Below are positions 1 to 64,000 of a stretch of DNA of 64,000 nt, piece by piece. Location of the stretch: the NCBI RefSeq assembly GCF_900198625.1, contig NZ_FZPK01000008.1, forward strand, positions 16,499 to 80,498. Reading direction: 5' to 3'. The notes beneath the pieces were generated by a model. The model made no database searches. It worked only from the letters and a program-made list of their open reading frames with translations, and was not told where the DNA came from. Every line of letters begins with the position of its first letter. Position 1 is the stretch's first letter. The DNA comes from Helicobacter rappini (GTDB lineage: Bacteria; Campylobacterota; Campylobacteria; Campylobacterales; Helicobacteraceae). A program made the translations under genes and the position numbers.

Positions 1-699
1 ATCTTGGTCTTTTTGAAAAATTATAGAATCATCAAAGAAAAGTGCGGTGCGAGTGCAATCGGCACAATACCTTTTATACTTCAATCCGCAATCAAGCAAA
101 AGTGTATCGCCATTTTGTAAAAAAGTCGTATCGCTTGGCAGGGCATGTGGCTTTGCTGCATTACCTTCAATACCTACAATTGGCTCAAAGCTTAGTGGAT
201 ACTGCCCATAGTTACTCAAAGTATCAGCGATTTTATACCATAAAAATTTCTCACTTTTTGCCTTGCCTTGTTTTGATACATATTCCCCAAACGCATGTAT
301 TGCTTGTAAGTTTAGAATCTGTGCTTGTTGTAGAATCTTAAGTTCTTCATCACTTTTTTTCATACGCATGATTTGTGTGAAGTTTGGCATGGGTGCAAGT
401 GATACAATATCTTTTAAGTTATGATATTCTTCCACACACATACGCATAGGATCAAAGCTAAGATTCTTAATATTGTGCTGTGTGATTTGCCTTTTTGCTT
501 CTGCTAAAAGATCGCTAGATTCAATAATCTCTAATGCGATATTTTTCTTACATAATTCATTTGCCTCTGTGCTGTAACGCGCATCTGTTATAAACTTAAA
601 CTCACTGCCAAAACGCATAAGAATGGCATTATCCGCACTATAACCACATAGATAATACATAATACTTTCATCGCGAGTGATAAAATCTTTTACTTCCAT
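1..699 (-). CDS. Xaa-Pro aminopeptidase-like M24 peptidase, 3' part beyond window
   Basis: Reading from an ATG at 699 toward position 1 there is an open frame of 233 codons that runs off the left edge, so the C-terminal part is missing. The start MEVKDFITRDESIMYYLCGY and the later stretch LLLDCGLKYKRYCADCTRT fit the creatinase-like N-terminal domain followed by the beginning of the pita-bread fold of M24 (PepP/PepQ) peptidases. The two Asp of DCGLKYKRYCAD match the first two metal ligands of that family. The remaining ligands (His, Glu, Glu) would lie outside the window. The family cleaves N-terminal residues in front of proline in the cytoplasm. The stop of the NSS transporter lies 8 nt upstream, so the two may be co-transcribed. 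Family is seen; exact substrate is not known. Confidence 0.85.
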   Translation of the reverse strand, partial: MEVKDFITRDESIMYYLCGYSADNAILMRFGSEFKFITDARYSTEANELCKKNIALEIIESSDLLAEAKRQITQHNIKNLSFDPMRMCVEEYHNLKDIVSLAPMPNFTQIMRMKKSDEELKILQQAQILNLQAIHAFGEYVSKQGKAKSEKFLWYKIADTLSNYGQYPLSFEPIVGIEGNAAKPHALPSDTTFLQNGDTLLLDCGLKYKRYCADCTRTALFFDDSIIFQKDQD

Positions 700-707
700 A
701 CATATCC

Positions 708-2057
708 CTAGAATCTTTGAATACGATTAATAAAAATCACAATAACCATTAAAGGTGCTAATACACGCAAACTATACAGCCAAAAGTAAAAGGCAAAATC
801 GCTTTTAAGATAGCCTTTAGTCCATTCACGCAATTTATCCTTTGATACAAAATAGCCAATAAATAAAGAGCTAAAGAAACTCCCCCAAGTAAGTAGCATA
901 TTCGCACTTATCCAATCAATCCAATCAAATAGATTCTTCTCAAAGAAAGTAAGAGTTGCTTGATAATTCGTATTCATCGATAAAATCACAATAATACCTA
1001 CTAAAAATATACCAAGGCTCACCACATAAGTAAGAGTTGCACGACTATACTTTGTCTTATCAGTAAGATATTTTATACATGGCTCAAGCAAGGACACGGT
1101 AGAAGACAATCCAGCAAATAATAGCCCAATCATAAATAACGCACACAAAAATCCCCCAAGCGCGCCAAGATGCCCAAACATAACAGGCAATACAATAAAG
1201 ATTAGCCCCGGACCACCAGCTACATCCGCCTTGCTACCATAGGCAAATACAAATGTAAATATCATAAGCCCCGCAACAATGGAAATGATAATACCCGGGA
1301 TAACAATCCATAATGCACTTGCAAAAAGATTCTGATTTCTATTCACATGTGATGAATAAGTGATGATTGTCCCAGCCCCAAGTGAGAGAGAGAAAAAGAC
1401 CTGTCCCATAGCATCAATAATGGTATTTGAAGTGAGTTTTGAAAAATCAGGCTTAAACATAAACTCCACACTCTCACCAAAGCTAGGCAAACTCATCGCA
1501 TAAAAAAGCAATCCAAAAAAGATAATAAAAAGCAGGGGCATTAATACATAGTTTAATCTCTCAATACTCTTAATCCCATACACAATGCTATATGCAGTAA
1601 CCGCTAGAATGATAGCAAAACAGAGAATCTGATAGGAAATCTGTTCTGTATGTGAGCTAAAAGTCTCAAAGATAGCCTTGCTTTGTGCAAAATCTGCGGG
1701 TAGATTAAAGCTAACAGATACAAGATAGTATAAAACCCAGCCTAGCACCGCACAATAAAATGTCAAAATAAAAGGACCAGCAAATAAAGTAATGCCCACA
1801 AAACGCCATGAAGTCTTAGGATTTTGCGTAATCTCTTTAAAACTATCAGGCACATTTTTTCTGCCTTGCTGCCCTACAAGCATTTCTGCTACAAGCATAG
1901 CTACACCCACAAACAAGGCAATACCTAAGAAAAGCAACACAAACGCCCCGCCACCATTCATACCCGCAGTTGTAGGAAACCGCCAAATATGCCCTAAGCC
2001 AATAGAGCTACCAAGTGCTGCCAAAATAAATCCAATCTTTCCAAAATCTTTTTGCAT
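708..2057 (-). CDS. Sodium:neurotransmitter symporter (NSS/SNF) family transporter
   Basis: This 449-residue inner-membrane protein starts with the typical NSS first helix: AALGSSIGLGHIWRFP at about residues 14-29, followed by NGGGAF, which carries backbone and side-chain ligands for sodium and substrate. About 11 to 12 hydrophobic segments follow, matching the LeuT fold and the usual bacterial length of 440-460 residues. Bacterial members import amino acids with sodium; the substrate cannot be read from sequence. A Helicobacter-type extended -10 sits just upstream (2094-2102). The M24 peptidase gene follows after 8 nt, which would fit peptide and amino acid scavenging (inference). Confidence 0.92.
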   Translation of the reverse strand: MQKDFGKIGFILAALGSSIGLGHIWRFPTTAGMNGGGAFVLLFLGIALFVGVAMLVAEMLVGQQGRKNVPDSFKEITQNPKTSWRFVGITLFAGPFILTFYCAVLGWVLYYLVSVSFNLPADFAQSKAIFETFSSHTEQISYQILCFAIILAVTAYSIVYGIKSIERLNYVLMPLLFIIFFGLLFYAMSLPSFGESVEFMFKPDFSKLTSNTIIDAMGQVFFSLSLGAGTIITYSSHVNRNQNLFASALWIVIPGIIISIVAGLMIFTFVFAYGSKADVAGGPGLIFIVLPVMFGHLGALGGFLCALFMIGLLFAGLSSTVSLLEPCIKYLTDKTKYSRATLTYVVSLGIFLVGIIVILSMNTNYQATLTFFEKNLFDWIDWISANMLLTWGSFFSSLFIGYFVSKDKLREWTKGYLKSDFAFYFWLYSLRVLAPLMVIVIFINRIQRF

Positions 2058-2093
2058 TCAGTTCCTTATGCGTAATTTTTGCAATAAGTTTTT

Positions 2094-2102
2094 ATTCTAG
2101 CA
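2094..2102 (-). promoter_or_regulatory. Candidate extended -10 promoter for the NSS transporter
   Basis: On the minus strand the bases read TGCTAGAAT, an extended -10 of the Helicobacter housekeeping sigma type, about 37 nt upstream of the transporter start codon. No -35 box is needed in this group. Not proven experimentally. Confidence 0.5.
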
Positions 2103-2286
2103 AACTTTTATAGTTTTTTTACTTTTTTATGGGTTTTAATGCGTAGATTCTGTATTGGCAAATCTCATATATTTGAATTTATGATTTTAATGGCATATTG
2201 CCTTTTAGAATACCTTGTTGTGATTGCACTTAATGGTCTTATACACAAAACTTGTTGCAAAGCCATTAAAACATGTCTAATCATAT

Positions 2287-3456
2287 CTAATCAATCACAT
2301 GACTTACAAATTTTGAATAATTATCAATAATTTCACTGCCTTTCCTAAAGCCTAAGCCACATGCTTCATACGCAAAAAATACATTTGCTTGATAAAATGA
2401 GCCATTATGCGTATTAAGTGGATAAAACTCTTGATAGATTGCCTTGTGATTAGCGTATTCCCCGTCTTTTGAGCTGATAGGCTTACCATTTGCATCTAGA
2501 ATGCTGACATTTGCCCCTTCTCTACCAAAGGCATGTTTTTTAACCTGCTTTTTATTGAGTGGGTTATAACTTGTCTCAAGTAATAGTGGGTGATTTGGAT
2601 ACAAATCCCATAGAATCTTTAAAATGCGTTTGCTTTGAAAAAGGATAGTGTAAGCTGGATTTAGAAAAATCGCTTTTTGATTTGCCATAATATCATTGAT
2701 AATCAAGGCTAGTTCTGGCTCATCAATGCTGATATTCTCCCATGGGATAAACTTAAACCAAAATTCAAAGTTTGTATCATTATAAAAGATTCCATCAGTA
2801 GGGCTTAGCTGCACTTCATCAACATAGCAAAAATCTGTATGCAAACCCGCATCATGTGCCATATCTTGCAAGAATCTAATAGTCTTTTCTTCTTCATCAC
2901 TACCGCGGATACTTGAGAATAGAATCTTCCAGCCCTCATATATCTCATGGAAATTACTCACATCATCGCTCAATGTAATAAGGCGTTGAAAATTTTGTGA
3001 AATTGCTGTATAGATATTATTAAATTGCGCATCGCTATCATAGCCATTCGCCTTTAAAAGCGCGTATTGCACTGCTGCACTTTCATACAGCATGGTCGGC
3101 GTATCAGCATTAAACTCTAAAAGCTTAATAGGGCTACCATCAAGCCCACCAGCTAAGTCAAATCGACCATAAATATGCCAATGCACATCTTCTTCAAAAC
3201 TCTGCACGATTGTATCAATGAGTGAGTTTGGTATATCAAGATCATAGAAAAGATTATTTTCAATGACATAACCTGCCGCTTCCACATACATATCATATAG
3301 CTCATTACACGCTTCATAATAGGCATCAGCTTCTGCTTCACTTACATGTATGAGCTCATTGCTAATGTAATCTGTGTTATCGGGGTCTGTGTGCCAAAGT
3401 AGTCCCATGTGTTCAAATTCTTGCTTATTAAAAGGCTTTAGTGTGGTAATACGCAT
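2287..3456 (-). CDS. Glutathionylspermidine synthase-like ATP-grasp family protein
   Basis: The 389-residue protein matches the synthetase domain family of glutathionylspermidine synthase (YgiC/YjfC type) without the amidase domain. Recognisable segments are DVHWHIYGRFDLAGG (about residues 90-104), KLLEFNADTPT (about 112-122) and the C-terminal region FGREGANVSI with FYQANVFFAYEACGLGFRKGSEI. These fit an ATP-grasp peptide ligase fold. Proteins of this kind join a small amine or amino acid to a peptide carboxylate using ATP; their substrate in bacteria is mostly unknown, so I do not claim glutathionylspermidine synthesis. The gene is monocistronic by layout, with 113 nt to the next minus-strand gene upstream and a good -10 in front. 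Confidence 0.85.
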   Translation of the reverse strand: MRITTLKPFNKQEFEHMGLLWHTDPDNTDYISNELIHVSEAEADAYYEACNELYDMYVEAAGYVIENNLFYDLDIPNSLIDTIVQSFEEDVHWHIYGRFDLAGGLDGSPIKLLEFNADTPTMLYESAAVQYALLKANGYDSDAQFNNIYTAISQNFQRLITLSDDVSNFHEIYEGWKILFSSIRGSDEEEKTIRFLQDMAHDAGLHTDFCYVDEVQLSPTDGIFYNDTNFEFWFKFIPWENISIDEPELALIINDIMANQKAIFLNPAYTILFQSKRILKILWDLYPNHPLLLETSYNPLNKKQVKKHAFGREGANVSILDANGKPISSKDGEYANHKAIYQEFYPLNTHNGSFYQANVFFAYEACGLGFRKGSEIIDNYSKFVSHVID

Positions 3457-3485
3457 ATCTATCCTTTGTGAGTAAAATGTCTGCT

Positions 3486-3494
3486 ATTATAGCA
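3486..3494 (-). promoter_or_regulatory. Candidate extended -10 promoter for the ATP-grasp gene
   Basis: Minus-strand TGCTATAAT, a perfect extended -10, lies 30 nt upstream of the start codon at 3456. This predicts a short leader of about 20-25 nt. Confidence 0.6.
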
Positions 3495-3569
3495 AGCTTG
3501 CATAAATATGGCGTTTAAGTGCGTCTAGCTTATAAGCTAGAATTATCAAAGAAATTCATTTTTTAAAGA

Positions 3570-5171
3570 CTAATCAACTAATAAATTCCCCATCATGCCT
3601 AAATCTTCATGCTCTAAGATATGGCAGTGAAACATTCTTACCCCTTTAAAATCCTGTCTCATTCTAAGTCTAATTACTTCATTTGGTCTTACATTAATAG
3701 TATCTTGCAAGGCTCTAAACTCAATCTTTTCATTTACACTCCCAAGCTTTCTCTCAATCACTTCAAATTGTGTGCCATGTATATGAAATGGATGGTCCAT
3801 ATGCGATTTATTTGTAACGATAATATCATGGACGATTCCAATATCTACACGCAAATCAATGCGATTCATATCAAAAGTTTTATTATTCATTAAAAACATA
3901 CTCGCTAGATTCTCTCTTATGCTTTTCTTGTCTTTCTTTGTTAGATTGTGCATTTTACTATGGTCTTCACTCATGGTTATTTCAAGTTGTTGTATTGGAT
4001 TTTTTGGTGTTGGAGATTCTTGTGTTATATGTTTGTGTATAGGTAAGATTCTCAAGGTATTTGGTATTTCATTTTGATTAAAAATCGCATTTAATTCTAT
4101 TGTAGCAAGTCTCAATTCCTTTGGCTCACTTTTTGGAATCATTTTATCTCTATCATAAAAATGGCTTATGAGATTAAAACTCCCTTTTTTATCATTTTTT
4201 ATGAAGACTTCTAGCCTTGAGGCTGGACTTATAAAAAGCTTTTGTTTTACAATAGGCTTTTCTATTAATCCCCCGTCTGTGCCAACGATAATAAACTTTG
4301 CCCCTTGTATTTCTAGGTTTAAATATCTTGCAGAACAAGCATTGTAAATGCGGATTCTCTGCATAGAATCTATTGTAATCTTAGGCTTATACTCACCATT
4401 AATAAGCACAAATTCACCCTCTCTGCCATCAAGCCAGTCAGCTAAAGTATTTGGTGGTATTTGCGCTTTAGAATCAAGCCTTAAATCAGTGATAAACCAA
4501 TCGGATTCTATAAATTTATCTAAAGGATCATTTCTAGATTTTACGACAAATGCCCCAGCTAATCCCATATAAACCTGTTTGCCTGTGATATTATGCGGAT
4601 GTGGATGATACCAATATGTTCCCGCACAATTATCTGGTAACTGAAATGAATAGATTCTATCACCATTTGCAGGGATTATATCCATTGGATTCCCATCTTC
4701 AAGTGGCGGCACAGGAAGCCCATGCCAATGGATTGTTGTAGGGCTTTTTAATCTATTTTTCACCCAAATTTTTACTCTATCTCCCTCATATACTTCAATT
4801 TTTGGAGCAACCCTGCTTTGTATTTTTTTATTGCCATCGTTATATACATAACACTTTGTCTTTTTATTTTTAATGATTTCAATATCCATTTCTCTTATCT
4901 CAATAATTGCTTCAAATACACCTTTTTGCTTATTTTGATTTGATAATAGTGGCAATTCTTTGTGTGTATTATTTTGCGGAAAATCTTTATCATTAAGAAG
5001 GGCTATTTTCTCATTTTCAAGGGTGATGAAAGATGTATCAATAGGTGTATTTTGCATATTGTGTTGATGATGATTTGCATGTGTTATATGATGGTTATGT
5101 GGATTTGAAAAAAGTGGCATAAAGCTTATAGCAGCTAATGTATTATATTTAATAAAGGTTCTTCTTTGCAT
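3570..5171 (-). CDS. Multicopper oxidase, Tat-exported, CueO/CopA-like
   Basis: The 533-residue protein begins with a twin-arginine signal (QRRTFIK, residues 2-8, then a short hydrophobic stretch), so it should be folded with copper and exported to the periplasm. Residues 25-37 are strikingly histidine-rich (HNHHITHANHHQH), a plausible metal-collecting tail. All four copper motifs are present: HWHG at 148-151, HPHPH at 189-193, HPFHIHG at 460-466, and HCHILEH at 515-521, with the type 1 axial Met about five residues later. This is a complete laccase-type enzyme that oxidises Cu(I) or other reducing substrates with oxygen. Copper detoxification is the usual role of this group. No copper pump or regulator is adjacent. 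Confidence 0.93.
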   Translation of the reverse strand: MQRRTFIKYNTLAAISFMPLFSNPHNHHITHANHHQHNMQNTPIDTSFITLENEKIALLNDKDFPQNNTHKELPLLSNQNKQKGVFEAIIEIREMDIEIIKNKKTKCYVYNDGNKKIQSRVAPKIEVYEGDRVKIWVKNRLKSPTTIHWHGLPVPPLEDGNPMDIIPANGDRIYSFQLPDNCAGTYWYHPHPHNITGKQVYMGLAGAFVVKSRNDPLDKFIESDWFITDLRLDSKAQIPPNTLADWLDGREGEFVLINGEYKPKITIDSMQRIRIYNACSARYLNLEIQGAKFIIVGTDGGLIEKPIVKQKLFISPASRLEVFIKNDKKGSFNLISHFYDRDKMIPKSEPKELRLATIELNAIFNQNEIPNTLRILPIHKHITQESPTPKNPIQQLEITMSEDHSKMHNLTKKDKKSIRENLASMFLMNNKTFDMNRIDLRVDIGIVHDIIVTNKSHMDHPFHIHGTQFEVIERKLGSVNEKIEFRALQDTINVRPNEVIRLRMRQDFKGVRMFHCHILEHEDLGMMGNLLVD

Positions 5172-5207
5172 ATTTTGTCCTTGTATAAGAAATTTATTTA
5201 ATACTAT

Positions 5208-5213
5208 ATTATA
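5208..5213 (-). promoter_or_regulatory. Candidate -10 (TATAAT) for the multicopper oxidase
   Basis: Minus-strand TATAAT preceded by TTT lies 37 nt upstream of the multicopper oxidase start. The flanking DNA is very AT-rich, so the match is only moderately informative. Confidence 0.4.
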
Positions 5214-5271
5214 AAACTAAAAATGGTTAGCATTATAATATCAAACCTTAAATACATGATTTATAAGCTAT

Positions 5272-7266
5272 CTAAAATTTCTTTTTATTGACATCTTCTA
5301 GAATCTTTTTTGCCACTTCATCAAGAGCTACACCTATTTCTTGTGAGTGATTTGCAATGCTTACATTTTGTTGTGTAATACTCTCTAGTTGTGAGACAGA
5401 TTCATTAATCTGTTCTATGCCTTGTGCTTGTTCCTTTATAGATTCCGCCATGTCATTTATGCTTTGGACGAGTATATTTGTATTTGCTTCGATTTCACCT
5501 AAAGACTTTTGTGTTCTTTCTGCTAGTTTTCTTACCTCATCAGCTACGACTGCAAAGCCCCTGCCATGCTCTCCAGCCCTTGCTGCTTCAATTGCTGCAT
5601 TAAGTGCTAGTAAGTTAGTCTGGTCAGCTATATCTCTAATAATGCTTATAACATTTTTAATATCTTCGCTTTGATTGATAACTTCACCCGTTCTGCCTGA
5701 TACATTTTGCATTGATGAAGTGATTTGTTCGATTGCGGTTGCTGTTTGTTGCAGGGAGCTTGCTTGTGTTGTAGCACCTTGTGAGAGTGTATGCACTGAT
5801 TCTTCTAACTCTTTTGACTTAGAATCTAGCTCTTTTGCATATTGTGCTGATACTTGTAACATAGACACAATAGAATCTCCAAGCTGATTTAATCCTGCTT
5901 CTAGCCCCTGTGCGTTCTCAATCCTTGGTGTGAAGTCATTTTGCTCAAATGATTCAAATACCTTTTTCGCTTCAGCAAGATTATCACCTACAAGCAAGAA
6001 AAGTGTATGAGACATTTCATTTAGAGAATCTTTTAGCTTATTTATTTGTGGATTATGGCTTTCATGTGTTACATTTTTGCCAAATCTCCCCTCTTTTGCT
6101 TCATTGACAATCTCCATAACTTCATCAACAAGCATAGAATCTTGCTTCAGTGAATGTTGAGTCTTCTCAATATTAGAATCTATGGCTTGAGCCATCAAAC
6201 CAAATTCATTATTTGCTGTGATTCCAATCTTTGCGGCATGACTTTTTTCATGATTAAGAAACGCAAAGAAATCAACTAAACCACGAGAAATTTGTGTAAG
6301 CGGTTTAAGATAGTATCCAACGGCAGCATATAACATAAGGCTAATAACTAATGCTGATACAAGCCCAACGCCTATTTGAATATAGCCTATACGAGTGATA
6401 GGACCCTCTATATTTTCGATAGGCTCAAAAGAACATAGCGTATATGTGGCAAACTCATTGCTTTTGCTTGTCTTACATTGTGTCATTTTATCAACGCCAT
6501 TGTCATTAACTACAAAATCTTCATAATCTTTTGTTTGACTTGATATTGTAGCGATCTGTTTAAAAATAGGAAGTTCTTTTAAAATAATGTCCTTATTTGT
6601 AGCAACATAAGGGATATTTGCATTATCTAACGCAAATATATTACTACCTGTGGCACTCAGATCATCAAAGACTTTTTGTAATGAAGTCAGTAAGATATCA
6701 ATACCAACGACACCTATTAGCTGTCCATTTTTATGTATCGGTATAGCATAGGTAACGCTTGGTTCCCCTGTAACATCGTCTTGATACACTTCTGTTTGAA
6801 ATAATCCATTATTTTTTACTGCCCCGATATACCAGCCGCGTTGTGCGGCATTATAGCTTTGCCCTTGACCGCCCCTTACGCTAAAAAGCTTGGTTGTATT
6901 TGTAATATTATCTTCTATAATCTCGCCCGTTGGCAAACCAATATAGCTTCCAAGTAGTCCTGCAGTGATTCTGTGTCCCCTTAATAATGGTCCAACATTA
7001 GCAATAATCTCTTCTTTAGAATCTAGCTTTTCATAAGGCATAGATTCTATCATGGTAGCAAGTCCCTTCAGTGCGGTAGCAGATCGCATATTTACATCTT
7101 GCAACATTAAATCAACGGCATGTAGCTGATCTGCTTGTGCATGCAGGGCATTCCCCATTGACACCTTTTTATTCATTATCATATTGCCGATACTAAGTCC
7201 TATAATTGCCATAGCAATGATAAGGCTAGCAATGAGGGCTACTCGAGTTTTAACAGCTAAATTCAC
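5272..7266 (-). CDS. Methyl-accepting chemotaxis protein with periplasmic Cache-type sensor
   Basis: The 664-residue chemoreceptor has a first membrane helix at about 9-30, a long periplasmic domain to about 290, a second helix at about 295-320, a HAMP-like linker, and a cytoplasmic signalling coil. The sensor contains [19 protein letters not shown] and [21 protein letters not shown], typical of double Cache domains that bind small ligands such as amino or organic acids. The hairpin tip [20 protein letters not shown] binds CheA/CheW. The start is a GTG at 7266 with AGGGAGA about 8 nt upstream. The signalling half is almost identical in protein to that of the receptor at 28453-30201, suggesting duplication with sensor swapping. 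Confidence 0.93.
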
Positions 7267-7589
7267 AATTATCTCCCTTCACAATGAAATATTTTTTTTG
7301 TATGCTATCAACTTACTTTTTCACAATGAATGTTTTTTGAGACTGAATAAACATAATATATTGTGAGTAGATGAAGTAGTAGCTTTGTAGCTTACGCGAT
7401 ACACTAAGGGTGTATTCTATAAGATGAGTTTAAATTATTTATAAATTTCGTAAAGTTTTATTTACAAAATTTATAAATCTACAAAATATGTTTCTTTATT
7501 ACACAAATGAATTTAACAAAGCGATTTATTGTGATCTTTTTTGCAATATTTTCATATTTTATAATACTTGTTGCGTGAGATGTATTGTT
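7267..7589. other. AT-rich intergenic stretch between hldE end and chemoreceptor start
   Basis: No open frame of interest, RNA gene or repeat is recognisable. It should hold the chemoreceptor promoter on the minus strand and the 3' end of the hldE transcript. I see no convincing terminator hairpin. Confidence 0.5.
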
Positions 7590-9005
7590 TCATTCTTTTA
7601 CCTGTTTTTGAATCTTATCTATAATATTTGTTGTGCTTTTGTTATCAATAAAGTCAATGAATTGCACAGATTTTGCATATTCAGCACCAATTACAACTTT
7701 GTCTTTATAATCTGCACCTTTGACTAAAATATCTGGTTTAATCTGTGAGATAAGATTCTTAGGTGTGTCTTCATCAAAAATAATGACATAACTCACACAT
7801 GCAAGACTTGCTAGGATAAATGCTCTATCAATTTGTGAGTTAATAGGTCTATCTTTTCCTTTTAATCTTTTTACAGAATCATCACTATTTAAGCCCACAA
7901 TAAGCACATCGCCTAGCTTTCTAGCCTTTTCTAAATAGCTCACATGTCCGTAATGCAGTATATCAAAGCAGCCATTTGTAAAGACTATTTTTTTGCCATT
8001 TACATTTTCTTGTATTTCTAAAAAGTTTGTGGCAATCTTTGCTTTAGCGTCTTTTATAATTCTTTTTGGGGCTAGATAGTCTTGTATCTCTTTAAGTGTG
8101 GCAGTAGCAGAGCCGATTTTACCGATGACAACAGCAGCAGCAGCATTTGCAAATTTTGTAGCCTCTTCTATACTCTCACCTTTTGCAAGTTGCAAGGCAA
8201 GGGCGGCAATCACGGTATCACCTGCACCACTTACATCATAGACTTCTTTTGCGATTGTAGGCTTTTTATGCAAAGCTAGATCGCTATCAAGATAGGCAAT
8301 CCCTTCTTCGCTAAGCGTGATTAAAGGATAAGTTAGGCTGCAGATTTTACGCATTTTTTGCAAAGCTTCAAGCAGGGTTTTATCATTATGTATATTTACA
8401 TGTGTGGCTTCCATTGCTTCCTTTTTATTTGGTGTAAGCAATGTAGCGTGTTTGTATTTTGCATAGTCGCTGCCTTTTGGGTCGCATAATACTGGTATAT
8501 CAAAGCTATTTGCAAGTTTGATTAGCTTTTGTGTGAAAGCTGGACTTAGCACACCTTTTAGATAATCGCTTAGAATCATGCAATGATATGCCGTAATATT
8601 ACCTTGTATATCTTCAAACATGGCTTCATAGATTTTAGATTCCAAAGGGGTATTACTTTCTTTATCAAGTCTTAGCATTTGATGCTTTGATGCCATTATA
8701 CGCATTTTTGTAGTCGTTGGGCGATTTGATTTATAGCAATTTGAATCTATGCCTTTATTCACAAGAAAATCATGTAATAAGCTACCCTCTGCATCATTGC
8801 CTACAACGCCATATATAGATACAAAAGCCCCCATTGCAATTAGATTATTTGCTACATTACATGCCCCACCTAGACTAAAATTCTCTTCTTCAATCTTTAC
8901 AACAGGCACAGGGGCTTCAGGGGAGAGTCTATTCGCACTTCCCCATATATATTTATCAAGCATTAAATCCCCGATAACAAGGATTTTTATTCTCTCTACT
9001 GCCAT
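7590..9005 (-). CDS. hldE: Bifunctional heptose-7-phosphate kinase / heptose-1-phosphate adenylyltransferase
   Basis: The 471-residue protein carries both expected parts. Residues 1 to about 315 form a ribokinase/PfkB-type kinase with NRLSPEAPVPV near the substrate site and the anion-hole motif DVSGAGDTVIAALAL. Residues from about 335 to the end form a nucleotidyltransferase with TNGCFDILHYGHVSYLEKA, whose HYGH is the HxGH nucleotide-binding motif. Together they make ADP-heptose for the lipopolysaccharide inner core in the cytoplasm, and the intermediates activate host ALPK1/TIFA in related species. It overlaps the 3' end of hldD by 10 nt, so the two are translationally coupled; the next pathway enzyme, the epimerase, is therefore directly upstream. 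Confidence 0.96.
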   Translation of the reverse strand: MAVERIKILVIGDLMLDKYIWGSANRLSPEAPVPVVKIEEENFSLGGACNVANNLIAMGAFVSIYGVVGNDAEGSLLHDFLVNKGIDSNCYKSNRPTTTKMRIMASKHQMLRLDKESNTPLESKIYEAMFEDIQGNITAYHCMILSDYLKGVLSPAFTQKLIKLANSFDIPVLCDPKGSDYAKYKHATLLTPNKKEAMEATHVNIHNDKTLLEALQKMRKICSLTYPLITLSEEGIAYLDSDLALHKKPTIAKEVYDVSGAGDTVIAALALQLAKGESIEEATKFANAAAAVVIGKIGSATATLKEIQDYLAPKRIIKDAKAKIATNFLEIQENVNGKKIVFTNGCFDILHYGHVSYLEKARKLGDVLIVGLNSDDSVKRLKGKDRPINSQIDRAFILASLACVSYVIIFDEDTPKNLISQIKPDILVKGADYKDKVVIGAEYAKSVQFIDFIDNKSTTNIIDKIQKQVKE

Positions 9006-10234
9006 GTTTTCTTCCCTTCTTTTATGTCATTATAGATAGATTCTATATGTGGAATGTAGTCTTTTATCCCAGATTCTAATGTGTAGTTTGGTGTGTAGTT
9101 TGGTAAAAAGTTTGCTTTACCTGCAAGGGTGTGATTTTGAAAAAATGGATATGGGTTTTTAATATACTGCACTTCAAAGCTTACTTTTAGATTCTCTTTT
9201 AGAATCTCAACAATATCGTTATAACTACGCGAGATTCCACTGCCGACATTATATATTGCCCCATGCTCTAGCCATGATTGCATAATATTTTGTGATTTTG
9301 CTAAGAAGTCATGCCCAAATAGTTTTTGCAATACAATATCTTGTGTTTGTGGTGTTTGCTGCATGTTTATGTCGTTGAAGGTCTTGTGGATTCTATGCCA
9401 TTCTTTTGCTTGTTTATTTTTATCTCTTAAACCATAGGTTAGCATAAGTAGCTCCATAGCCCTTACATTTGCCTGCACGACATCATGGATACAGACAAAA
9501 TCTCTTTGTTGTTCTCCAAACTCAAATAGCTTGACTACTCTATCATTTAGTGCTTGCAATGATAGCTGAAGTATCATAGATGAAGTCTTGTATTTATAAA
9601 ACTCATATCTGCCATATACATTAAAGTAACGCAAACCTATAAGCCCTATGCCCTTTTCTTGCAAACTCTTTTGTAATCTCACATTTTCCTTATCCATGCA
9701 AAGCTTTGAAAAGCCATAGATATTTTCTGGAATCTCATTTGTCCCAACACTATTTGGAATCTCTGTATTACCATAGACTGCGGCTGAACTTGCGTATATA
9801 ATATGTGCTTCATGCTTCATAGCAAGTTTGATTAGGGCTTTAAACGCATTGAAATTTACCTGCATAACATGCCGCATATCCATGCAAGTGGTATCTGAAA
9901 CTGCGGCTTCATGCAGGATATAATCTATCTTGCCATAGTCTCTTTGCAATGATTTTAACTCTTTTTCATTTGCAATATCAAGTGATAAGACCTCAACATT
10001 TGGGTAAAGAGAGAGATTCTTAAAATGCCCTAGTGTTGTGGGATTGCCATTAGGAAAAGTCTTTGAATCTCGAAAATAATCAAGGGCTAGAATCTTGCAG
10101 TCTTTATGATGTGTAGCAAAATATTCTACAAGATTACTACCTATAAATCCTGCTGCCCCTGTGATTAGTATTGTCTTATTATTAAGTGTTAGAGAATCTG
10201 GCTTTGTTGTTTGCTGTGTATTTACGCTTTGCAT
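8996..10234 (-). CDS. hldD: ADP-L-glycero-D-manno-heptose 6-epimerase
   Basis: The 412-residue short-chain dehydrogenase/epimerase has GAAGFIGSNLVEYF near the N terminus for NADP binding, a Ser-Tyr-Lys active site around YASSAAVYG and NIYGFSKLCMDKE, and the substrate segment RYFNVYGRYEFYK. It converts ADP-D-glycero- to ADP-L-glycero-manno-heptose for lipopolysaccharide. Typical HldD is about 310-340 residues. The excess lies in a short N-terminal extension (about 18 residues before LNNKTILITG) and an insertion around residues 260-320 containing KNKQAKEWHRIHKTFNDINMQ. The insertion has no recognised domain. It overlaps hldE by 10 nt and lies downstream of the TsaB-like gene by 68 nt. Confidence 0.94.
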   Translation of the reverse strand: MQSVNTQQTTKPDSLTLNNKTILITGAAGFIGSNLVEYFATHHKDCKILALDYFRDSKTFPNGNPTTLGHFKNLSLYPNVEVLSLDIANEKELKSLQRDYGKIDYILHEAAVSDTTCMDMRHVMQVNFNAFKALIKLAMKHEAHIIYASSAAVYGNTEIPNSVGTNEIPENIYGFSKLCMDKENVRLQKSLQEKGIGLIGLRYFNVYGRYEFYKYKTSSMILQLSLQALNDRVVKLFEFGEQQRDFVCIHDVVQANVRAMELLMLTYGLRDKNKQAKEWHRIHKTFNDINMQQTPQTQDIVLQKLFGHDFLAKSQNIMQSWLEHGAIYNVGSGISRSYNDIVEILKENLKVSFEVQYIKNPYPFFQNHTLAGKANFLPNYTPNYTLESGIKDYIPHIESIYNDIKEGKKTWQ

Positions 10235-10302
10235 GAATTTGCCTTATATGTGTAAAGTATTGTGTGATTTTAGCATGTTTTTGTGAGTTTATAGGTATTG
10301 CT

Positions 10303-11256
10303 TCAAACTGCTGGGGTTACATAAAGTGGTGTGCAAGATTCTAAAAAATCATCATGTATAAGTCTGTATGGTAAAAATAGTGTTGATAAATCTAAACTAT
10401 CATTTATGTTACTTGCATTTATGTTACTTGGGGCAATATGAATATAATCTTTAACATTAGAATCCGTGATAACCACATGTTTAGAATCTGGTTTAAGATA
10501 AAAAGACATATTTGCAAATGCCTTTATCTCATTTGTTTGACTGAAGTAAAAGCTATTTGTAGCATATATCTTAATATCACTACTTAAAGCAAGGGTATGT
10601 AAAAATACATGCGTAAGCTTTATAGCACTTAAACTCCCAACCCCACGGGAATAATAAATCGCATTTAAAGGCATAAAATATGAGAGTAGATATAAGGCTT
10701 TAGTGAGACTACAATCAAGTTTTATAAAATCTATGTTGGTTTTAGAATCTATTTTTTCATTAAAGTATATATTGTGTTTAGTGTCTAGATTCTCTAAATT
10801 TGCACCTTTGTCTATACAATTTGGGCGATTGGCTGAATTAGTTTGATTACTATATGTAGAATCTATGGAATCTTTTATGCTAAGTGTTTCTAAAATATGC
10901 TTTATTTCTTTATTCTCTTTTAAAAAACTAGAATCAATCAAGCATTCAGCTAAACTGCATTTAGATAGCACTTCAGGTGTGAGTAAAGATTCTAAACTTG
11001 TATAAGTAGTCTTTTTATCTAAACTATGTGATACAAAAAGCAAGGGTAAAACATCGCTTGTCTTCCCATCTATACGCAAAATGAAAATAAGCTTTGGGGC
11101 TTTATTTTCTAGTGTGCTTTCATTATCTGCTTTATCAGTATATACCGCTTCTTTTAAACTCGCTTTATTTAATTTATCTTCATTTGGACTCATATCTTCA
11201 TAATAGATTCCAAGTGTCGTTGGAGTGCCTATGCTTAGTAATATAGCTTTATACAT
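10303..11256 (-). CDS. TsaB-like protein with a repeat-derived insertion
   Basis: The 317-residue protein resembles the degenerate Campylobacterota form of TsaB, the partner of TsaD in making N6-threonylcarbamoyladenosine on tRNA. Evidence is the N-terminal ILLSIGTPTTLGIYY and the segment YYSRGVGSLSAIKLTHVFLHTLAL, which corresponds to the GPGSFTGLR region of TsaB. It lacks an obvious ATP site, as TsaB does. Two linker-like stretches look unconserved: residues about 25-50 and about 130-175. The second contains NCIDKGANLEN, encoded by a 35-nt cassette also found in thiE. It sits 48 nt downstream of flgL. The TsaB assignment is a family-level inference, and a hypothetical label would also be defensible. 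Confidence 0.55.
   Translation of the reverse strand: MYKAILLSIGTPTTLGIYYEDMSPNEDKLNKASLKEAVYTDKADNESTLENKAPKLIFILRIDGKTSDVLPLLFVSHSLDKKTTYTSLESLLTPEVLSKCSLAECLIDSSFLKENKEIKHILETLSIKDSIDSTYSNQTNSANRPNCIDKGANLENLDTKHNIYFNEKIDSKTNIDFIKLDCSLTKALYLLSYFMPLNAIYYSRGVGSLSAIKLTHVFLHTLALSSDIKIYATNSFYFSQTNEIKAFANMSFYLKPDSKHVVITDSNVKDYIHIAPSNINASNINDSLDLSTLFLPYRLIHDDFLESCTPLYVTPAV
10788..10822 (-). repeat. 35-nt coding cassette shared with thiE
   Basis: On the minus strand this segment encodes NCIDKGANLEN within the TsaB-like protein. It matches 50275-50309 in thiE at all but two positions, while the flanks do not match, so it behaves as an inserted unit read in the same frame in both genes. Confidence 0.7.
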
Positions 11257-11290
11257 ACTTTTCCTTACCCTTGCACTTCCTTGTGATTAT

Positions 11291-11304
11291 GATTCTTTAG
11301 AATC
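11291..11304 (-). terminator. Inverted AGATTCT/AGAATC pair directly after the flgL stop
   Basis: The bases GATTCT-TT-AGAATC follow the flgL TAA without a gap. Stem potential is short and there is no U-run, so termination is unproven. It is listed because the same arrangement recurs after trpE, lpxC and the right-edge gene. Confidence 0.35.
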
Positions 11305-13857
11305 TTAATTAAGATAATTCACAAGTGAAAGGTTATTAATGCGGTTTGTTGATGATAGCACGGCTTGATAGTTATTACTTAGATTTGTGAATTTATTATA
11401 AGTTTCTGCCAAATCTGCTCCTATCGTATCGCCTTTAATGCCGCTTACTTGCGTTTTAATAATCTCATTTCTTGCCACAGAGTTTTGGAATGTGCGAGTA
11501 TGAGCCCCATTTTTAGATATGACTTTTTCGATATGATCGCTTAAATGATCGATTAATTCAATGCAGTTTTGGATACCAAGACTTTTCATTGTATCATCAT
11601 ATCTTTGCCCATGCAACGCCCCTGCACGATAGATTCCATCTCTTACAGACTGGATAGCATCATCTAGCCCTCTAAAGAAGTGAATCTTTGGGTCATCTAC
11701 TACAAGAGAACCATTTGCATTAAGCCTTACATTCGCATTTGAATAACGGATAGCTTCCGGGCTAAAGTCATCTTGTGCTTTGTCATAAAACATCATTGTC
11801 ATACGCGTAATTGCCCTTAAATTATCTTGTATTTCTATTTTTCCTTCACTATCAAAGTCAATGGTAATGTTTGATTTTGCTCTATCTAGCAATTCTTCAT
11901 ACGCATCTTTTTGTGCTTGAGTGGGCTTTCCGCCTTTTACTTGTGCTGCACTAAGAGATTTATCATCTTCATTACTATAATTTAGCGCAATAGACATAGC
12001 GTCCATAAGCTGCCTATAAGTTACAGAATCTCCATCGCTAATGGTAACAGCTGGTGGCTCATCATAAGGATCAAACAATGGAATCTTTATAGTTTTATCA
12101 CTATGTTGTGCGGGTAGCTCTAAAAAGCTTCCTTGTTTTGTAAAAGTAATGCTTGCTTCAAGCTCTATCCCATTATGATCGTGTAGTTTAAAGCCGTAAG
12201 TTTTGCCATTGAGTGAGCCATCTGTTACTTCAATAAGCTTTGTATGATCGTTTGCAAGCACAGAAGTCCCTGATAGAGATTGTGAAATATTGCCTCTAAT
12301 CTTTGAGCCTAGTTGTTGGAATCCAGTCTTTGTATAACTCACACCAAGACTCGAGGTAAAGCCATTTACCTCTTCTTCACTCTCACCAAGCGTTTCAAGG
12401 CGTATAGAAAAGCCCCTTTCTCCATCAAATGGTGGCTTTAGTGTATCTGTGCTTTTATTTCGCACATTTCTATCATAGATATTTATTTGTCCATGATCTA
12501 ATTCCACATCAATATTACCACCAAAATACTCTTTAATCGCATCAAATAAATCTCTTACTTCCTGCCCTCTTATATCAAACAATAAAGGCTCACCTAACTC
12601 CCTATTGCTAATCGTGCCATCTTTTTCATTTGGCGGTGTGCCTGTGATTTTAATATATCTTGTTGGCACGGATAGAATATCCTCTAGCTTTGTGTCTATC
12701 TCTGTCATTACATTATCTTTGCGGATAAGTGTCGTTGGGATATGTGTAAGGCGATTATCATATAAATCATTCACACCTTTAAGATTACTCGCGCTAAATT
12801 CTGAAGTAAGATTCTGACTGCTATATACCTGCACTCTTGCCCCAAGCTTCTCAAGGTCGGCTAGATTCTCTACATCAGCTTCACTAGAAATCATGTGAAA
12901 GTCAATACTAGAGCTACCGGGCTTCAAATCCTTAATCTCAATTTGCCCCCAATTATTTAGTCGCACATCAACGACTTTTGTCGCATGTGTATTGCCAAAT
13001 GCCTTGCCGATTCTATCAAGCAGGTCTCTCACCGTTGTAGCATTCTTTGGATTTGTAAAGCCCACATCTAGGGCAAACTTCTCTTTAAAGCTTTGACCGC
13101 GACTATTTACCCCTTGCACATAGAAATACTCTTTTCCATTATTTCGTGGATTATTATCATTATCGCCTATTAAGTCTCTAAGCGTATCATCTTCTTTGAT
13201 ATATACTTCAGTTGGCTCACTATGCTTTTCGGAATTATCCATAATTGCTGGGTGAAGTCGCGTTTGATTAAGCATTCTCCCATTTGTTGTAATGAGTCTG
13301 TGTTTATCATTATCAAAACCATAGAAAAGCTCTTCACCTGTAATATTAAATGGGACTAGATTCTTAGAACTCACAAGTGCGCTTAACTCTTCATCATTGC
13401 CATAATAATTCCCCACAGAATCAAAAGGCTGCACATCGACTTTACTTCCCGCAAAGATAAACTTCCCACCCACAGAAGTATTTGCAATGCTGATAATATG
13501 TGCTTTTGTAGCCTCTAAATCTCTTGCTAATGCTTCCCTTGAAGTTGGCGTATGCAAGTCATTTGCCGCATGTAAAAGCTTTGTTTTAAACTGCACCATC
13601 GCAAGTGAAATCTCTTGCAAAGCCTTATCTGTATTTAGAGTTTGAGTCTCTGCTGTGCGTGCTACATCTATGCCTTGCTGCAAAGTCGTCTCATCATATT
13701 CTAGCTTTAGATTCTGATTTGACACACTTGCATCTTGCCAACCATACTGAATCTTTTTACCACTTGCAATCTTTGTATTCATATCATTAAGGTTTGAGGT
13801 AATATTGCCATTATTATTTAGCATTTGATTGTATTTTGTCCCAAATGTTACTCTCAT
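11305..13857 (-). CDS. flgL: Flagellar hook-associated protein 3 (hook-filament junction)
   Basis: The 850-residue protein has the flagellin-like N-terminal helix region (MRVTFGTKYNQMLNNNGNITSNLNDMNTKIASGKK within residues 1-35) and the matching C-terminal helices (AETYNKFTNLSNNYQAVLSSTNRINNLSLVNYL). Both ends pair in the filament core. The very large central region, about 600 residues, is normal for Helicobacter FlgL (about 830 residues) but roughly double that of enteric bacteria. It joins the filament to the hook outside the cell. An RpoN-type promoter lies upstream at 13934-13950, consistent with middle-class flagellar genes. No other flagellar gene is adjacent. Confidence 0.93.
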   Translation of the reverse strand: MRVTFGTKYNQMLNNNGNITSNLNDMNTKIASGKKIQYGWQDASVSNQNLKLEYDETTLQQGIDVARTAETQTLNTDKALQEISLAMVQFKTKLLHAANDLHTPTSREALARDLEATKAHIISIANTSVGGKFIFAGSKVDVQPFDSVGNYYGNDEELSALVSSKNLVPFNITGEELFYGFDNDKHRLITTNGRMLNQTRLHPAIMDNSEKHSEPTEVYIKEDDTLRDLIGDNDNNPRNNGKEYFYVQGVNSRGQSFKEKFALDVGFTNPKNATTVRDLLDRIGKAFGNTHATKVVDVRLNNWGQIEIKDLKPGSSSIDFHMISSEADVENLADLEKLGARVQVYSSQNLTSEFSASNLKGVNDLYDNRLTHIPTTLIRKDNVMTEIDTKLEDILSVPTRYIKITGTPPNEKDGTISNRELGEPLLFDIRGQEVRDLFDAIKEYFGGNIDVELDHGQINIYDRNVRNKSTDTLKPPFDGERGFSIRLETLGESEEEVNGFTSSLGVSYTKTGFQQLGSKIRGNISQSLSGTSVLANDHTKLIEVTDGSLNGKTYGFKLHDHNGIELEASITFTKQGSFLELPAQHSDKTIKIPLFDPYDEPPAVTISDGDSVTYRQLMDAMSIALNYSNEDDKSLSAAQVKGGKPTQAQKDAYEELLDRAKSNITIDFDSEGKIEIQDNLRAITRMTMMFYDKAQDDFSPEAIRYSNANVRLNANGSLVVDDPKIHFFRGLDDAIQSVRDGIYRAGALHGQRYDDTMKSLGIQNCIELIDHLSDHIEKVISKNGAHTRTFQNSVARNEIIKTQVSGIKGDTIGADLAETYNKFTNLSNNYQAVLSSTNRINNLSLVNYLN

Positions 13858-13933
13858 TATCGCAACCTTCTCTTAATTTTCACAAGGCTAATCAGCTTGT
13901 GTTTATCTCTGTTTAGAGTATTAGCAACGACTT

Positions 13934-13950
13934 AAGCAATTAGTATTCCA
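13934..13950 (-). promoter_or_regulatory. Sigma-54 (RpoN) type -24/-12 promoter for flgL
   Basis: The minus strand reads TGGAATACTAATTGCTT: a GG and a GC separated by exactly ten bases, in the TGG-N9-TTGC arrangement required by RpoN. It lies about 77-93 nt upstream of the flgL start. Regulation of flgL by RpoN is established in Helicobacter pylori, which supports the reading. Confidence 0.75.
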
Positions 13951-14014
13951 TTAAAACTTAAATATGGAATAACATTTGCTAAAACACAATAAATTATAAA
14001 GTTAAGGGGTTATT

Positions 14015-14509
14015 GTGCTATCACATATCTATTCACCATGGCGGAGTGGCTACTTTTCATCAGATTGCAGCGAAGAATGCGTATTTTGTGATATAGCACA
14101 TAATCCACATAATGATACAAATAATCGTGTCTTTTATAGAGATTCTATATGCTTTGGCGTTATGAACTTATACCCATATATGCCCGGACATTTCATGCTT
14201 ATCCCGCATAAACATATTGACACACCAACACTTCTATCACAAGAAGAATGGCAACATTTAAATACCTTATCACAAAAGGCTATCGCCATGCTAGAAGAGT
14301 ATGGGGCAAGCGGTATAAACATGGGGATAAATATCAAAAAAGCAGCAGGAGCAGGTATCCCAGAGCATTTACACCTGCATTTTGTCCCGCGTTTCATAGG
14401 CGATACAAATTTTATTACCAGCATTGCAAATAGTCGTGTGTATGGTGTTGATTTTGATTCTATTTATGATAAAATTTCATCTCTTGCAAAGAAGCATTTA
14501 TATAACTAA
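14015..14509 (+). CDS. HIT family nucleotide-binding protein
   Basis: The 164-residue cytoplasmic protein has the C-terminal histidine triad EHLHLHFVPR (about residues 130-139), whose middle histidine forms the nucleotidyl intermediate. A CVFCDI motif lies near residues 23-28, and the start of the triad domain reads MPGHFMLIPHKH. HIT proteins hydrolyse or transfer nucleotide monophosphates from dinucleotides or AMP conjugates. The closest known groups are Ap4A phosphorylase-like and Hint-like enzymes; the true substrate is unknown. The ankyrin gene follows after 11 nt, so the pair is likely co-transcribed. Confidence 0.9.
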   Translation: MLSHIYSPWRSGYFSSDCSEECVFCDIAHNPHNDTNNRVFYRDSICFGVMNLYPYMPGHFMLIPHKHIDTPTLLSQEEWQHLNTLSQKAIAMLEEYGASGINMGINIKKAAGAGIPEHLHLHFVPRFIGDTNFITSIANSRVYGVDFDSIYDKISSLAKKHLYN

Positions 14510-14520
14510 AAGGGAATAAA

Positions 14521-15405
14521 ATGAAAAAAATCTATGTTTGTTTATGTTTTATTTTTGGAATCTTAAAGGCAAATCAATATGATTATTTGCTGTTTAGCCA
14601 TGTTTTAAGCGATGTGGAAAGTGGCTTTGACTTAAAAGCTGATGTCAATGCGAGATGGCAGGGAAACACGCCGCTATATACCGCAGTAAAAAATAATCAT
14701 TTAGAAATCGCATATTTACTTATCATGGGTGGGGCTGATGTCAATGCGATAAATCATGGAAAGACCGCATTGCATGAAGCCGTGCGTAATAAAAATGCCT
14801 ACATAACGCAACTCTTAGTAACCGCTGGGGCAAAAGTAAATATACAAGATGAAAGCAATGGCAACACGCCCCTGCATTATGCGGCATTAAATAGCGATAG
14901 ACAAACGCTTAATATCCTTACAAACGCACAAGGCGATATGAATGCCCCAAATTTTCAGGGCATAACTCCCGCTCAAATTGCAATGAGAGAGATTACAATC
15001 CCCCCAATAATCATTGAAGACTACAATCTTGCCATCAGTGCAAGTGCGTTTAAAATCACAAATAGTGCGGTTATTTTTAATATTAGAAATCTTACAAATG
15101 AGCCTTTAGTTATCTTTAATACAGGCTTATATCTTAATGGTAACTTAATCGCAAGTAGTCAAAAGCCACTCACAATTCCTGCTGGCACAACTATCACAAA
15201 TATCAATACCATACCCATTGGCACACATGGAATCTATGCGTTAAAAGTCGATAAAGATGGACAAGTCGATATTAAAGCTGGATTTAGCATCGACTATCAA
15301 GCAGAAGGCAGAATGGAGAGGGCATTTAATAGCACAACAATGAAGTTAAGATTGTGGAATCCACCGCCAAAAAAGCAAACAAAACCTAGAGATTCTGAAA
15401 AATAG
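14521..15405 (+). CDS. Exported ankyrin-repeat protein
   Basis: The 294-residue protein starts with a signal-like segment (MKKIYVCLCFIFGILKANQ). Three to four ankyrin repeats follow at about residues 40-160, seen as GNTPLYTAVKNNHLEIAYLL, GKTALHEAVRNKNAYITQLL and GNTPLHYAALNSDRQTLNIL. The C-terminal half (about 165-275) looks beta-rich and contains NLTNEPLVIFNTGLYLNGN, an immunoglobulin-like pattern I cannot assign. The tail is lysine- and proline-rich. An export signal plus ankyrin repeats suggests a periplasmic protein-binding role, as with AnkB-type proteins near catalase in other bacteria (inference). It is preceded by the HIT gene. Confidence 0.8.
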   Translation: MKKIYVCLCFIFGILKANQYDYLLFSHVLSDVESGFDLKADVNARWQGNTPLYTAVKNNHLEIAYLLIMGGADVNAINHGKTALHEAVRNKNAYITQLLVTAGAKVNIQDESNGNTPLHYAALNSDRQTLNILTNAQGDMNAPNFQGITPAQIAMREITIPPIIIEDYNLAISASAFKITNSAVIFNIRNLTNEPLVIFNTGLYLNGNLIASSQKPLTIPAGTTITNINTIPIGTHGIYALKVDKDGQVDIKAGFSIDYQAEGRMERAFNSTTMKLRLWNPPPKKQTKPRDSEK

Positions 15406-15816
15406 CTTATTGGCATTTTGAGAGTAATTTTTATAGCATTATGCTATGTATCACAATCTTTAGAGATTCAAACATACAGCCATAAGTTAGAATATTTTTG
15501 TAAAATTTAACAACCTAGAATCTTAAAGGTGGTTTTTAAAACACAATAAGCAAATTTGTATCCATTTCGGTTTTTTTGGGAATTTGGAGGTTTGCGAATA
15601 GTAATGAGATGAGCATGTAATATTTTACTAACCCTAATCTTCTATTTCAAATTAGAGTATATACAGCAAGTTGGCAAGTAAAAAGAGTCGGCTAAGTTTT
15701 CGGCGTGAAAATTAGATGCTAGTATACTAAACCATTTTCAATAAGTGTTGGTCACATGGTTAAAAACACAAGTGACTGAAAATAGCTAAATATGAAGTAT
15801 GTAGGCGACGACACGC
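15406..15816. other. Gene-free stretch with one imperfect inverted repeat
   Basis: About 410 bp without a convincing coding frame. The only structure I see is at 15734-15783: ATTTTCA and TGAAAAT as outer arms, with GTCAC and GTGAC as inner arms. This could be the terminator between the two convergent genes, although the arms are interrupted by a 10-nt bulge. Confidence 0.4.
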
Positions 15817-16968
15817 TTACGCACGACTTTTTTCAATCGCTTGATTTAAGTCTTCTAGCAAGTCTTTAGCGTATTCAATGCCAACGGATAGGCGGATAAG
15901 ATTTTCAGTTATCCCCATAGATTCACGCAAGTCTTTGGGGATAGAGGCGTGAGTCATACTCGCAGGGTGGCAGAGCAAACTCTCCACACCCCCTAAACTT
16001 TCGGCTAAAACGATGATACGCGTGGATTTAAAAAAGATTCTATAATCATATTCTGGCTTTAATATAAAGCTTAGCATTCCCCCACCACCACGCGCTTGAG
16101 AGCTTTGTGCTTCATATTCGCTATCACTTTTTAGTCCGGGGTAATACACCTTTTCCACCGCCTTGTGTTCGCTTAAAGATTCTGCTAGAAACAGGGCATT
16201 TTCACAATGTCGCTGCATTCGTAAGCCTAGTGTTTTCATACCGCGGATAAGCAGAAAGCTATCAAATGGAGCCAATACACCGCCTATGCTATTTTGCAAG
16301 AATCCTATGCGTTCAGCTAAACTCTCATCATTTACCACCACAAGCCCAGCTACAAGGTCGCTATGTCCGCCGAGATACTTTGTCGCAGAATGCACCACAA
16401 TGTCAATGCCTAGCCTTAAAGGTTGCTGCAAATAGGGCGTCATAAAGGTATTATCCACGATACTTAACACGCCTTTTTTCTTGCAAATTTCAGCGACTTT
16501 TGCTAAGGGCGTAACGCTTAGAAGCGGGTTAGCAGGGCTTTCAATCAACACGGCTTTGACTTCAGGGGTTAGGGCAGAATCCAAAGCGTCTAAATCCCTT
16601 GTATCCACAATCTTATAGTTAATATTAAAGTTTTTAAAGACTTTATCTAAGATTCTAAAAGTCCCACCATAGACATTTTGTGAGATGATGATAGAATCTC
16701 CGCTTTTAAATAGGCTTAAAATCGTGCCAAGGGCTGCCATACCAGAGGCAAAGGCAAAGCCATATTTCCCGCCCTCACATTCGGCTATAAGGCTTTCAAT
16801 CCCATCTCTTGTGGGGTTTTTGGTGCGGGAGTATTCATAGCCTTTGTGCTTGCCTAACTCATCTTGAGCGTAAGTGGAGGTTTGGTAAATAGGCGTATTT
16901 ACCGCCCCTGTGCGTGGGTCTGTGGTGAGTCCCCCGTGGATTAGTGTGGTATCAAGTGTGCTTTGCAT
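15817..16968 (-). CDS. Cystathionine gamma-synthase/lyase family PLP enzyme
   Basis: The 383-residue protein is a full-length Cys/Met metabolism PLP enzyme. YEYSRTKNPTRDGIESLIAE binds the neighbouring subunit's cofactor, FASGMAA holds the phosphate, DNTFMTPYLQQPL contains the cofactor-ring aspartate, and SATKYLGGHSD carries the Schiff-base lysine. The family includes cystathionine gamma-synthase (MetB), cystathionine gamma-lyase (MccB) and O-acetylhomoserine sulfhydrylase. The Helicobacter pylori relative is labelled metB or mccB, and the sequence does not settle which reaction dominates. No cysK/mccA partner is adjacent. By eye the gene is more GC-rich than its neighbours, which may indicate transfer. 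Confidence 0.9.
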   Translation of the reverse strand: MQSTLDTTLIHGGLTTDPRTGAVNTPIYQTSTYAQDELGKHKGYEYSRTKNPTRDGIESLIAECEGGKYGFAFASGMAALGTILSLFKSGDSIIISQNVYGGTFRILDKVFKNFNINYKIVDTRDLDALDSALTPEVKAVLIESPANPLLSVTPLAKVAEICKKKGVLSIVDNTFMTPYLQQPLRLGIDIVVHSATKYLGGHSDLVAGLVVVNDESLAERIGFLQNSIGGVLAPFDSFLLIRGMKTLGLRMQRHCENALFLAESLSEHKAVEKVYYPGLKSDSEYEAQSSQARGGGGMLSFILKPEYDYRIFFKSTRIIVLAESLGGVESLLCHPASMTHASIPKDLRESMGITENLIRLSVGIEYAKDLLEDLNQAIEKSRA

Positions 16969-17306
16969 AGAAATCCTTTTTATAAAACTCTCAAATTTAT
17001 ATTTTTATATATAATAAACTATAAAATTTATATCTTATATAAAAATATAGTTCGCATATACCGAAACTCATGTTATTCTAGCAAAAAATTATTTATTTTT
17101 GATAACTTGATATTGCTTTATGCTGCTTTGATTCTAAACATTAATTCTAAATATTATCCATAACATGAAACTATGACAAGATTGAGATGTAGAATCTCAC
17201 ATTTTAAACTTTTCATATTTATTATACATTTACCCTTGATTTGTTTTTTTTTTTTTGTAAAGTAGCAAAGTTGTTTTGGCAATATTTTAATACAAGGAGC
17301 AAAGCT
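16969..17306. other. Intergenic stretch with T13 tract upstream of the glycine-rich module
   Basis: Very AT-rich divergent spacer between the PLP enzyme and the 17307 gene. The notable element is a run of 13 T at 17244-17256, about 50 nt before the start codon. No open frame or RNA is recognised. Confidence 0.5.
17244..17256 (+). repeat. T13 homopolymer tract in a promoter region
   Basis: Thirteen consecutive T lie 50 nt upstream of the ATG at 17307. T tracts of this length in Helicobacter promoters change length by slippage and tune transcription (for example sabA in H. pylori). Whether the tract lies between promoter elements here is unknown because no clear -10 is visible. Confidence 0.6.
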
Positions 17307-17804
17307 ATGACAAAAACGATAGCGATTGAGGAATTACAAAGATTTGATAATCCGCGTTTTAATGAAGATAATGCGCGTGGTTTAATTGATGAAATGTCTA
17401 GTGGTTTAAAACTACCAGAATCTATGAAAGCAGAATTTGATCGTAAAATGGTAACGCTTTTTCAGCAAACAAAGATAATAGCAGGTAAGCTGATTAATAT
17501 CGGTAGAATCGTATTTGCAAAGATCTATCAATTTATACAAGATAACCCAAACTTAACATTAGGCACTATTATCGGTGCAGTGTTTGGCTCATTTCTTGGT
17601 ATGATGCCACTTATTGGTGATATATTATCCCTTATATCCACATTTCTTGGTTCAACTATCGGTGGCTATCTTGACTATGTTAATAAAGGGGGCAGAGAGC
17701 TAGATAGCACACTTCAGCAAGTTATCGCAGGTGCAACACATGCTACAAAAGAATTTTTTAAGCTTATAGTAGAGATTTTTAACGCATTAAGGAATGATTT
17801 TTAA
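17307..17804 (+). CDS. Unassigned membrane protein with glycine zipper, first gene of a two-gene module
   Basis: I do not recognise the 165-residue protein. ATG 17307 is chosen because AAGGAG lies 7 nt upstream; the frame is open further upstream but includes the T tract. Residues about 1-60 are helical and charged. Residues about 70-125 form a hydrophobic hairpin rich in spaced glycines (LGTIIGAVFGSFLGMMPLIG, then FLGSTIGGYL), the pattern of glycine-zipper membrane segments. The end is amphipathic. There is no signal peptide. The next gene starts 29 nt later on the same strand and also carries a glycine-rich hydrophobic block, so they probably work as a pair in or on a membrane. Confidence 0.75.
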   Translation: MTKTIAIEELQRFDNPRFNEDNARGLIDEMSSGLKLPESMKAEFDRKMVTLFQQTKIIAGKLINIGRIVFAKIYQFIQDNPNLTLGTIIGAVFGSFLGMMPLIGDILSLISTFLGSTIGGYLDYVNKGGRELDSTLQQVIAGATHATKEFFKLIVEIFNALRNDF

Positions 17805-17833
17805 ACTACATATTTAACATTGAAAGGAATACT

Positions 17834-19138
17834 ATGGCAGAGAGAGAAATAGGTACTATGGGTTTCGAACCACTCGATTCACAACAGCAATGGGATCAAA
17901 ACTACGCGACACTTATGACAACAATGGACGCTAGTGAGATTATAGGTATTATAGGCAATGCTTCTAGTGATGAAATAGGGTATTATCAAGATAAAGCGTT
18001 TGATACACTTTTTTGTGGCACAGAGGCTACTACTGGATTTTTTGAATATGTGGGTGGTGCTGCTTCAACAGCTATTGGTGGAGCTGCTGGCGGCTTGACA
18101 GCAGCGACACTTGGGACTAGCACAGTAGCTACTACCACTGGTGGTATCTTTGGCTTGTTTGCGACTACCACCGTTGCAACAGTTGCTGCACCTGTGACAC
18201 TTGTGGCTGGGGCTACACTAGGTGGGATTGCACTTGGATATAGTGCATATAAACTTATAAGTGGTTCTGCAAAAGATAAGGGCAAGGAAGAGCATTTTAA
18301 AGAGACAAAGCAGCAAGGTAGATATCGTATCAACCCTGTAAGGACATTTAATCCCTTTGTGCTTTATGATGAGGAAAAAAGATATATCGCTCAAGCATAT
18401 CAAATCTTAACATGTTCGCCTTCAAGAAGTCAGCAGGATATAGAGGATTTCTTAAAGATTTTTGATGCTAGTGTTATGTTAAATGCAAATTTAGTGCAAG
18501 TTGGAAGAAAAACTGGGCGTGATAGCGTAGAAAAAGCTATCCGCAATGAGTTGAAATCCTATTTGAGTGAATATTGTGAAAAAATAAAACAACAATACAA
18601 AACTACAAATAAAGATATCATTAATAGATATATAGCATTTGTAGAGGTTAATAATGAGTATATTACGCCGCGTGTAGATCAAGCAGCAAAGAAAGAATTG
18701 CTTGATGAAGTGCAAAAGGGTAATGTTGGTGTTACGAAAGAGGTTTTAATAATTGAAGAATTTCGTGCAGTTTTTAGCATATATAAAATGCTATTAAACC
18801 ATCCGCAAAATACTTCAAAACAGATTGAGTTGCAAAAAGAAAAAATGTATGAAAGAGCTGAAAAACTTGGGGCAACAGAGCTTTTTGAAGATATATTAGC
18901 AGAACATCGCCTTGTAAAGCTTGATGAGACAAACTACATTCGATACTTACAAGAAATTGTAAGTGTGCTTGATAGTGAAGATGCACGAGCTTTTATCAAT
19001 GAATTGACAAATGATATTGTAGAATGTATGCTTGTAGATTCTGTAATGGAGCCTTATGAAAAAGAGATAATGCAAAATATCGCAAATACCTTTTCAAATC
19101 TGCTTGATACCAATAGGCAAAAACTCACCGCTTTCTAA
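17834..19138 (+). CDS. Unassigned protein with glycine/alanine-rich membrane block, second gene of the module
   Basis: The 434-residue protein matches no family that I recognise. A polar N terminus (about 1-70) is followed by a long small-residue hydrophobic region at about 72-145, including GGAASTAIGGAAGGLTAATL and VAGATLGGIALGYSAYKLI, enough for two or three membrane passes. The remaining 290 residues look wholly alpha-helical and charged, with possible coiled coil. The layout (soluble helical body plus inserted hydrophobic hairpin) is shared by pore-forming helical toxins, dynamin-like membrane-remodelling proteins and their accessory proteins, but no GTPase motif is present. A good GAAAGGAA ribosome site precedes the ATG. 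It is followed by the convergent cdt operon. Confidence 0.75.
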   Translation: MAEREIGTMGFEPLDSQQQWDQNYATLMTTMDASEIIGIIGNASSDEIGYYQDKAFDTLFCGTEATTGFFEYVGGAASTAIGGAAGGLTAATLGTSTVATTTGGIFGLFATTTVATVAAPVTLVAGATLGGIALGYSAYKLISGSAKDKGKEEHFKETKQQGRYRINPVRTFNPFVLYDEEKRYIAQAYQILTCSPSRSQQDIEDFLKIFDASVMLNANLVQVGRKTGRDSVEKAIRNELKSYLSEYCEKIKQQYKTTNKDIINRYIAFVEVNNEYITPRVDQAAKKELLDEVQKGNVGVTKEVLIIEEFRAVFSIYKMLLNHPQNTSKQIELQKEKMYERAEKLGATELFEDILAEHRLVKLDETNYIRYLQEIVSVLDSEDARAFINELTNDIVECMLVDSVMEPYEKEIMQNIANTFSNLLDTNRQKLTAF

Positions 19139-19203
19139 AGCCCTTGCAAAGCTTATCAGGCTTCATTTTAGCGATTTTTCCAAAGTTTAAAGTGGATTCT
19201 ACA

Positions 19204-19356
19204 ATGCTGCAAAAAATATGTGATAAGCCAAATAGCATAGATTGGCAGGATCTTGGCTTTGTATATGATGAGTGGTTTCTTTTCTCACAAAGAAGCTTAG
19301 AAAATGTGATGTCAGATTCCAGCTTTAATGCATTGGGATCTGTGCCAATAAGATAG
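19204..19356 (+). CDS. Doubtful small open frame after the glycine-rich module
   Basis: A frame of 50 codons starts at ATG 19204 (open from a TTG at 19144). It contains SIDWQDLGFVYDEWFLFSQR, which looks protein-like, but there is no clear ribosome site and no recognised family. It may be the remnant of a third gene of the module or chance. Confidence 0.25.
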   Translation: MLQKICDKPNSIDWQDLGFVYDEWFLFSQRSLENVMSDSSFNALGSVPIR

Positions 19357-19545
19357 TCCCCACCTAATCTTAATATTTATTTTGGCGTATGTAAAAGAAT
19401 TGCTTATTGTTTTTGAGAAATCTTGTGGCATTTTACTAGATTTTATTTTTTTTAATGTTACAGGATCTAACTTTAACCAGCAGTTTATTTACTACATAAC
19501 AAATCTTAAATGAAACTCTATAAAAAACCAAAATCTATGAGATTC
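19357..19545. other. Convergent spacer between the module and cdtC
   Basis: AT-rich DNA between convergent transcripts; no terminator with a clear stem is visible. If the small frame above is not real, the gene-free stretch runs from 19139. Confidence 0.4.
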
Positions 19546-20097
19546 TTAAGGATTAATCAGCATTGCATCTCGTATTGGCGGATTTATCAAAAAAAGATTA
19601 TCTAAATCCACAGAAAAGAGACTATCTACATCACAAGGGCGGATTCCTATGCCTCTGCCTCTTGGAAGTTGTGGGTTATTAAACACTGTCATACATTCAT
19701 TTTTATTCAGTACAAAAGAGCGGATTTGCACTGCTGGTGTGGTGGTGGGAATGATTGTATAAAGGGTTTCATATCTTTTTGATTTTAAGTCATCGTTGCA
19801 GGATTTGCGTGTAAATAATCCGCTTTCAGCAATCGCCAAGCACATATCTTTTGTGCCAACTTGCACAAACTGCACTGCCCCAAGATGAAAATCTTTAAAA
19901 GGATCGTTTCTTAACATATCTTCAGTTAATGGAATATCGCGTATAACCCAATTTCTATCTTTTCCAAAGCCCACAATATCACCCGAAAAGGCACTTCTTA
20001 GTGAAATCGGTGGTGTAAATTCCACAAAATCGGGTAAATCTGGATCTATCGCATAAGCATTTATGACACACATTAAAGCTATTAGTAATCTTTTCAT
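19546..20097 (-). CDS. cdtC: Cytolethal distending toxin subunit C
   Basis: The 183-residue protein starts with a cleavable signal (MKRLLIALMCVINAYA) and continues DPDLPDFVEFTPPISLRSAFSGDIV, typical of CdtC. A ricin-B-like lectin fold follows, with the segments GAVQFVQVGTKDMCLAIAES and NKNECMTVFNN. CdtC and CdtA form the binding heterodimer that carries CdtB to host cells. It is the last gene of cdtA-cdtB-cdtC, 14 nt after cdtB, with AAGGATT as ribosome site. The order and length are normal for CDT operons. Confidence 0.96.
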   Translation of the reverse strand: MKRLLIALMCVINAYAIDPDLPDFVEFTPPISLRSAFSGDIVGFGKDRNWVIRDIPLTEDMLRNDPFKDFHLGAVQFVQVGTKDMCLAIAESGLFTRKSCNDDLKSKRYETLYTIIPTTTPAVQIRSFVLNKNECMTVFNNPQLPRGRGIGIRPCDVDSLFSVDLDNLFLINPPIRDAMLINP

Positions 20098-20111
20098 TAC
20101 AATCCTTATGA

Positions 20112-20933
20112 TTAAAATTTCCCAAAACGCACAGGAAAGTGATCTGATGATAGGTGCGATCTCACACTAGCAGCCATGAGTAATGCGGTAATTGTGGGTA
20201 AAGCCAAGCGAGATCTATCATTAGAGCTTCTGCCAACTATCGCATAATCTAGGATTCTATTTGCCGCACCCATACTAAAATGTGTTGCAGAGTTTTGCGT
20301 AACAATGCGTGTGTGATTCGTAATCCTTGTATCAAGTCCGGATAATAGGTTTGCAGGATCTCTATTAAAATCACCAGCAATGAGCCAGTTAATACTTGGC
20401 TGACCAACAAAATGATCATGCACAGCTGTAACTAACGCCGCAGCATCGCCACCACCCCTTGCAAGAGCATGGATATTAAAAAACACATCATTGCCAAGCC
20501 GTATGCCAATCACAGGGCGGGAAACTTCAGGTGCGATTGTGCTTTGTGAAATAACAAAGACTTCATCAGCTTGCCTACCACTTACAATGGCGAGATTAAC
20601 CCTTCTAGCACCAGCATCAATATTTGCATAATAGATAAATACAGAACGCGGTCTTGAGCGAGTGCCCAAATCCCAAACATATTCTTGAATAGGCGTCCCA
20701 CCGGGCTGAATCATTCTGCCCGTTGGTCTTGCACTTGTAGGTACACTGCCGGCTTCTTGCACCATCAAAATATCCACAGGATTATCGCCGGTGATAAGCT
20801 GTCTTACACTGACATTCCATTTATTTTCAGTGCTAGCTGAAGAGCCTTGCAGATTCCAAGTGCCGACAACATAGTCCTCAATCTTTCCAAAAAGTAGGCT
20901 AAAACTAAAAAGCATAAGTATAATAACTTTCAT
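20112..20933 (-). CDS. cdtB: Cytolethal distending toxin catalytic subunit B
   Basis: The 273-residue protein starts at ATG 20933, chosen over an ATG 21 nt upstream because AAGGAG lies 6 nt before it and the signal peptide then begins properly (MKVIILMLFSFSLLFG). It has the DNase I / exonuclease-endonuclease-phosphatase fold with intact active site: TWNLQGSSA, E60 in ILMVQEAGS, H155 in NIHALARGGG, D188 and N190 in LIAGDFNRDP, D229 in RILDYAIVG, and D264-H265 in SSDHFPVRF. After uptake it enters the host nucleus and breaks DNA, blocking the cell cycle. There are 10 nt between the cdtA stop and this start. Confidence 0.97.
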   Translation of the reverse strand: MKVIILMLFSFSLLFGKIEDYVVGTWNLQGSSASTENKWNVSVRQLITGDNPVDILMVQEAGSVPTSARPTGRMIQPGGTPIQEYVWDLGTRSRPRSVFIYYANIDAGARRVNLAIVSGRQADEVFVISQSTIAPEVSRPVIGIRLGNDVFFNIHALARGGGDAAALVTAVHDHFVGQPSINWLIAGDFNRDPANLLSGLDTRITNHTRIVTQNSATHFSMGAANRILDYAIVGRSSNDRSRLALPTITALLMAASVRSHLSSDHFPVRFGKF

Positions 20934-20943
20934 CAACACTCCT

Positions 20944-21666
20944 TTATTTGCCATCTACACTAAACACTACACCAGCATTTAAAGGTGGCGCGATGATAAA
21001 CCATTGCTGATCGCTATTTAGCTTACCACCTTTCACACAACTTGTAAGAAAAATGCTAAAAAATCTTGTCGCTTGATTGCTTGGGGTTTGCAAACATTGC
21101 TTAGTGGCGACATTTTGAATCTGCACGGCTTGATTATCAAAGAGATTGAAGGTCCATAATTGTGCAGGATCTTCCATATTGCAATATGTGTGAATCACGC
21201 CATTTCTATATGCACTTAAACAAGTGCCTTCTTTAGCATTTTGTATAGCAGCACTCCCATCAGCCTTATTAAAAATCCGCCAAATCCTAGCCCCACCAAA
21301 ATCCTTGCTATCTATGAGAGAATAGCCCCACACCCAATTTCCCACATTTAACGCCCAAAGCGTCAAAACCCCACCTTCAGGACTCATGATGGATAAAAGA
21401 TCTGAAGTATAGCTTCTAGAATCACCATTAATGCCTAGCAGGGGCAACTCTGTATGCTTTGTGGGCGTGTGATTACCCTTCCTATCTGTGTTAGGACGCA
21501 TGAGTTTTTTAGATAGGTTGGGTCCTTGCACTAGACTAACTTGCTTTTTAGAATTAGCTGGTGGTGTTGGGGAATTCCCAATGCCAAGTTCATAATCACT
21601 AGAAGCATAAGCGGCAGTAAGTAATGTGAAAGTCGATATGATAAGTAAAGTAAAAATCTTAGACAT
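20944..21666 (-). CDS. cdtA: Cytolethal distending toxin subunit A
   Basis: The 240-residue protein starts with a signal sequence (MSKIFTLLIISTFTLLTAAYASS). The ricin-type lectin fold follows from about residue 90, with NVGNWVWGYS, CLSAYRNGVIHTYC, QLWTFN, QIQNVATKQCLQ and QQWFIIAPP. It binds host glycans or cholesterol-rich membrane together with CdtC. Many CdtA proteins are lipoproteins, but here no cysteine follows the signal, so it is probably a soluble periplasmic or secreted protein. First gene of the operon; the promoter must lie in the 620 bp upstream, where TATAAT-like sequences occur at about 21744-21750 (minus strand). Confidence 0.94.
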   Translation of the reverse strand: MSKIFTLLIISTFTLLTAAYASSDYELGIGNSPTPPANSKKQVSLVQGPNLSKKLMRPNTDRKGNHTPTKHTELPLLGINGDSRSYTSDLLSIMSPEGGVLTLWALNVGNWVWGYSLIDSKDFGGARIWRIFNKADGSAAIQNAKEGTCLSAYRNGVIHTYCNMEDPAQLWTFNLFDNQAVQIQNVATKQCLQTPSNQATRFFSIFLTSCVKGGKLNSDQQWFIIAPPLNAGVVFSVDGK

Positions 21667-21901
21667 AGCTATTCCTAAGTGTATGTTGTAACTGCATCGT
21701 TAATATAATATCCACTAACTACGCATAAAGCGAATTATTGCCTCATTATAAAAACCATTTTTGTGTGTAAATATACGATATGTAACATTATAATACGCAA
21801 AAGGTTGGGGCATAAGGATTTACATGCAAAGTTTAACTTTTAGAAATTCTGTGTATCGTAAGCAAACGCATGAGATTTATATATTATGTTATGCTAAAAA
21901 G

Positions 21902-22180
21902 TTACAAAACTAAACAGGTATCCTCTAAATTCAACACTCTCTTTTGCAATGTGAGCTTGGCGATATTCTACGATATATTGTAACACTACTTCTCATTGAC
22001 TGAATCTCGCTAGTGTTTTTTGTCCTCTAAATCAACTTATATTGCTTCACTGTGTCAATGTTTCTTTGCGTAGTAAAAGGGCATAATGTAGCACAACTCA
22101 GGATAAATGTCTTTTGCATGCCAAACATCTTTATCAATTCTAACAAAGTTGTTTCTTCTTAATTTACATAGTGTGCGGTG
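21902..22180 (-). pseudogene. Decayed protein-coding frame with five in-frame stops
   Basis: Translating the minus strand from about 22180 to a final TAA at 21902 gives protein-like sequence such as [41 protein letters not shown] and NIAKLTLQKRVLNLEDTCL. It is interrupted by TGA, TAA, TAG, TAG and TAG in the same frame. All five stops are one C-to-T change from Arg or Gln codons, as expected of a gene decaying by point mutation without frameshift. I do not recognise the family. Chance is possible but unlikely given the frame consistency. Confidence 0.45.
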
Positions 22181-22191
22181 TGCGGAGAACA

Positions 22192-22284
22192 CGACTGCAA
22201 ATCTTTGCCCTTGAGGTTGCTATTCGGCTAGGCAATGATGTAGATATGCCAAGGAATCTAGCAAAAAGTGTAACTGTGGAGTAA
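22192..22284 (+). pseudogene. 3' remnant of glmS (glucosamine-6-phosphate synthase)
   Basis: The last 30 codons before a TAA at 22282 encode a peptide ending [15 protein letters not shown], the hallmark C terminus of GlmS, preceded by [14 protein letters not shown], which fits the preceding helix. No upstream glmS sequence is present, so only about 5 percent of the gene is left. A working copy must exist elsewhere, since GlmS is needed for cell wall amino sugars. The remnant marks a recombination breakpoint between the toxin operon and nfeD. Confidence 0.8.
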
Positions 22285-22287
22285 AAC

Positions 22288-22758
22288 TCAAACCTTGATA
22301 ATCGCCTTATTATCTCTAATCTCTAACACCTGCACCCTATCGCCTTCTTTTAGTGGCGTGTTAGATTCTAATGTGCTAGATTCTAATCCATTGGAATCTA
22401 ATGTAGGGGCTTTTTCATACGCCCATAATGTGCCTTTGAAATATACCATTCCTTGCCGAATCTCACCTACACCGCCATTTTGCAGAGAATCTTCATAGAC
22501 TTGTGAGCCTTTAAACCACAATTTTATGGGCTTTCTTAGCAAAATAAGTGTAAGAAAAGCAAAAGCACAAATGCTTACCGCCTGCCACGCATACACGCTT
22601 TCCACACTTCCACCTATGATGTTGCCAAAGCCCACAAATGCTTCAATCCCCGCTGTGATACATAGCCCTAAACCGATGAAAAGCAAGAAAAATGAGCCAA
22701 AAAATATCTCCGCCACAATAAAGCCAAGCCCCAACCCCAAAAGCATAAGTGCCGACAT
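22288..22758 (-). CDS. NfeD-like membrane protein
   Basis: The 156-residue protein has two to three membrane helices at about 4-75 (FIVAEIFFGSFFLLFIGLGL, then an alanine-rich helix) and a small OB-fold domain ending in DRVQVLEIRDNKAIIKV, as in the short NfeD class. The linker TLDSNGLESSTLESN is made of repeated GATTCTA-type codons and is probably not conserved. NfeD proteins work with SPFH (slipin/QmcA) proteins in membrane microdomains. Fittingly, the upstream neighbour is an SPFH gene, but that gene is truncated. Its stop lies only 3 nt from the glmS remnant. Confidence 0.88.
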   Translation of the reverse strand: MSALMLLGLGLGFIVAEIFFGSFFLLFIGLGLCITAGIEAFVGFGNIIGGSVESVYAWQAVSICAFAFLTLILLRKPIKLWFKGSQVYEDSLQNGGVGEIRQGMVYFKGTLWAYEKAPTLDSNGLESSTLESNTPLKEGDRVQVLEIRDNKAIIKV

Positions 22759-22855
22759 CTCACTTCCTTATATTTGCATTGTTTTTAGAAAACTCCCATA
22801 AGGGATTTGGATTCTAAGATTTGGCAGCAAAGCCCTAGAATCCACAAGCTAGATT

Positions 22856-23158
22856 CTACGCCTTTTTACCCTTGCCTAAAAATTCACTTATCACGCTAAG
22901 CCCACCGATAAACTCACTCGTCTCATAGGGGATAATCACCTTATCCTTGCTTGGATTCTTACTTAGCTCTGTGAAAGCCACAATCCGCTCCTTTGTCAGC
23001 AAAAACTCCGCTGCCTGTGCGTTTTTACTCATTTGATTAGCGATAAGCTCCATTGCATCGCTCTGTCCTTGTGCTAGGGCGATTTGCTCATATTTTTTAG
23101 CATCTGCCATACGCTCAATGGCTTCAGCTTGCAACACCTTGCCTCCCTTTCTTGCCAC
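22856..23158 (-). pseudogene. Truncated SPFH/band-7 (slipin/QmcA-like) gene, C-terminal third only
   Basis: The frame encodes about 100 residues: an alanine/glutamate-rich helical stalk (VLQAEAIERMADAKKYEQIA), then AAEFLLTKERIVAFTEL and a tail IPYETSEFIGGLSVISEFLG. This is the C-terminal end of a stomatin-like SPFH protein of about 300 residues. The membrane anchor and SPFH domain are absent, and an in-frame TAA occurs six codons upstream of the GTG at 23158. It cannot assemble normally, so I call it a remnant. It lies upstream of nfeD in the usual order, 97 nt apart. Confidence 0.75.
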
Positions 23159-23351
23159 AGCACTAAGCTTTTATGCAGTCTTTTTGAATGGTTGTGATAT
23201 GAGCGACAAAATCTATTTCATTCAAAACTCAATCTCATAAGATTTTAGATAATACGGCATTTAATATTCTGGGGTGATTTTTTAGTAAAGCAACTCTTTA
23301 GAATCTATGCTACCATTATAAAAGTTTTTTATATAATTTAAAGGGGCTAAT

Positions 23352-24614
23352 ATGCAAAAGATTATAGTTTTTCTGTGTTTGTTAAGTGCGTTTTTATTTG
23401 CAAAGGAGCTTGATGTAAATCGCATAAAGCAAGGGGATTTTACAGAGCTAAAAGCCTATCTCACGCAACTAAAATCTATATCTAAGCAAAGAGATTTAAA
23501 CTTTAATGAATATCAAACACTCACTAGATTTGGCATTGTAGATGGGATAGATGGCGTGTATAATGGCGGGAGTAATAGGGAGTTTGCGAGTGTTTATTTC
23601 TCTAAACTTTCCCCATTTCTTGCTAAAGAATTTGGGGATTTGTTTGCAGAATACGGCATTCCTTTAGGCAATGACATTGAGGAGATGAAGCCTGAATATT
23701 ACTTGTATAATGAGTTAGTATTCTGGTTTAATGATTCTAAGCAGATTTTTACCAAAAAGGCTTATGAATCTTTTCTCTTTTTTAAGCATAATGCCACATT
23801 TGCCACAAAAATAGACGAAGAAGGGCAAGAGATAAGAAATTGTGCCTATGGTGATGCAGGTGGTGGCGAGTGTGAGTTTATCTTTAAAAAGCCTGTAAAG
23901 GCAAAAGGCATACTTACTTTTAATGCTGACTTTTCTTTGCCGCCTAATGAAGTGGGCGCGTGTGATTATCCTGCATATTTTAGCACTTTTAAGACGCAAG
24001 ATTCTAGGCTAGAGTTTATCAATGATGGGCATATTGTTTTAGATGGGCGCAAATATTATGACAAGCTTGCCCAGCTTTTGCCAAAGTGGTATAAAGATGG
24101 GCTTGGCGGGAGTGTAGGCTATGAAGTGGAAGTAGAGATTGCAGGTATTATGCCTTGGGTTTTTTCAGCGTGTGCGGCTGGGAAATATGTAACTATCACA
24201 AATATCAAAGTGGAAAAAAAGCTGCAAGATAACCCAAATACTAGAAAAGACTATGAAAACATAAAGAGTGAATTGAATGTATATAGGCTTAAACTAAACA
24301 GCACAGATAGATATGTGAATCTGCGTGAAAAGCCAAATGGTAAGATTCTAGAGCAAATCCCTACTGCTAAAAGTGATGCAATTTTATTGCTTAATCTCAA
24401 TATGTCGCTATGGGAAATTAAAGGCGTGAGTGAGTGGCAAAGGCAGCTTGGCTTTGAAAGGGCTGAATTTAGTGGTTATAAAGAAGTTATGGGACAAGAA
24501 TGGATAAAGGTGCTTTACTTCCCACCAAGCCTTTCGCCAAAGACACAAACAATCGCGGAAGCAAAGATAGGTTATATCCATAAATCACAGCTTATTGTGA
24601 GTGATTTGCCTTGA
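23352..24614 (+). CDS. Exported protein with C-terminal SH3-like domain
   Basis: The 420-residue protein has a clear signal peptide (MQKIIVFLCLLSAFLFAKEL). The body is unassigned; it has cysteines near CAYGDAGGGECEF and VFSACAAGKY that may form disulfides. Residues from about 310 resemble a bacterial SH3 domain: RYVNLREKPNGKILEQIP followed by EWIKVLYFPP and KIGYIHKSQL. Such domains bind peptidoglycan or protein ligands in the periplasm. The gene stands alone, with AAAGGGGC 5 nt before the ATG. Function unknown; similar proteins are annotated as hypothetical or SH3-domain proteins in Campylobacterota. Confidence 0.8.
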   Translation: MQKIIVFLCLLSAFLFAKELDVNRIKQGDFTELKAYLTQLKSISKQRDLNFNEYQTLTRFGIVDGIDGVYNGGSNREFASVYFSKLSPFLAKEFGDLFAEYGIPLGNDIEEMKPEYYLYNELVFWFNDSKQIFTKKAYESFLFFKHNATFATKIDEEGQEIRNCAYGDAGGGECEFIFKKPVKAKGILTFNADFSLPPNEVGACDYPAYFSTFKTQDSRLEFINDGHIVLDGRKYYDKLAQLLPKWYKDGLGGSVGYEVEVEIAGIMPWVFSACAAGKYVTITNIKVEKKLQDNPNTRKDYENIKSELNVYRLKLNSTDRYVNLREKPNGKILEQIPTAKSDAILLLNLNMSLWEIKGVSEWQRQLGFERAEFSGYKEVMGQEWIKVLYFPPSLSPKTQTIAEAKIGYIHKSQLIVSDLP

Positions 24615-24764
24615 TTAACATATAGTTTTGTGATACATGTTCAAAATTTTGCTATTATTTAAGGTAGTTGCATGAAAAATACTAAAAGGAATGATAAATC
24701 ATGTTGCAACTTAATGGCGTTTAACTTACGAAAACACTTTCTTTTAAAACCATGTAGTTTTGTA

Positions 24765-25532
24765 TTACAACACCGCGTGGAAACATGCGTCAAACTCTTT
24801 GCCTAAATTCGACTTAAATTCATCGTTTGCATTTAGATCTTCGATAATCTTGCCCTCTTCCATGAGTAGAATTCTTTGACAATATTTTCTTGCGAGTATA
24901 AGGTCGTGCGTGATAAACAAAAAGGTTGTGTTATATGTTTTTTGCATATCTAAAAAGAGATTCCATATCTCTTCTTGTAGTTCATAATCAAGCCCAGAAG
25001 TAGTCTCATCAAGGATAACAAATAAGGGCTTTATAAGTAGCATTCGTGCGATACATACCCGCTGTGCTTGTCCGCCAGAAAGCATTGCGGGATAATGATA
25101 GAGTATGCTTTTTGGCAGGTCTAATTGCTCTAAAATGGGGTATATTTTTTGTAGTTGTGCTGATTTACTTTGAATATTTAAAAGGTAGTTGAGTGGCTCT
25201 TGTAAATGCTCTAGGACATTGTATCGTGGGTTAAGAGAGCTTAAGGGGTCTTGGAATAATATTTGTGCTTGTTTGTAAAACTCTTTTTTTTGCTGAAGAT
25301 TCTCTAAATTTACTGCCTTGCCATTAAAGAGTATTTGCCCACTTTGTGGCTTTTGGAGTTGTGCGATAATCTTTGCTAATGTGCTTTTGCCGCAACCACT
25401 AGGTCCTATAAGTGCGATGTTTTCCCCTTGCTTCATTTTAAAACTTACATTATTTAGAATCTGTTTTGTGTGTTTTTTAAAAAAAGTATTATATGTGAAA
25501 GTATGATTAATGTTGCAAACTTCTAGTAGCAT
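24765..25532 (-). CDS. ABC transporter ATP-binding protein, peptide/nickel (DppF/NikE) type
   Basis: The 255-residue ATPase has Walker A GPSGCGKST (about 44-52), Q-loop in ILFQDPLSSLNPRYNV, signature LSGGQAQRVCIARML (about 149-163), Walker B LFVILDETTSG and switch histidine in LFITHD. The phrase LFQDPLSSLNPR is typical of the F subunit of dipeptide, oligopeptide and nickel importers. Permeases and a binding protein are not adjacent, so it must partner with genes elsewhere, or is an orphan. In Helicobacter, nickel import is important for urease and hydrogenase, but sequence alone does not choose between peptide and nickel. Confidence 0.9.
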   Translation of the reverse strand: MLLEVCNINHTFTYNTFFKKHTKQILNNVSFKMKQGENIALIGPSGCGKSTLAKIIAQLQKPQSGQILFNGKAVNLENLQQKKEFYKQAQILFQDPLSSLNPRYNVLEHLQEPLNYLLNIQSKSAQLQKIYPILEQLDLPKSILYHYPAMLSGGQAQRVCIARMLLIKPLFVILDETTSGLDYELQEEIWNLFLDMQKTYNTTFLFITHDLILARKYCQRILLMEEGKIIEDLNANDEFKSNLGKEFDACFHAVL

Positions 25533-25554
25533 GATTTTCCTTTTTTATGTGTGA

Positions 25555-25560
25555 ATTATA
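25555..25560 (-). promoter_or_regulatory. Candidate -10 (TATAAT) for the ABC ATPase gene
   Basis: Minus-strand TATAAT 23 nt upstream of the start codon. AT-rich context lowers certainty. Confidence 0.35.
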
Positions 25561-25607
25561 ATAACAAATATAAGTCATTGTTGTGTAATTTAGCATAAAT
25601 TTTAGGA

Positions 25608-25613
25608 TATAAT
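25608..25613 (+). promoter_or_regulatory. Candidate -10 (TATAAT) for the RND exporter
   Basis: GGATATAATG on the plus strand, about 84 nt upstream of the exporter start. Confidence 0.45.
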
Positions 25614-25696
25614 GCGGGATTTAAAAACAGATAATCAACAGAAATAAGGGCAAATACACTGCATTATATTTGAAAAAATAATTATTAAGGGTTTTT

Positions 25697-28366
25697 ATGC
25701 GTCGCTTTATAAATGTTATTGCTTTGGTGTTTGCAGCAGCTTTGTTTTTATTGTGTTTCTATAATGATAAGATAAAAATCACGCAAGAAGTGCTTGATTT
25801 ATTCCCACAAACAGAGGATAAGCAAATCATTGACATTTATCAAAAGTTTGCAAACTCAAATCATATCCTTGTAGCTATAAAAGGATTTAGTCAAGAATCT
25901 AGGGATACGCTAGATGAGTTTTTATTTAAAATAAAAGATGTGCCAAATATAGATAGTGTGATTACTCGCACAAGTGCTTCAGAATCTCTAGAAGATTTTC
26001 TCGCACAGGATTATCTCTATACTGCTAGTCCCAAGCCTTTAGATAAGGTGCTTACAAAAGAAGAGATTGAATCGCGTGTGCTAAATGGACTACAATCACT
26101 ACAATCTCAAATGCTTGAAGAAGAGGTGCTTGATAGTGGATTAATTGATATAGAAAAAATGAGAGATTCTAAAGATATAGAATCTAAACAAAGTGTAGAT
26201 TCTAATAAAGATTCTAAAAAAGAGAATGTGAAAAATACTCAAAAAGATATAGAATCTAAAATCAATGAAAATAAGGATATTTCACCTTTTTTAAAGGCTC
26301 AAAATGATAAAAACATAGAATCTAAAAACAACGCACAATCTTATAATACGGTATTTCACCCAAGTGATCCTTTGCAACTTTTAATATTGCAGACACCAAA
26401 GCCCTATATTTTTGTGGCAAAAGATTATGGCTATATGGCTATTGTAACGATGAAAGATGTAAAAAGTGAGAGTGTAAAAGAGACTTTGGAGGGCTTTGCA
26501 CGCATTGCAACAGAGTATCCAAACATTCGGTATTTTTCACAAAATTTTATGAGTGTAGAAAATCTAGGCTTAATCCTTAATGAAGTCAATTTCTTGCTAA
26601 GTTTTGCAACCCTTGCATTTATTACGCTGTATTTTGTGATTATCCGCATTCCACTGCTTACATTAAATACGATTTGCACTCTTATCACTGCAAATATTAT
26701 CGCCATTTTAGTGGTATCAAGCGTATATCCAAAGGTAACGATTATGGCATTAAGCTTTGGCATGGGGATTAGCAATATTGCTATTGATTACATGATGCAT
26801 CATAATTTCTTCAATCTCTATGTAGGTGGCAAAAAGGTGTTTAATCGCCCTGTATTTTATGGCTATATTACCACTATTATTGGCTTTAGTGCGTGTTTGT
26901 TTATACCATTTCCCCTGCTTTCTCAACTTTCTTTATACGCGATTATTTCGCTTACACTTTGCTATATTAGCTTTGCGTTTATGTATCCAAAGATTGGTTT
27001 TAGTAAGCCTAGATTATTCCCCAAACTCGCACAGATTAGATTCCAAAAAGTCTCTAGCTATACATTTTTAGGGCTGTCTTTGTGTGCCTTTGTGTTTGCG
27101 TTTATGTTTTTGCGACTTGATTTTGATCTCTCAAAGCTTGATTATCAAAATAAGCGTATGCAGAATGAACGCACATTTTTTACAAACGCACAAAATAATA
27201 CGACACAGATTTTATTATCAAGTAGTAGTCTTGATAGCCTAATTGCTCTTGCTAGGGATTTGCAGGACTTTTTACATACAAACAATGCAAAGACTTTTAT
27301 CCCACTCTCACTCTTGCCTACACAAAGTCAAATGGATTTAAATGCTAAATTTATAGAATCTAAGCTTGTAGCAGACAATAAAGCCGCATTATTGCAATCA
27401 CTCCCGCATTTACGCACAAAAATACTACAAATATTAAATGAAGATTCCATAGATGAAGATATGAGTTTAGAAGATAAAATGGCGTTTATAGATGAGCTAT
27501 TTGCTATGTTTAAAGAGAGTTATATGCTTGGTGATAAACCACAACTAAGCTTAGAGAATCTCTCTGCTATGGGCTTTAATATTGTTGTGGAAGATAGAGA
27601 TTCTAAAGCTATTGTAGATTCTATAAAATATAATGCTATTACAGATTTTGGGATAACTAAAGATTCTAATAAAATTACAGAATCTACTGATACAAACATA
27701 GAATCTAACAGCACAGCAGAAACTAAAGATTCTACACAATCTAGCACAAAAAGATTCTATTATTTAGCTATCGTAAATAATAGTGATTTAGATTATATTA
27801 AAACTTTTTCAAAACAGCTTGAGAATGCAGAATCACTTGAAAGCATAAAAGATTCTAACACCAACATGCAACAGCCAAAAAACACAGAATCTAGCATTGA
27901 AATGCGAGGCTTACAGCATATTATGGATAATATCACAGATACGATTTATAAGCCTATGCTTATAGTCCTTGCTATTGCGTTATGTTTAATGATTTGTATG
28001 CTTTTTATTACAGCTAGAGAGGCATTTTTAGATTCTGTTGTGTTTGTATTATTTCCACTTGCTTGCACGCTTTGTGTGATAGCAGCACATAGCACGCTAA
28101 ATATCATGCATCTTTTTGCTTTGCTTATCCTTGTAGTTGTAAGTGTTGATTATGGGATCTATTCTGTAAAAGAAGGGCAGAATCTACGCACAGCCCATGC
28201 GATATTCTTTTCAGTTTTAACAACAGGCGTATCATTTGGAATCTTAATCATAAGCAAGACAAAAGCACTCAATTCATTTGGGGAAGTTATCTTTGTAGGT
28301 ATGCTTTGCATTCTTGCTTTACTTATTTTACATCGTCCATTATATCAAAGTAAGAAATTGTCATAA
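25697..28366 (+). CDS. RND/MMPL superfamily exporter
   Basis: The 889-residue protein has one N-terminal membrane helix (about 5-22), a periplasmic region, a cluster of helices at about 295-430, a second periplasmic region and a second cluster at about 750-885. This is the duplicated layout of MMPL/HpnN-type exporters, which move lipids or hydrophobic compounds. Segments typical of the core are [20 protein letters not shown] and [20 protein letters not shown]. Two low-complexity inserts rich in DSK and ESK repeats lie at about 150-215 and 635-700. The first contains one arm of the palindromic element (26274-26310). The cargo is unknown. No periplasmic adaptor or outer-membrane channel is adjacent. 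Confidence 0.88.
26274..26310 (+). repeat. Single arm of the palindromic coding element, inside the RND exporter
   Basis: The segment encodes [12 protein letters not shown], about residues 194-205. It matches the right arm found twice in thiE, including the reading frame, and one arm of the intergenic copy near 62.3 kb. It lies in the low-complexity insert, not in a conserved part of the exporter. Confidence 0.75.
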
Positions 28367-28410
28367 GAATTTTATTTTTCATATATTATCATTCTAAATG
28401 CTGTAAAATA

Positions 28411-28419
28411 TGCTATAAT
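28411..28419 (+). promoter_or_regulatory. Extended -10 promoter for the second chemoreceptor
   Basis: Perfect TGCTATAAT lies 34 nt upstream of the ATG at 28453, giving a leader of about 27 nt. Confidence 0.6.
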
Positions 28420-28452
28420 CCCAACTTTATTTTAAGAGTGGGAAGTAACATA

Positions 28453-30201
28453 ATGATGTATAGCAATCTGTCATTGAAATATAAGTTTTTGGCACTAGCA
28501 CTTGGTTCTTTAATGAGTTTTGCAATCTTTGTTGGTTTTATGCTGCTTGGAAAAGAAGAAATTGCTGAAAGTATGCAAGATAACCTTGATAAAGTCATAC
28601 AAAAAGAGATAGAAGAAAAGATAAAGTTAGGCACAGATTCTATGGCATCAAGTCTTGGTGCGTTAGTCGCTGGTTTAGATGAAAAAGCACAAATTGAAAT
28701 CATCGCAAAAGCTATTGAAGATTTTCACTTTGAAAACGATAAGTCTGGCTATTATTTTGCATATAAAGGGCATATCAATGTAGCACACCCAAACAGAAAA
28801 GATTTAATCGGGACTTCTTTAGAAAATGCAAAAGATTCTAATGGAGTCTATTATGTGCAAGAACTCTATAAGAATGCAAAGGAAGGCAAGGGAAAATTTG
28901 TATATTTCGTATTTTCTAAACCACTACCAGATGGGCGGCTTGGCGAGGCACAAAAGGTTGCGTATTCAGCTATGATACCAAATACAAATGATATATGGAT
29001 TTCAACTGGTGTATATATTGATACCTTGCAAGACCATACAGGGAAAATATCAAAGCTTATGCTTACCAGTATGCAAGATATTTTATATAGAAATATGTGG
29101 CTTTCAGTCGTCATTTTCTTAATTATATTCTGCCCTTCAATTATTATGTTTTATAGTAATTTGATGAAAGGGATACAGGTTTTACAACATAATGTTGTGT
29201 CTTTTTTCCGCTATCTTAACCGAGAGATTCCACATATAGATTTTATCCCTTTAAAATCTAAAGATGAGTTAGGTCGTATGGCTCAAACCATTGGCGATAA
29301 TATACAGCAGACAAATAAATCTTTAGAGCAAGATTCTATACTCGTGCAAGATGTGTTGAATGTTGTAGAAGAAGCAAAAGTTGGGCGATTTGGCAAGCTT
29401 GTAGTGTGTAATAGCCTTAATCCGCAAATTAATGAATTAAAAGATGCGATAAATGCTATGTCTTCTACCTTGTTAGAATTGCTAGGCGATGATTTGAAGA
29501 AAAGCCAACGCGTATTTACTTCCTATGCAAATAATGATTTTACCGATAGAATCGAGAATGCAAAGGGCTTTGGTGTAGCGATAAATGGACTAGGTGATTC
29601 TATCGCACACATGCTAAAGGTATCAGCAAATTACGCCCATGAATTGAGTGAGAAAAACAAAGATTTAGAAAACGCAGTTGAAAATCTCACAGAAAGTGCG
29701 CATACGCAAAGTAAATCTCTGCAAAATACAGCAGATCAGATAGAGACTATCACAGAATCTATGCAAAGTGTCTCAAGTCAAACAGATGAAGTCATCAAGC
29801 AAAGCGAAGACATTAAGAGTATTATAGGCATTATTAGAGATATAGCTGATCAGACAAATCTACTAGCACTCAATGCTGCTATTGAAGCAGCAAGGGCAGG
29901 GGAGCATGGCAGAGGCTTTGCAGTCGTTGCAGATGAGGTGAGAAAACTAGCAGAGAGAACGCAAAAGTCTTTAGGTGAGATTGAAGCAAACACAAATGTC
30001 TTAGTCCAAAGCATTAATGATATGGCAGAATCTATAAAGCAGCAAACACAAAATGTAGGTAATATGAATGAGACAATCTCACAATTAGAAAGCATTACAG
30101 AACAAAATGTAAGCATTGCAAATCATTCACAAGAAATCTATAATGCAGTAGATTCTATTGCAAATAAGATATTAGAAGATGTGGATAGTAAGAAGTTTTA
30201 A
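28453..30201 (+). CDS. Methyl-accepting chemotaxis protein with single-Cache-type sensor
   Basis: The 582-residue chemoreceptor starts at ATG 28453 (a second ATG follows directly); GGAAG lies 7 nt upstream, whereas a GTG 15 nt earlier lacks a site. A membrane helix at about 12-32 is followed by a short periplasmic sensor with [20 protein letters not shown] and [14 protein letters not shown], typical of sCache_2 domains that bind small organic ligands. A second helix lies at about 215-235, then the signalling coil with tip [20 protein letters not shown]. The C terminus [11 protein letters not shown] matches the receptor at 5272-7266. Acts at the cell pole with CheW/CheA. Confidence 0.93.
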
Positions 30202-30234
30202 GGTGTTTTTATGGTTTTAGAAACTAGCCTAAAC

Positions 30235-32733
30235 TTACCCATTTAAATATACAATCTTAGCACCTAAGCCGCCCATGTTTGGTGGGGCTTGTGTATATCC
30301 CCTTATATAATCACAAGAATCTAAAAAGTTTTCCACCATTCTTTTTAAGATTCCGTTGCCTAAGCCATGTACCACAAGCACTTCGCTAAATCTTGCCATA
30401 ATGGCATGATTTAGAAAATCTTCAAGTAGCATTTGTGCTTCTTCTTTTGTATAGCCGTGCAAATCAAGCCTTGTTGTCGCTTTGATGTCTGCTTCTAGTT
30501 TATAGCCCTGATTGTATAAAATATTAGAATCTTGTTTTATTTGCTTTGGGCTTAGTGGCTTTAACTCTATGCCCCTCACGCCTTTTAGTCGCACTCCATT
30601 TTGTAATTCTATACTATAAGAATCTTTATGTTGTGCGATGATTTTTGCTATTTTATTTTGATATTGCACTATATCATTTAGGCTATATTTTTGCGTAGAT
30701 TCTATGTTTATCTTTGGACTTTTTGCTTCATTTTTATGTGCTTTATTGAGAAGTTTATGGATATTTTTCACAATCTCTTGTGTGCCTTGCAAGGTGTTAG
30801 TATCAAGCTCTTTTAGATTCTGCAATGCTTTTAGATTCCCGCTTGATTGCTTGGCTAACATTTTTATTTCTTTTATAGCTTCGTTATAGTGTCTTTTTAA
30901 TGTTAGGCTTTGTTCTTCAAACCTTGCTTTTAGCTTACTTTTTGTGTGTTCTAGCTCTTGTATTTTAGTATCTTGCTCTTTTATTAGGGCTTGAAGTTTT
31001 AGTGAATCTTGCTTGTTTTTGGTGATTTGCGTATGCGATTCTTCAATTAATCTTTCTAGCTTGTTTGCTTCATCGCCATGCACTTTTTTGGCTTCATCGA
31101 TTATTTCTTGTGGGATTCCATACTGCTTTGCACACTCTAGGGCGTAGCTCTTACCTATGCCCTCTATAAAGCTAAAAGTAGGACATGCCCTTTTGTAGTC
31201 ATAAGTGGCTGCAAGCAGTCTTGTATGGATATTATCCGCCATCAAAGCGGCTAAATGCTTATGATGCGTGGTAACGATTAGCTTTGTGCTATTTGCTAAA
31301 AACTTTTCTAAAATCACTTTGTAAAGACTAGCCGCCTCGCTAGAATCTGTGCCTATCTCAATCTCATCAACGCCTAGTATCATATCCTTTTGTGATAATA
31401 ATGCACTAATTTCTTGTATGCGACCTGAAAATGTAGAAATATCATTATGCGAATCTTGTGGATCTTGGGCGATAATGTGGATATTTTTCATAAAGGGGAG
31501 TTGTGATTTAGCCGCATTTATACGCATGGGGATATAAAGCTTTGCACACCATAAGGCACTTAAAATGCTTTTTAAAAGCATAGTCTTACCCCCAGCATTC
31601 ACACCTGTAATCATTAAAAGATTTGTAGGCATAGATACATTTAAAGGGATAGGATTTTTTAGGCTTGGATGTGCGTATTCATGCAAGGTTATTGAAGTGT
31701 TTTTATTGTCTGCAAATACAAACGAGTAGTTAAAATCCTTTGCAAAATGCAGCCTTGCTAACGCCCTATCCATAAAGTCATATTCAGTATTAATGAAACG
31801 CAAAAAATGTATATGTTTGCTTAGAATCTTGCTGTATTCCTTTGCTAGATGTAAAAGCCTTTCTTCTATCTTGTCCTGTAAAATGTGAATGTGAGATTCT
31901 ATAGATTCTAAACTCAAAGGCACAATGTAGAAAAAGCCATGCATTGAGCGACCAATCACTCGTGCATGTAATACATTTGCATAGCCAGCACGCACTAAAA
32001 GCGTTGCATTATCTTCAAAAAAGTGGATTTGCTTATCGACCAGATATTCTTGCAAATTGCTTGTATGTAGAATGCTATATAGCCTTTCTTGCTTTTCTTT
32101 ATGCTTATTTTCAAGGGCTTTATATAGGGTGCTTAGCTCATTATCTGCTTCTTTATTTAAATAGCTTTGTGGTGATGTGCTATTTTGCTTAGAAGTAAAT
32201 ACAAAAAATGCCAACAAAGAAGTAATCTCACTTGGGAAAACAAACTTATTTACATACTCTTTTAAATACTCATTGTCTATATCTTCTCTTTTTGAAAAAT
32301 CATAGAAAAACTTTATCATACATAAACATTGAAAAATATCATAAAGTCGCAATACCCCACCTTTTGCGAGACTTAGAATCTCATTATTAAGCAAACTCAC
32401 TTTTGGTAACTTTAAAGATTCTATATTGCTATAAGTATCAAGGGCTTGTATCAGTGCCTTTAGCTTTTCATGTGAGGGGATATGGAGTATATGAGAGAGC
32501 GTTTTATCATCGCTAAATAGAATCTCGTTTTCATTTATAAGGGTTTTATTTGTATTTATCTGCCTTGAGAAATAAGCACTAAAAGTGTGTAAAAAATCTT
32601 GTAAGCCAAGCTTTGTGAGAGTTTGCTTAAGAAGTTTTAGTGTATTAGAATCTGTTGTGCTTTGGAGATTCTGTATAGTGGCTTTTGTGAGGGCTTTAGG
32701 CTTAATTTCTGCTTGTTTTTTCTTTTTACTCAT
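30235..32733 (-). CDS. mutS2: MutS2 family DNA-binding ATPase/endonuclease
   Basis: The 832-residue protein has the MutS core and ATPase (Walker A TGVNAGGKTMLLKSILSAL at about 378-396, Walker B VDEIEIGTD), a long charged coiled-coil region at about 530-640, and a C-terminal Smr domain with LDLHGYTKEEAQMLLEDF and VVHGLGNGIL. It lacks the N-terminal mismatch-recognition domain of MutS, as expected for MutS2. In Helicobacter pylori MutS2 limits homologous and homeologous recombination and helps with oxidative DNA damage. In some bacteria MutS2 splits collided ribosomes. It lies 11 nt after the small membrane protein gene upstream, so they share a transcript. Confidence 0.95.
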   Translation of the reverse strand: MSKKKKQAEIKPKALTKATIQNLQSTTDSNTLKLLKQTLTKLGLQDFLHTFSAYFSRQINTNKTLINENEILFSDDKTLSHILHIPSHEKLKALIQALDTYSNIESLKLPKVSLLNNEILSLAKGGVLRLYDIFQCLCMIKFFYDFSKREDIDNEYLKEYVNKFVFPSEITSLLAFFVFTSKQNSTSPQSYLNKEADNELSTLYKALENKHKEKQERLYSILHTSNLQEYLVDKQIHFFEDNATLLVRAGYANVLHARVIGRSMHGFFYIVPLSLESIESHIHILQDKIEERLLHLAKEYSKILSKHIHFLRFINTEYDFMDRALARLHFAKDFNYSFVFADNKNTSITLHEYAHPSLKNPIPLNVSMPTNLLMITGVNAGGKTMLLKSILSALWCAKLYIPMRINAAKSQLPFMKNIHIIAQDPQDSHNDISTFSGRIQEISALLSQKDMILGVDEIEIGTDSSEAASLYKVILEKFLANSTKLIVTTHHKHLAALMADNIHTRLLAATYDYKRACPTFSFIEGIGKSYALECAKQYGIPQEIIDEAKKVHGDEANKLERLIEESHTQITKNKQDSLKLQALIKEQDTKIQELEHTKSKLKARFEEQSLTLKRHYNEAIKEIKMLAKQSSGNLKALQNLKELDTNTLQGTQEIVKNIHKLLNKAHKNEAKSPKINIESTQKYSLNDIVQYQNKIAKIIAQHKDSYSIELQNGVRLKGVRGIELKPLSPKQIKQDSNILYNQGYKLEADIKATTRLDLHGYTKEEAQMLLEDFLNHAIMARFSEVLVVHGLGNGILKRMVENFLDSCDYIRGYTQAPPNMGGLGAKIVYLNG

Positions 32734-32744
32734 ATTTGCTTCTT

Positions 32745-33158
32745 TTAATCATTGATAAAATCGGAATCATAGGTCGTTACATGCTGCGTGCATGAGAGAA
32801 TAGGCACATTTAAACCTTTCACATTTGGGTCTTTTGTGGAATCTTTGCCAGAAAATGTGCCTAATTCCTCAAAATACACAAAGCTTGATTTATGCACATG
32901 CACTTCTGTGTTGTCCTGCATACAAACAAGTGTTTCATTGTTGTAAAAAGCTTGTTTAAATTCTATAGTTTTTGCTTGTATAATGCTTTGCTTTTGTGCA
33001 TGGCTAATCACACCACAAGCACAACAAAACGCTATGATTGCAATGCTATATTTAATCCCCTTTTTTACACTCTCTATTTGATATAAAACTACACAAAACA
33101 GCACAAAGCTAAACAATACGCTAATAATAATCACAATGAAATCAAATGCATTTTGCAC
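32745..33158 (-). CDS. Small membrane protein of unknown function, upstream of mutS2
   Basis: The 137-residue protein has two hydrophobic helices at about 6-27 and 35-53 (FDFIVIIISVLFSFVLFCVV and SIAIIAFCCACGVIS) followed by an 80-residue soluble domain, probably periplasmic, with two cysteines (LVCMQD, ILSCTQ) that could form a disulfide. No family is recognised. A perfect extended -10 lies upstream and mutS2 follows by 11 nt, so it is very likely expressed. A functional link with MutS2 is not implied. Confidence 0.8.
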   Translation of the reverse strand: MQNAFDFIVIIISVLFSFVLFCVVLYQIESVKKGIKYSIAIIAFCCACGVISHAQKQSIIQAKTIEFKQAFYNNETLVCMQDNTEVHVHKSSFVYFEELGTFSGKDSTKDPNVKGLNVPILSCTQHVTTYDSDFIND

Positions 33159-33195
33159 AAAAACCCCTAATTTGACTTAGCTTAGTAAAGGCGAA

Positions 33196-33204
33196 ATTAT
33201 AGCA
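33196..33204 (-). promoter_or_regulatory. Extended -10 promoter for the small membrane protein and mutS2
   Basis: Perfect minus-strand TGCTATAAT 38 nt upstream of the start at 33158. Confidence 0.6.
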
Positions 33205-33354
33205 TTAAAAATAAAATGACTTTTGATTTGGGTTTGATTGGTAACTTATGAGACAATTGGAGTTTGCAAAAAATAGGTAAAATTATTTAAATCCAACGGC
33301 ATGAGTATATCGCCTCTAAACTCATGCCTTATTACTCAAAATACTTTTAAGCAA

Positions 33355-34242
33355 TTATTCAGAATCCATATACCTTTCATCGCAAAAGCTTTGTGCGTGA
33401 ATATTACTAAAGGCGTTTTTGAGTGATTTAAATAGATTTGGATTTTTAGATTCTAAATCTTTTAATAACTCTTTATTCGCGGCTCTAGCTTTTGGTCGTT
33501 TATCCTCTGGTAGCCAGTTTATAGGGCAGTTACAATCAGGTGCGATATAGATATTATTACTTGCGATAAAGTCTATAATCTGCCTTTCACGCACAAAGAT
33601 AAGCGGACGGATAACGCCTAGCCCATTTTGTGCCTTGTAGTATGGAGGCATAGAACGCAAAGCACCATTGTAAGTGAGATTCATCATAAAGCTTTCTGCG
33701 GCATCATCTAAATGATGTGCCAATGCGATTTTATTAAACCCCCTTTCTAACGCCATGCTGTAAAGCTCACCGCGTCTCATACGCGAACAAAAAGAGCAAT
33801 AAATCGTGCCTTCTTTCTTGTGATTTTCAAGTATTTTAAATATCTGCGTGCGATTAAGCTCATAAGGGATATTTAGCTTTTTGCAATACTCAAAGATATA
33901 CTCATACTCACCACCCCTGCCATAATCAATCGTCATAGCAAGAAACTCAAACTTAAAAGGTGCATGTTTTTTCATATATGCAAAAATAGTTGCAAGTAGC
34001 ATGGAATCTTTACCGCCACTCAACCCAAGCAAGATTTTATCGCCTTCTTTAATGAGATTATATTTTGCATTTGTGCGACCAACGATATTTAGAATCTTTT
34101 TGCTAATTGTTGGATTTTCTTTGCTGTCTTTGCGTTTCGTGTTTATTATATGCTGTAAGATTTCTTCGTGCTTAAAAGGGGAGAGTTTATTTACCTGTGG
34201 ATTGTCTTGTATTTGCCATATTGCTTGTTTTGTTGTTTGCAT
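33355..34242 (-). CDS. TtcA-like tRNA 2-thiocytidine (PP-loop) synthetase
   Basis: The 295-residue cytoplasmic enzyme has the PP-loop LLGLSGGKDSMLL (about 67-79), which adenylates the target cytidine. CSFCSRMRRGELY (about 149-161) holds the CxxC cysteines, and PDCNCPINW near residue 234 supplies the other cysteine region expected for the 4Fe-4S cluster of TtcA. The family thiolates C32 of several tRNAs. The start region (about 1-45) precedes the usual N terminus of the catalytic domain. It stands alone. A related family, TtuA/NcsA, shares the PP-loop, but the CSFC spacing fits TtcA better. Confidence 0.85.
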   Translation of the reverse strand: MQTTKQAIWQIQDNPQVNKLSPFKHEEILQHIINTKRKDSKENPTISKKILNIVGRTNAKYNLIKEGDKILLGLSGGKDSMLLATIFAYMKKHAPFKFEFLAMTIDYGRGGEYEYIFEYCKKLNIPYELNRTQIFKILENHKKEGTIYCSFCSRMRRGELYSMALERGFNKIALAHHLDDAAESFMMNLTYNGALRSMPPYYKAQNGLGVIRPLIFVRERQIIDFIASNNIYIAPDCNCPINWLPEDKRPKARAANKELLKDLESKNPNLFKSLKNAFSNIHAQSFCDERYMDSE

Positions 34243-34552
34243 GTTTAGACTTCTTTATATTGTGATGTAAAAGCTGTAAGTGTAGCATAAAAACATATAG
34301 ATTTAAGATAGCATATTGCTTTAGCGTGTTTCAATTTGCAAGAATCTTGTATGATAGTATTTTAGAGATTGTGTTATATAATCCCACAAGTTACGCATAT
34401 TTTACAAACTACACGCAAACTTGCAGAGATATAGACAAAAAGTAGCAGTATAAAAATAAGATTTATTACAGAAATAATCTCTCATTGCTACAAATTTAAG
34501 CAATAAAGAATCTCTTTTAAATAAAATTATTCTCCGCTGACATTTTCCTTAT
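34243..34552. other. Gene-free stretch between ggt end and the TtcA-like start
   Basis: AT-rich spacer of 310 bp between two minus-strand genes. It contains a weak inverted repeat ATTGCT/AGCAAT at 34484-34504 but no convincing gene or RNA. Confidence 0.4.
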
Positions 34553-36295
34553 TTAAAACTCTTTTCTTGGATCATTTACTCCATAGATAATGCCTGTCTT
34601 TGGATCACGCAAAATTGCACTCACGTCACCCATATCCGGTAATTCTGTGATTTTATATCCCATTCTTTTAAGATTATCTTGCACATCTTTTGTCATACCA
34701 TAAGGCTCAATGCGAATCTCATCTGGCTCCCATTGCATATGGAATCTTGGTGATTCTACCGCTTTTGCTATATCCATTTTATGATCAATCACATTAGAAA
34801 TCACTTGCAACACAGTGGTAATAATCCTTGCACCACCCGGACTGCCCACTACCATAAATAGCTTACCATCTTTTAGAATGATTGTAGGACTCATTGAACT
34901 TAGCGGTCTTTTCCTTGGGACAATCGCATTTGCTTCACCGCCTACTAAGCCATAAAGATTGGCTACACCGGGTTTAATAGAAAAGTCATCCATTTCATTA
35001 TTAAGTATAAATCCAGCCCCTTCAACCGCTGCTATCGCACCATAACTTGCATTAATAGTATAGGTTACGCTTACAGCATTGCCCCATTTATCTGCTACTG
35101 AATAATGTGTAGTGTGATTACCCTCTTTGTGATTTATAGGTTGTCCTACTTTTATAACACCAAGTCCGGGCTTAATATTTTTACTAGGGACTGCCTTGCC
35201 CTTTGCATTGAGTATATTTGTGTAGATTTTTTTTGCATACTCTTTTGCTAATAATTTATCAGTTGGCACACTGAAAAAATCTGGATCTGCCATAAATACC
35301 GATCTATCAGCATAGGCTTGACGCATTGCTTCAGTCATTAAGGCAATAGACTTTGATGAGCCAAAACCTAGACTAGCTATATCTGCATTTTCCATTGTGT
35401 TTAGAATCTGAATGATATGTGTCCCGCCGCTACTTGGTGGAGACATGGAGATAATCTCATAGCCTCTATATGTGCCTGTTACTGGCTTTCGCCATACCAC
35501 ATTATATTGTGCTAAATCTTCTTTAGAGATTATACCGCCATTATTTTGCATATCAGCAACGATCAATTCTGCAATTTTCCCTTGATAAAACGCACTCTCA
35601 CCCTCTTTTTGTATAAGTCTCAAGGTCTTTGCCAAATCTTTTTGCACGAGTGTATCCCCACCTTGATAAAGTGAGCCATCTTTCTTTAAAAAGTATTTTC
35701 TCGTGCTTGCAAATTTAGCTAAATCATCTTTTACTTCAAGCATGGTTTCAGCCTGTCTATCAGTAATCACAAAGCCATTTTCAGCTAAATCGATAGCAGG
35801 TTGCATGAGTTCGCCAAGCGGCTTTGTGCCATATTTATCAAGCATAGCACTCATACCTTTAACAGTGCCGGGCACTCCCGCAGCTAAATATCCAAGTGTT
35901 GAAGCATTTGGAATCACATTGCCCTTATTATCCAAATACATATCTCTTGTGGCTTTTAACGGGGCTTTTTCTCTAAAATCAAGTGTAATATTCTCACCAT
36001 TTGCAAGGTGAATGACAGCAAAGCCACCACCACCGATGTTTCCGGCAGCAGGATGGACTACCGCTAAAGCATAGCCAACTGCTACCGCCGCATCAATCGC
36101 ATTTCCGCCATTATCAAGCACAGCTTTTCCTATCGCAGTAGCATAAGGGCTACTCGTCATCGCAAGTCCTGTGCCTGTTGTATCTCGTGTTGGAGGATAA
36201 CTCGCTGCAAACACAGCACTCACGCTTAAAAACCCTGTCATCACAAGAGATTTTAGCGGTGTTACACCTAAACTTTTATGAATGTTAAAACCCAT
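34553..36295 (-). CDS. ggt: Gamma-glutamyltranspeptidase
   Basis: The 580-residue precursor has a signal peptide ending near VSAVFAA (about residue 31). The autocatalytic cleavage site is in EGNHTTHYSV, where T395 becomes the nucleophile and N terminus of the small subunit. Other family marks are NAIDAAVAVGYALAVVHP, IGGGGFAVIH, the SPPSSGGTHI segment and MVVGSPGGARI near the oxyanion hole. The enzyme is periplasmic or secreted. It hydrolyses glutamine and glutathione, releasing glutamate for uptake, and in H. pylori, H. suis and H. bilis it inhibits T cells and damages epithelium. It is complete and stands alone. Confidence 0.97.
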   Translation of the reverse strand: MGFNIHKSLGVTPLKSLVMTGFLSVSAVFAASYPPTRDTTGTGLAMTSSPYATAIGKAVLDNGGNAIDAAVAVGYALAVVHPAAGNIGGGGFAVIHLANGENITLDFREKAPLKATRDMYLDNKGNVIPNASTLGYLAAGVPGTVKGMSAMLDKYGTKPLGELMQPAIDLAENGFVITDRQAETMLEVKDDLAKFASTRKYFLKKDGSLYQGGDTLVQKDLAKTLRLIQKEGESAFYQGKIAELIVADMQNNGGIISKEDLAQYNVVWRKPVTGTYRGYEIISMSPPSSGGTHIIQILNTMENADIASLGFGSSKSIALMTEAMRQAYADRSVFMADPDFFSVPTDKLLAKEYAKKIYTNILNAKGKAVPSKNIKPGLGVIKVGQPINHKEGNHTTHYSVADKWGNAVSVTYTINASYGAIAAVEGAGFILNNEMDDFSIKPGVANLYGLVGGEANAIVPRKRPLSSMSPTIILKDGKLFMVVGSPGGARIITTVLQVISNVIDHKMDIAKAVESPRFHMQWEPDEIRIEPYGMTKDVQDNLKRMGYKITELPDMGDVSAILRDPKTGIIYGVNDPRKEF

Positions 36296-36522
36296 AGTTT
36301 CTTCCTTATGTAAAATTGTGCTTCATTATTTCATTAAAATGTAAATAAGCAAAATAGCATTATCAAATTATGACAAGCGGTTTAGTTTGCAATTATACAA
36401 AATGTTACATTATTACCAGTTGTGGTTAAGGTATAGGGCTATTTGTCTATAAATGATATTTTGATAAAAAATACACAATATCCGCAAGATTCCGATACAT
36501 ATACAAATTATTGCCGATTTTT

Positions 36523-36531
36523 TGCTAGAAT
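36523..36531 (+). promoter_or_regulatory. Extended -10 promoter for the TraF-like gene
   Basis: TGCTAGAAT lies 38 nt upstream of ATG 36569; AAGGGGAG then serves as ribosome site. Confidence 0.5.
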
Positions 36532-36568
36532 ATGTCTTTTATTTTTCATATAGATTTAAGGGGAGATT

Positions 36569-38284
36569 ATGCGAGATTCCATAATATGCGCAAATAGAGT
36601 GGATAAATTTAGAAAATATAGAAAGTCTGTGTTGTGTGGGGCTTTGTTTGCAAGTGCGTTTAGTGTAGTAGAGGCTATGGAGTTTGGCACAATGGGGAAT
36701 GTCTCTGCATCTATGGGTGGGGCTGGAGTAGCTTTGAAAAGTCCTTTTGCTTTGTATTATAATCCGGCATTGCTTGCTTCAGATTCTAAAATGCGTATAG
36801 GTTATAGCATAGGTGTCGGCTTATCGCAATCAAATCTAGATAAGCTTACGAATCTAAACTTTGTCAAAATGGTAGAATCTCTTACAAGTCTTGGCAGTCA
36901 AATGGGTGGCGGTAGTAAAGCTATCACAAAGACAACTCGATCTGCTGTGCCTGCACTAATGGCAGGTGCGATGCCGTTTGCGGCAAATGGTGGAGCAAGG
37001 GCTGCAAGTAATTTAACTGACGCATTGGAAGAAGCTTTAAAGGCTAGTGGTGCTACAGGAAGTGATTTAGAATCCTTATGGAACAGCTATGAGCAGAGTC
37101 ATCAAGGTAGCACAGATCATTCACAACTGATTGGGAATCTACAAACTTCTGTAAATAATTCCAATATGACTCAAGAGCAAAAAGATATGTTTAACGACTT
37201 TGCTGGATCAGTGGATTGGAGCGACTTTGATGTATCTAATGGCAAAATCACAAGCATGACTATTAAGTCTGGTAGTAATGGTGCATTAGACGCTGCTATG
37301 AAAGATTTAGACACTCTTTTTGAAGTCTTAAAAAATAACAACATGAATGTAATCAGTCAAAGCGGTATAGTCTTTCAACTCTCTAGTGAGACCATGCAAG
37401 AGAAGTTTGGTAGCCTTGCAGTAGGGCTATTTAATACTACACAAGCTGGAGTATCGCTTGTTGGCGATAAGAGTCGCATGCGGCTTATATTTGGTGATCC
37501 AACTGATGGATATTATGAGCTTGTTGTAAAATCCGGTGGATACACACTTAAGCAAGCTACTGCGGAGGATTATAATAAATTTTCTATCCTACAATCTGTT
37601 GAAAAGGGTGATGCGCATAAAGTCGTAAGCTCTGTGTTTAATCTCACAGAATTACCCGTGGGCTATGCGTATAGATTTAACTTTGACAATTCGGAGTTAA
37701 GCATAGGCGTAGCTGGTAAGCTTATGCTTGGGGCGAGTCTGTATCATGAGCAGTTTCTTGGCTCAAACCTGCAGTTTAATACAAACTTTGCTTCAAACAT
37801 ACAATACAACACTACTTTTGGGATAGATTTAGGCACATATTATGGCTACAATATAGGAGATTCTGGGCAGTTTGGCGTAGGTTTTGTAGCAAAAAATATC
37901 AATACGCCAACTTTCAGATTCGATACTGCACCAACTATTAGTATAAAACCACAATATAGGGCAGGTATAGCCTACAATGGCAAAAGATTCTCACTTGCAT
38001 TTGACGCTGATGTATTGCCAAACGAAGTGCTAACTTATAGTCAATATGGTTTGTATTCTCAAATGATAGGTGGCGGTTTTAAACTTGATTATAGATTTGT
38101 AGATGTGAGAGGTGGTGTCGCCTATGATTTACGAAGAGACACTGGGGCTATACTTACTGCTGGTGTGAATATCTTAGGACTTATTGATATCGCTGCAGAA
38201 GTTGGCACAACATGGGTTGATTACTTTGGGACTACTGCGCCAAAATATGCTAATGTAAGAGTGGGTGGCAGCTTTAGCTGGTAA
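36569..38284 (+). CDS. TraF-like outer-membrane beta-barrel protein
   Basis: The 571-residue protein has an N-terminal export signal (KSVLCGALFASAFSVVEAM at about 19-37) and then EFGTMGNVSASMGGAGVA with SPFALYYNPALLA. This is the opening of the conjugal-transfer TraF_2 / FadL-related outer-membrane family. The C-terminal half has alternating beta strands rich in aromatic residues and ends with a typical final strand, VRVGGSFSW. The central 300 residues are less regular and carry TDALEEALKASGATGSDLES. Despite the TraF name, no conjugation genes are present. Members in Campylobacterota are surface barrels of unknown cargo, and fatty acid or hydrophobic uptake is a guess from FadL similarity. 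Confidence 0.8.
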   Translation: MRDSIICANRVDKFRKYRKSVLCGALFASAFSVVEAMEFGTMGNVSASMGGAGVALKSPFALYYNPALLASDSKMRIGYSIGVGLSQSNLDKLTNLNFVKMVESLTSLGSQMGGGSKAITKTTRSAVPALMAGAMPFAANGGARAASNLTDALEEALKASGATGSDLESLWNSYEQSHQGSTDHSQLIGNLQTSVNNSNMTQEQKDMFNDFAGSVDWSDFDVSNGKITSMTIKSGSNGALDAAMKDLDTLFEVLKNNNMNVISQSGIVFQLSSETMQEKFGSLAVGLFNTTQAGVSLVGDKSRMRLIFGDPTDGYYELVVKSGGYTLKQATAEDYNKFSILQSVEKGDAHKVVSSVFNLTELPVGYAYRFNFDNSELSIGVAGKLMLGASLYHEQFLGSNLQFNTNFASNIQYNTTFGIDLGTYYGYNIGDSGQFGVGFVAKNINTPTFRFDTAPTISIKPQYRAGIAYNGKRFSLAFDADVLPNEVLTYSQYGLYSQMIGGGFKLDYRFVDVRGGVAYDLRRDTGAILTAGVNILGLIDIAAEVGTTWVDYFGTTAPKYANVRVGGSFSW

Positions 38285-38496
38285 ATATAAAGAGCTAATG
38301 AGTATATAACCTGTATTTCTCTATATGATTTGTCCGTTAAAGTCTAATGCTTTTGTATTCATTGTTGCTTGTGGTGTCAAATCATTTGTGCGGAGTTTGG
38401 GTTGTATCAACTTTTTGTGTAATTTTGCCATTTATTGTATTTTTATGGTTTATAAGAGCAAAAAGCTATCTAACACAACTCATAGCAGCGCTTCCA

Positions 38497-38976
38497 TTAT
38501 CGAATCTTTTTTATCCTATTATGCCCTATTTTTAGAATCATGCTGCTTTTTGTGGCAAAAATGCCGCGTTTATCAAGCGCAATAATATCACTTACACTCT
38601 CTGCAAACTCCATGGAAAAATCACCATTTGTGGGGTTTGCTGATGATGAATAAAGCCATTTAAAGCCTTGTAAAAAGTCATTATGTAAGTTATTCTTTAT
38701 CATTCTAAAGCTACTTCCATTTGGCAGTATAAATGAAGTTTTTTTAGCCCTTCTTATCATATTTCGCATAGAAGTGGGTGTGCGGTGTGGGATAGAATCT
38801 AGCTTTGCTATCTCTTTTAAAAGCGGTTTGTTGAGATTTGCACCCTTTTTTTGATTAATGATTCTAGAATCTTTTGATAATAGTCCTATGGTGGTATCTG
38901 TCTGGGCAAGTATAACTTCATTGTTGAGTGAATCTAGGCTTAAAGGCATAAGATTTATGGGGCATGTTTTAGACAT
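38497..38976 (-). CDS. YrdC/Sua5 (TsaC-like) domain protein
   Basis: The 159-residue protein has a shortened YrdC fold: VILAQTDTTIGLLSKD near the N terminus, a basic middle (MRNMIRRAKKTSFILPNG) and SSANPTNGDF, the conserved Ser-x-Asn nucleotide-binding segment of TsaC/Sua5. TsaC makes threonylcarbamoyl-AMP for the tRNA t6A modification, the pathway that also needs TsaB (a TsaB-like gene lies at 10303-11256). Typical TsaC is about 190 residues, so this is a compact form, as in other Helicobacter. It follows aroA by 8 nt and is probably co-transcribed. Confidence 0.75.
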   Translation of the reverse strand: MSKTCPINLMPLSLDSLNNEVILAQTDTTIGLLSKDSRIINQKKGANLNKPLLKEIAKLDSIPHRTPTSMRNMIRRAKKTSFILPNGSSFRMIKNNLHNDFLQGFKWLYSSSANPTNGDFSMEFAESVSDIIALDKRGIFATKSSMILKIGHNRIKKIR

Positions 38977-38984
38977 GTTGTATC

Positions 38985-40316
38985 TTATTGTATCTTAGCA
39001 AAGTATGAGAGTAAGTCTAGAAAGTTTGGAAAAGAAGTTTGGATACATTCAGTATCTAATATCTTACCGCCGCACATACAAGCAGCGATAGCAAAACTCA
39101 TAGCAATGCGATGATCACCTTTAGAATCTACCACGCCTTTTTGAAGTGTGCCGCCTATAATATCAAAGCCATCATCATATTCTACGCATTGTATCCCAAA
39201 GCTTTTTAAGCCTTGTGCGACAACAGAGATTCTATCACTCTCTTTTACGCGTAATTCTGCGGCGTTGCGTATCCTTGAAGTCCCTTTTGCAACACTACAA
39301 GCAATGCTTAGGGCGGGTATCTCATCAATTAACCATGCGATATTTTCTGTAATATCAACTGCCTTTAGTTCCGCGCTAGAGATTGTAATATCTGCTATTT
39401 TTTCAAAATCATTTCTTTCATTTTCATAGCGTATTTTTGCGCCCATTTTTTCTAGAATCTTAAATGCTTCAATGCGTGTTTTATTCATCATTACACGCCT
39501 TAGCGTGATTGAAGTCTCTGGCATAATACAAGCAAGCACAGCAAAGAAAAATGCTGATGAAGGATCATTTGGGATTGATATATCAAAGGCTTTTAGCAGC
39601 TTATTTTTCATATCAAAAGCACCAAAGGGTGTGATATGTAATTTATCATCTTTTTGTTGTAAATATGGATTTTTCTGCAGGGCATATAGCATATTTTCTG
39701 TATGATCTCTACTTAACTCACATTCACTAAAGATTGATTTTTCACTGCCTTGTAATGCGGCTAGTATCAATGCGCTTTTTACTTGAGCTGAAGCGATTTG
39801 TGAATGATATGTGAATCCTTGTAATTTGTTTTTGCTTGGGATAACACAGAGTGGGGCAACTTCTTTTACGCCATCTTTAGTCTTAATTATGCGTGAAGTA
39901 ATATTTGCCCCGATTGAGCGAAGTGGCTTAAGGATTCTCCCCATTGGACGAGCATGTAAATATATGTCTCCACATAGCACCGCATAGAGATTTGCCCCTG
40001 CTAATAAGCCTGTGAAAAGTCGCATAGAAGTCCCAGAATTACCACAATATAAAATATCATTTGGGGTTTGTAGCCCCTTTTTTGGTGGGGTGAGTAGCAG
40101 GTCCCCATTTTTTTCAAATTTTGCCTTAAGTCCTAGATTCTGTGCGATAGTAAGGCTTCTTTGCGTATCTTCTGCGCGTAAAAAGTGCTTTACTCTACAT
40201 GTAGAATCTGCAAAGAGACTAAACATGCAAACACGATGGGATAGGGATTTATCACTTGCTAAAATGTCTAAGTCTGCTCGTATTTCTTGCTGTATTGGCG
40301 AAATTTCTAGATCCAT
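38985..40316 (-). CDS. aroA: 3-phosphoshikimate 1-carboxyvinyltransferase (EPSP synthase)
   Basis: The 443-residue enzyme has both family signatures: LYCGNSGTSMRLFTGLLAG (about 89-107), which binds phosphoenolpyruvate, and LRVKESDRISVVAQGLKSFG (about 352-371). DEIPALSIACSVAKG contains the catalytic aspartate. It joins shikimate-3-phosphate and PEP in the pathway to chorismate, supplying the trpE and PabC-like products in this window. LFTGLLAG carries no obvious change linked to glyphosate tolerance that I can call. It is upstream of the YrdC gene. Confidence 0.95.
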   Translation of the reverse strand: MDLEISPIQQEIRADLDILASDKSLSHRVCMFSLFADSTCRVKHFLRAEDTQRSLTIAQNLGLKAKFEKNGDLLLTPPKKGLQTPNDILYCGNSGTSMRLFTGLLAGANLYAVLCGDIYLHARPMGRILKPLRSIGANITSRIIKTKDGVKEVAPLCVIPSKNKLQGFTYHSQIASAQVKSALILAALQGSEKSIFSECELSRDHTENMLYALQKNPYLQQKDDKLHITPFGAFDMKNKLLKAFDISIPNDPSSAFFFAVLACIMPETSITLRRVMMNKTRIEAFKILEKMGAKIRYENERNDFEKIADITISSAELKAVDITENIAWLIDEIPALSIACSVAKGTSRIRNAAELRVKESDRISVVAQGLKSFGIQCVEYDDGFDIIGGTLQKGVVDSKGDHRIAMSFAIAACMCGGKILDTECIQTSFPNFLDLLSYFAKIQ

Positions 40317-40544
40317 AATATTCCTTGATAAAACCTATAACTTACATAAGTGAAAATAGTAGTATAGCTTAGCATAGAGACAATAGATTCTAAACGCATT
40401 ATATAAACCATCTTGCCTTTATAATAAGCTAATAGACAACACTAAGCAATAGGGCTTAGTGTGGATTTATAGTTAGAGAGTAGGCTTAGTGTAAAATGCT
40501 TGAAAGATTCTATACAAACTACAACATAATCAAATTATTAAAGA

Positions 40545-40832
40545 TTACCAGTTTGCATTCGTGCAAGATTCTTTATCACCTAAATCACACGCTTTCTTGT
40601 AATACTCTTGGGCTAGTGTTGTATTCTCACTCACACCTTTTGCGTTGCGATACATATAGCCTAAAGCCGTGCATGCTTTTGCTTCTTTTTCATCACATAG
40701 CTTTTTATATGATTCTATAGCCTTTGCATAGTCGCCATCATTATATGCCTTATTTGCTTCATCAAGAGTTGCTGCAAACATAGAAGTAGCACAAAATCCT
40801 AACATTGCCATAACGCAGATAAATTTACGCAT
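40545..40832 (-). CDS. Small exported Sel1/TPR-like repeat protein
   Basis: The 95-residue protein starts at ATG 40832, where AAAGGATT lies 5 nt upstream and a signal peptide begins (MRKFICVMAMLGFCATSMFA). A much longer frame to 41063 overlaps the MFS gene and lacks sense, so it was rejected. The mature part has a TPR-like helix pair (LDEANKAYNDGDYAKAIESY) and one Sel1-type unit with the paired cysteines seen in Helicobacter cysteine-rich proteins (ACTALGYMYRNAKG, YYKKACDLGDKESC). It is a minimal, single-repeat relative of HcpA-type proteins, likely periplasmic or secreted. Confidence 0.82.
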   Translation of the reverse strand: MRKFICVMAMLGFCATSMFAATLDEANKAYNDGDYAKAIESYKKLCDEKEAKACTALGYMYRNAKGVSENTTLAQEYYKKACDLGDKESCTNANW

Positions 40833-40930
40833 ATCAAATCCTTTACAATAAAATAAGTATGAATTGTAATGTAAAATTTCACATTTTTTACTTTTTTTGC
40901 AAGTTTTGCATAATATTTTATAGAATCTTT

Positions 40931-42121
40931 TTATTTTGGCTTTATAAGAGATAACATTGACATAGCATATAGCAATAATGCAACATATAAAAATAAATCT
41001 ATAATACCATAACGCTGCACGATAGGCTGTGAGAAAAATGGCGATACAAACTGCCCAAAACAAGCCGTAGCACTCAAGATTCCAATGGCTTTACCAATGT
41101 GTTCTTTTGGGACTATTGAAAGCAGAAATGAAGAGTTATTAACAATGATTGCCCCGCCGCCAATGCCAACTAAAAGTAGTCCCAGCACCACCGCATAAAT
41201 ATTATGCAATACATAAATGAGTAAAAATCCACTCCCCATACATAAGAATCCAACGATATAAATCCCTTTAACAGATAAAAAGTTGCGTATGCGTGGATAA
41301 AAAAGCGATGAAGTGCCATACGCAAAGGCAGATGCAGAGATACAGAATCCCACAAGCATTTCACTATGTCCTAGATTCTGTGTGATGAGATAGGGAATCT
41401 GCGTTGGTGAAGTGTAGTAAGCAATCATAATAACAAAGCCAAAGAAATAGCAAGGCAGTATAGATATAATTTTAAATTCCTTGCTAGAAGTCTCTACATG
41501 TGCGACTTTCTTAAGAGGGCGAGGCTCAAAAAGTGTGGTAGCAACAAAAAGCATTAAAAAGATTCCAAGTCCATACACATAGAATGGATAATGCCAATCA
41601 AAATGGGCTAAAATCCCCCCAAGCGACATAAATAACGCACTCCCACAAGCAGTAGCAAAGCCTTGCAATCCAAGAGCTTTTTGCCGCTCTTCCCCTACAT
41701 AATAATCTGCTACTAAAGCACTTGCAGCTGTCATAACAAATGCGGTTGAAATGCCAAAAAGCGCCCTTGTAAATAAAATCCAATAGATATTATCCCAAAA
41801 CGCACCAATGACACCACTCACACTCCATAAAAACATAGAGGCAATAAGAAACTTTAAACGACCAAACTTATCAATTAAAACCCCACTTAAAGGCGAAAAT
41901 AGCATGATAAACAAAGCAGGTAAAGTCAGCACAAGTTTTGAAAGTGTCTCAATATGTGGAATATGTGCGAAGTGATTCTCAATAGCAGGTATTGAAGTAG
42001 CAATGATAGTCCCACCTAGCACCGTCATAGATGTGCTTGAAAAGAGAGCAAACATAAAAGTTGGACGATGTGTAATGGTGTATAATTTCTGTTCAAGTCT
42101 ATTTTGTGGAATCTCTGGCAT
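40931..42121 (-). CDS. Major facilitator superfamily drug/metabolite transporter (Bcr/CflA-like)
   Basis: The 396-residue inner-membrane protein has 12 predicted helices. The MFS motif A GVLIDKFGRLK lies at about 80-90 between helices 2 and 3, and helix 5 has a GSALFMSLGGILA segment resembling motif C of antiporters, which export drugs with protons. The C-terminal half includes VLGLLLVGIGGGAIIVNNSS. Substrate unknown. The Sel1 gene lies 98 nt downstream on the same strand. Confidence 0.88.
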   Translation of the reverse strand: MPEIPQNRLEQKLYTITHRPTFMFALFSSTSMTVLGGTIIATSIPAIENHFAHIPHIETLSKLVLTLPALFIMLFSPLSGVLIDKFGRLKFLIASMFLWSVSGVIGAFWDNIYWILFTRALFGISTAFVMTAASALVADYYVGEERQKALGLQGFATACGSALFMSLGGILAHFDWHYPFYVYGLGIFLMLFVATTLFEPRPLKKVAHVETSSKEFKIISILPCYFFGFVIMIAYYTSPTQIPYLITQNLGHSEMLVGFCISASAFAYGTSSLFYPRIRNFLSVKGIYIVGFLCMGSGFLLIYVLHNIYAVVLGLLLVGIGGGAIIVNNSSFLLSIVPKEHIGKAIGILSATACFGQFVSPFFSQPIVQRYGIIDLFLYVALLLYAMSMLSLIKPK

Positions 42122-42213
42122 ATAAACTCCAAATCCTTAAATCTTTAAGCTATATTGAGAATTGCTACTTGTAATACCTTTATTAGAATCTAGCATGGTT
42201 AAATCGCATAATA

Positions 42214-42879
42214 CTATGCAGTTTTAGTGCTATCTGTAAATTGTTGTTCTTGCTTTAATGCTAAACGCTTGATATTCTCCCAATGTGTATTTATAATGAT
42301 AATTCCAATTAAGACAACGGGGACATGTGTGCCAATTTGTGCGTTGATATTAATAGATTCTGGCAGACTAAATATATTTGGTATAACAAAGGTTAAAACA
42401 ATACCGCTTAAAACCCCAAGTAATGATGAAAGCGAAGAGATTTTAAACACCTTGCCAACAATCCCCCATACAATAAGCCCACAAACCCCCTCAACTGGGA
42501 TTAAAAGCAAAACGCTACCAATAGCAGTGGCGACACCCTTTCCACCATTAAAGCCCAAAAATGGACTATAACAATGCCCTAGTATCGCAAGAATAGCAAT
42601 GGCATATTGTGTCTCAAAGCTTAAACCCATAAGCTTTGCGATGAGCACGACAAACAGCCCCTTAAACGCATCAAGCAATAAGGTAAGCAATGAGAAAAAC
42701 TTTGCTTTTTGCGGAGAGATTGCAGCAAAAGCACGATATACATTTGTAGCCCCTGTGCTTTTTGAGCCTATCTCTAAAATATTTTGTTTCGCAAAAATCT
42801 TTACAAGCAACGCACCAAAAGGAATGCTACCGATTAAATACGCACATATATATAATAAAATATTTGGATTTGTATCCAT
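42214..42879 (-). CDS. plsY: Acyl-phosphate:glycerol-3-phosphate acyltransferase
   Basis: The 221-residue membrane enzyme has the three PlsY motifs: YLIGSIPFGALLVKIF at the N terminus, GSKSTGATNVYRA (about 37-49) for glycerol-3-phosphate, and FLGFNGGKGVATAIGSVL (about 107-124), plus a conserved late segment. It makes the first acylation of glycerol-3-phosphate in phospholipid synthesis, using acyl phosphate from PlsX. Five helices are evident. The C terminus is a short charged tail. It is preceded by a -10 at 42910-42915. Confidence 0.95.
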   Translation of the reverse strand: MDTNPNILLYICAYLIGSIPFGALLVKIFAKQNILEIGSKSTGATNVYRAFAAISPQKAKFFSLLTLLLDAFKGLFVVLIAKLMGLSFETQYAIAILAILGHCYSPFLGFNGGKGVATAIGSVLLLIPVEGVCGLIVWGIVGKVFKISSLSSLLGVLSGIVLTFVIPNIFSLPESININAQIGTHVPVVLIGIIIINTHWENIKRLALKQEQQFTDSTKTA

Positions 42880-42909
42880 AAAATGCCTTTATGTAGAATC
42901 TAGCTAAGG

Positions 42910-42915
42910 ATTATA
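42910..42915 (-). promoter_or_regulatory. Candidate -10 (GGCTATAAT) for plsY
   Basis: Minus-strand TATAAT 31 nt upstream of the plsY start; the extension is GGC rather than TGN. Confidence 0.4.
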
Positions 42916-42962
42916 GCCTATTTTTGTAGATTTCATCGCTTTGTGCGTCAATGGCGTGTAAA

Positions 42963-43811
42963 TTATGCAAGATTTACAGGGATAATACCCCGAATGGAAT
43001 TGATACAATACATCTCACTTGCTTCATATAAATCCTTTTTATATAGAATCTTTTCAGTGCATATACCACATTTTATAAGAGTATTACGCAGTGTCCCAGC
43101 AAGGATTCCTAAACTTTGTGGTGGTGTGTAGTATTTGCCATTTTTAGCAATTATAATATTACTTCTTGAGCCTTCAAGTATCTTGCTATCCTTATCTATG
43201 TAGATATAATCAAAGCATTCATTTTTAGCAATGCTTATCGTAGCGTCTTTGAAATGCTCTCTTTTTGTAGTTTTATGATAGCTTAGTGGCGTTATAGTAT
43301 CAAGTGTGGCTAATCTTACTTTAGTATTGTTTATGGGTTGTAAGGCTTGAATGCTATATGTAAGATTCCCTTCTTTTGTTAAGAGTAGGCGGCAAAATGA
43401 GAAGTCGTTTGCGATAAAATCATTATTTCCTATTTGCAGTAACTTTTGTAGCGTATGTATAGAATCCCATAAACACAGAGTGGCATTTGTATTATCGTTA
43501 TAAAGTGTAGAATCTAGCATGTTTGTTTTATTATATTGAGTGTAATAACTAAAAGATTCTAATCTCATAATATGATATTGTATGTCTCTGTTTGGCAAAC
43601 TAGATTTGGCTAAAATCTCTAAAGATTCTAATATATTTAAATCTTTATGGGTATGCGGTGTATTTATATCTAAGTGTTTCAAAGCAGATTCTATGGCTGT
43701 ATAGTTAAAGCCCAATGCTTTTGCACTATTATAAAGCCTATATAAATGAGAATGCAAAAGAAATACAGAATCTTTATGTAGCAGTATTGTTTCAATCAAA
43801 GAAAAATCCAT
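42963..43811 (-). CDS. Class IV aminotransferase, PabC-like (aminodeoxychorismate lyase)
   Basis: The 282-residue PLP enzyme is divergent but carries the class IV pattern: SLIETILLHKDSVFLLHSHL at the N terminus, HKTTKREHFKDA with the cofactor lysine (about 182-193), DYIYIDKDSKILEGSRSNII (about 209-228), and the C-terminal SIRGIIPVNLA. It may release p-aminobenzoate for folate, as PabC does, although branched-chain or D-amino acid transaminases share the fold. No pabA or pabB is adjacent, and the chorismate enzyme at 47778 has the TrpE signature, so the pairing is unresolved. Confidence 0.75.
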   Translation of the reverse strand: MDFSLIETILLHKDSVFLLHSHLYRLYNSAKALGFNYTAIESALKHLDINTPHTHKDLNILESLEILAKSSLPNRDIQYHIMRLESFSYYTQYNKTNMLDSTLYNDNTNATLCLWDSIHTLQKLLQIGNNDFIANDFSFCRLLLTKEGNLTYSIQALQPINNTKVRLATLDTITPLSYHKTTKREHFKDATISIAKNECFDYIYIDKDSKILEGSRSNIIIAKNGKYYTPPQSLGILAGTLRNTLIKCGICTEKILYKKDLYEASEMYCINSIRGIIPVNLA

Positions 43812-43980
43812 AATGTTTTGTTCCTAGTGATGAGATCTATAATTTTTTAGAATCTTATTCAAAAAGGTTTAAAAGAGAAGCGATATGGATTTATATTTTT
43901 GTGTGCGTGTAAGACTTGTGAAACTCTCATATCTTTTAAAGTCATAGAAAATATGAATAGCACTCGGGATTCTAATAAAT

Positions 43981-45126
43981 CTACACCCTATCCACTAAAT
44001 CCCTAAATTCAGCAAAAAGCTTACTTGCTTCGCGTGGTCCCGGGCTTGATTCTGGGTGGTGCTGGACTGAAAAGATTGGTGAATCTTTATAATAGACCCC
44101 TTCAATCGTATTATCAAAAAGATTTCTATGCGTGATAGTAGCGACTTCTATTATAGATTCTGGCACATTGTAGTTGTGATTTTGTGCGGTGATTTCAAGT
44201 GTGTTTGTCTGCATGTTTTTCACCGGGTGGTTGCCACCATGCTGTCCAAACTTAAGCTTATAGGTAGTATATCCATGTGCGTTACTTAAAAGCTGGTGTC
44301 CTAGACAGATTCCAAAGATTGGAATCTTTTCTTTAATAAATAGTTTGATCTTTTCAATCTGGTCTTGCAATAACACAGGATCTCCCGGACCATTACTTAA
44401 AAAAATGCCACTAATCTCTTTTTGCTTGTATCTCTCTATTAAAGTTTTTGCATCAAAGGTATGCGGCACAACTTCTACGATTAGTCCTACTTGGCTAAGT
44501 TCATTTAGAATATTTCGCTTTATACCATAATCGATGGCTATAATTTTTTTCTTTGTCTTATCGTTAATATCAATTTTTGGATATGAAAAGTTAGTAAAAT
44601 CAAAAGTGCTTTCATCATGTATATAGGGTTTTTCTGTGCTAACTTCTGCGACATAATTTATTTCTTCTATCCTTTTAGCCGATAATAAGGCTTTCTGCAA
44701 AGATTCTCTATCTTTTAATTCACTTGATGCGATCATCATCATAGCCCCATTATCACGCAACATTTTCACAATGCCCCGCGTATCGACATTACAAATCCCT
44801 ATAAGATTATTCTCAATGAAAAATGACTGCAAATCCTGCGTAGAGCGAAAATTTGAGCTAATGCTACTTAGGTTTCTAATCAGCACACCTTTTGCAAAGG
44901 GCTTTCTACTCTCCATATCCTGCGGATTACACCCGACAATGCCAATCTCTGGCATACAAAATACAATAAACTGCCCCGCATAGCTTGGATCACTAATAAT
45001 CTCTTGATAGCCTGTCATAGAGGTATTAAAGACTGCTTCACCAATAGCTGTGCCTTCCTTGCCAAAGCCTTTTGCTTGTAATAAAAGCCCATTCGCAAAA
45101 TAGAGCCATATATCATGTAGTTTCAT
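43981..45126 (-). CDS. carA: Carbamoyl-phosphate synthase small (glutaminase) subunit
   Basis: The 381-residue subunit has an N-terminal CarA domain (FNTSMTGYQEIISDPSYAGQ at about 29-48) and a class I glutamine amidotransferase domain. The nucleophile cysteine is in FGICLGHQLL (about 268-277) and the His-Glu pair in QHHPESSPGP near the end. It supplies ammonia to CarB for arginine and pyrimidine synthesis. carB is not adjacent, as is common in Helicobacter. It starts 3 nt after the DUF507 gene, so both share a transcript. Confidence 0.96.
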   Translation of the reverse strand: MKLHDIWLYFANGLLLQAKGFGKEGTAIGEAVFNTSMTGYQEIISDPSYAGQFIVFCMPEIGIVGCNPQDMESRKPFAKGVLIRNLSSISSNFRSTQDLQSFFIENNLIGICNVDTRGIVKMLRDNGAMMMIASSELKDRESLQKALLSAKRIEEINYVAEVSTEKPYIHDESTFDFTNFSYPKIDINDKTKKKIIAIDYGIKRNILNELSQVGLIVEVVPHTFDAKTLIERYKQKEISGIFLSNGPGDPVLLQDQIEKIKLFIKEKIPIFGICLGHQLLSNAHGYTTYKLKFGQHGGNHPVKNMQTNTLEITAQNHNYNVPESIIEVATITHRNLFDNTIEGVYYKDSPIFSVQHHPESSPGPREASKLFAEFRDLVDRV

Positions 45127-45129
45127 TGC

Positions 45130-45675
45130 TTAAGCCCTTTTATTGAGTTCTTCTTCATAGAGTTTTGCAAAAATTAACTCATACTCTTCACTACCCGGAA
45201 TTAACTTTCGTTTATAATTTTTGATTTTTTCAACTGCATTATCATAAGCATGCTCGTGGAAATCAAAGTATGAATCAATAGATTCTATAACAAAGTTTTT
45301 CACAACATTTTCTGGGACATTGAAATCAATATAGCTTTCTTCAAAAAGTGCGTCTAGAATGTCATGGGCTAATTGGCTGTAACGCTCTTTATATGAAAGT
45401 AGAAAGCCCTTTTCTTTTGCAAGCTGCTTTTTTATCATTGCAAATAGCTGCTTTTCATTGACTTCATCTTCTTCGATTGTATCTTGGTGTGCTTCTAGCA
45501 ATTCCCTTGCTTTAGATTCTATGGCGTATTCTTGCTGCATATCTTCTTTTATGAGTGTTGTGGTAAGGCGGTTTAGATTCGGTAAAGCGGCATTAATTTG
45601 GACTAGATTTGAGCGACTTAACTCAAGGATAATGCGTTCTGCTAAGAATTGTGCGTGTTGTGGTTTTAGTTTCAT
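45130..45675 (-). CDS. DUF507 family protein
   Basis: The 181-residue helical protein fits DUF507, a family of about 180 residues found mainly in Campylobacterota and Aquificae. It begins MKLKPQHAQFLAERIILELS and continues with acidic and lysine-rich helices, ending in a basic KNYKRKLIPGSEEYELIFAK stretch. There are no catalytic motifs or membrane segments. Its place directly before carA is conserved in several relatives as I recall, but no function is known. It is preceded by an extended -10 at 45731-45739. Confidence 0.85.
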   Translation of the reverse strand: MKLKPQHAQFLAERIILELSRSNLVQINAALPNLNRLTTTLIKEDMQQEYAIESKARELLEAHQDTIEEDEVNEKQLFAMIKKQLAKEKGFLLSYKERYSQLAHDILDALFEESYIDFNVPENVVKNFVIESIDSYFDFHEHAYDNAVEKIKNYKRKLIPGSEEYELIFAKLYEEELNKRA

Positions 45676-45730
45676 GATTTCCCCTATTTAGAACCATTTG
45701 CATTATGTTTTTATTAAAATAAAAATGCTT

Positions 45731-45739
45731 ATTATAACA
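45731..45739 (-). promoter_or_regulatory. Extended -10 promoter for DUF507-carA
   Basis: Minus-strand TGTTATAAT 56 nt upstream of the DUF507 start. Confidence 0.55.
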
Positions 45740-45769
45740 TAAATTTATCAAGGCAATAAGATTTCACAA

Positions 45770-47263
45770 TCATATCTCATTGACAATAAAACCTAGTCGC
45801 GGATACTCTTCTAATCGTGGCAATACAATCTCTTTTAATGCTTGCTGCAGTGGCAGGGCGTGTATGCCGATAGAAAGGGTATAATCTCTAAATTCTATTG
45901 CTATCTTTTTCTCTTTGGCAAGGGCGACACTTAAAGCAAAAATAAAGCTTAGAATCTGCAGGGCATCGTGTTCTGGCAAAAGATTCTCAAGTGTTTGTGT
46001 GATGATTTTTGGTCGCTTTTTGTGCGAAGATTCTAAAAGTGTGGCGATTGTATAACGCTCTTTATGTCCAAAGCCATAATGCAGGGAATGCAATGCAATA
46101 TAGGCACTATGTTTATGTGCTTGATAGAAGTTAAAGTTTGCACCAATATTATAGAGTTTGCTAGCAACCTGCAAGGCTTGCAGGTGAGAATCTTCTAAGT
46201 CATAAGGCTCTTTTAAAAGATTAAAAAGTGTTTTTGTGTGTTTGCTGATTGTTTTAGAATCATCAAGGCTTGTGAGAAAAATATCTTGCAGGGATCTTAC
46301 ACTTGGATTAATATTATTTGGAATCTTTCCATGATGATAACGCAACATATCGTTTAAAAACGCCCCCTCACGCACACCAACACCACTTATAATAAGTTTT
46401 TTCGCACTCAATTCCTCTAAAATCACTTGTAAAATAAGTAAGCCTGGTCGTATAGAATCTATACGCCCCTCTTCAAAGCCACTCTCTAAAAGCCACTCAT
46501 TACTTGCATGTGTAATGGTCTCTAAATGCTCTAAGATATTCTCCACACAAAGCTCATAGCCATGCAGAAAATTAAACGCATAAGATTCTAAATCCATTTC
46601 ATATTTCGCATACGCACGAATACTCCCGCCAATCCCAAATACATTAAGATTTTTCATAAAAGATGAACTCGCACAAAAGGCTTTAATATCTTTTATATGT
46701 TCTTTTACATACTTTCTTACATACTTATATGCTTCTTGCATGTTATTGTGATCAAAAAATAGCTCTTTTAAGCGGATACTCCCTAGATTGAGTGATACCA
46801 TCGTTTGTATCACGCCATTTTCAATACAGGCAAGCTCTGTGCTACCACCGCCAATATCAATAGTAACACCACTTTTTTCATGCAATAGATTCGCACAAGC
46901 TAATGCGCCATAATAGGCTTCTTTCGTGCCGTCTATAACTTTTATAGCAATGCCACATTCTTTTTTGACTCGTGCTATAAACTCGGCTTTATTCGGTGCA
47001 TCTCGCAGGGCTGAAGTCGCTACGCATATAAGCTTTCTACTCTTTAGTGAATCACTTACTTTTTTAAACTCTTTTAATGCGTTTAAAGCCCTTGCCATCG
47101 CTTGTGGTTGTAAATAAGAATCATGCTCATAACTTCCTTCAGAAATACGCACTTTTGATTTTAACTCATGGATAAGGTGGAATCCATAGCGACTTGTTTT
47201 TTGAAAGATCGCCATTCTTGCCGAGTTTGAGCCAATATCTATAATCGTTGTAATTTTTGCCAT
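45770..47263 (-). CDS. ppx: Exopolyphosphatase / pppGpp phosphohydrolase (Ppx/GppA)
   Basis: The 497-residue protein starts with the ASKHA phosphate-binding loop TTIDIGSNSARMAIF (about 5-19) and has the second loop VTIDIGGGSTELACIENG (about 131-148), with the catalytic glutamate before it. The C-terminal part from about 310 is an HD-like helical domain. It hydrolyses inorganic polyphosphate and/or pppGpp, linking to the stringent response. It follows a ferredoxin gene by 21 nt, the same pairing as HP0277-HP0278 in H. pylori. Confidence 0.92.
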   Translation of the reverse strand: MAKITTIIDIGSNSARMAIFQKTSRYGFHLIHELKSKVRISEGSYEHDSYLQPQAMARALNALKEFKKVSDSLKSRKLICVATSALRDAPNKAEFIARVKKECGIAIKVIDGTKEAYYGALACANLLHEKSGVTIDIGGGSTELACIENGVIQTMVSLNLGSIRLKELFFDHNNMQEAYKYVRKYVKEHIKDIKAFCASSSFMKNLNVFGIGGSIRAYAKYEMDLESYAFNFLHGYELCVENILEHLETITHASNEWLLESGFEEGRIDSIRPGLLILQVILEELSAKKLIISGVGVREGAFLNDMLRYHHGKIPNNINPSVRSLQDIFLTSLDDSKTISKHTKTLFNLLKEPYDLEDSHLQALQVASKLYNIGANFNFYQAHKHSAYIALHSLHYGFGHKERYTIATLLESSHKKRPKIITQTLENLLPEHDALQILSFIFALSVALAKEKKIAIEFRDYTLSIGIHALPLQQALKEIVLPRLEEYPRLGFIVNEI

Positions 47264-47284
47264 AGTTATCCTTTATAAGTAAGG

Positions 47285-47491
47285 TTAATGCCCCATATCT
47301 TTTGTATCAATAATCGCATCAACAGGGCAGACTTCTATGCAATTTGGGCTTTCTGCATAACCCGCACAAAGAATACATTTGTCTTGTGCGATGATATAGA
47401 TGGGTTCTCCAATGCTAATGGCTTGTGTAGGACATACATCGCGACACGCATCACAAGCAATACATTGATTGAGAATAACAAGTGAAGACAT
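47285..47491 (-). CDS. 2[4Fe-4S] ferredoxin
   Basis: The 68-residue protein has two cluster sites: CIACDACRDVC with the later P (residues 9-19), and CILCAGYAESPNCIEVCP (about 40-57), where the second site has the enlarged CxxC-x8-C loop typical of the Alvin-type ferredoxins of proteobacteria. It carries low-potential electrons in the cytoplasm. It lies upstream of ppx, with a -10 at 47541-47549. Confidence 0.95.
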   Translation of the reverse strand: MSSLVILNQCIACDACRDVCPTQAISIGEPIYIIAQDKCILCAGYAESPNCIEVCPVDAIIDTKDMGH

Positions 47492-47540
47492 TTTATTTCC
47501 TAATATTTTGTGTTAAAGATTTTGGTTAAAAACTTTGTGT

Positions 47541-47549
47541 ATTATACAA
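47541..47549 (-). promoter_or_regulatory. Candidate -10 for ferredoxin-ppx
   Basis: Minus-strand TTGTATAAT 50 nt upstream of the ferredoxin start. Confidence 0.45.
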
Positions 47550-47644
47550 TAAAACTTAAACTAGAAAACTATGTGATAGTTTTGTTTGATGATATTTTTA
47601 GAGTGTTTTATATAGGGGATAGGGCTAAACACTTCATAATATTT

Positions 47645-47653
47645 TGCTATAAT
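47645..47653 (+). promoter_or_regulatory. Extended -10 promoter for the trpE-thiE group
   Basis: Perfect TGCTATAAT, 125 nt upstream of the trpE ATG, leaving a leader of about 115 nt. I see no obvious Trp-rich leader peptide in it. Confidence 0.5.
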
Positions 47654-47777
47654 TTATGATTTTTAATGTTTGGAATCTCTATAAAGTAAATATTGTGTTC
47701 AGTAAAATTTTTAGTATAAAATCCAAATAGAGTTTAGATTCCAAAAAAGAAACACAAGTAGTTAATAAAGGGGATTT

Positions 47778-49307
47778 ATGATAAAGCAAGAAGATACGCA
47801 GTTTGCCTATACTTATATGAATGCGAATATGCATACACCACTTGCAGTATATAAGGGCATTAACGCACATTTTTTATTAGAATCTGCTTCACTTGAAAGT
47901 GGTAAGGGGCGATATTCTATAATTGTTCGTAATGTAAATTTTGGCTTACAAAAAAGAGATAAAGACTATACGTTTGAAACCTATATAAAAGATTCTCCAA
48001 AAAATGAGGCAAATAGCTTTTCTTTATCAAATCTTACAGAATATGAAGAGTTACCCCCTTTTTTAATGCAGCTAAAAGATTCTATTCTTTCTATACAAAA
48101 TAACCACATAAAAGATAAGCCTAGTTTTGATTTTTTAGAGCTTGCAAAGGTGTTTAGAAATGCTTTGCCTAAAATCCCAAAGATTTTAGAATCTCTGCCC
48201 TTGCCACTTGGTGGGCTAGGCTATGTTGGCTATGAATTTTTTAGTGAATGTGAAAATGTGGTATTTCAGCAAGAAAGCCTATATGATGCACCTGAAGCCC
48301 TGCTTGTATTCCCGCAAGAATGCGTTGTATTTGATCATTTTTATGATTCTATGTATATTGTGATAAATTCACTAGATAATGGGGCTAAGGCAAAGCTAGA
48401 ATCATTGCAGCAAGAGATTCTATCACTACAAAATACACAGACAAATGAGCTTTTAAACGGGCATAAGGTTTTAGAATCTAGCGTTGTGTATGAAGATTCT
48501 AAAGAATGGTATGAAGCGAATGTAGCAAGGATTAAAGATGAGATTTATAAGGGCACATTTTTACAATGTGTGCTTAGTCGAGCTATCGCCATTAAAAGCA
48601 ATATGAATCCGCTGTATTTCTATGAGACATTAAGACATAATAATCCAAGCCCATATATGTATTATTTAGATTTTGGGACATTTAGCGTTATTGGGGCTAG
48701 TCCTGAAGTCATGCTGCAATGCAAGGATAATATACAGACTTTGCGACCTATCGCTGGGACTAGAAAAAGGGGGGCAAACGCACAAGAGGATAGAATCTTA
48801 GAGCAAGAATTGCTAGAAGATGAGAAAGAGAATGCAGAACATTTAATGCTTGTTGATTTAGGGCGAAATGATATTGGGCGAAATGCTAGGATAGGAAGTG
48901 TAAAGATTAATGCGTTTAGAGTTATTGAGCGATACTCAAGCGTTATGCATATTGTATCAGAGATATGTGGTGAGATTATGGAAGGGCGGGATAATAATAA
49001 TTGTTTTAAGGCATGTTTCCCTGCGGGAACGGTGAGTGGAGCACCAAAGATTGAAGCGATCACAAAACTCGCACAATATGAGACGCATAAACGATCTATT
49101 TATTCTGGTGCGATTTTGTATTTTACTAGAAATGGTGATTTGGATTCTGCGATTACTTTGCGTTCTGCGGTATTGCAAGATGGGATCTATTATTTACAAG
49201 CTGGAGCAGGCATTGTCATGGATTCTATCCCTACAAATGAATATATTGAAACATGTAATAAAATGAAAGCCCTTTATGATATTTTGATACAACCTACTAG
49301 AGATTAG
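47778..49307 (+). CDS. trpE: Anthranilate synthase component I
   Basis: The 509-residue protein has the tryptophan-binding LLESASL (about 34-40) and GRYSIIV near the N terminus. The chorismate-binding C-terminal domain contains LRPIAGTRKRGANAQED, then DLGRNDIGR, FPAGTVSGAPKIEA and LQAGAGIVMDSIPTNEY. The motif PIAGT has Ala where PabB enzymes have Lys (PIKGT), so I call TrpE over PabB. It converts chorismate and ammonia to anthranilate together with TrpG. trpG, trpD and the rest of the pathway are not adjacent, so the gene is separated from the usual trp cluster. It is followed by thiE after 32 nt. Confidence 0.85.
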   Translation: MIKQEDTQFAYTYMNANMHTPLAVYKGINAHFLLESASLESGKGRYSIIVRNVNFGLQKRDKDYTFETYIKDSPKNEANSFSLSNLTEYEELPPFLMQLKDSILSIQNNHIKDKPSFDFLELAKVFRNALPKIPKILESLPLPLGGLGYVGYEFFSECENVVFQQESLYDAPEALLVFPQECVVFDHFYDSMYIVINSLDNGAKAKLESLQQEILSLQNTQTNELLNGHKVLESSVVYEDSKEWYEANVARIKDEIYKGTFLQCVLSRAIAIKSNMNPLYFYETLRHNNPSPYMYYLDFGTFSVIGASPEVMLQCKDNIQTLRPIAGTRKRGANAQEDRILEQELLEDEKENAEHLMLVDLGRNDIGRNARIGSVKINAFRVIERYSSVMHIVSEICGEIMEGRDNNNCFKACFPAGTVSGAPKIEAITKLAQYETHKRSIYSGAILYFTRNGDLDSAITLRSAVLQDGIYYLQAGAGIVMDSIPTNEYIETCNKMKALYDILIQPTRD

Positions 49308-49324
49308 ATTCTAAGTTTAGAATC
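49307..49324 (+). terminator. Stop-codon-fused inverted GATTCTA/TAGAATC pair after trpE
   Basis: Seven-bp perfect arms (49307-49313 and 49318-49324) with a 4-nt loop; the last base of the TAG stop is the first base of the stem. No U-run follows, so it may be a weak terminator or only a marker. Confidence 0.4.
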
Positions 49325-49339
49325 CAAAGAGAGTGAAAT

Positions 49340-50476
49340 ATGAAAAATACGAGATTAAAAGGGCTTTATGGTATCAGTGATACAAAGCTAACGCCTACAA
49401 AGACTTTAATAGCACAATTGCAAAAAGCAATACAAGGTGGTTTAAAGATATTTCAATATAGAGATAAAGATTCTAAAGATAGTGAGATTATAGGACTTGT
49501 GGGGGAATTACAAGCCTTATGTAATGAAAATAATGTGCTTTTTGTGTTAAATGATAGATATGAGCTTGCTATAAAGCTTGGGGTAAGTGGGCTGCATTTA
49601 GGCAAAGATGAAGTATCACAGCTTTTGGATATTAGAGAATCTTTTAAGGGTATTATAGGGGTGAGTTGCTATGATAGCATAGAGTTAGCACAACGCTATG
49701 AGAGTGCTAAAGTCGATTATGTAGCTTTTGGGTCTCTCTTTCCCTCACCTACAAAAAGGGACGCTAAGCCTTGTCCTTTAAGCGTTATAGTAGAAGCTAA
49801 ACATAAACTAAAGATTCCAATATGTGGCATAGGTGGCATTTGTGTAGATAATGTATCTTTACTAAAAGAATGTGATATGATTGCTGTGATTTCTAGTTTG
49901 TGGAATATAGATTCTAAAAATTACGCCCCAAACCCCGCAGCCTACCCAAATTTGGCGGATAAACTAGATACTAAAATAACCACTTGTCATACTGAGCCTT
50001 TAGGCGAAGTATCTAGCATGGAATCTAAAAAAGATTTTTCGCCTATGACTCAAAATGACAAACAAATTCTAGATTCTATAACGACTTCACATAAAGATAT
50101 TTCACCTTTTTCAAAGGCTCAATATGACAAGATTCTGGAATCTATAACAACAAACCACGCAAACAAAACCACAAATTCTAGCAGTTGCTCTATGGCTTTA
50201 GAGGCTTTAAGCGAATTAGAAGATATGAGTTATTTAAGTGATATGACTATCCATCACAATTCGCTTAATCTTTCAAATTGTATAGACAAGGGCGCAAATT
50301 TAGAGAATCAAAATTCTAGTCAAAATGCACCCCTAAACCCTGCACCCACCCAAGCGGTTAAAAATCAAGATTCTAAAAATCTTGCACCATTTAAGGCAGA
50401 AGATCTAAAAGATAGCGATTATAACTACATAACTGCTAATGCAAAGAATCTTATAGCCGCATGGCAGACTAAATAA
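49340..50476 (+). CDS. thiE: Thiamine-phosphate synthase with a long repeat-built C-terminal tail
   Basis: Residues 1 to about 205 are a complete TIM-barrel ThiE: LYGISDTKLTP, the pyrophosphate region FQYRDKDSKDSE, VLNDRYELAIKLGVSGLHLG, FGSLFPSPTKRDAKP and ICGIGGICVDN. It joins the thiazole and pyrimidine moieties of thiamine. The usual length is about 210. The remaining 170 residues are low-complexity and built from mobile-looking units: a full palindromic element (residues about 216-241), a single arm (about 253-264) and a 35-nt cassette shared with the TsaB-like gene (about 312-323). The tail has no recognised fold. It lies between trpE and a peroxidase gene 17 nt downstream. Confidence 0.9.
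   Translation: MKNTRLKGLYGISDTKLTPTKTLIAQLQKAIQGGLKIFQYRDKDSKDSEIIGLVGELQALCNENNVLFVLNDRYELAIKLGVSGLHLGKDEVSQLLDIRESFKGIIGVSCYDSIELAQRYESAKVDYVAFGSLFPSPTKRDAKPCPLSVIVEAKHKLKIPICGIGGICVDNVSLLKECDMIAVISSLWNIDSKNYAPNPAAYPNLADKLDTKITTCHTEPLGEVSSMESKKDFSPMTQNDKQILDSITTSHKDISPFSKAQYDKILESITTNHANKTTNSSSCSMALEALSELEDMSYLSDMTIHHNSLNLSNCIDKGANLENQNSSQNAPLNPAPTQAVKNQDSKNLAPFKAEDLKDSDYNYITANAKNLIAAWQTK
49984..50061 (+). repeat. Full palindromic element inside thiE
   Basis: Seventy-eight bp with arms 49984-50014 and 50031-50061. Both arms, read inward, begin TTGTCAT, contain TGAG and GGCGAA, and reach an ATCT. The element stays in frame and is translated as HTEPLGEVSSMESKKDFSPM and following residues. 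The intergenic copy at 62252-62328 has the same size. Confidence 0.8.
50095..50130 (+). repeat. Single arm of the palindromic element inside thiE
   Basis: Encodes DISPFSKAQYDK in the same frame as the right arm of the neighbouring full element and as the arm in the RND exporter. Confidence 0.75.
50275..50309 (+). repeat. 35-nt coding cassette shared with the TsaB-like gene
   Basis: Encodes NCIDKGANLEN; differs from 10788-10822 (minus strand) at two positions, while flanks are unrelated. Confidence 0.7.
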
Positions 50477-50493
50477 TCTAAAAGGAATGAAAA

Positions 50494-51750
50494 TTGAAAA
50501 AAGTTACATATATTATTACAGGCTTTTTGTGTGCGTATATGCTCGTTAGCATTACTTCATTACAGGGCGTCGTATATGCACATACAAAAGAGGGCGATCA
50601 ATATAATGAATATAGGGCAAAATATAGCAAACCAGTAAGTGAATGGGAAAAACCACATATTGATGATGGAATCTCTTATAAAGAAATGCAAGCCCTGCCA
50701 AAAATAGCAAAAGATACAAAAGAAAATCCCTACACAGAAGCAAAAATGCTACTTGGTAAAAAACTCTTTTTTGAGCCAAAACTCTCAAAATCAGGACAGA
50801 TAGCTTGTGCGAGTTGTCATAATCCAGAGTTAGCCTTTGGAGATTCTATAAAAACTAGCTTTGGACATGATAGACAAAGGGGAAAACGCAATGCACCAAA
50901 TATTATGATGAGTGGCTTTTTTGATGAGTTATTTTGGGACGGAAGGGCTAAAGGTTTAGAATCTCAAGCCCTTATGCCGATTACAAATCCTATTGAAATG
51001 GCACATGAGCTTAATGCCATGCAAGATTCTATTGCCAGATTAAGAGAGTATTACCCCTTATTTATCCTTGCATTTGGAGAGACACAAAAACAATATGAAG
51101 TTTTAGGGATAGAATCTAAAGAAGAGTTTAAAAAAGTCTTATTAGATTTATTAAGCCTAGATTTACAAAATAAAGATTTAGATTCTCTTCTTCAAAGCAA
51201 AACTCTATCAAAAGAGCAAATCACATTAGCCAAAAAACTTATCACAAAAGAGAATATAGCAAAAGCCATTGCGACTTATGAGCGAAGTCTTGTGCCTAAA
51301 AATACGCGTTTTAATCGCTTTTTAAATGGCGATTATAAAGCTTTGAGTGATAAAGAAATCTATGGGCTACATATTTTTCGCACAAAAGGGCGGTGTATGA
51401 ATTGCCATTATGGAGTGGCATTAAGCGATGGAGAATTTCATAATATTGGCTTAAGCTTTTATGGTAGAAAGCTAGAGGATTTAGGACGATATGAGATAAG
51501 CAAAGATGAAAAAGATTTAGGTGCGTTTAAAACGCCCTCACTCATAGCAGTATCAAAAAGTGCGCCTTATATGCACAATGGCATATTTCCTACATTAAGG
51601 GGTGTCATCAATATGTATAACGCCGGATTCCCCACACATACAAAAACACAAAATATTGCATTAACCCCAAAGACTTCAAAGCTTATGCAGCCGCTAAACC
51701 TGAATAAAGAAGAGCTAGAAGCCCTAGAAGCATTTTTACTCACATTATAG
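50494..51750 (+). CDS. Diheme cytochrome c peroxidase family protein
   Basis: The 418-residue protein starts at a TTG with AAGGAA 8 nt upstream; no in-frame ATG fits. It has an N-terminal signal/anchor (about 5-29) and two heme sites, CASCH at 105-109 and CMNCH at 301-305, in the CCP/MauG arrangement. The intact C-terminal axial region has SAPYMHNGIFPTLRGVINMYN. It reduces hydrogen peroxide in the periplasm with electrons from cytochrome c. An insertion-like segment at about 205-245 is lysine- and leucine-rich. Part of this gene is duplicated with a large deletion at 52578-52862. It follows thiE by 17 nt. Confidence 0.9.
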   Translation: MKKVTYIITGFLCAYMLVSITSLQGVVYAHTKEGDQYNEYRAKYSKPVSEWEKPHIDDGISYKEMQALPKIAKDTKENPYTEAKMLLGKKLFFEPKLSKSGQIACASCHNPELAFGDSIKTSFGHDRQRGKRNAPNIMMSGFFDELFWDGRAKGLESQALMPITNPIEMAHELNAMQDSIARLREYYPLFILAFGETQKQYEVLGIESKEEFKKVLLDLLSLDLQNKDLDSLLQSKTLSKEQITLAKKLITKENIAKAIATYERSLVPKNTRFNRFLNGDYKALSDKEIYGLHIFRTKGRCMNCHYGVALSDGEFHNIGLSFYGRKLEDLGRYEISKDEKDLGAFKTPSLIAVSKSAPYMHNGIFPTLRGVINMYNAGFPTHTKTQNIALTPKTSKLMQPLNLNKEELEALEAFLLTL

Positions 51751-51928
51751 AATCTAGTAGAAATAGGGCAGGGCGATATTGCGTAATGTCTATAAAAATA
51801 GAGTTAGTATAAATAGAAGTTAAATGGATATGAAATAGGGGTTGTCATAGAGAGAGTAAAACATAGCTTTATTATGTAACTTTGCAAAATCACTCCTTGC
51901 CACAACGCATACAAGCTAGATTCCCACT

Positions 51929-52489
51929 TCACGCAAAAAAAGTAGCTATAAAGCACACAAGCGGTAAGCTTAAACTAAAGCCCACAAAAAGCAGGGGTAA
52001 AATCTTTTGTGTAAAGCGTAAAATTGTAAGCATAAGCCCAAGGGCAGAGTAGATTAACCCACCGATATGAGCGGATAAAAAGACATTGTGTATGTAGGAT
52101 TGAAGTGAAGTAAGCCCTAGCTCATTCATATCTTCTAGCGTGATGAAGCCTTGCGTATAGAGAAAAGTTTCTATTGCTGCAAGGAAAGATGTAATCTCTA
52201 TGTCTTTTACTTCAATAAGTGAGCTAAAAAAGAGTAAAGAGTAGATAAAACACGCCATAAGCCACGCATAGCTCATAAGTATTCCTACTTTAGCAAATCG
52301 CCCTTTTTGTGAAAGAAGCATAACTCCTCCTGCAATTCCAAAAGGTGCAAGCCAAGTAGGGATATTTGGGATATTATAAACTCTCCAAAAAAAAGAAAAA
52401 AGTATAATAAGCCCAACACCCACAAATAAGCAAAATCGCTGGAAACCAAAAAATTGCTGTTCTTTATAATCTAGCGTGAAGTCAAACAT
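51929..52489 (-). CDS. Unassigned inner-membrane protein
   Basis: The 186-residue protein has about five hydrophobic helices (for example LFVGVGLIILFSFFW, VGILMSYAWLMACFIYSLLF, LIYSALGLMLTIL, LLFVGFSLSLPLVCFIATFF) and a short soluble N terminus. No family is recognised. The gene lies antisense, wedged between the peroxidase and its partial copy, so it was probably already present on, or carried by, the duplicated segment. Confidence 0.7.
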   Translation of the reverse strand: MFDFTLDYKEQQFFGFQRFCLFVGVGLIILFSFFWRVYNIPNIPTWLAPFGIAGGVMLLSQKGRFAKVGILMSYAWLMACFIYSLLFFSSLIEVKDIEITSFLAAIETFLYTQGFITLEDMNELGLTSLQSYIHNVFLSAHIGGLIYSALGLMLTILRFTQKILPLLFVGFSLSLPLVCFIATFFA

Positions 52490-52577
52490 AATGTCCCTTT
52501 TGTAAAAATTCTTATAAGACTAAGAATCTCATTAGATTCTTGTAAAAGTGGTATTTTAACAAAAAAAACAACAATAT

Positions 52578-52862
52578 ATGCTGCTTACAAATCCTATTGA
52601 AATAGCACGCAAGCTTAATACCATACAAGATTCTATTGCTAGATTAAGAGAGTATTATTCATTATTTATACTTGCCTTTGGAGAGACACAAAAACAATAT
52701 GAAGTTTTAAAGATAGAATCTAACGATGAGTTTAAAAGAATCTTATTAGATTTATTAGGCTTAAATTTGCAAAATAAAGATTTAGATTCCATTTTGCAAA
52801 GTAAAACTTTATCAAAAGACCAAAATAAAGAAAAGCTAGAAGCATTTTTACTCACATTATAG
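52578..52862 (+). pseudogene. Internally deleted partial copy of the cytochrome c peroxidase gene
   Basis: The frame repeats residues about 161-242 of the peroxidase at 50494-51750 (TNPIEIARKLNTIQDSIARL, AFGETQKQYEVLKIES and so on) and then jumps straight to its last dozen residues (EKLEAFLLTL). Both heme sites are lost. About 140 bp of downstream non-coding sequence is also duplicated (51751-51893 versus 52863-53000), which proves copying of DNA rather than convergence. The junction lies at a short shared sequence around AAATAAAGAA. There is no start with a good ribosome site. It is non-functional. Confidence 0.85.
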
Positions 52863-53004
52863 AATCTAGTAGAAATAGGGCAGGGCGATATTATGCAATA
52901 TCTATAAAAATAGAGTTAGCACATATAAAAGTTAAATAGATATGAAATAAGGGTTGTCATAGAGATAATAAAACATAGCTTTATTATGTAACTTTGCAAA
53001 ATAA

Positions 53005-53013
53005 TGTTATACT
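53005..53013 (+). promoter_or_regulatory. Extended -10 promoter for fabD-minC-lpxC
   Basis: TGTTATACT on the plus strand, 64 nt upstream of the fabD ATG and just past the duplicated peroxidase downstream sequence. Confidence 0.5.
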
Positions 53014-53076
53014 TAATGTTTTGGATTTTTCGCTATTAAGCATGTAGATTTTAAGTTGAAAATGAAAGGAAAGAGA

Positions 53077-53997
53077 ATGAAATACGCCTTTATTTATCCC
53101 GGGCAAGGCTCACAAACTAAGGGCATGGGTAGAGACTTTGTTGAAAATTTTTCTATTGCAAAGATGCTTTTAGAAGAGGCAAGTGATAGTTTAAAGCAAG
53201 ACATGGCAAAGATACTTTATGAAGATGAAGAAAAGCTAAATGAGACACAATACACACAACCAGCCATCTTTCTAGTCAGTGCTATGGCTCATAAAATTGT
53301 AGAAAAAGAGTATGGCATAAAGGCAGAGATTGCTTTTGGGCATTCATTAGGCGAAGTAAGTGCGTATTGTCTCAATGGTGGGGCAAACTTTGGAGATTCT
53401 ATATATTTGACACATAAAAGAGGGCAGTTTATGGCAGAAGCCTGTAAAAATAAGAATGTTGGTATGATGGTCTGCTTGGGACTTGCTACAAATGTATTAG
53501 AAGATATCTGCATAAAAGCACAAAAAGAGGGCAAACAAGTCTGGGCAGCAAACTATAACATGGAGGGGCAAGTCGTATTAGCAGGGATTAAAGAGGACTT
53601 AGAATCTGTAAGCGACACTTTGAAAGAGGCAGGGGCGAAACGCACATTATTATTAAAAATGAGTGTAGCAAGTCATTGTCCTTTATTACAAGATTCTATA
53701 CCGCCTTTTAAGGCACTTTTAGAAACAAGCATTAATGATAGCAATATAGAGATTATCTCAAATGCCAATCTCTCTTTATACAAAACAAAAGAAGAAACCT
53801 TGCAAAATCTCACACAGCAGCTTATAAAACCTGTGCTATATCATCAATGTGTAAGCAAGGCAAAAGAGCTTGGAATAACAAAATTTATAGAGTTTGGCAA
53901 TGGAAGCGTATTAGCGGGATTAAATAATAAAATCAGCGATATACCTACAATCAGTATAAATTCAGTGCAGTCAATACAAGGGCTTGGGTCATTATAA
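53077..53997 (+). CDS. fabD: Malonyl-CoA:ACP transacylase
   Basis: The 306-residue enzyme starts at ATG 53077 (AAAGGAAAG upstream; an earlier in-frame ATG lacks a site). FIYPGQGSQTKGMG at 5-18 and GHSLGE at 88-93 give the nucleophile S90; the catalytic histidine is in VASHCPLL at about 201. It loads malonyl groups on acyl carrier protein for fatty acid synthesis in the cytoplasm. Its stop overlaps the minC start by one base (TAATG), so they are translationally coupled. Confidence 0.95.
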   Translation: MKYAFIYPGQGSQTKGMGRDFVENFSIAKMLLEEASDSLKQDMAKILYEDEEKLNETQYTQPAIFLVSAMAHKIVEKEYGIKAEIAFGHSLGEVSAYCLNGGANFGDSIYLTHKRGQFMAEACKNKNVGMMVCLGLATNVLEDICIKAQKEGKQVWAANYNMEGQVVLAGIKEDLESVSDTLKEAGAKRTLLLKMSVASHCPLLQDSIPPFKALLETSINDSNIEIISNANLSLYKTKEETLQNLTQQLIKPVLYHQCVSKAKELGITKFIEFGNGSVLAGLNNKISDIPTISINSVQSIQGLGSL

Positions 53998-54815
53998 TGG
54001 TAAAAATGCGACAGAGACATCTTTGTGTGTTTGAATTTGAGAAAGGCTCATTTGATGAGATTCTTGCCTATATTCAGTATAATGCGGATTTTATGCGAGA
54101 TAGATTACTTGCATTTCATGATGATATTACGCCAGAAATACGCGATTTTCTATGTGATTTAGGGGCTATGCCCTTTAAGGTTGAGAATAAAAAGATACTG
54201 CAATCAGGCAAAGTAAAACAGCTTATCACAGAAGCCCCTATACAAGACCAAAGCACTATTTCACATGATGACAAGCAAAATACTGCGGTAAAAAAGATTA
54301 AAATCACTCTAGATTCTAATGACTTAGCAAGAGTTGTTATGGATAGTAATGATGAGAATATTAATCAAAAAAGTATAGAATATGTTTCTATTGGTAACAC
54401 TCTACAAGATAGCGATTCTAAAGATTCTAAACTAGATTCTACACCTATAAAAGATTCTATAAAACAAGCACGAAATGGCTTGATAAGTGATATAGAATCC
54501 ATGCCTATGGTAACCTTTAAACGCACTATCCGCAGTGGCGAAGAGATTATTTTAGAATCTCATGCTGCTTTTATTAAAGATATACATGAGGGTGCTTTGA
54601 TAAAAAGCAGTGGAAATTTACATATTTATGGTAAATGTCATGGAATATTAGAGTGTTTTGGCGATTATATTATCATTGGAGAGTTTGATATGGGTAGAAT
54701 CTCTTTGCAAAATGTCATTGTGGAAGGGAAAATGCTTGAGCGGCTAAAAAGTAGCAAAAAGCTAAAAATGCTTACCATAGAAAATGGCGAAATCTCTCTA
54801 TGTGAGCTTCTATAA
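53997..54815 (+). CDS. minC: Septum site-determining protein MinC
   Basis: The 272-residue protein has an N-terminal MinC domain ([18 protein letters not shown], then [18 protein letters not shown]) and the beta-helix MinC C-terminal domain ([20 protein letters not shown], then [20 protein letters not shown]). Between them (about 80-165) is a low-complexity linker with [17 protein letters not shown], encoded by repeated GATTCTA-type codons. Helicobacter MinC is normally near 195-200 residues, so the excess is this linker. It blocks FtsZ rings away from mid-cell with MinD, which is not adjacent. It is coupled to fabD and followed 10 nt later by lpxC. Confidence 0.9.
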
Positions 54816-54825
54816 AAGGATAAAT

Positions 54826-55725
54826 ATGAAACAAAGAACGATAGCAAAAAAAGTGGAGCTTGTAGGCATTGGACTGCATAAAGGTGTGCCAGTGAAGATG
54901 ATATTAGAGCCATTGCCAAGTGATAGTGGCATTGTCTTTTATCGTAGTGATATGGGGGTTAGCATACCGCTTAAGATAGAAAATGTGATTGATACGACTA
55001 TGGCAACTGTGATTGGTAGAAACGGGGCAAAAGTCTCTACAATCGAGCATTTACTCTCCAGCATACATGCCTATGGTATTGATAATATACGCATTATCCT
55101 TGATAATGAGGAAGTGCCTATTATGGACGGGTCTAGCATAGGATTCTGTATGTTATTGGAAGAAGCAGGGATACAAGAGCTAGATAAGCCAAAAAAGGCT
55201 ATTGAGATTAAAGAAGTCGTTGAGGTAGAAGAGGGCGGTAAATTTGTGCGACTTATGCCAAGTGATTCTATAACCTTTGATTTTACGATTAAATTCCCAC
55301 ATCAAGCCATAAGAGAGCAAAGCTATAAGTTTGAGTTTAGCACACAAAAATATAAAGAAGAGATAGCAAGGGCTAGGACTTTTGGGTTTTTACAGGAAGT
55401 AAATCAGCTTAGGGCTATGGGATTAGGGCTTGGCGGTAGCTTTGATAATTGCATTGTGCTTGATGAAAAAGGCATTATGAATGCTGAAGGACTGCGATAT
55501 AAAGATGAGTTTGTAAGGCATAAGATTCTTGATGCAATCGGTGATATGTCCTTGCTTGGTATGCCAGTAATTGGCGGATATATCTCTTTTGCAGGTAGCC
55601 ATAAGCTCAATCACTTTTTAACAAAAAAGCTTTTAAGCGCAGCCCATGCGTATAGCATTGTAGATTTACAAGACAAGGTAAAAGACACACAAAAAGCCTA
55701 TGTCCCCGCAAAAGTAAAGGCTTAG
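54826..55725 (+). CDS. lpxC: UDP-3-O-acyl-N-acetylglucosamine deacetylase
   Basis: The 299-residue enzyme starts at ATG 54826, with AAAGGA directly upstream; a longer frame overlapping minC was rejected. Zinc ligands are visible in [14 protein letters not shown] (about 59-72) and in [16 protein letters not shown] (about 226-241), where the aspartate is the third ligand. The catalytic histidine is in [12 protein letters not shown]. It performs the committed step of lipid A synthesis. The minC-lpxC neighbourhood is conserved with H. pylori. The TAG stop is fused to an inverted repeat. Confidence 0.95.
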
Positions 55726-55748
55726 ATTCTAAGTAAAGTATAGAATCT
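55724..55748 (+). terminator. Stop-codon-fused inverted AGATTCTA/TAGAATCT pair after lpxC
   Basis: Eight-bp perfect arms at 55724-55731 and 55741-55748 with a 9-nt loop; the first arm overlaps the TAG stop. It is a plausible terminator for the fabD-minC-lpxC group, though the following T-run is short. Confidence 0.5.
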
Positions 55749-56025
55749 CATTTTGTAATCTGTGTTTTACTGATTTGTGTTTCTTGCATTTTAGGTGATA
55801 TTTGTTTGGTTCTATCTTTTTGCATGGAATATATTGTTGTGATCTAAATTTGTTTTTTGTTGCTGATAGAAATAATGATTCAGGGCGTGGTGGATATAAT
55901 GTGTTGCTTTATTAGGTTTCTTTTGCGTGAAATTATGTATTTTATAAGTTGAGAGCAAGACTAGTTACAAAATCATTTTTGTGCTATAATTAGCATTTTT
56001 ATTTATTAAAAAACAAAGGATTATT
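55749..56025. other. Gene-free AT-rich spacer upstream of the DUF268 gene
   Basis: It holds the promoter of the next gene near its right end. A short open run around 55860-55912 encodes ADRNNDSGRGGYNVLLY before a stop; I cannot assign it and give it little weight. Confidence 0.4.
55982..55990 (+). promoter_or_regulatory. Extended -10 promoter for the DUF268 gene
   Basis: Perfect TGCTATAAT 36 nt upstream of ATG 56026, with AAAGGATT as ribosome site. Confidence 0.6.
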
Positions 56026-56907
56026 ATGCCATGGTGGTTGGTAAAACAAATACGAAGAGCAGTGAGAAAGATAGCGCGAAAAGTTGGGGCAGTGTCGCCT
56101 TATGATTTTTATGATTGGCGAGTGCCCTGGGCAAGTAAGAAAGATATACAGCAAGATAGGGAGCGTTATAATGCGTTAAATACTGATGGAAGATTCGTCA
56201 TAGATTCTAAAAATGAATATATTGTTCGCGATCTTAAATACATTAATACAGAACATGGGATCAGCTATATTCCAACTTATGTGAGGGATTTGTGGGGAGC
56301 AAAGCAAGTATATAAACATAAGCCTTCAAGCCATTATGATTGTGGGTCAAGCTTTTGTGGTTTCACCACACTGCTTATACCTATGGGAATAAATATTGTG
56401 CTTATTGATATTCGAGATTTAACAGATAGATTCAATACTTCGCTATTTAAAGATATATGGGGGGGGGGGGTAAGTTGCCTTCAATCCGACATAACAACAC
56501 TGCATGGCATAGAAGATAATAGTATTGAATCTTTTTCAATCATGGGTGCACTTGATGGCTTTGGGCTTGGCATGTATGGAGAACCTATTAATCCAGATGC
56601 GTGGCGGCTTGCATTATTATCAGTTCAAAGAGTGCTAAAGAATGGTGGTAGATTTTATCTAGCTGCACAGATTGGCAAACAAGATAAATTGCGTTTTAAT
56701 GCAGGTAGAATCTTTAGACTAAATACAATTTGTGATACGCTTAAAGAAATGTCTCTCAACGAGTTGCATTTCCTTAAAGGGCATGATTTAGATACTTACC
56801 CCTGCATATATCAGAAAGATGGTAAGACTATTACAAATGATTCCAATCTCCATTTTTTATGTAATCAAGATTCTGCAACAGCACTGATGATATTTCAAAA
56901 ACTATAA
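56026..56907 (+). CDS. DUF268 family protein with G12 tract, probably phase-variable
   Basis: The 293-residue protein begins MPWWLVKQIRRAVRKIARKV and matches DUF268, a methyltransferase-like family often found near surface-glycan genes. Features are YDCGSSFCGFTTLLIPMG with VLIDIRDL (about 108-132), resembling a nucleotide- or SAM-binding beta-alpha pair, and SFSIMGALDGFGLGMYGEPI with VQRVLKNGGRFYLAAQ, resembling the later part of class I methyltransferases. The G12 run at 56459-56470 encodes IWGGGVS at about 144-150. With 12 Gs the frame is open; loss or gain of one G would stop translation. Glycan modification is inferred from the family and tract. Confidence 0.8.
   Translation: MPWWLVKQIRRAVRKIARKVGAVSPYDFYDWRVPWASKKDIQQDRERYNALNTDGRFVIDSKNEYIVRDLKYINTEHGISYIPTYVRDLWGAKQVYKHKPSSHYDCGSSFCGFTTLLIPMGINIVLIDIRDLTDRFNTSLFKDIWGGGVSCLQSDITTLHGIEDNSIESFSIMGALDGFGLGMYGEPINPDAWRLALLSVQRVLKNGGRFYLAAQIGKQDKLRFNAGRIFRLNTICDTLKEMSLNELHFLKGHDLDTYPCIYQKDGKTITNDSNLHFLCNQDSATALMIFQKL
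56459..56470 (+). repeat. G12 homopolymer tract, translational phase-variation site
   Basis: Twelve consecutive G inside the DUF268 gene, about 435 nt after the start. Poly-G runs of this length in Helicobacter and Campylobacter are the classical contingency switch of surface genes. In this sequence the gene is in the ON state. Confidence 0.85.
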
Positions 56908-57290
56908 GAAGTTGTTGAAAAATTTGAATGTAAGAAACAAAAATAAACAAAATACATATAGGCGCATATACTCTTTAGTGTTGTGCCTAAACACCATGCA
57001 TTTTGTTTATGCTGTAATTTATGACACTTTAATATTTTATACATTATGTTGCAAATGAACAATCATGCTGACGCACCAAACAGGACTTTAACACATTTTA
57101 GATCTCAAGCATAAGTAATTTTGGAATATTTGATACATTTTTGTGCTTTTCATTATAAATTTCATGGGTATAAAAGTAACAATATCTTACTTTTAGTTTT
57201 TTTCATTGTTAATTAAGTTGCATTTTTTTGAATTTGAGATTATATTAAATTAATCAAGTGTTAATAAGAAACACGGATAAGGAGAACATA
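56908..57290. other. Spacer between DUF268 and acs with a long inverted repeat
   Basis: About 380 bp with no gene. Apart from the inverted repeat at 56943-57010 it is AT-rich, and probably holds the acs promoter near 57235-57250 (TATATT) and a good AAGGAG ribosome site at 57279. Confidence 0.45.
56943..57010 (+). terminator. 68-bp imperfect inverted repeat after the DUF268 gene
   Basis: The outer arms ATAAACAAAATACAT (56943-56957) and its reverse complement at 56996-57010 match at 14 of 15 positions; inner arms GGCGCA and TGTGCC also pair. It lies 36 nt past the stop. It could be a strong terminator, or a small mobile-element relic, given its unusual length. Confidence 0.5.
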
Positions 57291-59282
57291 ATGCAAAATA
57301 TTGATGAAGACAAGGCATTTGCAAAGCAGATATTTAAACCAAACAGAGAGTTTGCCAAACAAGCACGAATTAAAAATATGTGTGAATATGAGGACTTGTG
57401 CTATGAAGCAGATACTGATTATGAGGGCTTTTGGGCGAAACAAGCTAGAGAGAAGATTCACTGGTTTAAGGATTTTAATCGTGTTTTAAATGATGATAAT
57501 GCTCCGTTTTATAAGTGGTTTGAGGGTGGTAAGCTAAATGTTTCTTATCAATGTATTGATAGACATTTGAAAACAAAGAAAAATAAAGTTGCTATCATTT
57601 TTGAGGGCGAGATGGGCGACTATAAAGTCATTACCTATCGCAAACTTTATACAGAGGTCAATAAAACTGCAAATTTATTGAAAAATCACTTTGACATTAA
57701 AAAAGGCGATAGGGTCGTGCTTTATATGCCTATGATCCCAGAGGTAGCTATCGTTATGCTTGCATGTGCTAGAATCGGGGCTATTCATAGTGTTGTATTT
57801 GGTGGATTTAGCCCAGAAGCACTAAGGGATAGAATCCAAGATGCAGAGGCAAAGCTAGTGGTTACTGCTGATGGTGCGTTTAGGAAAGGGAAGCCCTATA
57901 TGCTAAAACCAGCGGTAGATAAGGCGTTGGAAGATAATGCATGTCCTAGTGTGAAAAAGGTGCTTGTAGTAACGCGTAATGATTGCGATATAAACTATGT
58001 GAGAGGTAGAGACTACTCATATAATGAGATGGTAGCCCATGAAAAAAGCACATTTGAACCAGAACCTATGGACTCAGAAGATCCGCTATTCTTGCTTTAT
58101 ACAAGCGGTAGCACGGGTAAGCCAAAAGGTGTGCAGCATAGCAGTGCGGGCTATATTTTGTATGCACAAATGACTATGGAATGGGTGTTTGATATTAAAG
58201 ATTCTGATAATTTTTGGTGCACCGCTGATGTTGGGTGGATTACGGGGCATACTTATTTGATTTATGGTCCTTTAGCGTGTGGGGCCACGACTATTATTTA
58301 TGAGGGAACACTCGCATATCCAAACTATGGCAGATGGTGGCAGATGATAGAAGAATATATGGTAGATAAATTCTACACTTCGCCGACTGCCATTCGTATG
58401 CTGCATTCACATGCAGAAAATGAGCCAAAAAACTATGATTTAAGTTCTTTAAAAGTTTTAGGCACGGTGGGTGAGCCTATTAACCCTACTGCATGGAAAT
58501 GGTTTTATGAAGAAATCGGTGGTAGTAAATGCCCTATCGTTGATACATGGTGGCAAACAGAAACAGGTGGAAATATGATTACCCCATTACCCGGTGCGAC
58601 ACCTATTCGCCCCGGTTGTGCTACTTTGCCATTACCCGGAATTATCGCAGAAGTCTTGCATGAAGATGGGACAAAAGCAGCCCCCGGAGAGCAAGGGCTA
58701 CTTTGTATCACAAAGCCATGGCCATCAATGATTAGAGGCATTTGGGGCGATCCAGACAGATATGTGGATAGCTACTTTAAACAAGTGAAAAAAGATGGCA
58801 AACCCGTATATTTCTCAGGCGATGGGGCGATCATTGATGAAAAAGGCTATATCACTATCACAGGTAGAACTGATGATGTTGTGAATGTTAGCGGACATAG
58901 AATCGGCACCGCAGAGATTGAATCTGCCATTGCAAAGCATCCAAGTGTCGCAGAAAGTGCATGTGTGAGTAGATTAGATTCTATCACGGGTGAGAGTTTG
59001 TTTGCTTATATCGTGCTGCATGAAGGTGTGGTGGATAATACCGCTGAAGAGCTTGAGATTATGAAAGAGATTAATCGCATTTTAAGTAAAGAGATAGGCA
59101 ATATCGCAAAGCTTGGGGCAGCCCTATTTGTGCCGGGCTTACCAAAAACTAGAAGCGGTAAGATTATGCGTAGAATCTTAAAAGCAATCGCTAGAAATGA
59201 GGTAGTTACACAAGATGTAAGCACACTAGAAGACCCACAAATCGTAGAAAAGATAGCACAAATTGCAAAAAATGCAGAGTAG
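57291..59282 (+). CDS. acs: Acetyl-CoA synthetase
   Basis: The 663-residue enzyme starts at ATG 57291 with AAGGAG 7 nt upstream. It has the AMP-binding core [15 protein letters not shown] (about 264-278), [11 protein letters not shown] (about 417-427), [15 protein letters not shown] with the hinge aspartate, and the C-terminal [15 protein letters not shown] (about 612-626). The lysine in SGK is the site acetylated to switch off Acs in other bacteria. It activates acetate via acetyl-AMP. A CobB-type deacylase that could reverse such acetylation is encoded at 62534-63244, but no Pat-type acetyltransferase is seen nearby. Confidence 0.97.
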
Positions 59283-59502
59283 TTTAAAGTAGCTATGTAG
59301 TGTTTAATGTATCCCATGCTAAACATGTGGCATTGTGGCAATTCATCATTGTAAATTGTAAATAAGTTTTATTTTCTTAAATTGCAAATAAAGCTAAAGA
59401 TTTACTGCAATGTCTTATATGCTGTTTTGATGCAGATGCAATTATAAAACTATCTCCACAGATACTACAACTCTTCAAGCTTCTAAATCCTTAGAAATTG
59501 CA

Positions 59503-61902
59503 CTAAAAATTATATCTCAATTCCGCATAATAGTTTCTACCAAGGGCTGGGGCATAGAGTGGGTATTTTTGATAGGTAGCATACCAAGAGTTAAAAAGAT
59601 TTCGCACGCCGACATTAATTTTTACATCTTTAACGCTAAACATAGCACCTAAATCACTCAGCACATAGCCACCCTTATTCATAATATGACTTTTTCCCGC
59701 TGCATTGCTTGTGCCGCTTGTAGAATCAAGTGATTGCGAAATGTAGGTATTATTGAAAAAGAGTGTAAGGTTTAGGGTGTTTGTCCGCAAAATATCAGCT
59801 TCTACATTGAGAGTTGCTTTAAGCCATGGGACATAAGGCACCATGTTGCCCTGCAAATGGGCGTTTGCGACATTTGTTTGCAATATATTTGTATAAAGCA
59901 TGCCTATACTTTCACTTAGTCTTAGCCATGAAGTATCAAAAAAGCTTTGTTGCGCACTAAGTTCTGCACCCACTCTTTGTGTCTGCCCTAGATTGCTGTA
60001 TGTATAGGCTGTGCCATGCGTGATATTATTTACAAAAATCTCATTAAATGTATGCGTATAAAAAAGTGTTGCAGAGATATAGCTAAAGTCAATTTCATCT
60101 TTCATGCCTATTTCAGCGGTGATATATTGCTCTGGTTTAATGCCGTTTGATTCATTTCTCTTTAATTGACTGCTATTGTTGCTACTATTTATACTTGAGT
60201 TTGGATCGGCATTAATCATTTGAAAAGCACTAGGGCTTATAAAGCCTAACTCCAGCTTTGCATAGGTGTTGCCTGTATCGCTGTATTGATAGCTTGGTGT
60301 GATTTCTGCAGCATAGCTTAGGTTTTGTGCGTGGTCTTTGAAGTTAAGATATTCGCTAGATTCTGTTGTGTTGTTATTAGTTTTTGTTTTTTGCCAATAG
60401 TCTTGGATATTTTGCATCCAATAGTTAGAATACTCTAGACGCACACCACCACTAAGCTTTATGGAATCTGTAAAGCTAAAGCTATCAAATACATAGAGAC
60501 TATTTGATAGCTTTATGGCGGTATTTGTGATATTTGTTATGTAGTGTATCATTTGCGATGAAGTAGCCCTAAAAGATCTCCCCTTTGCATTCATAGGAAA
60601 AAAGTGATTGATATGATTTATACGCTTTGAAGCTTCTAGGATATTATCAAGTCCTAGCATAAGTGTATTATTTGTCGTTGTGTATTTTGCCTTTAGATTC
60701 AGTCCTGCGGCATGATTTTGGAATCCGCTAGGCTTTCCCATATCCATGATACCTGCTGGACAAAATGATCCCGTTGCCTTTGTGCTAATGCAGTATTCAT
60801 ACTCCATATATCTTGTAAGTGAGAATTGATAAAAGGCTAACGCATCAAAGTCTAGATTCTCACTCCATTTTGTCGTGTAGTTAAGTGAAGTTTGCAGGGA
60901 GTCATTTTGCGTTTTTATGGTGTATTCATCTGGGTTGTTTCGCTCTTTTTTTATGGTGCTTTCATCTTTTGTGATTGTTGTTGAACTGCTACCATTATTC
61001 CTAATAGTAGAAGTATATGAGAGATAGCTTAGAGGGATACTCTGCCATGAGTGTGAGTAGCTGATATTAAAGTCATATTTTTGATTCTCAGTGGGATTAT
61101 ATAGGGCTTGAAAGGCGGTGTAGAGATTTGTCTCATTATCATTGCTAAAGGCTTTAATCTTACTTTTATCAGTAGCCACACCCGCAGCATTACGCGCCCC
61201 GGGCGTATATCCCGCACTCACATCGCCTTTTATGAATAGATTCTCACCAACCTTTTTACCACTAGCAATACTTAAACTCCCACCTTGAAGCCCCACACTC
61301 TCCCCGCTTATCGCTTTTAATACTACGCGGTTAAAATCCTTGCTTGGCATTTTTGTAACAATATTTATAACCCCACCCCTTGTGCCATTACCATATACCA
61401 CAGCCCCACCGCCGGGTATTATCTCTATCCTTTCCACATTGTCAATATCTATATTATTATAGGGCGAAACGCCATGAGAGGTATCTAGCAGGGATATAGG
61501 CACACGATTGACTAGGATTTTCACCGCACGATTAGAATCTAGTCCTTGACCTCTTAGGTCTATATTATTGCCAAATCCATTGCTATTAAAAGTGATAAGG
61601 GGGCTGTATTGCAAAGCTTGATTAATGTTTAAAAACCCCTTGTTTTGCAGCTCTTCTTTGTCTATCAATAGAATATTTTTTGCTTCATCTTTGAGTGGTA
61701 AATCAAAGCCTGTGCTAGAGGTTACCACAGCATTTAGTCGCTTTGTTTGCGTATCTGTATCGCCTTGCGTGGAATCTAGCAGGGCAGCCAGTTTGTCATT
61801 TGTCGCTATTTCATTCGCACATAAACTTTGACTTAAAGATATGCTTAGTAATGCAGCGGATAGAATGAGTTTTGAACCTTTTTGTGTTCGTATATTACAC
61901 AT
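59503..61902 (-). CDS. TonB-dependent outer-membrane receptor, siderophore/heme type
   Basis: The 799-residue receptor has a signal peptide (LILSAALLSISLSQSLCANE at about 12-31). The plug domain starts with LLIDKEELQNKGFLNINQAL and includes NNIDLRGQGLDSNR and ERIEIIPGGGAVVYGNGTRG. The rest is a 22-strand barrel ending in YYAELRYNF with a terminal phenylalanine. It resembles FecA/FhuE-like siderophore receptors; the ligand is unknown. Expression is probably iron-dependent, as a Fur-like site precedes it. No exbB, tonB or periplasmic binding protein is adjacent. Confidence 0.93.
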   Translation of the reverse strand: MCNIRTQKGSKLILSAALLSISLSQSLCANEIATNDKLAALLDSTQGDTDTQTKRLNAVVTSSTGFDLPLKDEAKNILLIDKEELQNKGFLNINQALQYSPLITFNSNGFGNNIDLRGQGLDSNRAVKILVNRVPISLLDTSHGVSPYNNIDIDNVERIEIIPGGGAVVYGNGTRGGVINIVTKMPSKDFNRVVLKAISGESVGLQGGSLSIASGKKVGENLFIKGDVSAGYTPGARNAAGVATDKSKIKAFSNDNETNLYTAFQALYNPTENQKYDFNISYSHSWQSIPLSYLSYTSTIRNNGSSSTTITKDESTIKKERNNPDEYTIKTQNDSLQTSLNYTTKWSENLDFDALAFYQFSLTRYMEYEYCISTKATGSFCPAGIMDMGKPSGFQNHAAGLNLKAKYTTTNNTLMLGLDNILEASKRINHINHFFPMNAKGRSFRATSSQMIHYITNITNTAIKLSNSLYVFDSFSFTDSIKLSGGVRLEYSNYWMQNIQDYWQKTKTNNNTTESSEYLNFKDHAQNLSYAAEITPSYQYSDTGNTYAKLELGFISPSAFQMINADPNSSINSSNNSSQLKRNESNGIKPEQYITAEIGMKDEIDFSYISATLFYTHTFNEIFVNNITHGTAYTYSNLGQTQRVGAELSAQQSFFDTSWLRLSESIGMLYTNILQTNVANAHLQGNMVPYVPWLKATLNVEADILRTNTLNLTLFFNNTYISQSLDSTSGTSNAAGKSHIMNKGGYVLSDLGAMFSVKDVKINVGVRNLFNSWYATYQKYPLYAPALGRNYYAELRYNF

Positions 61903-61950
61903 TGAAATACTCCAAATATAAAATAAGAATTAATATTATAATTATATAAA

Positions 61951-61969
61951 ATATTATTTATGATAATTA
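61951..61969 (-). promoter_or_regulatory. Candidate Fur box upstream of the TonB receptor
   Basis: The minus strand reads TAATTATCATAAATAATAT, with partly symmetric ATTAT and ATAAT halves, close to the Helicobacter Fur consensus of spaced AT-rich half-sites. TATAAT-like sequences lie just downstream, so it could overlap the promoter. The AT-rich context makes chance possible. Confidence 0.35.
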
Positions 61970-62533
61970 CTTGCATAATTGAATATTAAATATTTTAAGT
62001 AAAATATGTTACTTTGAGTAACTAGATTTTAGATAGATAGGAATTGTATGAGATAAAAATATTGAGAATGTCTCTAATAAAGTAGTTTGCTATCTTAAAA
62101 CTTTAGAATCTTGGTTTGTAGTGCAAGGTTAAAAAATATTATTCTATTGAAAATATCCAAAAGAATAAAATCTTGTGTTAAACAAAAAAAGTATAGGGGA
62201 ATAAAGTAGTGTATCATTCAATAAAATATCTAGTCTCTAGATTCTAGATTCTTGTCGTTTTGAGCCGTAGGCTAAAAATCGTTTTAGATTCTATGCTAGA
62301 TATTTCGGCTCACGCCTCAATATGACAATTATTTCGAATCTAGCACATTTCAAAACGCCCTGCGGAAGTATTTTTGAGTTAGAATCGGGGTTTTACGAGC
62401 CGAGTGCAAGGAGTTTATTAAACATATGCAGTGGCAAAGCCACAAATCCACACTTGCAAAATGACGAAGCACGAGACGAAGTAATCGCCGATTCTAGCCA
62501 AAAAGACAACGCAAAATCTAAAATCTAAACTTC
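61970..62533. other. Repeat-rich spacer between the TonB receptor and sirtuin genes
   Basis: About 560 bp with no convincing gene. It contains a full palindromic element at 62252-62328 and then GC-richer sequence to about 62528 holding a GTGGC-AAA-GCCAC hairpin at 62431-62443. A short frame at 62322-62528 starts inside the palindrome and is read here as repeat-derived. Confidence 0.55.
62252..62328. repeat. Full palindromic element, intergenic copy
   Basis: Seventy-seven bp. Left arm from TTGTCGTTTTGAGCC, right arm ending CTCAATATGACAA; the centre contains AGATTCTATGCTAGATA. Size, arm sequence and the internal GATTCTA match the copy in thiE, but this copy is not translated. Confidence 0.8.
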
Positions 62534-63244
62534 TTAAGATTCTATAAATTCTCCCACAAGCCTTTCAATCTTAGGAGCAGCACTTACAGCAGATTCTATA
62601 AAACACATATTGAAACACTCATCAAACCAGCTAGATTCTAAGTTATTTAACACACTCTTTTTTGCACATTGACTAAATTGTGCGACATTTAGCACTTCTC
62701 CACTTGTGCCAATGCAGACAAATAAGCTATTCTCACTCTCACTTAGTCTCTCTAGCTCTCTAGCTAACAAGGCATAGTTTGGGGCATATTCGCTAAACAT
62801 CACAATATTATGTCTTAAAGATTCTTCCCCACAAGATTCACATATAAGTTTTGGCATAGCTTGATAACCAATATTTGTGATAGTCTCACACAATTCACAA
62901 CGCACTTCAGGTAAGAATCCGTGCAAGTGAATGACATTTTTACACCCAGCTCGCTCCAACAAGTCATCTACATTTTGCGTGATGACTACTACTTCTTGTG
63001 GATAGTTTGCTTTGAGCCTTGCTATCATCTTATGTGCGGCATTTGGATTAACTTCTCCTAATTGTATCCGCCTTTTATCATAGAAATCTAGCACCTTTTT
63101 TCTATCCTTAGCAAAGCCACTCGCACTACATACTTCCATAATGTCAAACTCTTCCCATAAGCCATCATTATCACGGAATGTCCGCAATCCACTTTCTGCA
63201 CTAAGCCCAGCTCCACTAAATATCATTACTCGTTTAGAATCCAT
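62534..63244 (-). CDS. CobB-type sirtuin (NAD-dependent protein deacylase)
   Basis: The 236-residue enzyme has GAGLSAESGLRTFRDNDGLW (about 11-30), VVITQNVDDLLERAG with HLHG (about 86-109), four zinc cysteines (CELC and CESC at about 115-137), and CIGTSGEVLNVA (about 177-188). DFYDKRR provides the Tyr-x-x-Arg pair typical of class III sirtuins that remove succinyl as well as acetyl groups. It uses NAD to deacylate lysines such as those of acetyl-CoA synthetase. Its start overlaps the stop of the next upstream gene by one base, so the two are coupled. Confidence 0.93.
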   Translation of the reverse strand: MDSKRVMIFSGAGLSAESGLRTFRDNDGLWEEFDIMEVCSASGFAKDRKKVLDFYDKRRIQLGEVNPNAAHKMIARLKANYPQEVVVITQNVDDLLERAGCKNVIHLHGFLPEVRCELCETITNIGYQAMPKLICESCGEESLRHNIVMFSEYAPNYALLARELERLSESENSLFVCIGTSGEVLNVAQFSQCAKKSVLNNLESSWFDECFNMCFIESAVSAAPKIERLVGEFIES

Positions 63245-63693
63245 TACACTTCCTTATATTTCTTTGATAATTTATAACTAATAGCAAAAGTATCAATCTC
63301 ATATTCATAGAAAAATTCTAGGTCAGTATCTAATGCCCCAATCTCTTCATCACTTATAAAGATTCCATAAAATTTTAGCTTTTCTTTAATGCGATTACTC
63401 CAATAAGTTGTATAATCTAGCCATTTTTTAGAAGCTACATCATAGTAATTCGTAGAAAAATTTAGCCATTCATTTTCTGTGTCCCGTATATCTTCCCATA
63501 ACTCTTGCTCTTTTATCTTTTTTGCCTTTTTATTTTGTTTTAATGCGTGAGATTTTTTTATTTTGTTTTGCTTAGTTGTAACTTGTTTTTTATCATTACT
63601 GCAAATATGTTTAGAATCTATTTCAAACACAGCTTTAAAGTTAAAATTATTAGGCAAATTTTTTAGAATCTCACTCAGTTTATTTTTATTCAT
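63244..63693 (-). CDS. Unassigned protein coupled to the sirtuin gene
   Basis: The 149-residue protein is not recognised. Residues about 35-60 are strongly basic (KKQVTTKQNKIKKSHALKQN). The C-terminal 75 residues are rich in Trp and Tyr (NEWLNFSTNYYDVASKKWLD, TTYWSNRIKEKLKFYGIF) and end with an acidic then basic helix. No signal peptide or membrane helix. It overlaps the sirtuin gene by one base and lies about 100 nt downstream of the partial gene at the right edge, so it is probably co-transcribed with both. Confidence 0.65.
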   Translation of the reverse strand: MNKNKLSEILKNLPNNFNFKAVFEIDSKHICSNDKKQVTTKQNKIKKSHALKQNKKAKKIKEQELWEDIRDTENEWLNFSTNYYDVASKKWLDYTTYWSNRIKEKLKFYGIFISDEEIGALDTDLEFFYEYEIDTFAISYKLSKKYKEV

Positions 63694-63787
63694 TTGCTAA
63701 CCTTTTTTGATATTTAGTAAGTGTAACACAATCTATTGACAATATTATGACAAAGCATTGTAAAATATGATAGACCTTTGCGTAAAT

Positions 63788-63806
63788 ATAGAATCCTAGA
63801 TTCTAT
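63788..63806 (-). terminator. Inverted ATAGAATC/GATTCTAT pair with the stop codon in the loop
   Basis: Eight-bp perfect arms flank exactly three bases, which are the TAG stop of the right-edge gene on the minus strand. It may act as a terminator or only reflect the abundant heptamer. Confidence 0.4.
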
Positions 63807-64000
63807 TCCCCATCGCATACAACACTTGGGCTTTTTGCGTTTGTGTATCATACACCCAATGTGTGTCAAAAAATGTTTTTTCATCTCCATTGTCATCTAT
63901 GTCTAAAAGATAGAATCTATTGCCCTTGTGCCTTTGGTCTTGCATTTTTTGCTGCAGATTCTGTGAAATATCGCCAAAACAACCATCAGAAATAACGATT
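63796..64000 (-). CDS. C-terminal end of a protein cut by the right edge, possibly VWA-like
   Basis: The minus strand is open from the window edge to a TAG at 63796-63798, giving 67 residues: it begins IVISDGCFGDI, has RFYLLDIDDNGDEKTFF in the middle and ends YAMGNRI. The opening resembles a late strand of von Willebrand A domains (hydrophobic strand then SDG), but the fragment is too short to assign. The 5' end lies outside the window. Confidence 0.6.
   Translation of the reverse strand, partial: IVISDGCFGDISQNLQQKMQDQRHKGNRFYLLDIDDNGDEKTFFDTHWVYDTQTQKAQVLYAMGNRI

Follow-up and report, generated by a model that had tools for sequence, protein, structure and literature searches.

In the Helicobacter bilis group, many protein genes contain, in frame, copies of a family of TGTC-tagged hairpin repeats that is likely selfish. 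The predicted product is a floppy, hydrophilic peptide that host proteins would have to tolerate, and we consider this account probable. The sequences show that the hairpin is kept by compensating stem changes and that its copies pair as inverted dimers; copies are gained and lost between close relatives with the reading frame intact, and genic copies are almost confined to two frames. The family was followed up from a 64,000-nucleotide window (C60:16499-80498) of a 2.51-Mb, 98-contig assembly of the H. bilis group (genome G000), in which a sequence-only reading had described a palindromic element in thiE. The coordinates given there for the two arms of the 78-bp thiE element, a third arm, an intergenic pair and a further arm elsewhere all hold (Table 1).

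Table 1 Features of the repeat family in the 64,000-nucleotide window
Feature	Position	Strand	Remarks
thiE, thiamine-phosphate synthase, 378 aa	49340..50476	+	ORF; Pfam TMP-TENI, residues 10-187 of open segment
Lineage-specific ThiE insert, residues ~194-352, several repeat modules	49919..50395	+	Predicted disordered; modules common to other ORFs
Inverted dimer, left arm, TGTC-tagged hairpin, peptide CHTEPLGEVS	49984..50015	+	
Dimer spacer	50016..50031	+	
Inverted dimer, right arm, read from opposite strand as KDFSPMTQNDK	50032..50061	-	
Additional single arm, peptide KDISPFSKAQYDK, 33 bp past dimer	50095..50130	-	
20-nt direct repeat 1, flanks single arm	50066..50085	+	Read from sequence; period 66 nt
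20-nt direct repeat 2	50132..50151	+	17/20 identical to repeat 1
Conserved C-terminal helix of ThiE, past insert	50411..50467	+	
Intergenic inverted dimer	62252..62328	.	Between ORFs 59503-61902 and 62534-63244
Degenerate single arm, in frame, 13-residue reading	26276..26309	-	889-aa ORF 25697-28366 (exporter according to the sequence-only reading)

Each arm is a hairpin of the form TTGTC-ATNNTGAG...CGAANNAT-CT(A), laid out as TTGTC, ATNN-TGAG, an inner stem-loop, CGAA-NNAT and CT(A). Genome-wide, the pattern GTCATNNTGAG N4-24 GAANNATC has 147 matches and its reversal none, confirming the earlier proposal of a dispersed repeat in many copies; a 29-base arm pattern allowing up to 3 mismatches has 33 matches, and again none when reversed. 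Within the 64-kb window the short motif GTCATNNTGAG, with 1 mismatch, is not enriched (15 matches against 11.9 expected), so the question of copy number was settled by the genome rather than the window. We analysed in detail the 109 of 147 arms that fall within sampled stretches of G000; the degenerate arm at 26276-26309 lies outside this strict-pattern set. Two stem positions on each side are free, with AT/AT, TT/AA, GT/AC and AC/GT as the main matched forms, and both variable pairs match in 94 of the 109 arms (27.5 expected if the sides were independent). Pairing is kept within long open segments (59 of 65 arms) as well as outside them (35 of 44). The conserved flank begins with TT ahead of GTC (T in 96% and 99% of the 109 arms); T thus precedes GTC, itself fixed by the search pattern, in 99%. 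ATC is followed by T in 90%, the tail after the fixed C reading T (90%) and A (56%), and flank conservation fades beyond. A conserved TGA/GAA mismatch breaks the stem, and the inner stem-loop segments span 7 to 15 nt.

Arms frequently occur together. Neighbouring pairs less than 80 nt apart number 33, of which 20 are tail-to-tail, the commonest tail-to-tail spacing between strict-pattern arms being 19 nt (9 of 20), and two different arm types are joined in 26 of the 33. The thiE element had been read as a single 78-bp inverted repeat; its arms are indeed inverted, but the dimer is composed of two smaller hairpins, because each arm is itself palindromic with co-varying stem pairs. The thiE dimer folds strongly (z -6.1 and -5.4 for the two strands, none of 200 shuffles being as stable). 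For the intergenic dimer the fold is weaker (z -3.4 and -2.6; equalled by 0 and 3 of 200 shuffles), and the fold of the two single arms is not significant (20 and 108 of 200). At the Rfam gathering score, the whole window contains no match to a known RNA family. A lax threshold returned five microRNA-precursor matches far below gathering (best E 6e-4), which we took to be generic hairpin matches and set aside.

Arms reside in frame in unrelated proteins, as had been proposed. In the analysed set, open segments of at least 150 aa contain 65 of the 109 arms, and the remaining 44 lie elsewhere. These segments make up 80% of the bases analysed but carry only 60% of the arms, a mild avoidance of genes. 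The 65 coding arms are spread over 40 ORFs, some of them cut by the ends of a sampled stretch, and Pfam domains (E 1e-5) are present in 32 of the 40. Host domains, from which we read the gene names, include DXS, Der, DNA polymerase I (PolA), Mfd, FolP, UbiD, YidC, polyprenyl synthase, KdtA and TruD. Both der and dxs are usually essential, and at the cut-off applied G000 has just one match for each of the two proteins.

Use of reading frame is strongly biased. Two of the five possible frames account for 60 of the 65 coding arms, where 25.8 would be expected with equal use of open frames (p about 2e-20). When a single arm is counted per ORF, the two frames account for 37 of 40, with 14.75 expected (p 3e-14). 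These p values serve as guides only, because copies are related and dimer arms in the same ORF are not independent. The sense frame CHxE...S is read in 35 arms and the antisense frame DxS... in 25, with 3 and 2 in other frames; a preference had been foreseen, but for one frame rather than two. Nor are the repeats tolerated simply because one frame is open, as had been suggested, since each coding arm offers two to four open frames and 60 of 65 nevertheless use the same two. Mean hydropathy is -1.18 and -0.70 in the two used frames and -0.17, +0.59 and +0.84 in the others, and in 41 of the 65 arms (21.1 expected) no other open frame is more hydrophilic than the one in use. Hydropathy alone does not fully explain why antisense phase 1 goes unused: with a mean of -0.17, this phase is open in 58 of 65 coding arms and used by none. 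Because 60 of 65 coding arms share two frames, repeat-encoded peptides are predicted in dozens of ordinary proteins.

In ThiE, an insert of about 160 residues separates the barrel from the conserved last helix. The element had been placed in the protein's tail; in ThiE orthologues a conserved C-terminal helix follows that position. AlphaFold2 (14 sequences) models the barrel and last helix confidently and assigns pLDDT below 50 to residues 194-258 and 272-352, predicting that the insert is disordered. The long insert is present in G000, in G006 of the same species, in G002 of another species of the genus and in G003. It is missing from the other 10 of 14 genus genomes, some of whose ThiE proteins have short unrelated linkers. 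The Der and DXS linkers, aligned and inspected by eye in the same number of genomes, likewise contain arm peptides in 4 and none in 10, bearing out the expected presence and absence among orthologues for all three proteins. Among the 120 ThiE relatives listed of 1556, query coverage exceeds 60% in 13, the organism names given for these being Helicobacter sp. and H. bilis, and is 48-56% in the other 107. Further places matching the insert as a whole number 36-54 in G000, G002, G003 and G006, whereas the remaining ten genomes of the genus have none.

ThiE alleles of the H. bilis group vary at the single arm in frame-keeping steps. In 18 aligned sequences of the 120, this arm is missing from P0010 (named for H. 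bilis), present once in the window and tandemly doubled in P0003, and another module takes its place in P0008 and P0009. The 22 extra residues of P0003 equal the 66-nt distance between the 20-nt direct repeats that flank the arm. G006 thiE has 63 nt fewer at the single-arm site with the frame kept, and a separate 9-nt difference nearby. The arm-less allele differs at bases near the direct repeat, and no clean target-site duplication was demonstrated.

The remainder of the insert contains further modules. One, within ThiE at window positions 50160-50310, encodes SCSMALEALSELE...NRSNCIDKG. We rejected the idea that residues 265-330 of ThiE rest on a palindrome: there is one perfect 11-nt inverted repeat there and no excess fold stability (z -0.38), and this segment is kept as a dispersed protein module. 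For residues 255-338, at least six other places in G000 match wholly within the segment, and three sampled stretches clearly hold the module. Another, at 50323-50355, encodes MHPKPCTHPDLVENLES-like peptides from CACCC-rich DNA and recurs in unrelated ORFs of five sampled loci (L002, L003, L014, L016 and L067).

Copy number varies widely between relatives. Arm counts in the genus range from 0 in G013 (99% complete) and G010 (87%) up to 273 in G011. Arm matches occur in 52 of the 121 genomes of the family, many of these with a single and possibly chance match, compared with 1 match for the reversed control in all 121. Even richer in arms than G000 are G011, with 273 in 1.7 Mb, and G059, with 375 in 2.0 Mb. 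For G000 and G006 we compared 23 G000 sites from four regions, 7 of which could be placed by both flanks. Four of these have the same length with the arm kept, one (thiE) differs by the single arm, C43:59450 has an arm in both genomes with compensating stem changes and at C43:31503 the linker has diverged. The remaining 16 could not be placed, one being at an edge and 15 having no matching flanks, largely because gene order differs between the two genomes; in the reverse comparison, 6 of 17 G006 sites were placeable. In an ORF with a phospholipase domain, two strains of one species both carry the arm, with compensating stem changes.

A second, much more abundant motif accompanies the arms. The octamer AGATTCTA/TAGAATCT occurs 139 times on both strands of the window, against 5.4 expected from trinucleotides, and at three loci in each of 14 genus genomes it is present in all 14 at 0.6-5.9 per kb. 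It has the look of an uptake signal or of some other motif spread genome-wide, and no paper on it came up in our literature search. Within window open segments of 200 aa or more, 79 of 107 octamers are in the frame that reads Asp-Ser or Glu-Ser (DS/ES). In a competing account, which we regard as possible but clearly the less favoured, arms and modules are passengers between AGATTCTA copies and are moved by recombination, perhaps after DNA uptake, with the frame kept because genic octamers mostly read Asp-Ser or Glu-Ser. Consistent with this, octamer density in G000 is fivefold higher within 40 bp of an arm (12.9 per kb compared with 2.5). Around coding arms, the DS/ES frame holds 31 of the 32 octamers read sense and 26 of the 32 read antisense. 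Around non-coding arms, one-third is also exceeded in some phases (for antisense, 13 of 16 inside and 7 of 13 outside; for sense, 8 of 16 inside and 6 of 13 outside). The thiE site, with 0, 1 or 2 arm units or another module between octamer-encoded residues, and its 66-nt direct-repeat period point the same way. Against it, the two octamers flanking an arm are in the same phase in 20 of 25 cases within long open segments and in only 2 of 7 beyond them. On these small numbers, a lock coupling both ends is not clearly a property of the unit itself, and we set aside a frame lock inherent to octamer-bounded cassettes. Arm-bearing loci of Campylobacter troglodytis, Mucispirillum and rumen genomes hold only 7 octamers in 54 kb, and the octamer is common in arm-free G013 (1.2 per kb). 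The octamer may be a feature in its own right, marking places that can accommodate arms.

The strong fold of the thiE dimer and the compensating stem changes could also reflect a hairpin that is useful to the cell, as an RNA structure governing mRNA folding, stability or termination or as a DNA site recognised by gyrase or a nucleoid protein, and PMC3733652 discusses transcribed REPs as possible post-transcriptional elements. We think this unlikely: the arms occupy unrelated genes, are gained and lost among close relatives and have no match in the 99% complete genome G013. A still smaller chance attaches to the inserts being absent from the mature protein through translational bypass or removal, as in the mitochondria of Magnusiomyces. 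The presence of inserts in genes found once in G000 (der and dxs) would fit such a process, but bypassed elements need no open frame, and yet 60 of 65 arms keep two frames and the thiE length change of 63 nt is a multiple of three. Palindromes in coding genes are common to both systems, but those of Magnusiomyces, mentioned in PMC6649704, are bypassed untranslated, whereas the Helicobacter arms maintain open frames.

Spread of a GTAG-type REP or REPIN by a RAYT (Y1 transposase) is equally improbable, for although its dispersed small hairpins in inverted dimers have a similar anatomy, the conserved end here is TTGTC rather than GTAG and G000 has no match to PF01797 (Y1 transposase), the one family covered by our transposase search. 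PF01797 is found in 29 of 121 family genomes, and among the 18 genomes with at least 20 arms it occurs only in G118, as one match (E 3e-11); we therefore rejected a resident RAYT or other Y1 transposase as the mobiliser. Arm arrays adjoin type I restriction specificity genes at L061 (by Pfam) and at L001 and L004 (by ORF reading), the latter two arrays lying outside long open segments. The L001 and L004 genes flanked by arrays were considered as mobilisers and dismissed, as their ORFs read as type I restriction specificity genes rather than a transposase.

For a selfish hairpin family, an enzyme or a replication-linked process would copy the single-stranded hairpin to new sites, and selection would remove insertions in damaging frames or within folded domains. 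Surviving copies would be those in linkers, beside the abundant octamer AGATTCTA, and direct octamer copies could then allow a unit to be lost or duplicated by recombination in frame-keeping steps.

Among known systems, the closest likeness is to CGTC/TGTC-tagged REPs, described in PMC3733652, which assigns RPE-4 and RPE-6 of Rickettsia to the class, states that most REPs are intergenic with some intragenic cases and reports CGTC REPs without a dedicated transposase. The Helicobacter arms share with this class a small hairpin, an unpaired TGTC tag, a palindromic stem that opens with AT and is maintained by pairing, a short tail, a predominance of inverted dimers, some genic copies and the lack of a dedicated transposase (here with PF01797 alone searched). 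The arms differ in that their stem is broken by TGA/GAA and that 65 of 109 lie in long open segments. CGTC/TGTC REPs have a stem of 8-9 bp, a loop of 4-5 nt and a 3-nt tail; the inner stem-loop segments of the Helicobacter arms span 7-15 nt. We conclude that the arms are probably kin to the CGTC/TGTC REP superfamily and, given their stem geometry, only possibly full members of it, forming a TGTC-class palindrome family that in the H. bilis clade lies largely in frame within proteins and is likely selfish.

Protein-coding palindromes are discussed mainly for Rickettsia and a few other bacteria. The parallel drawn earlier with Rickettsia palindromic elements (RPEs) stands for their way of life, as both are palindromes in frame within unrelated conserved proteins, a comparison we make by description, but not for host or size. 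RPEs are 105-146 bp, compared with 78 bp for the Helicobacter dimer, and according to PMC2229807 they are in frame in 19 reading frames and an RPE-bearing guanylate kinase is translated and active; RPE translation is thus shown, whereas here it is predicted. By host, the Helicobacter element is not an RPE. The class itself is known, and the exact 29-mer occurs outside the genus; the word 'Helicobacter' is absent from the main text of PMC3733652. Among the titles and abstract openings listed in our literature search there is no Helicobacter description, which is weak evidence of absence as subscription papers mostly fall outside its coverage.

The family offers a culturable gut bacterium with 147 arms, congeners that are rich in the element or lack it, and alleles that vary within a species group. 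Several questions thereby become testable: by what means a repeat moves when no transposase is apparent, under which conditions an in-frame insertion is tolerated and whether disordered linkers lengthen as selfish DNA accumulates in them. The family also carries a warning for annotation, because peptides such as CHTEPLGEVS and KDISPFSKAQYDK that are common to unrelated Helicobacter proteins are repeats, not domains.

A search with the exact 29-mer returned 42 titled loci, including Campylobacter troglodytis, Mucispirillum metagenome-assembled genomes (MAGs) and rumen genomes. In the Helicobacter loci of this exact-match set, which include orthologues of copies in G000 itself, 72 of 91 arms lie in long open segments and 70 of the 72 use the two frames. 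By contrast, all 16 arms in the C. troglodytis, Mucispirillum and rumen loci, picked by the same exact match, lie outside open segments of 150 aa; 14 have matched stems and 2 lie in short open segments of 86-87 aa. The repeat class is thus broader than Helicobacter, and residence in genes is special to the Helicobacter clade. We tentatively raise a wider scenario, more doubtful than the selfish-hairpin account itself, in which a usually extragenic repeat class moved into the proteome of the H. bilis clade and the linkers of many of its enzymes are built of exchangeable frame-keeping modules (TGTC arms, MHPKPCTHPDLVENLES and SCSMALEALSELE) with AGATTCTA as the joint. If true, disordered protein regions would evolve by the swapping of selfish DNA cassettes. 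The exact 29-base arm occurs at five loci (L092, L100, L109, L118 and L125) in Mucispirillum MAGs, from another phylum, and these copies may reflect either transfer or MAG contamination.
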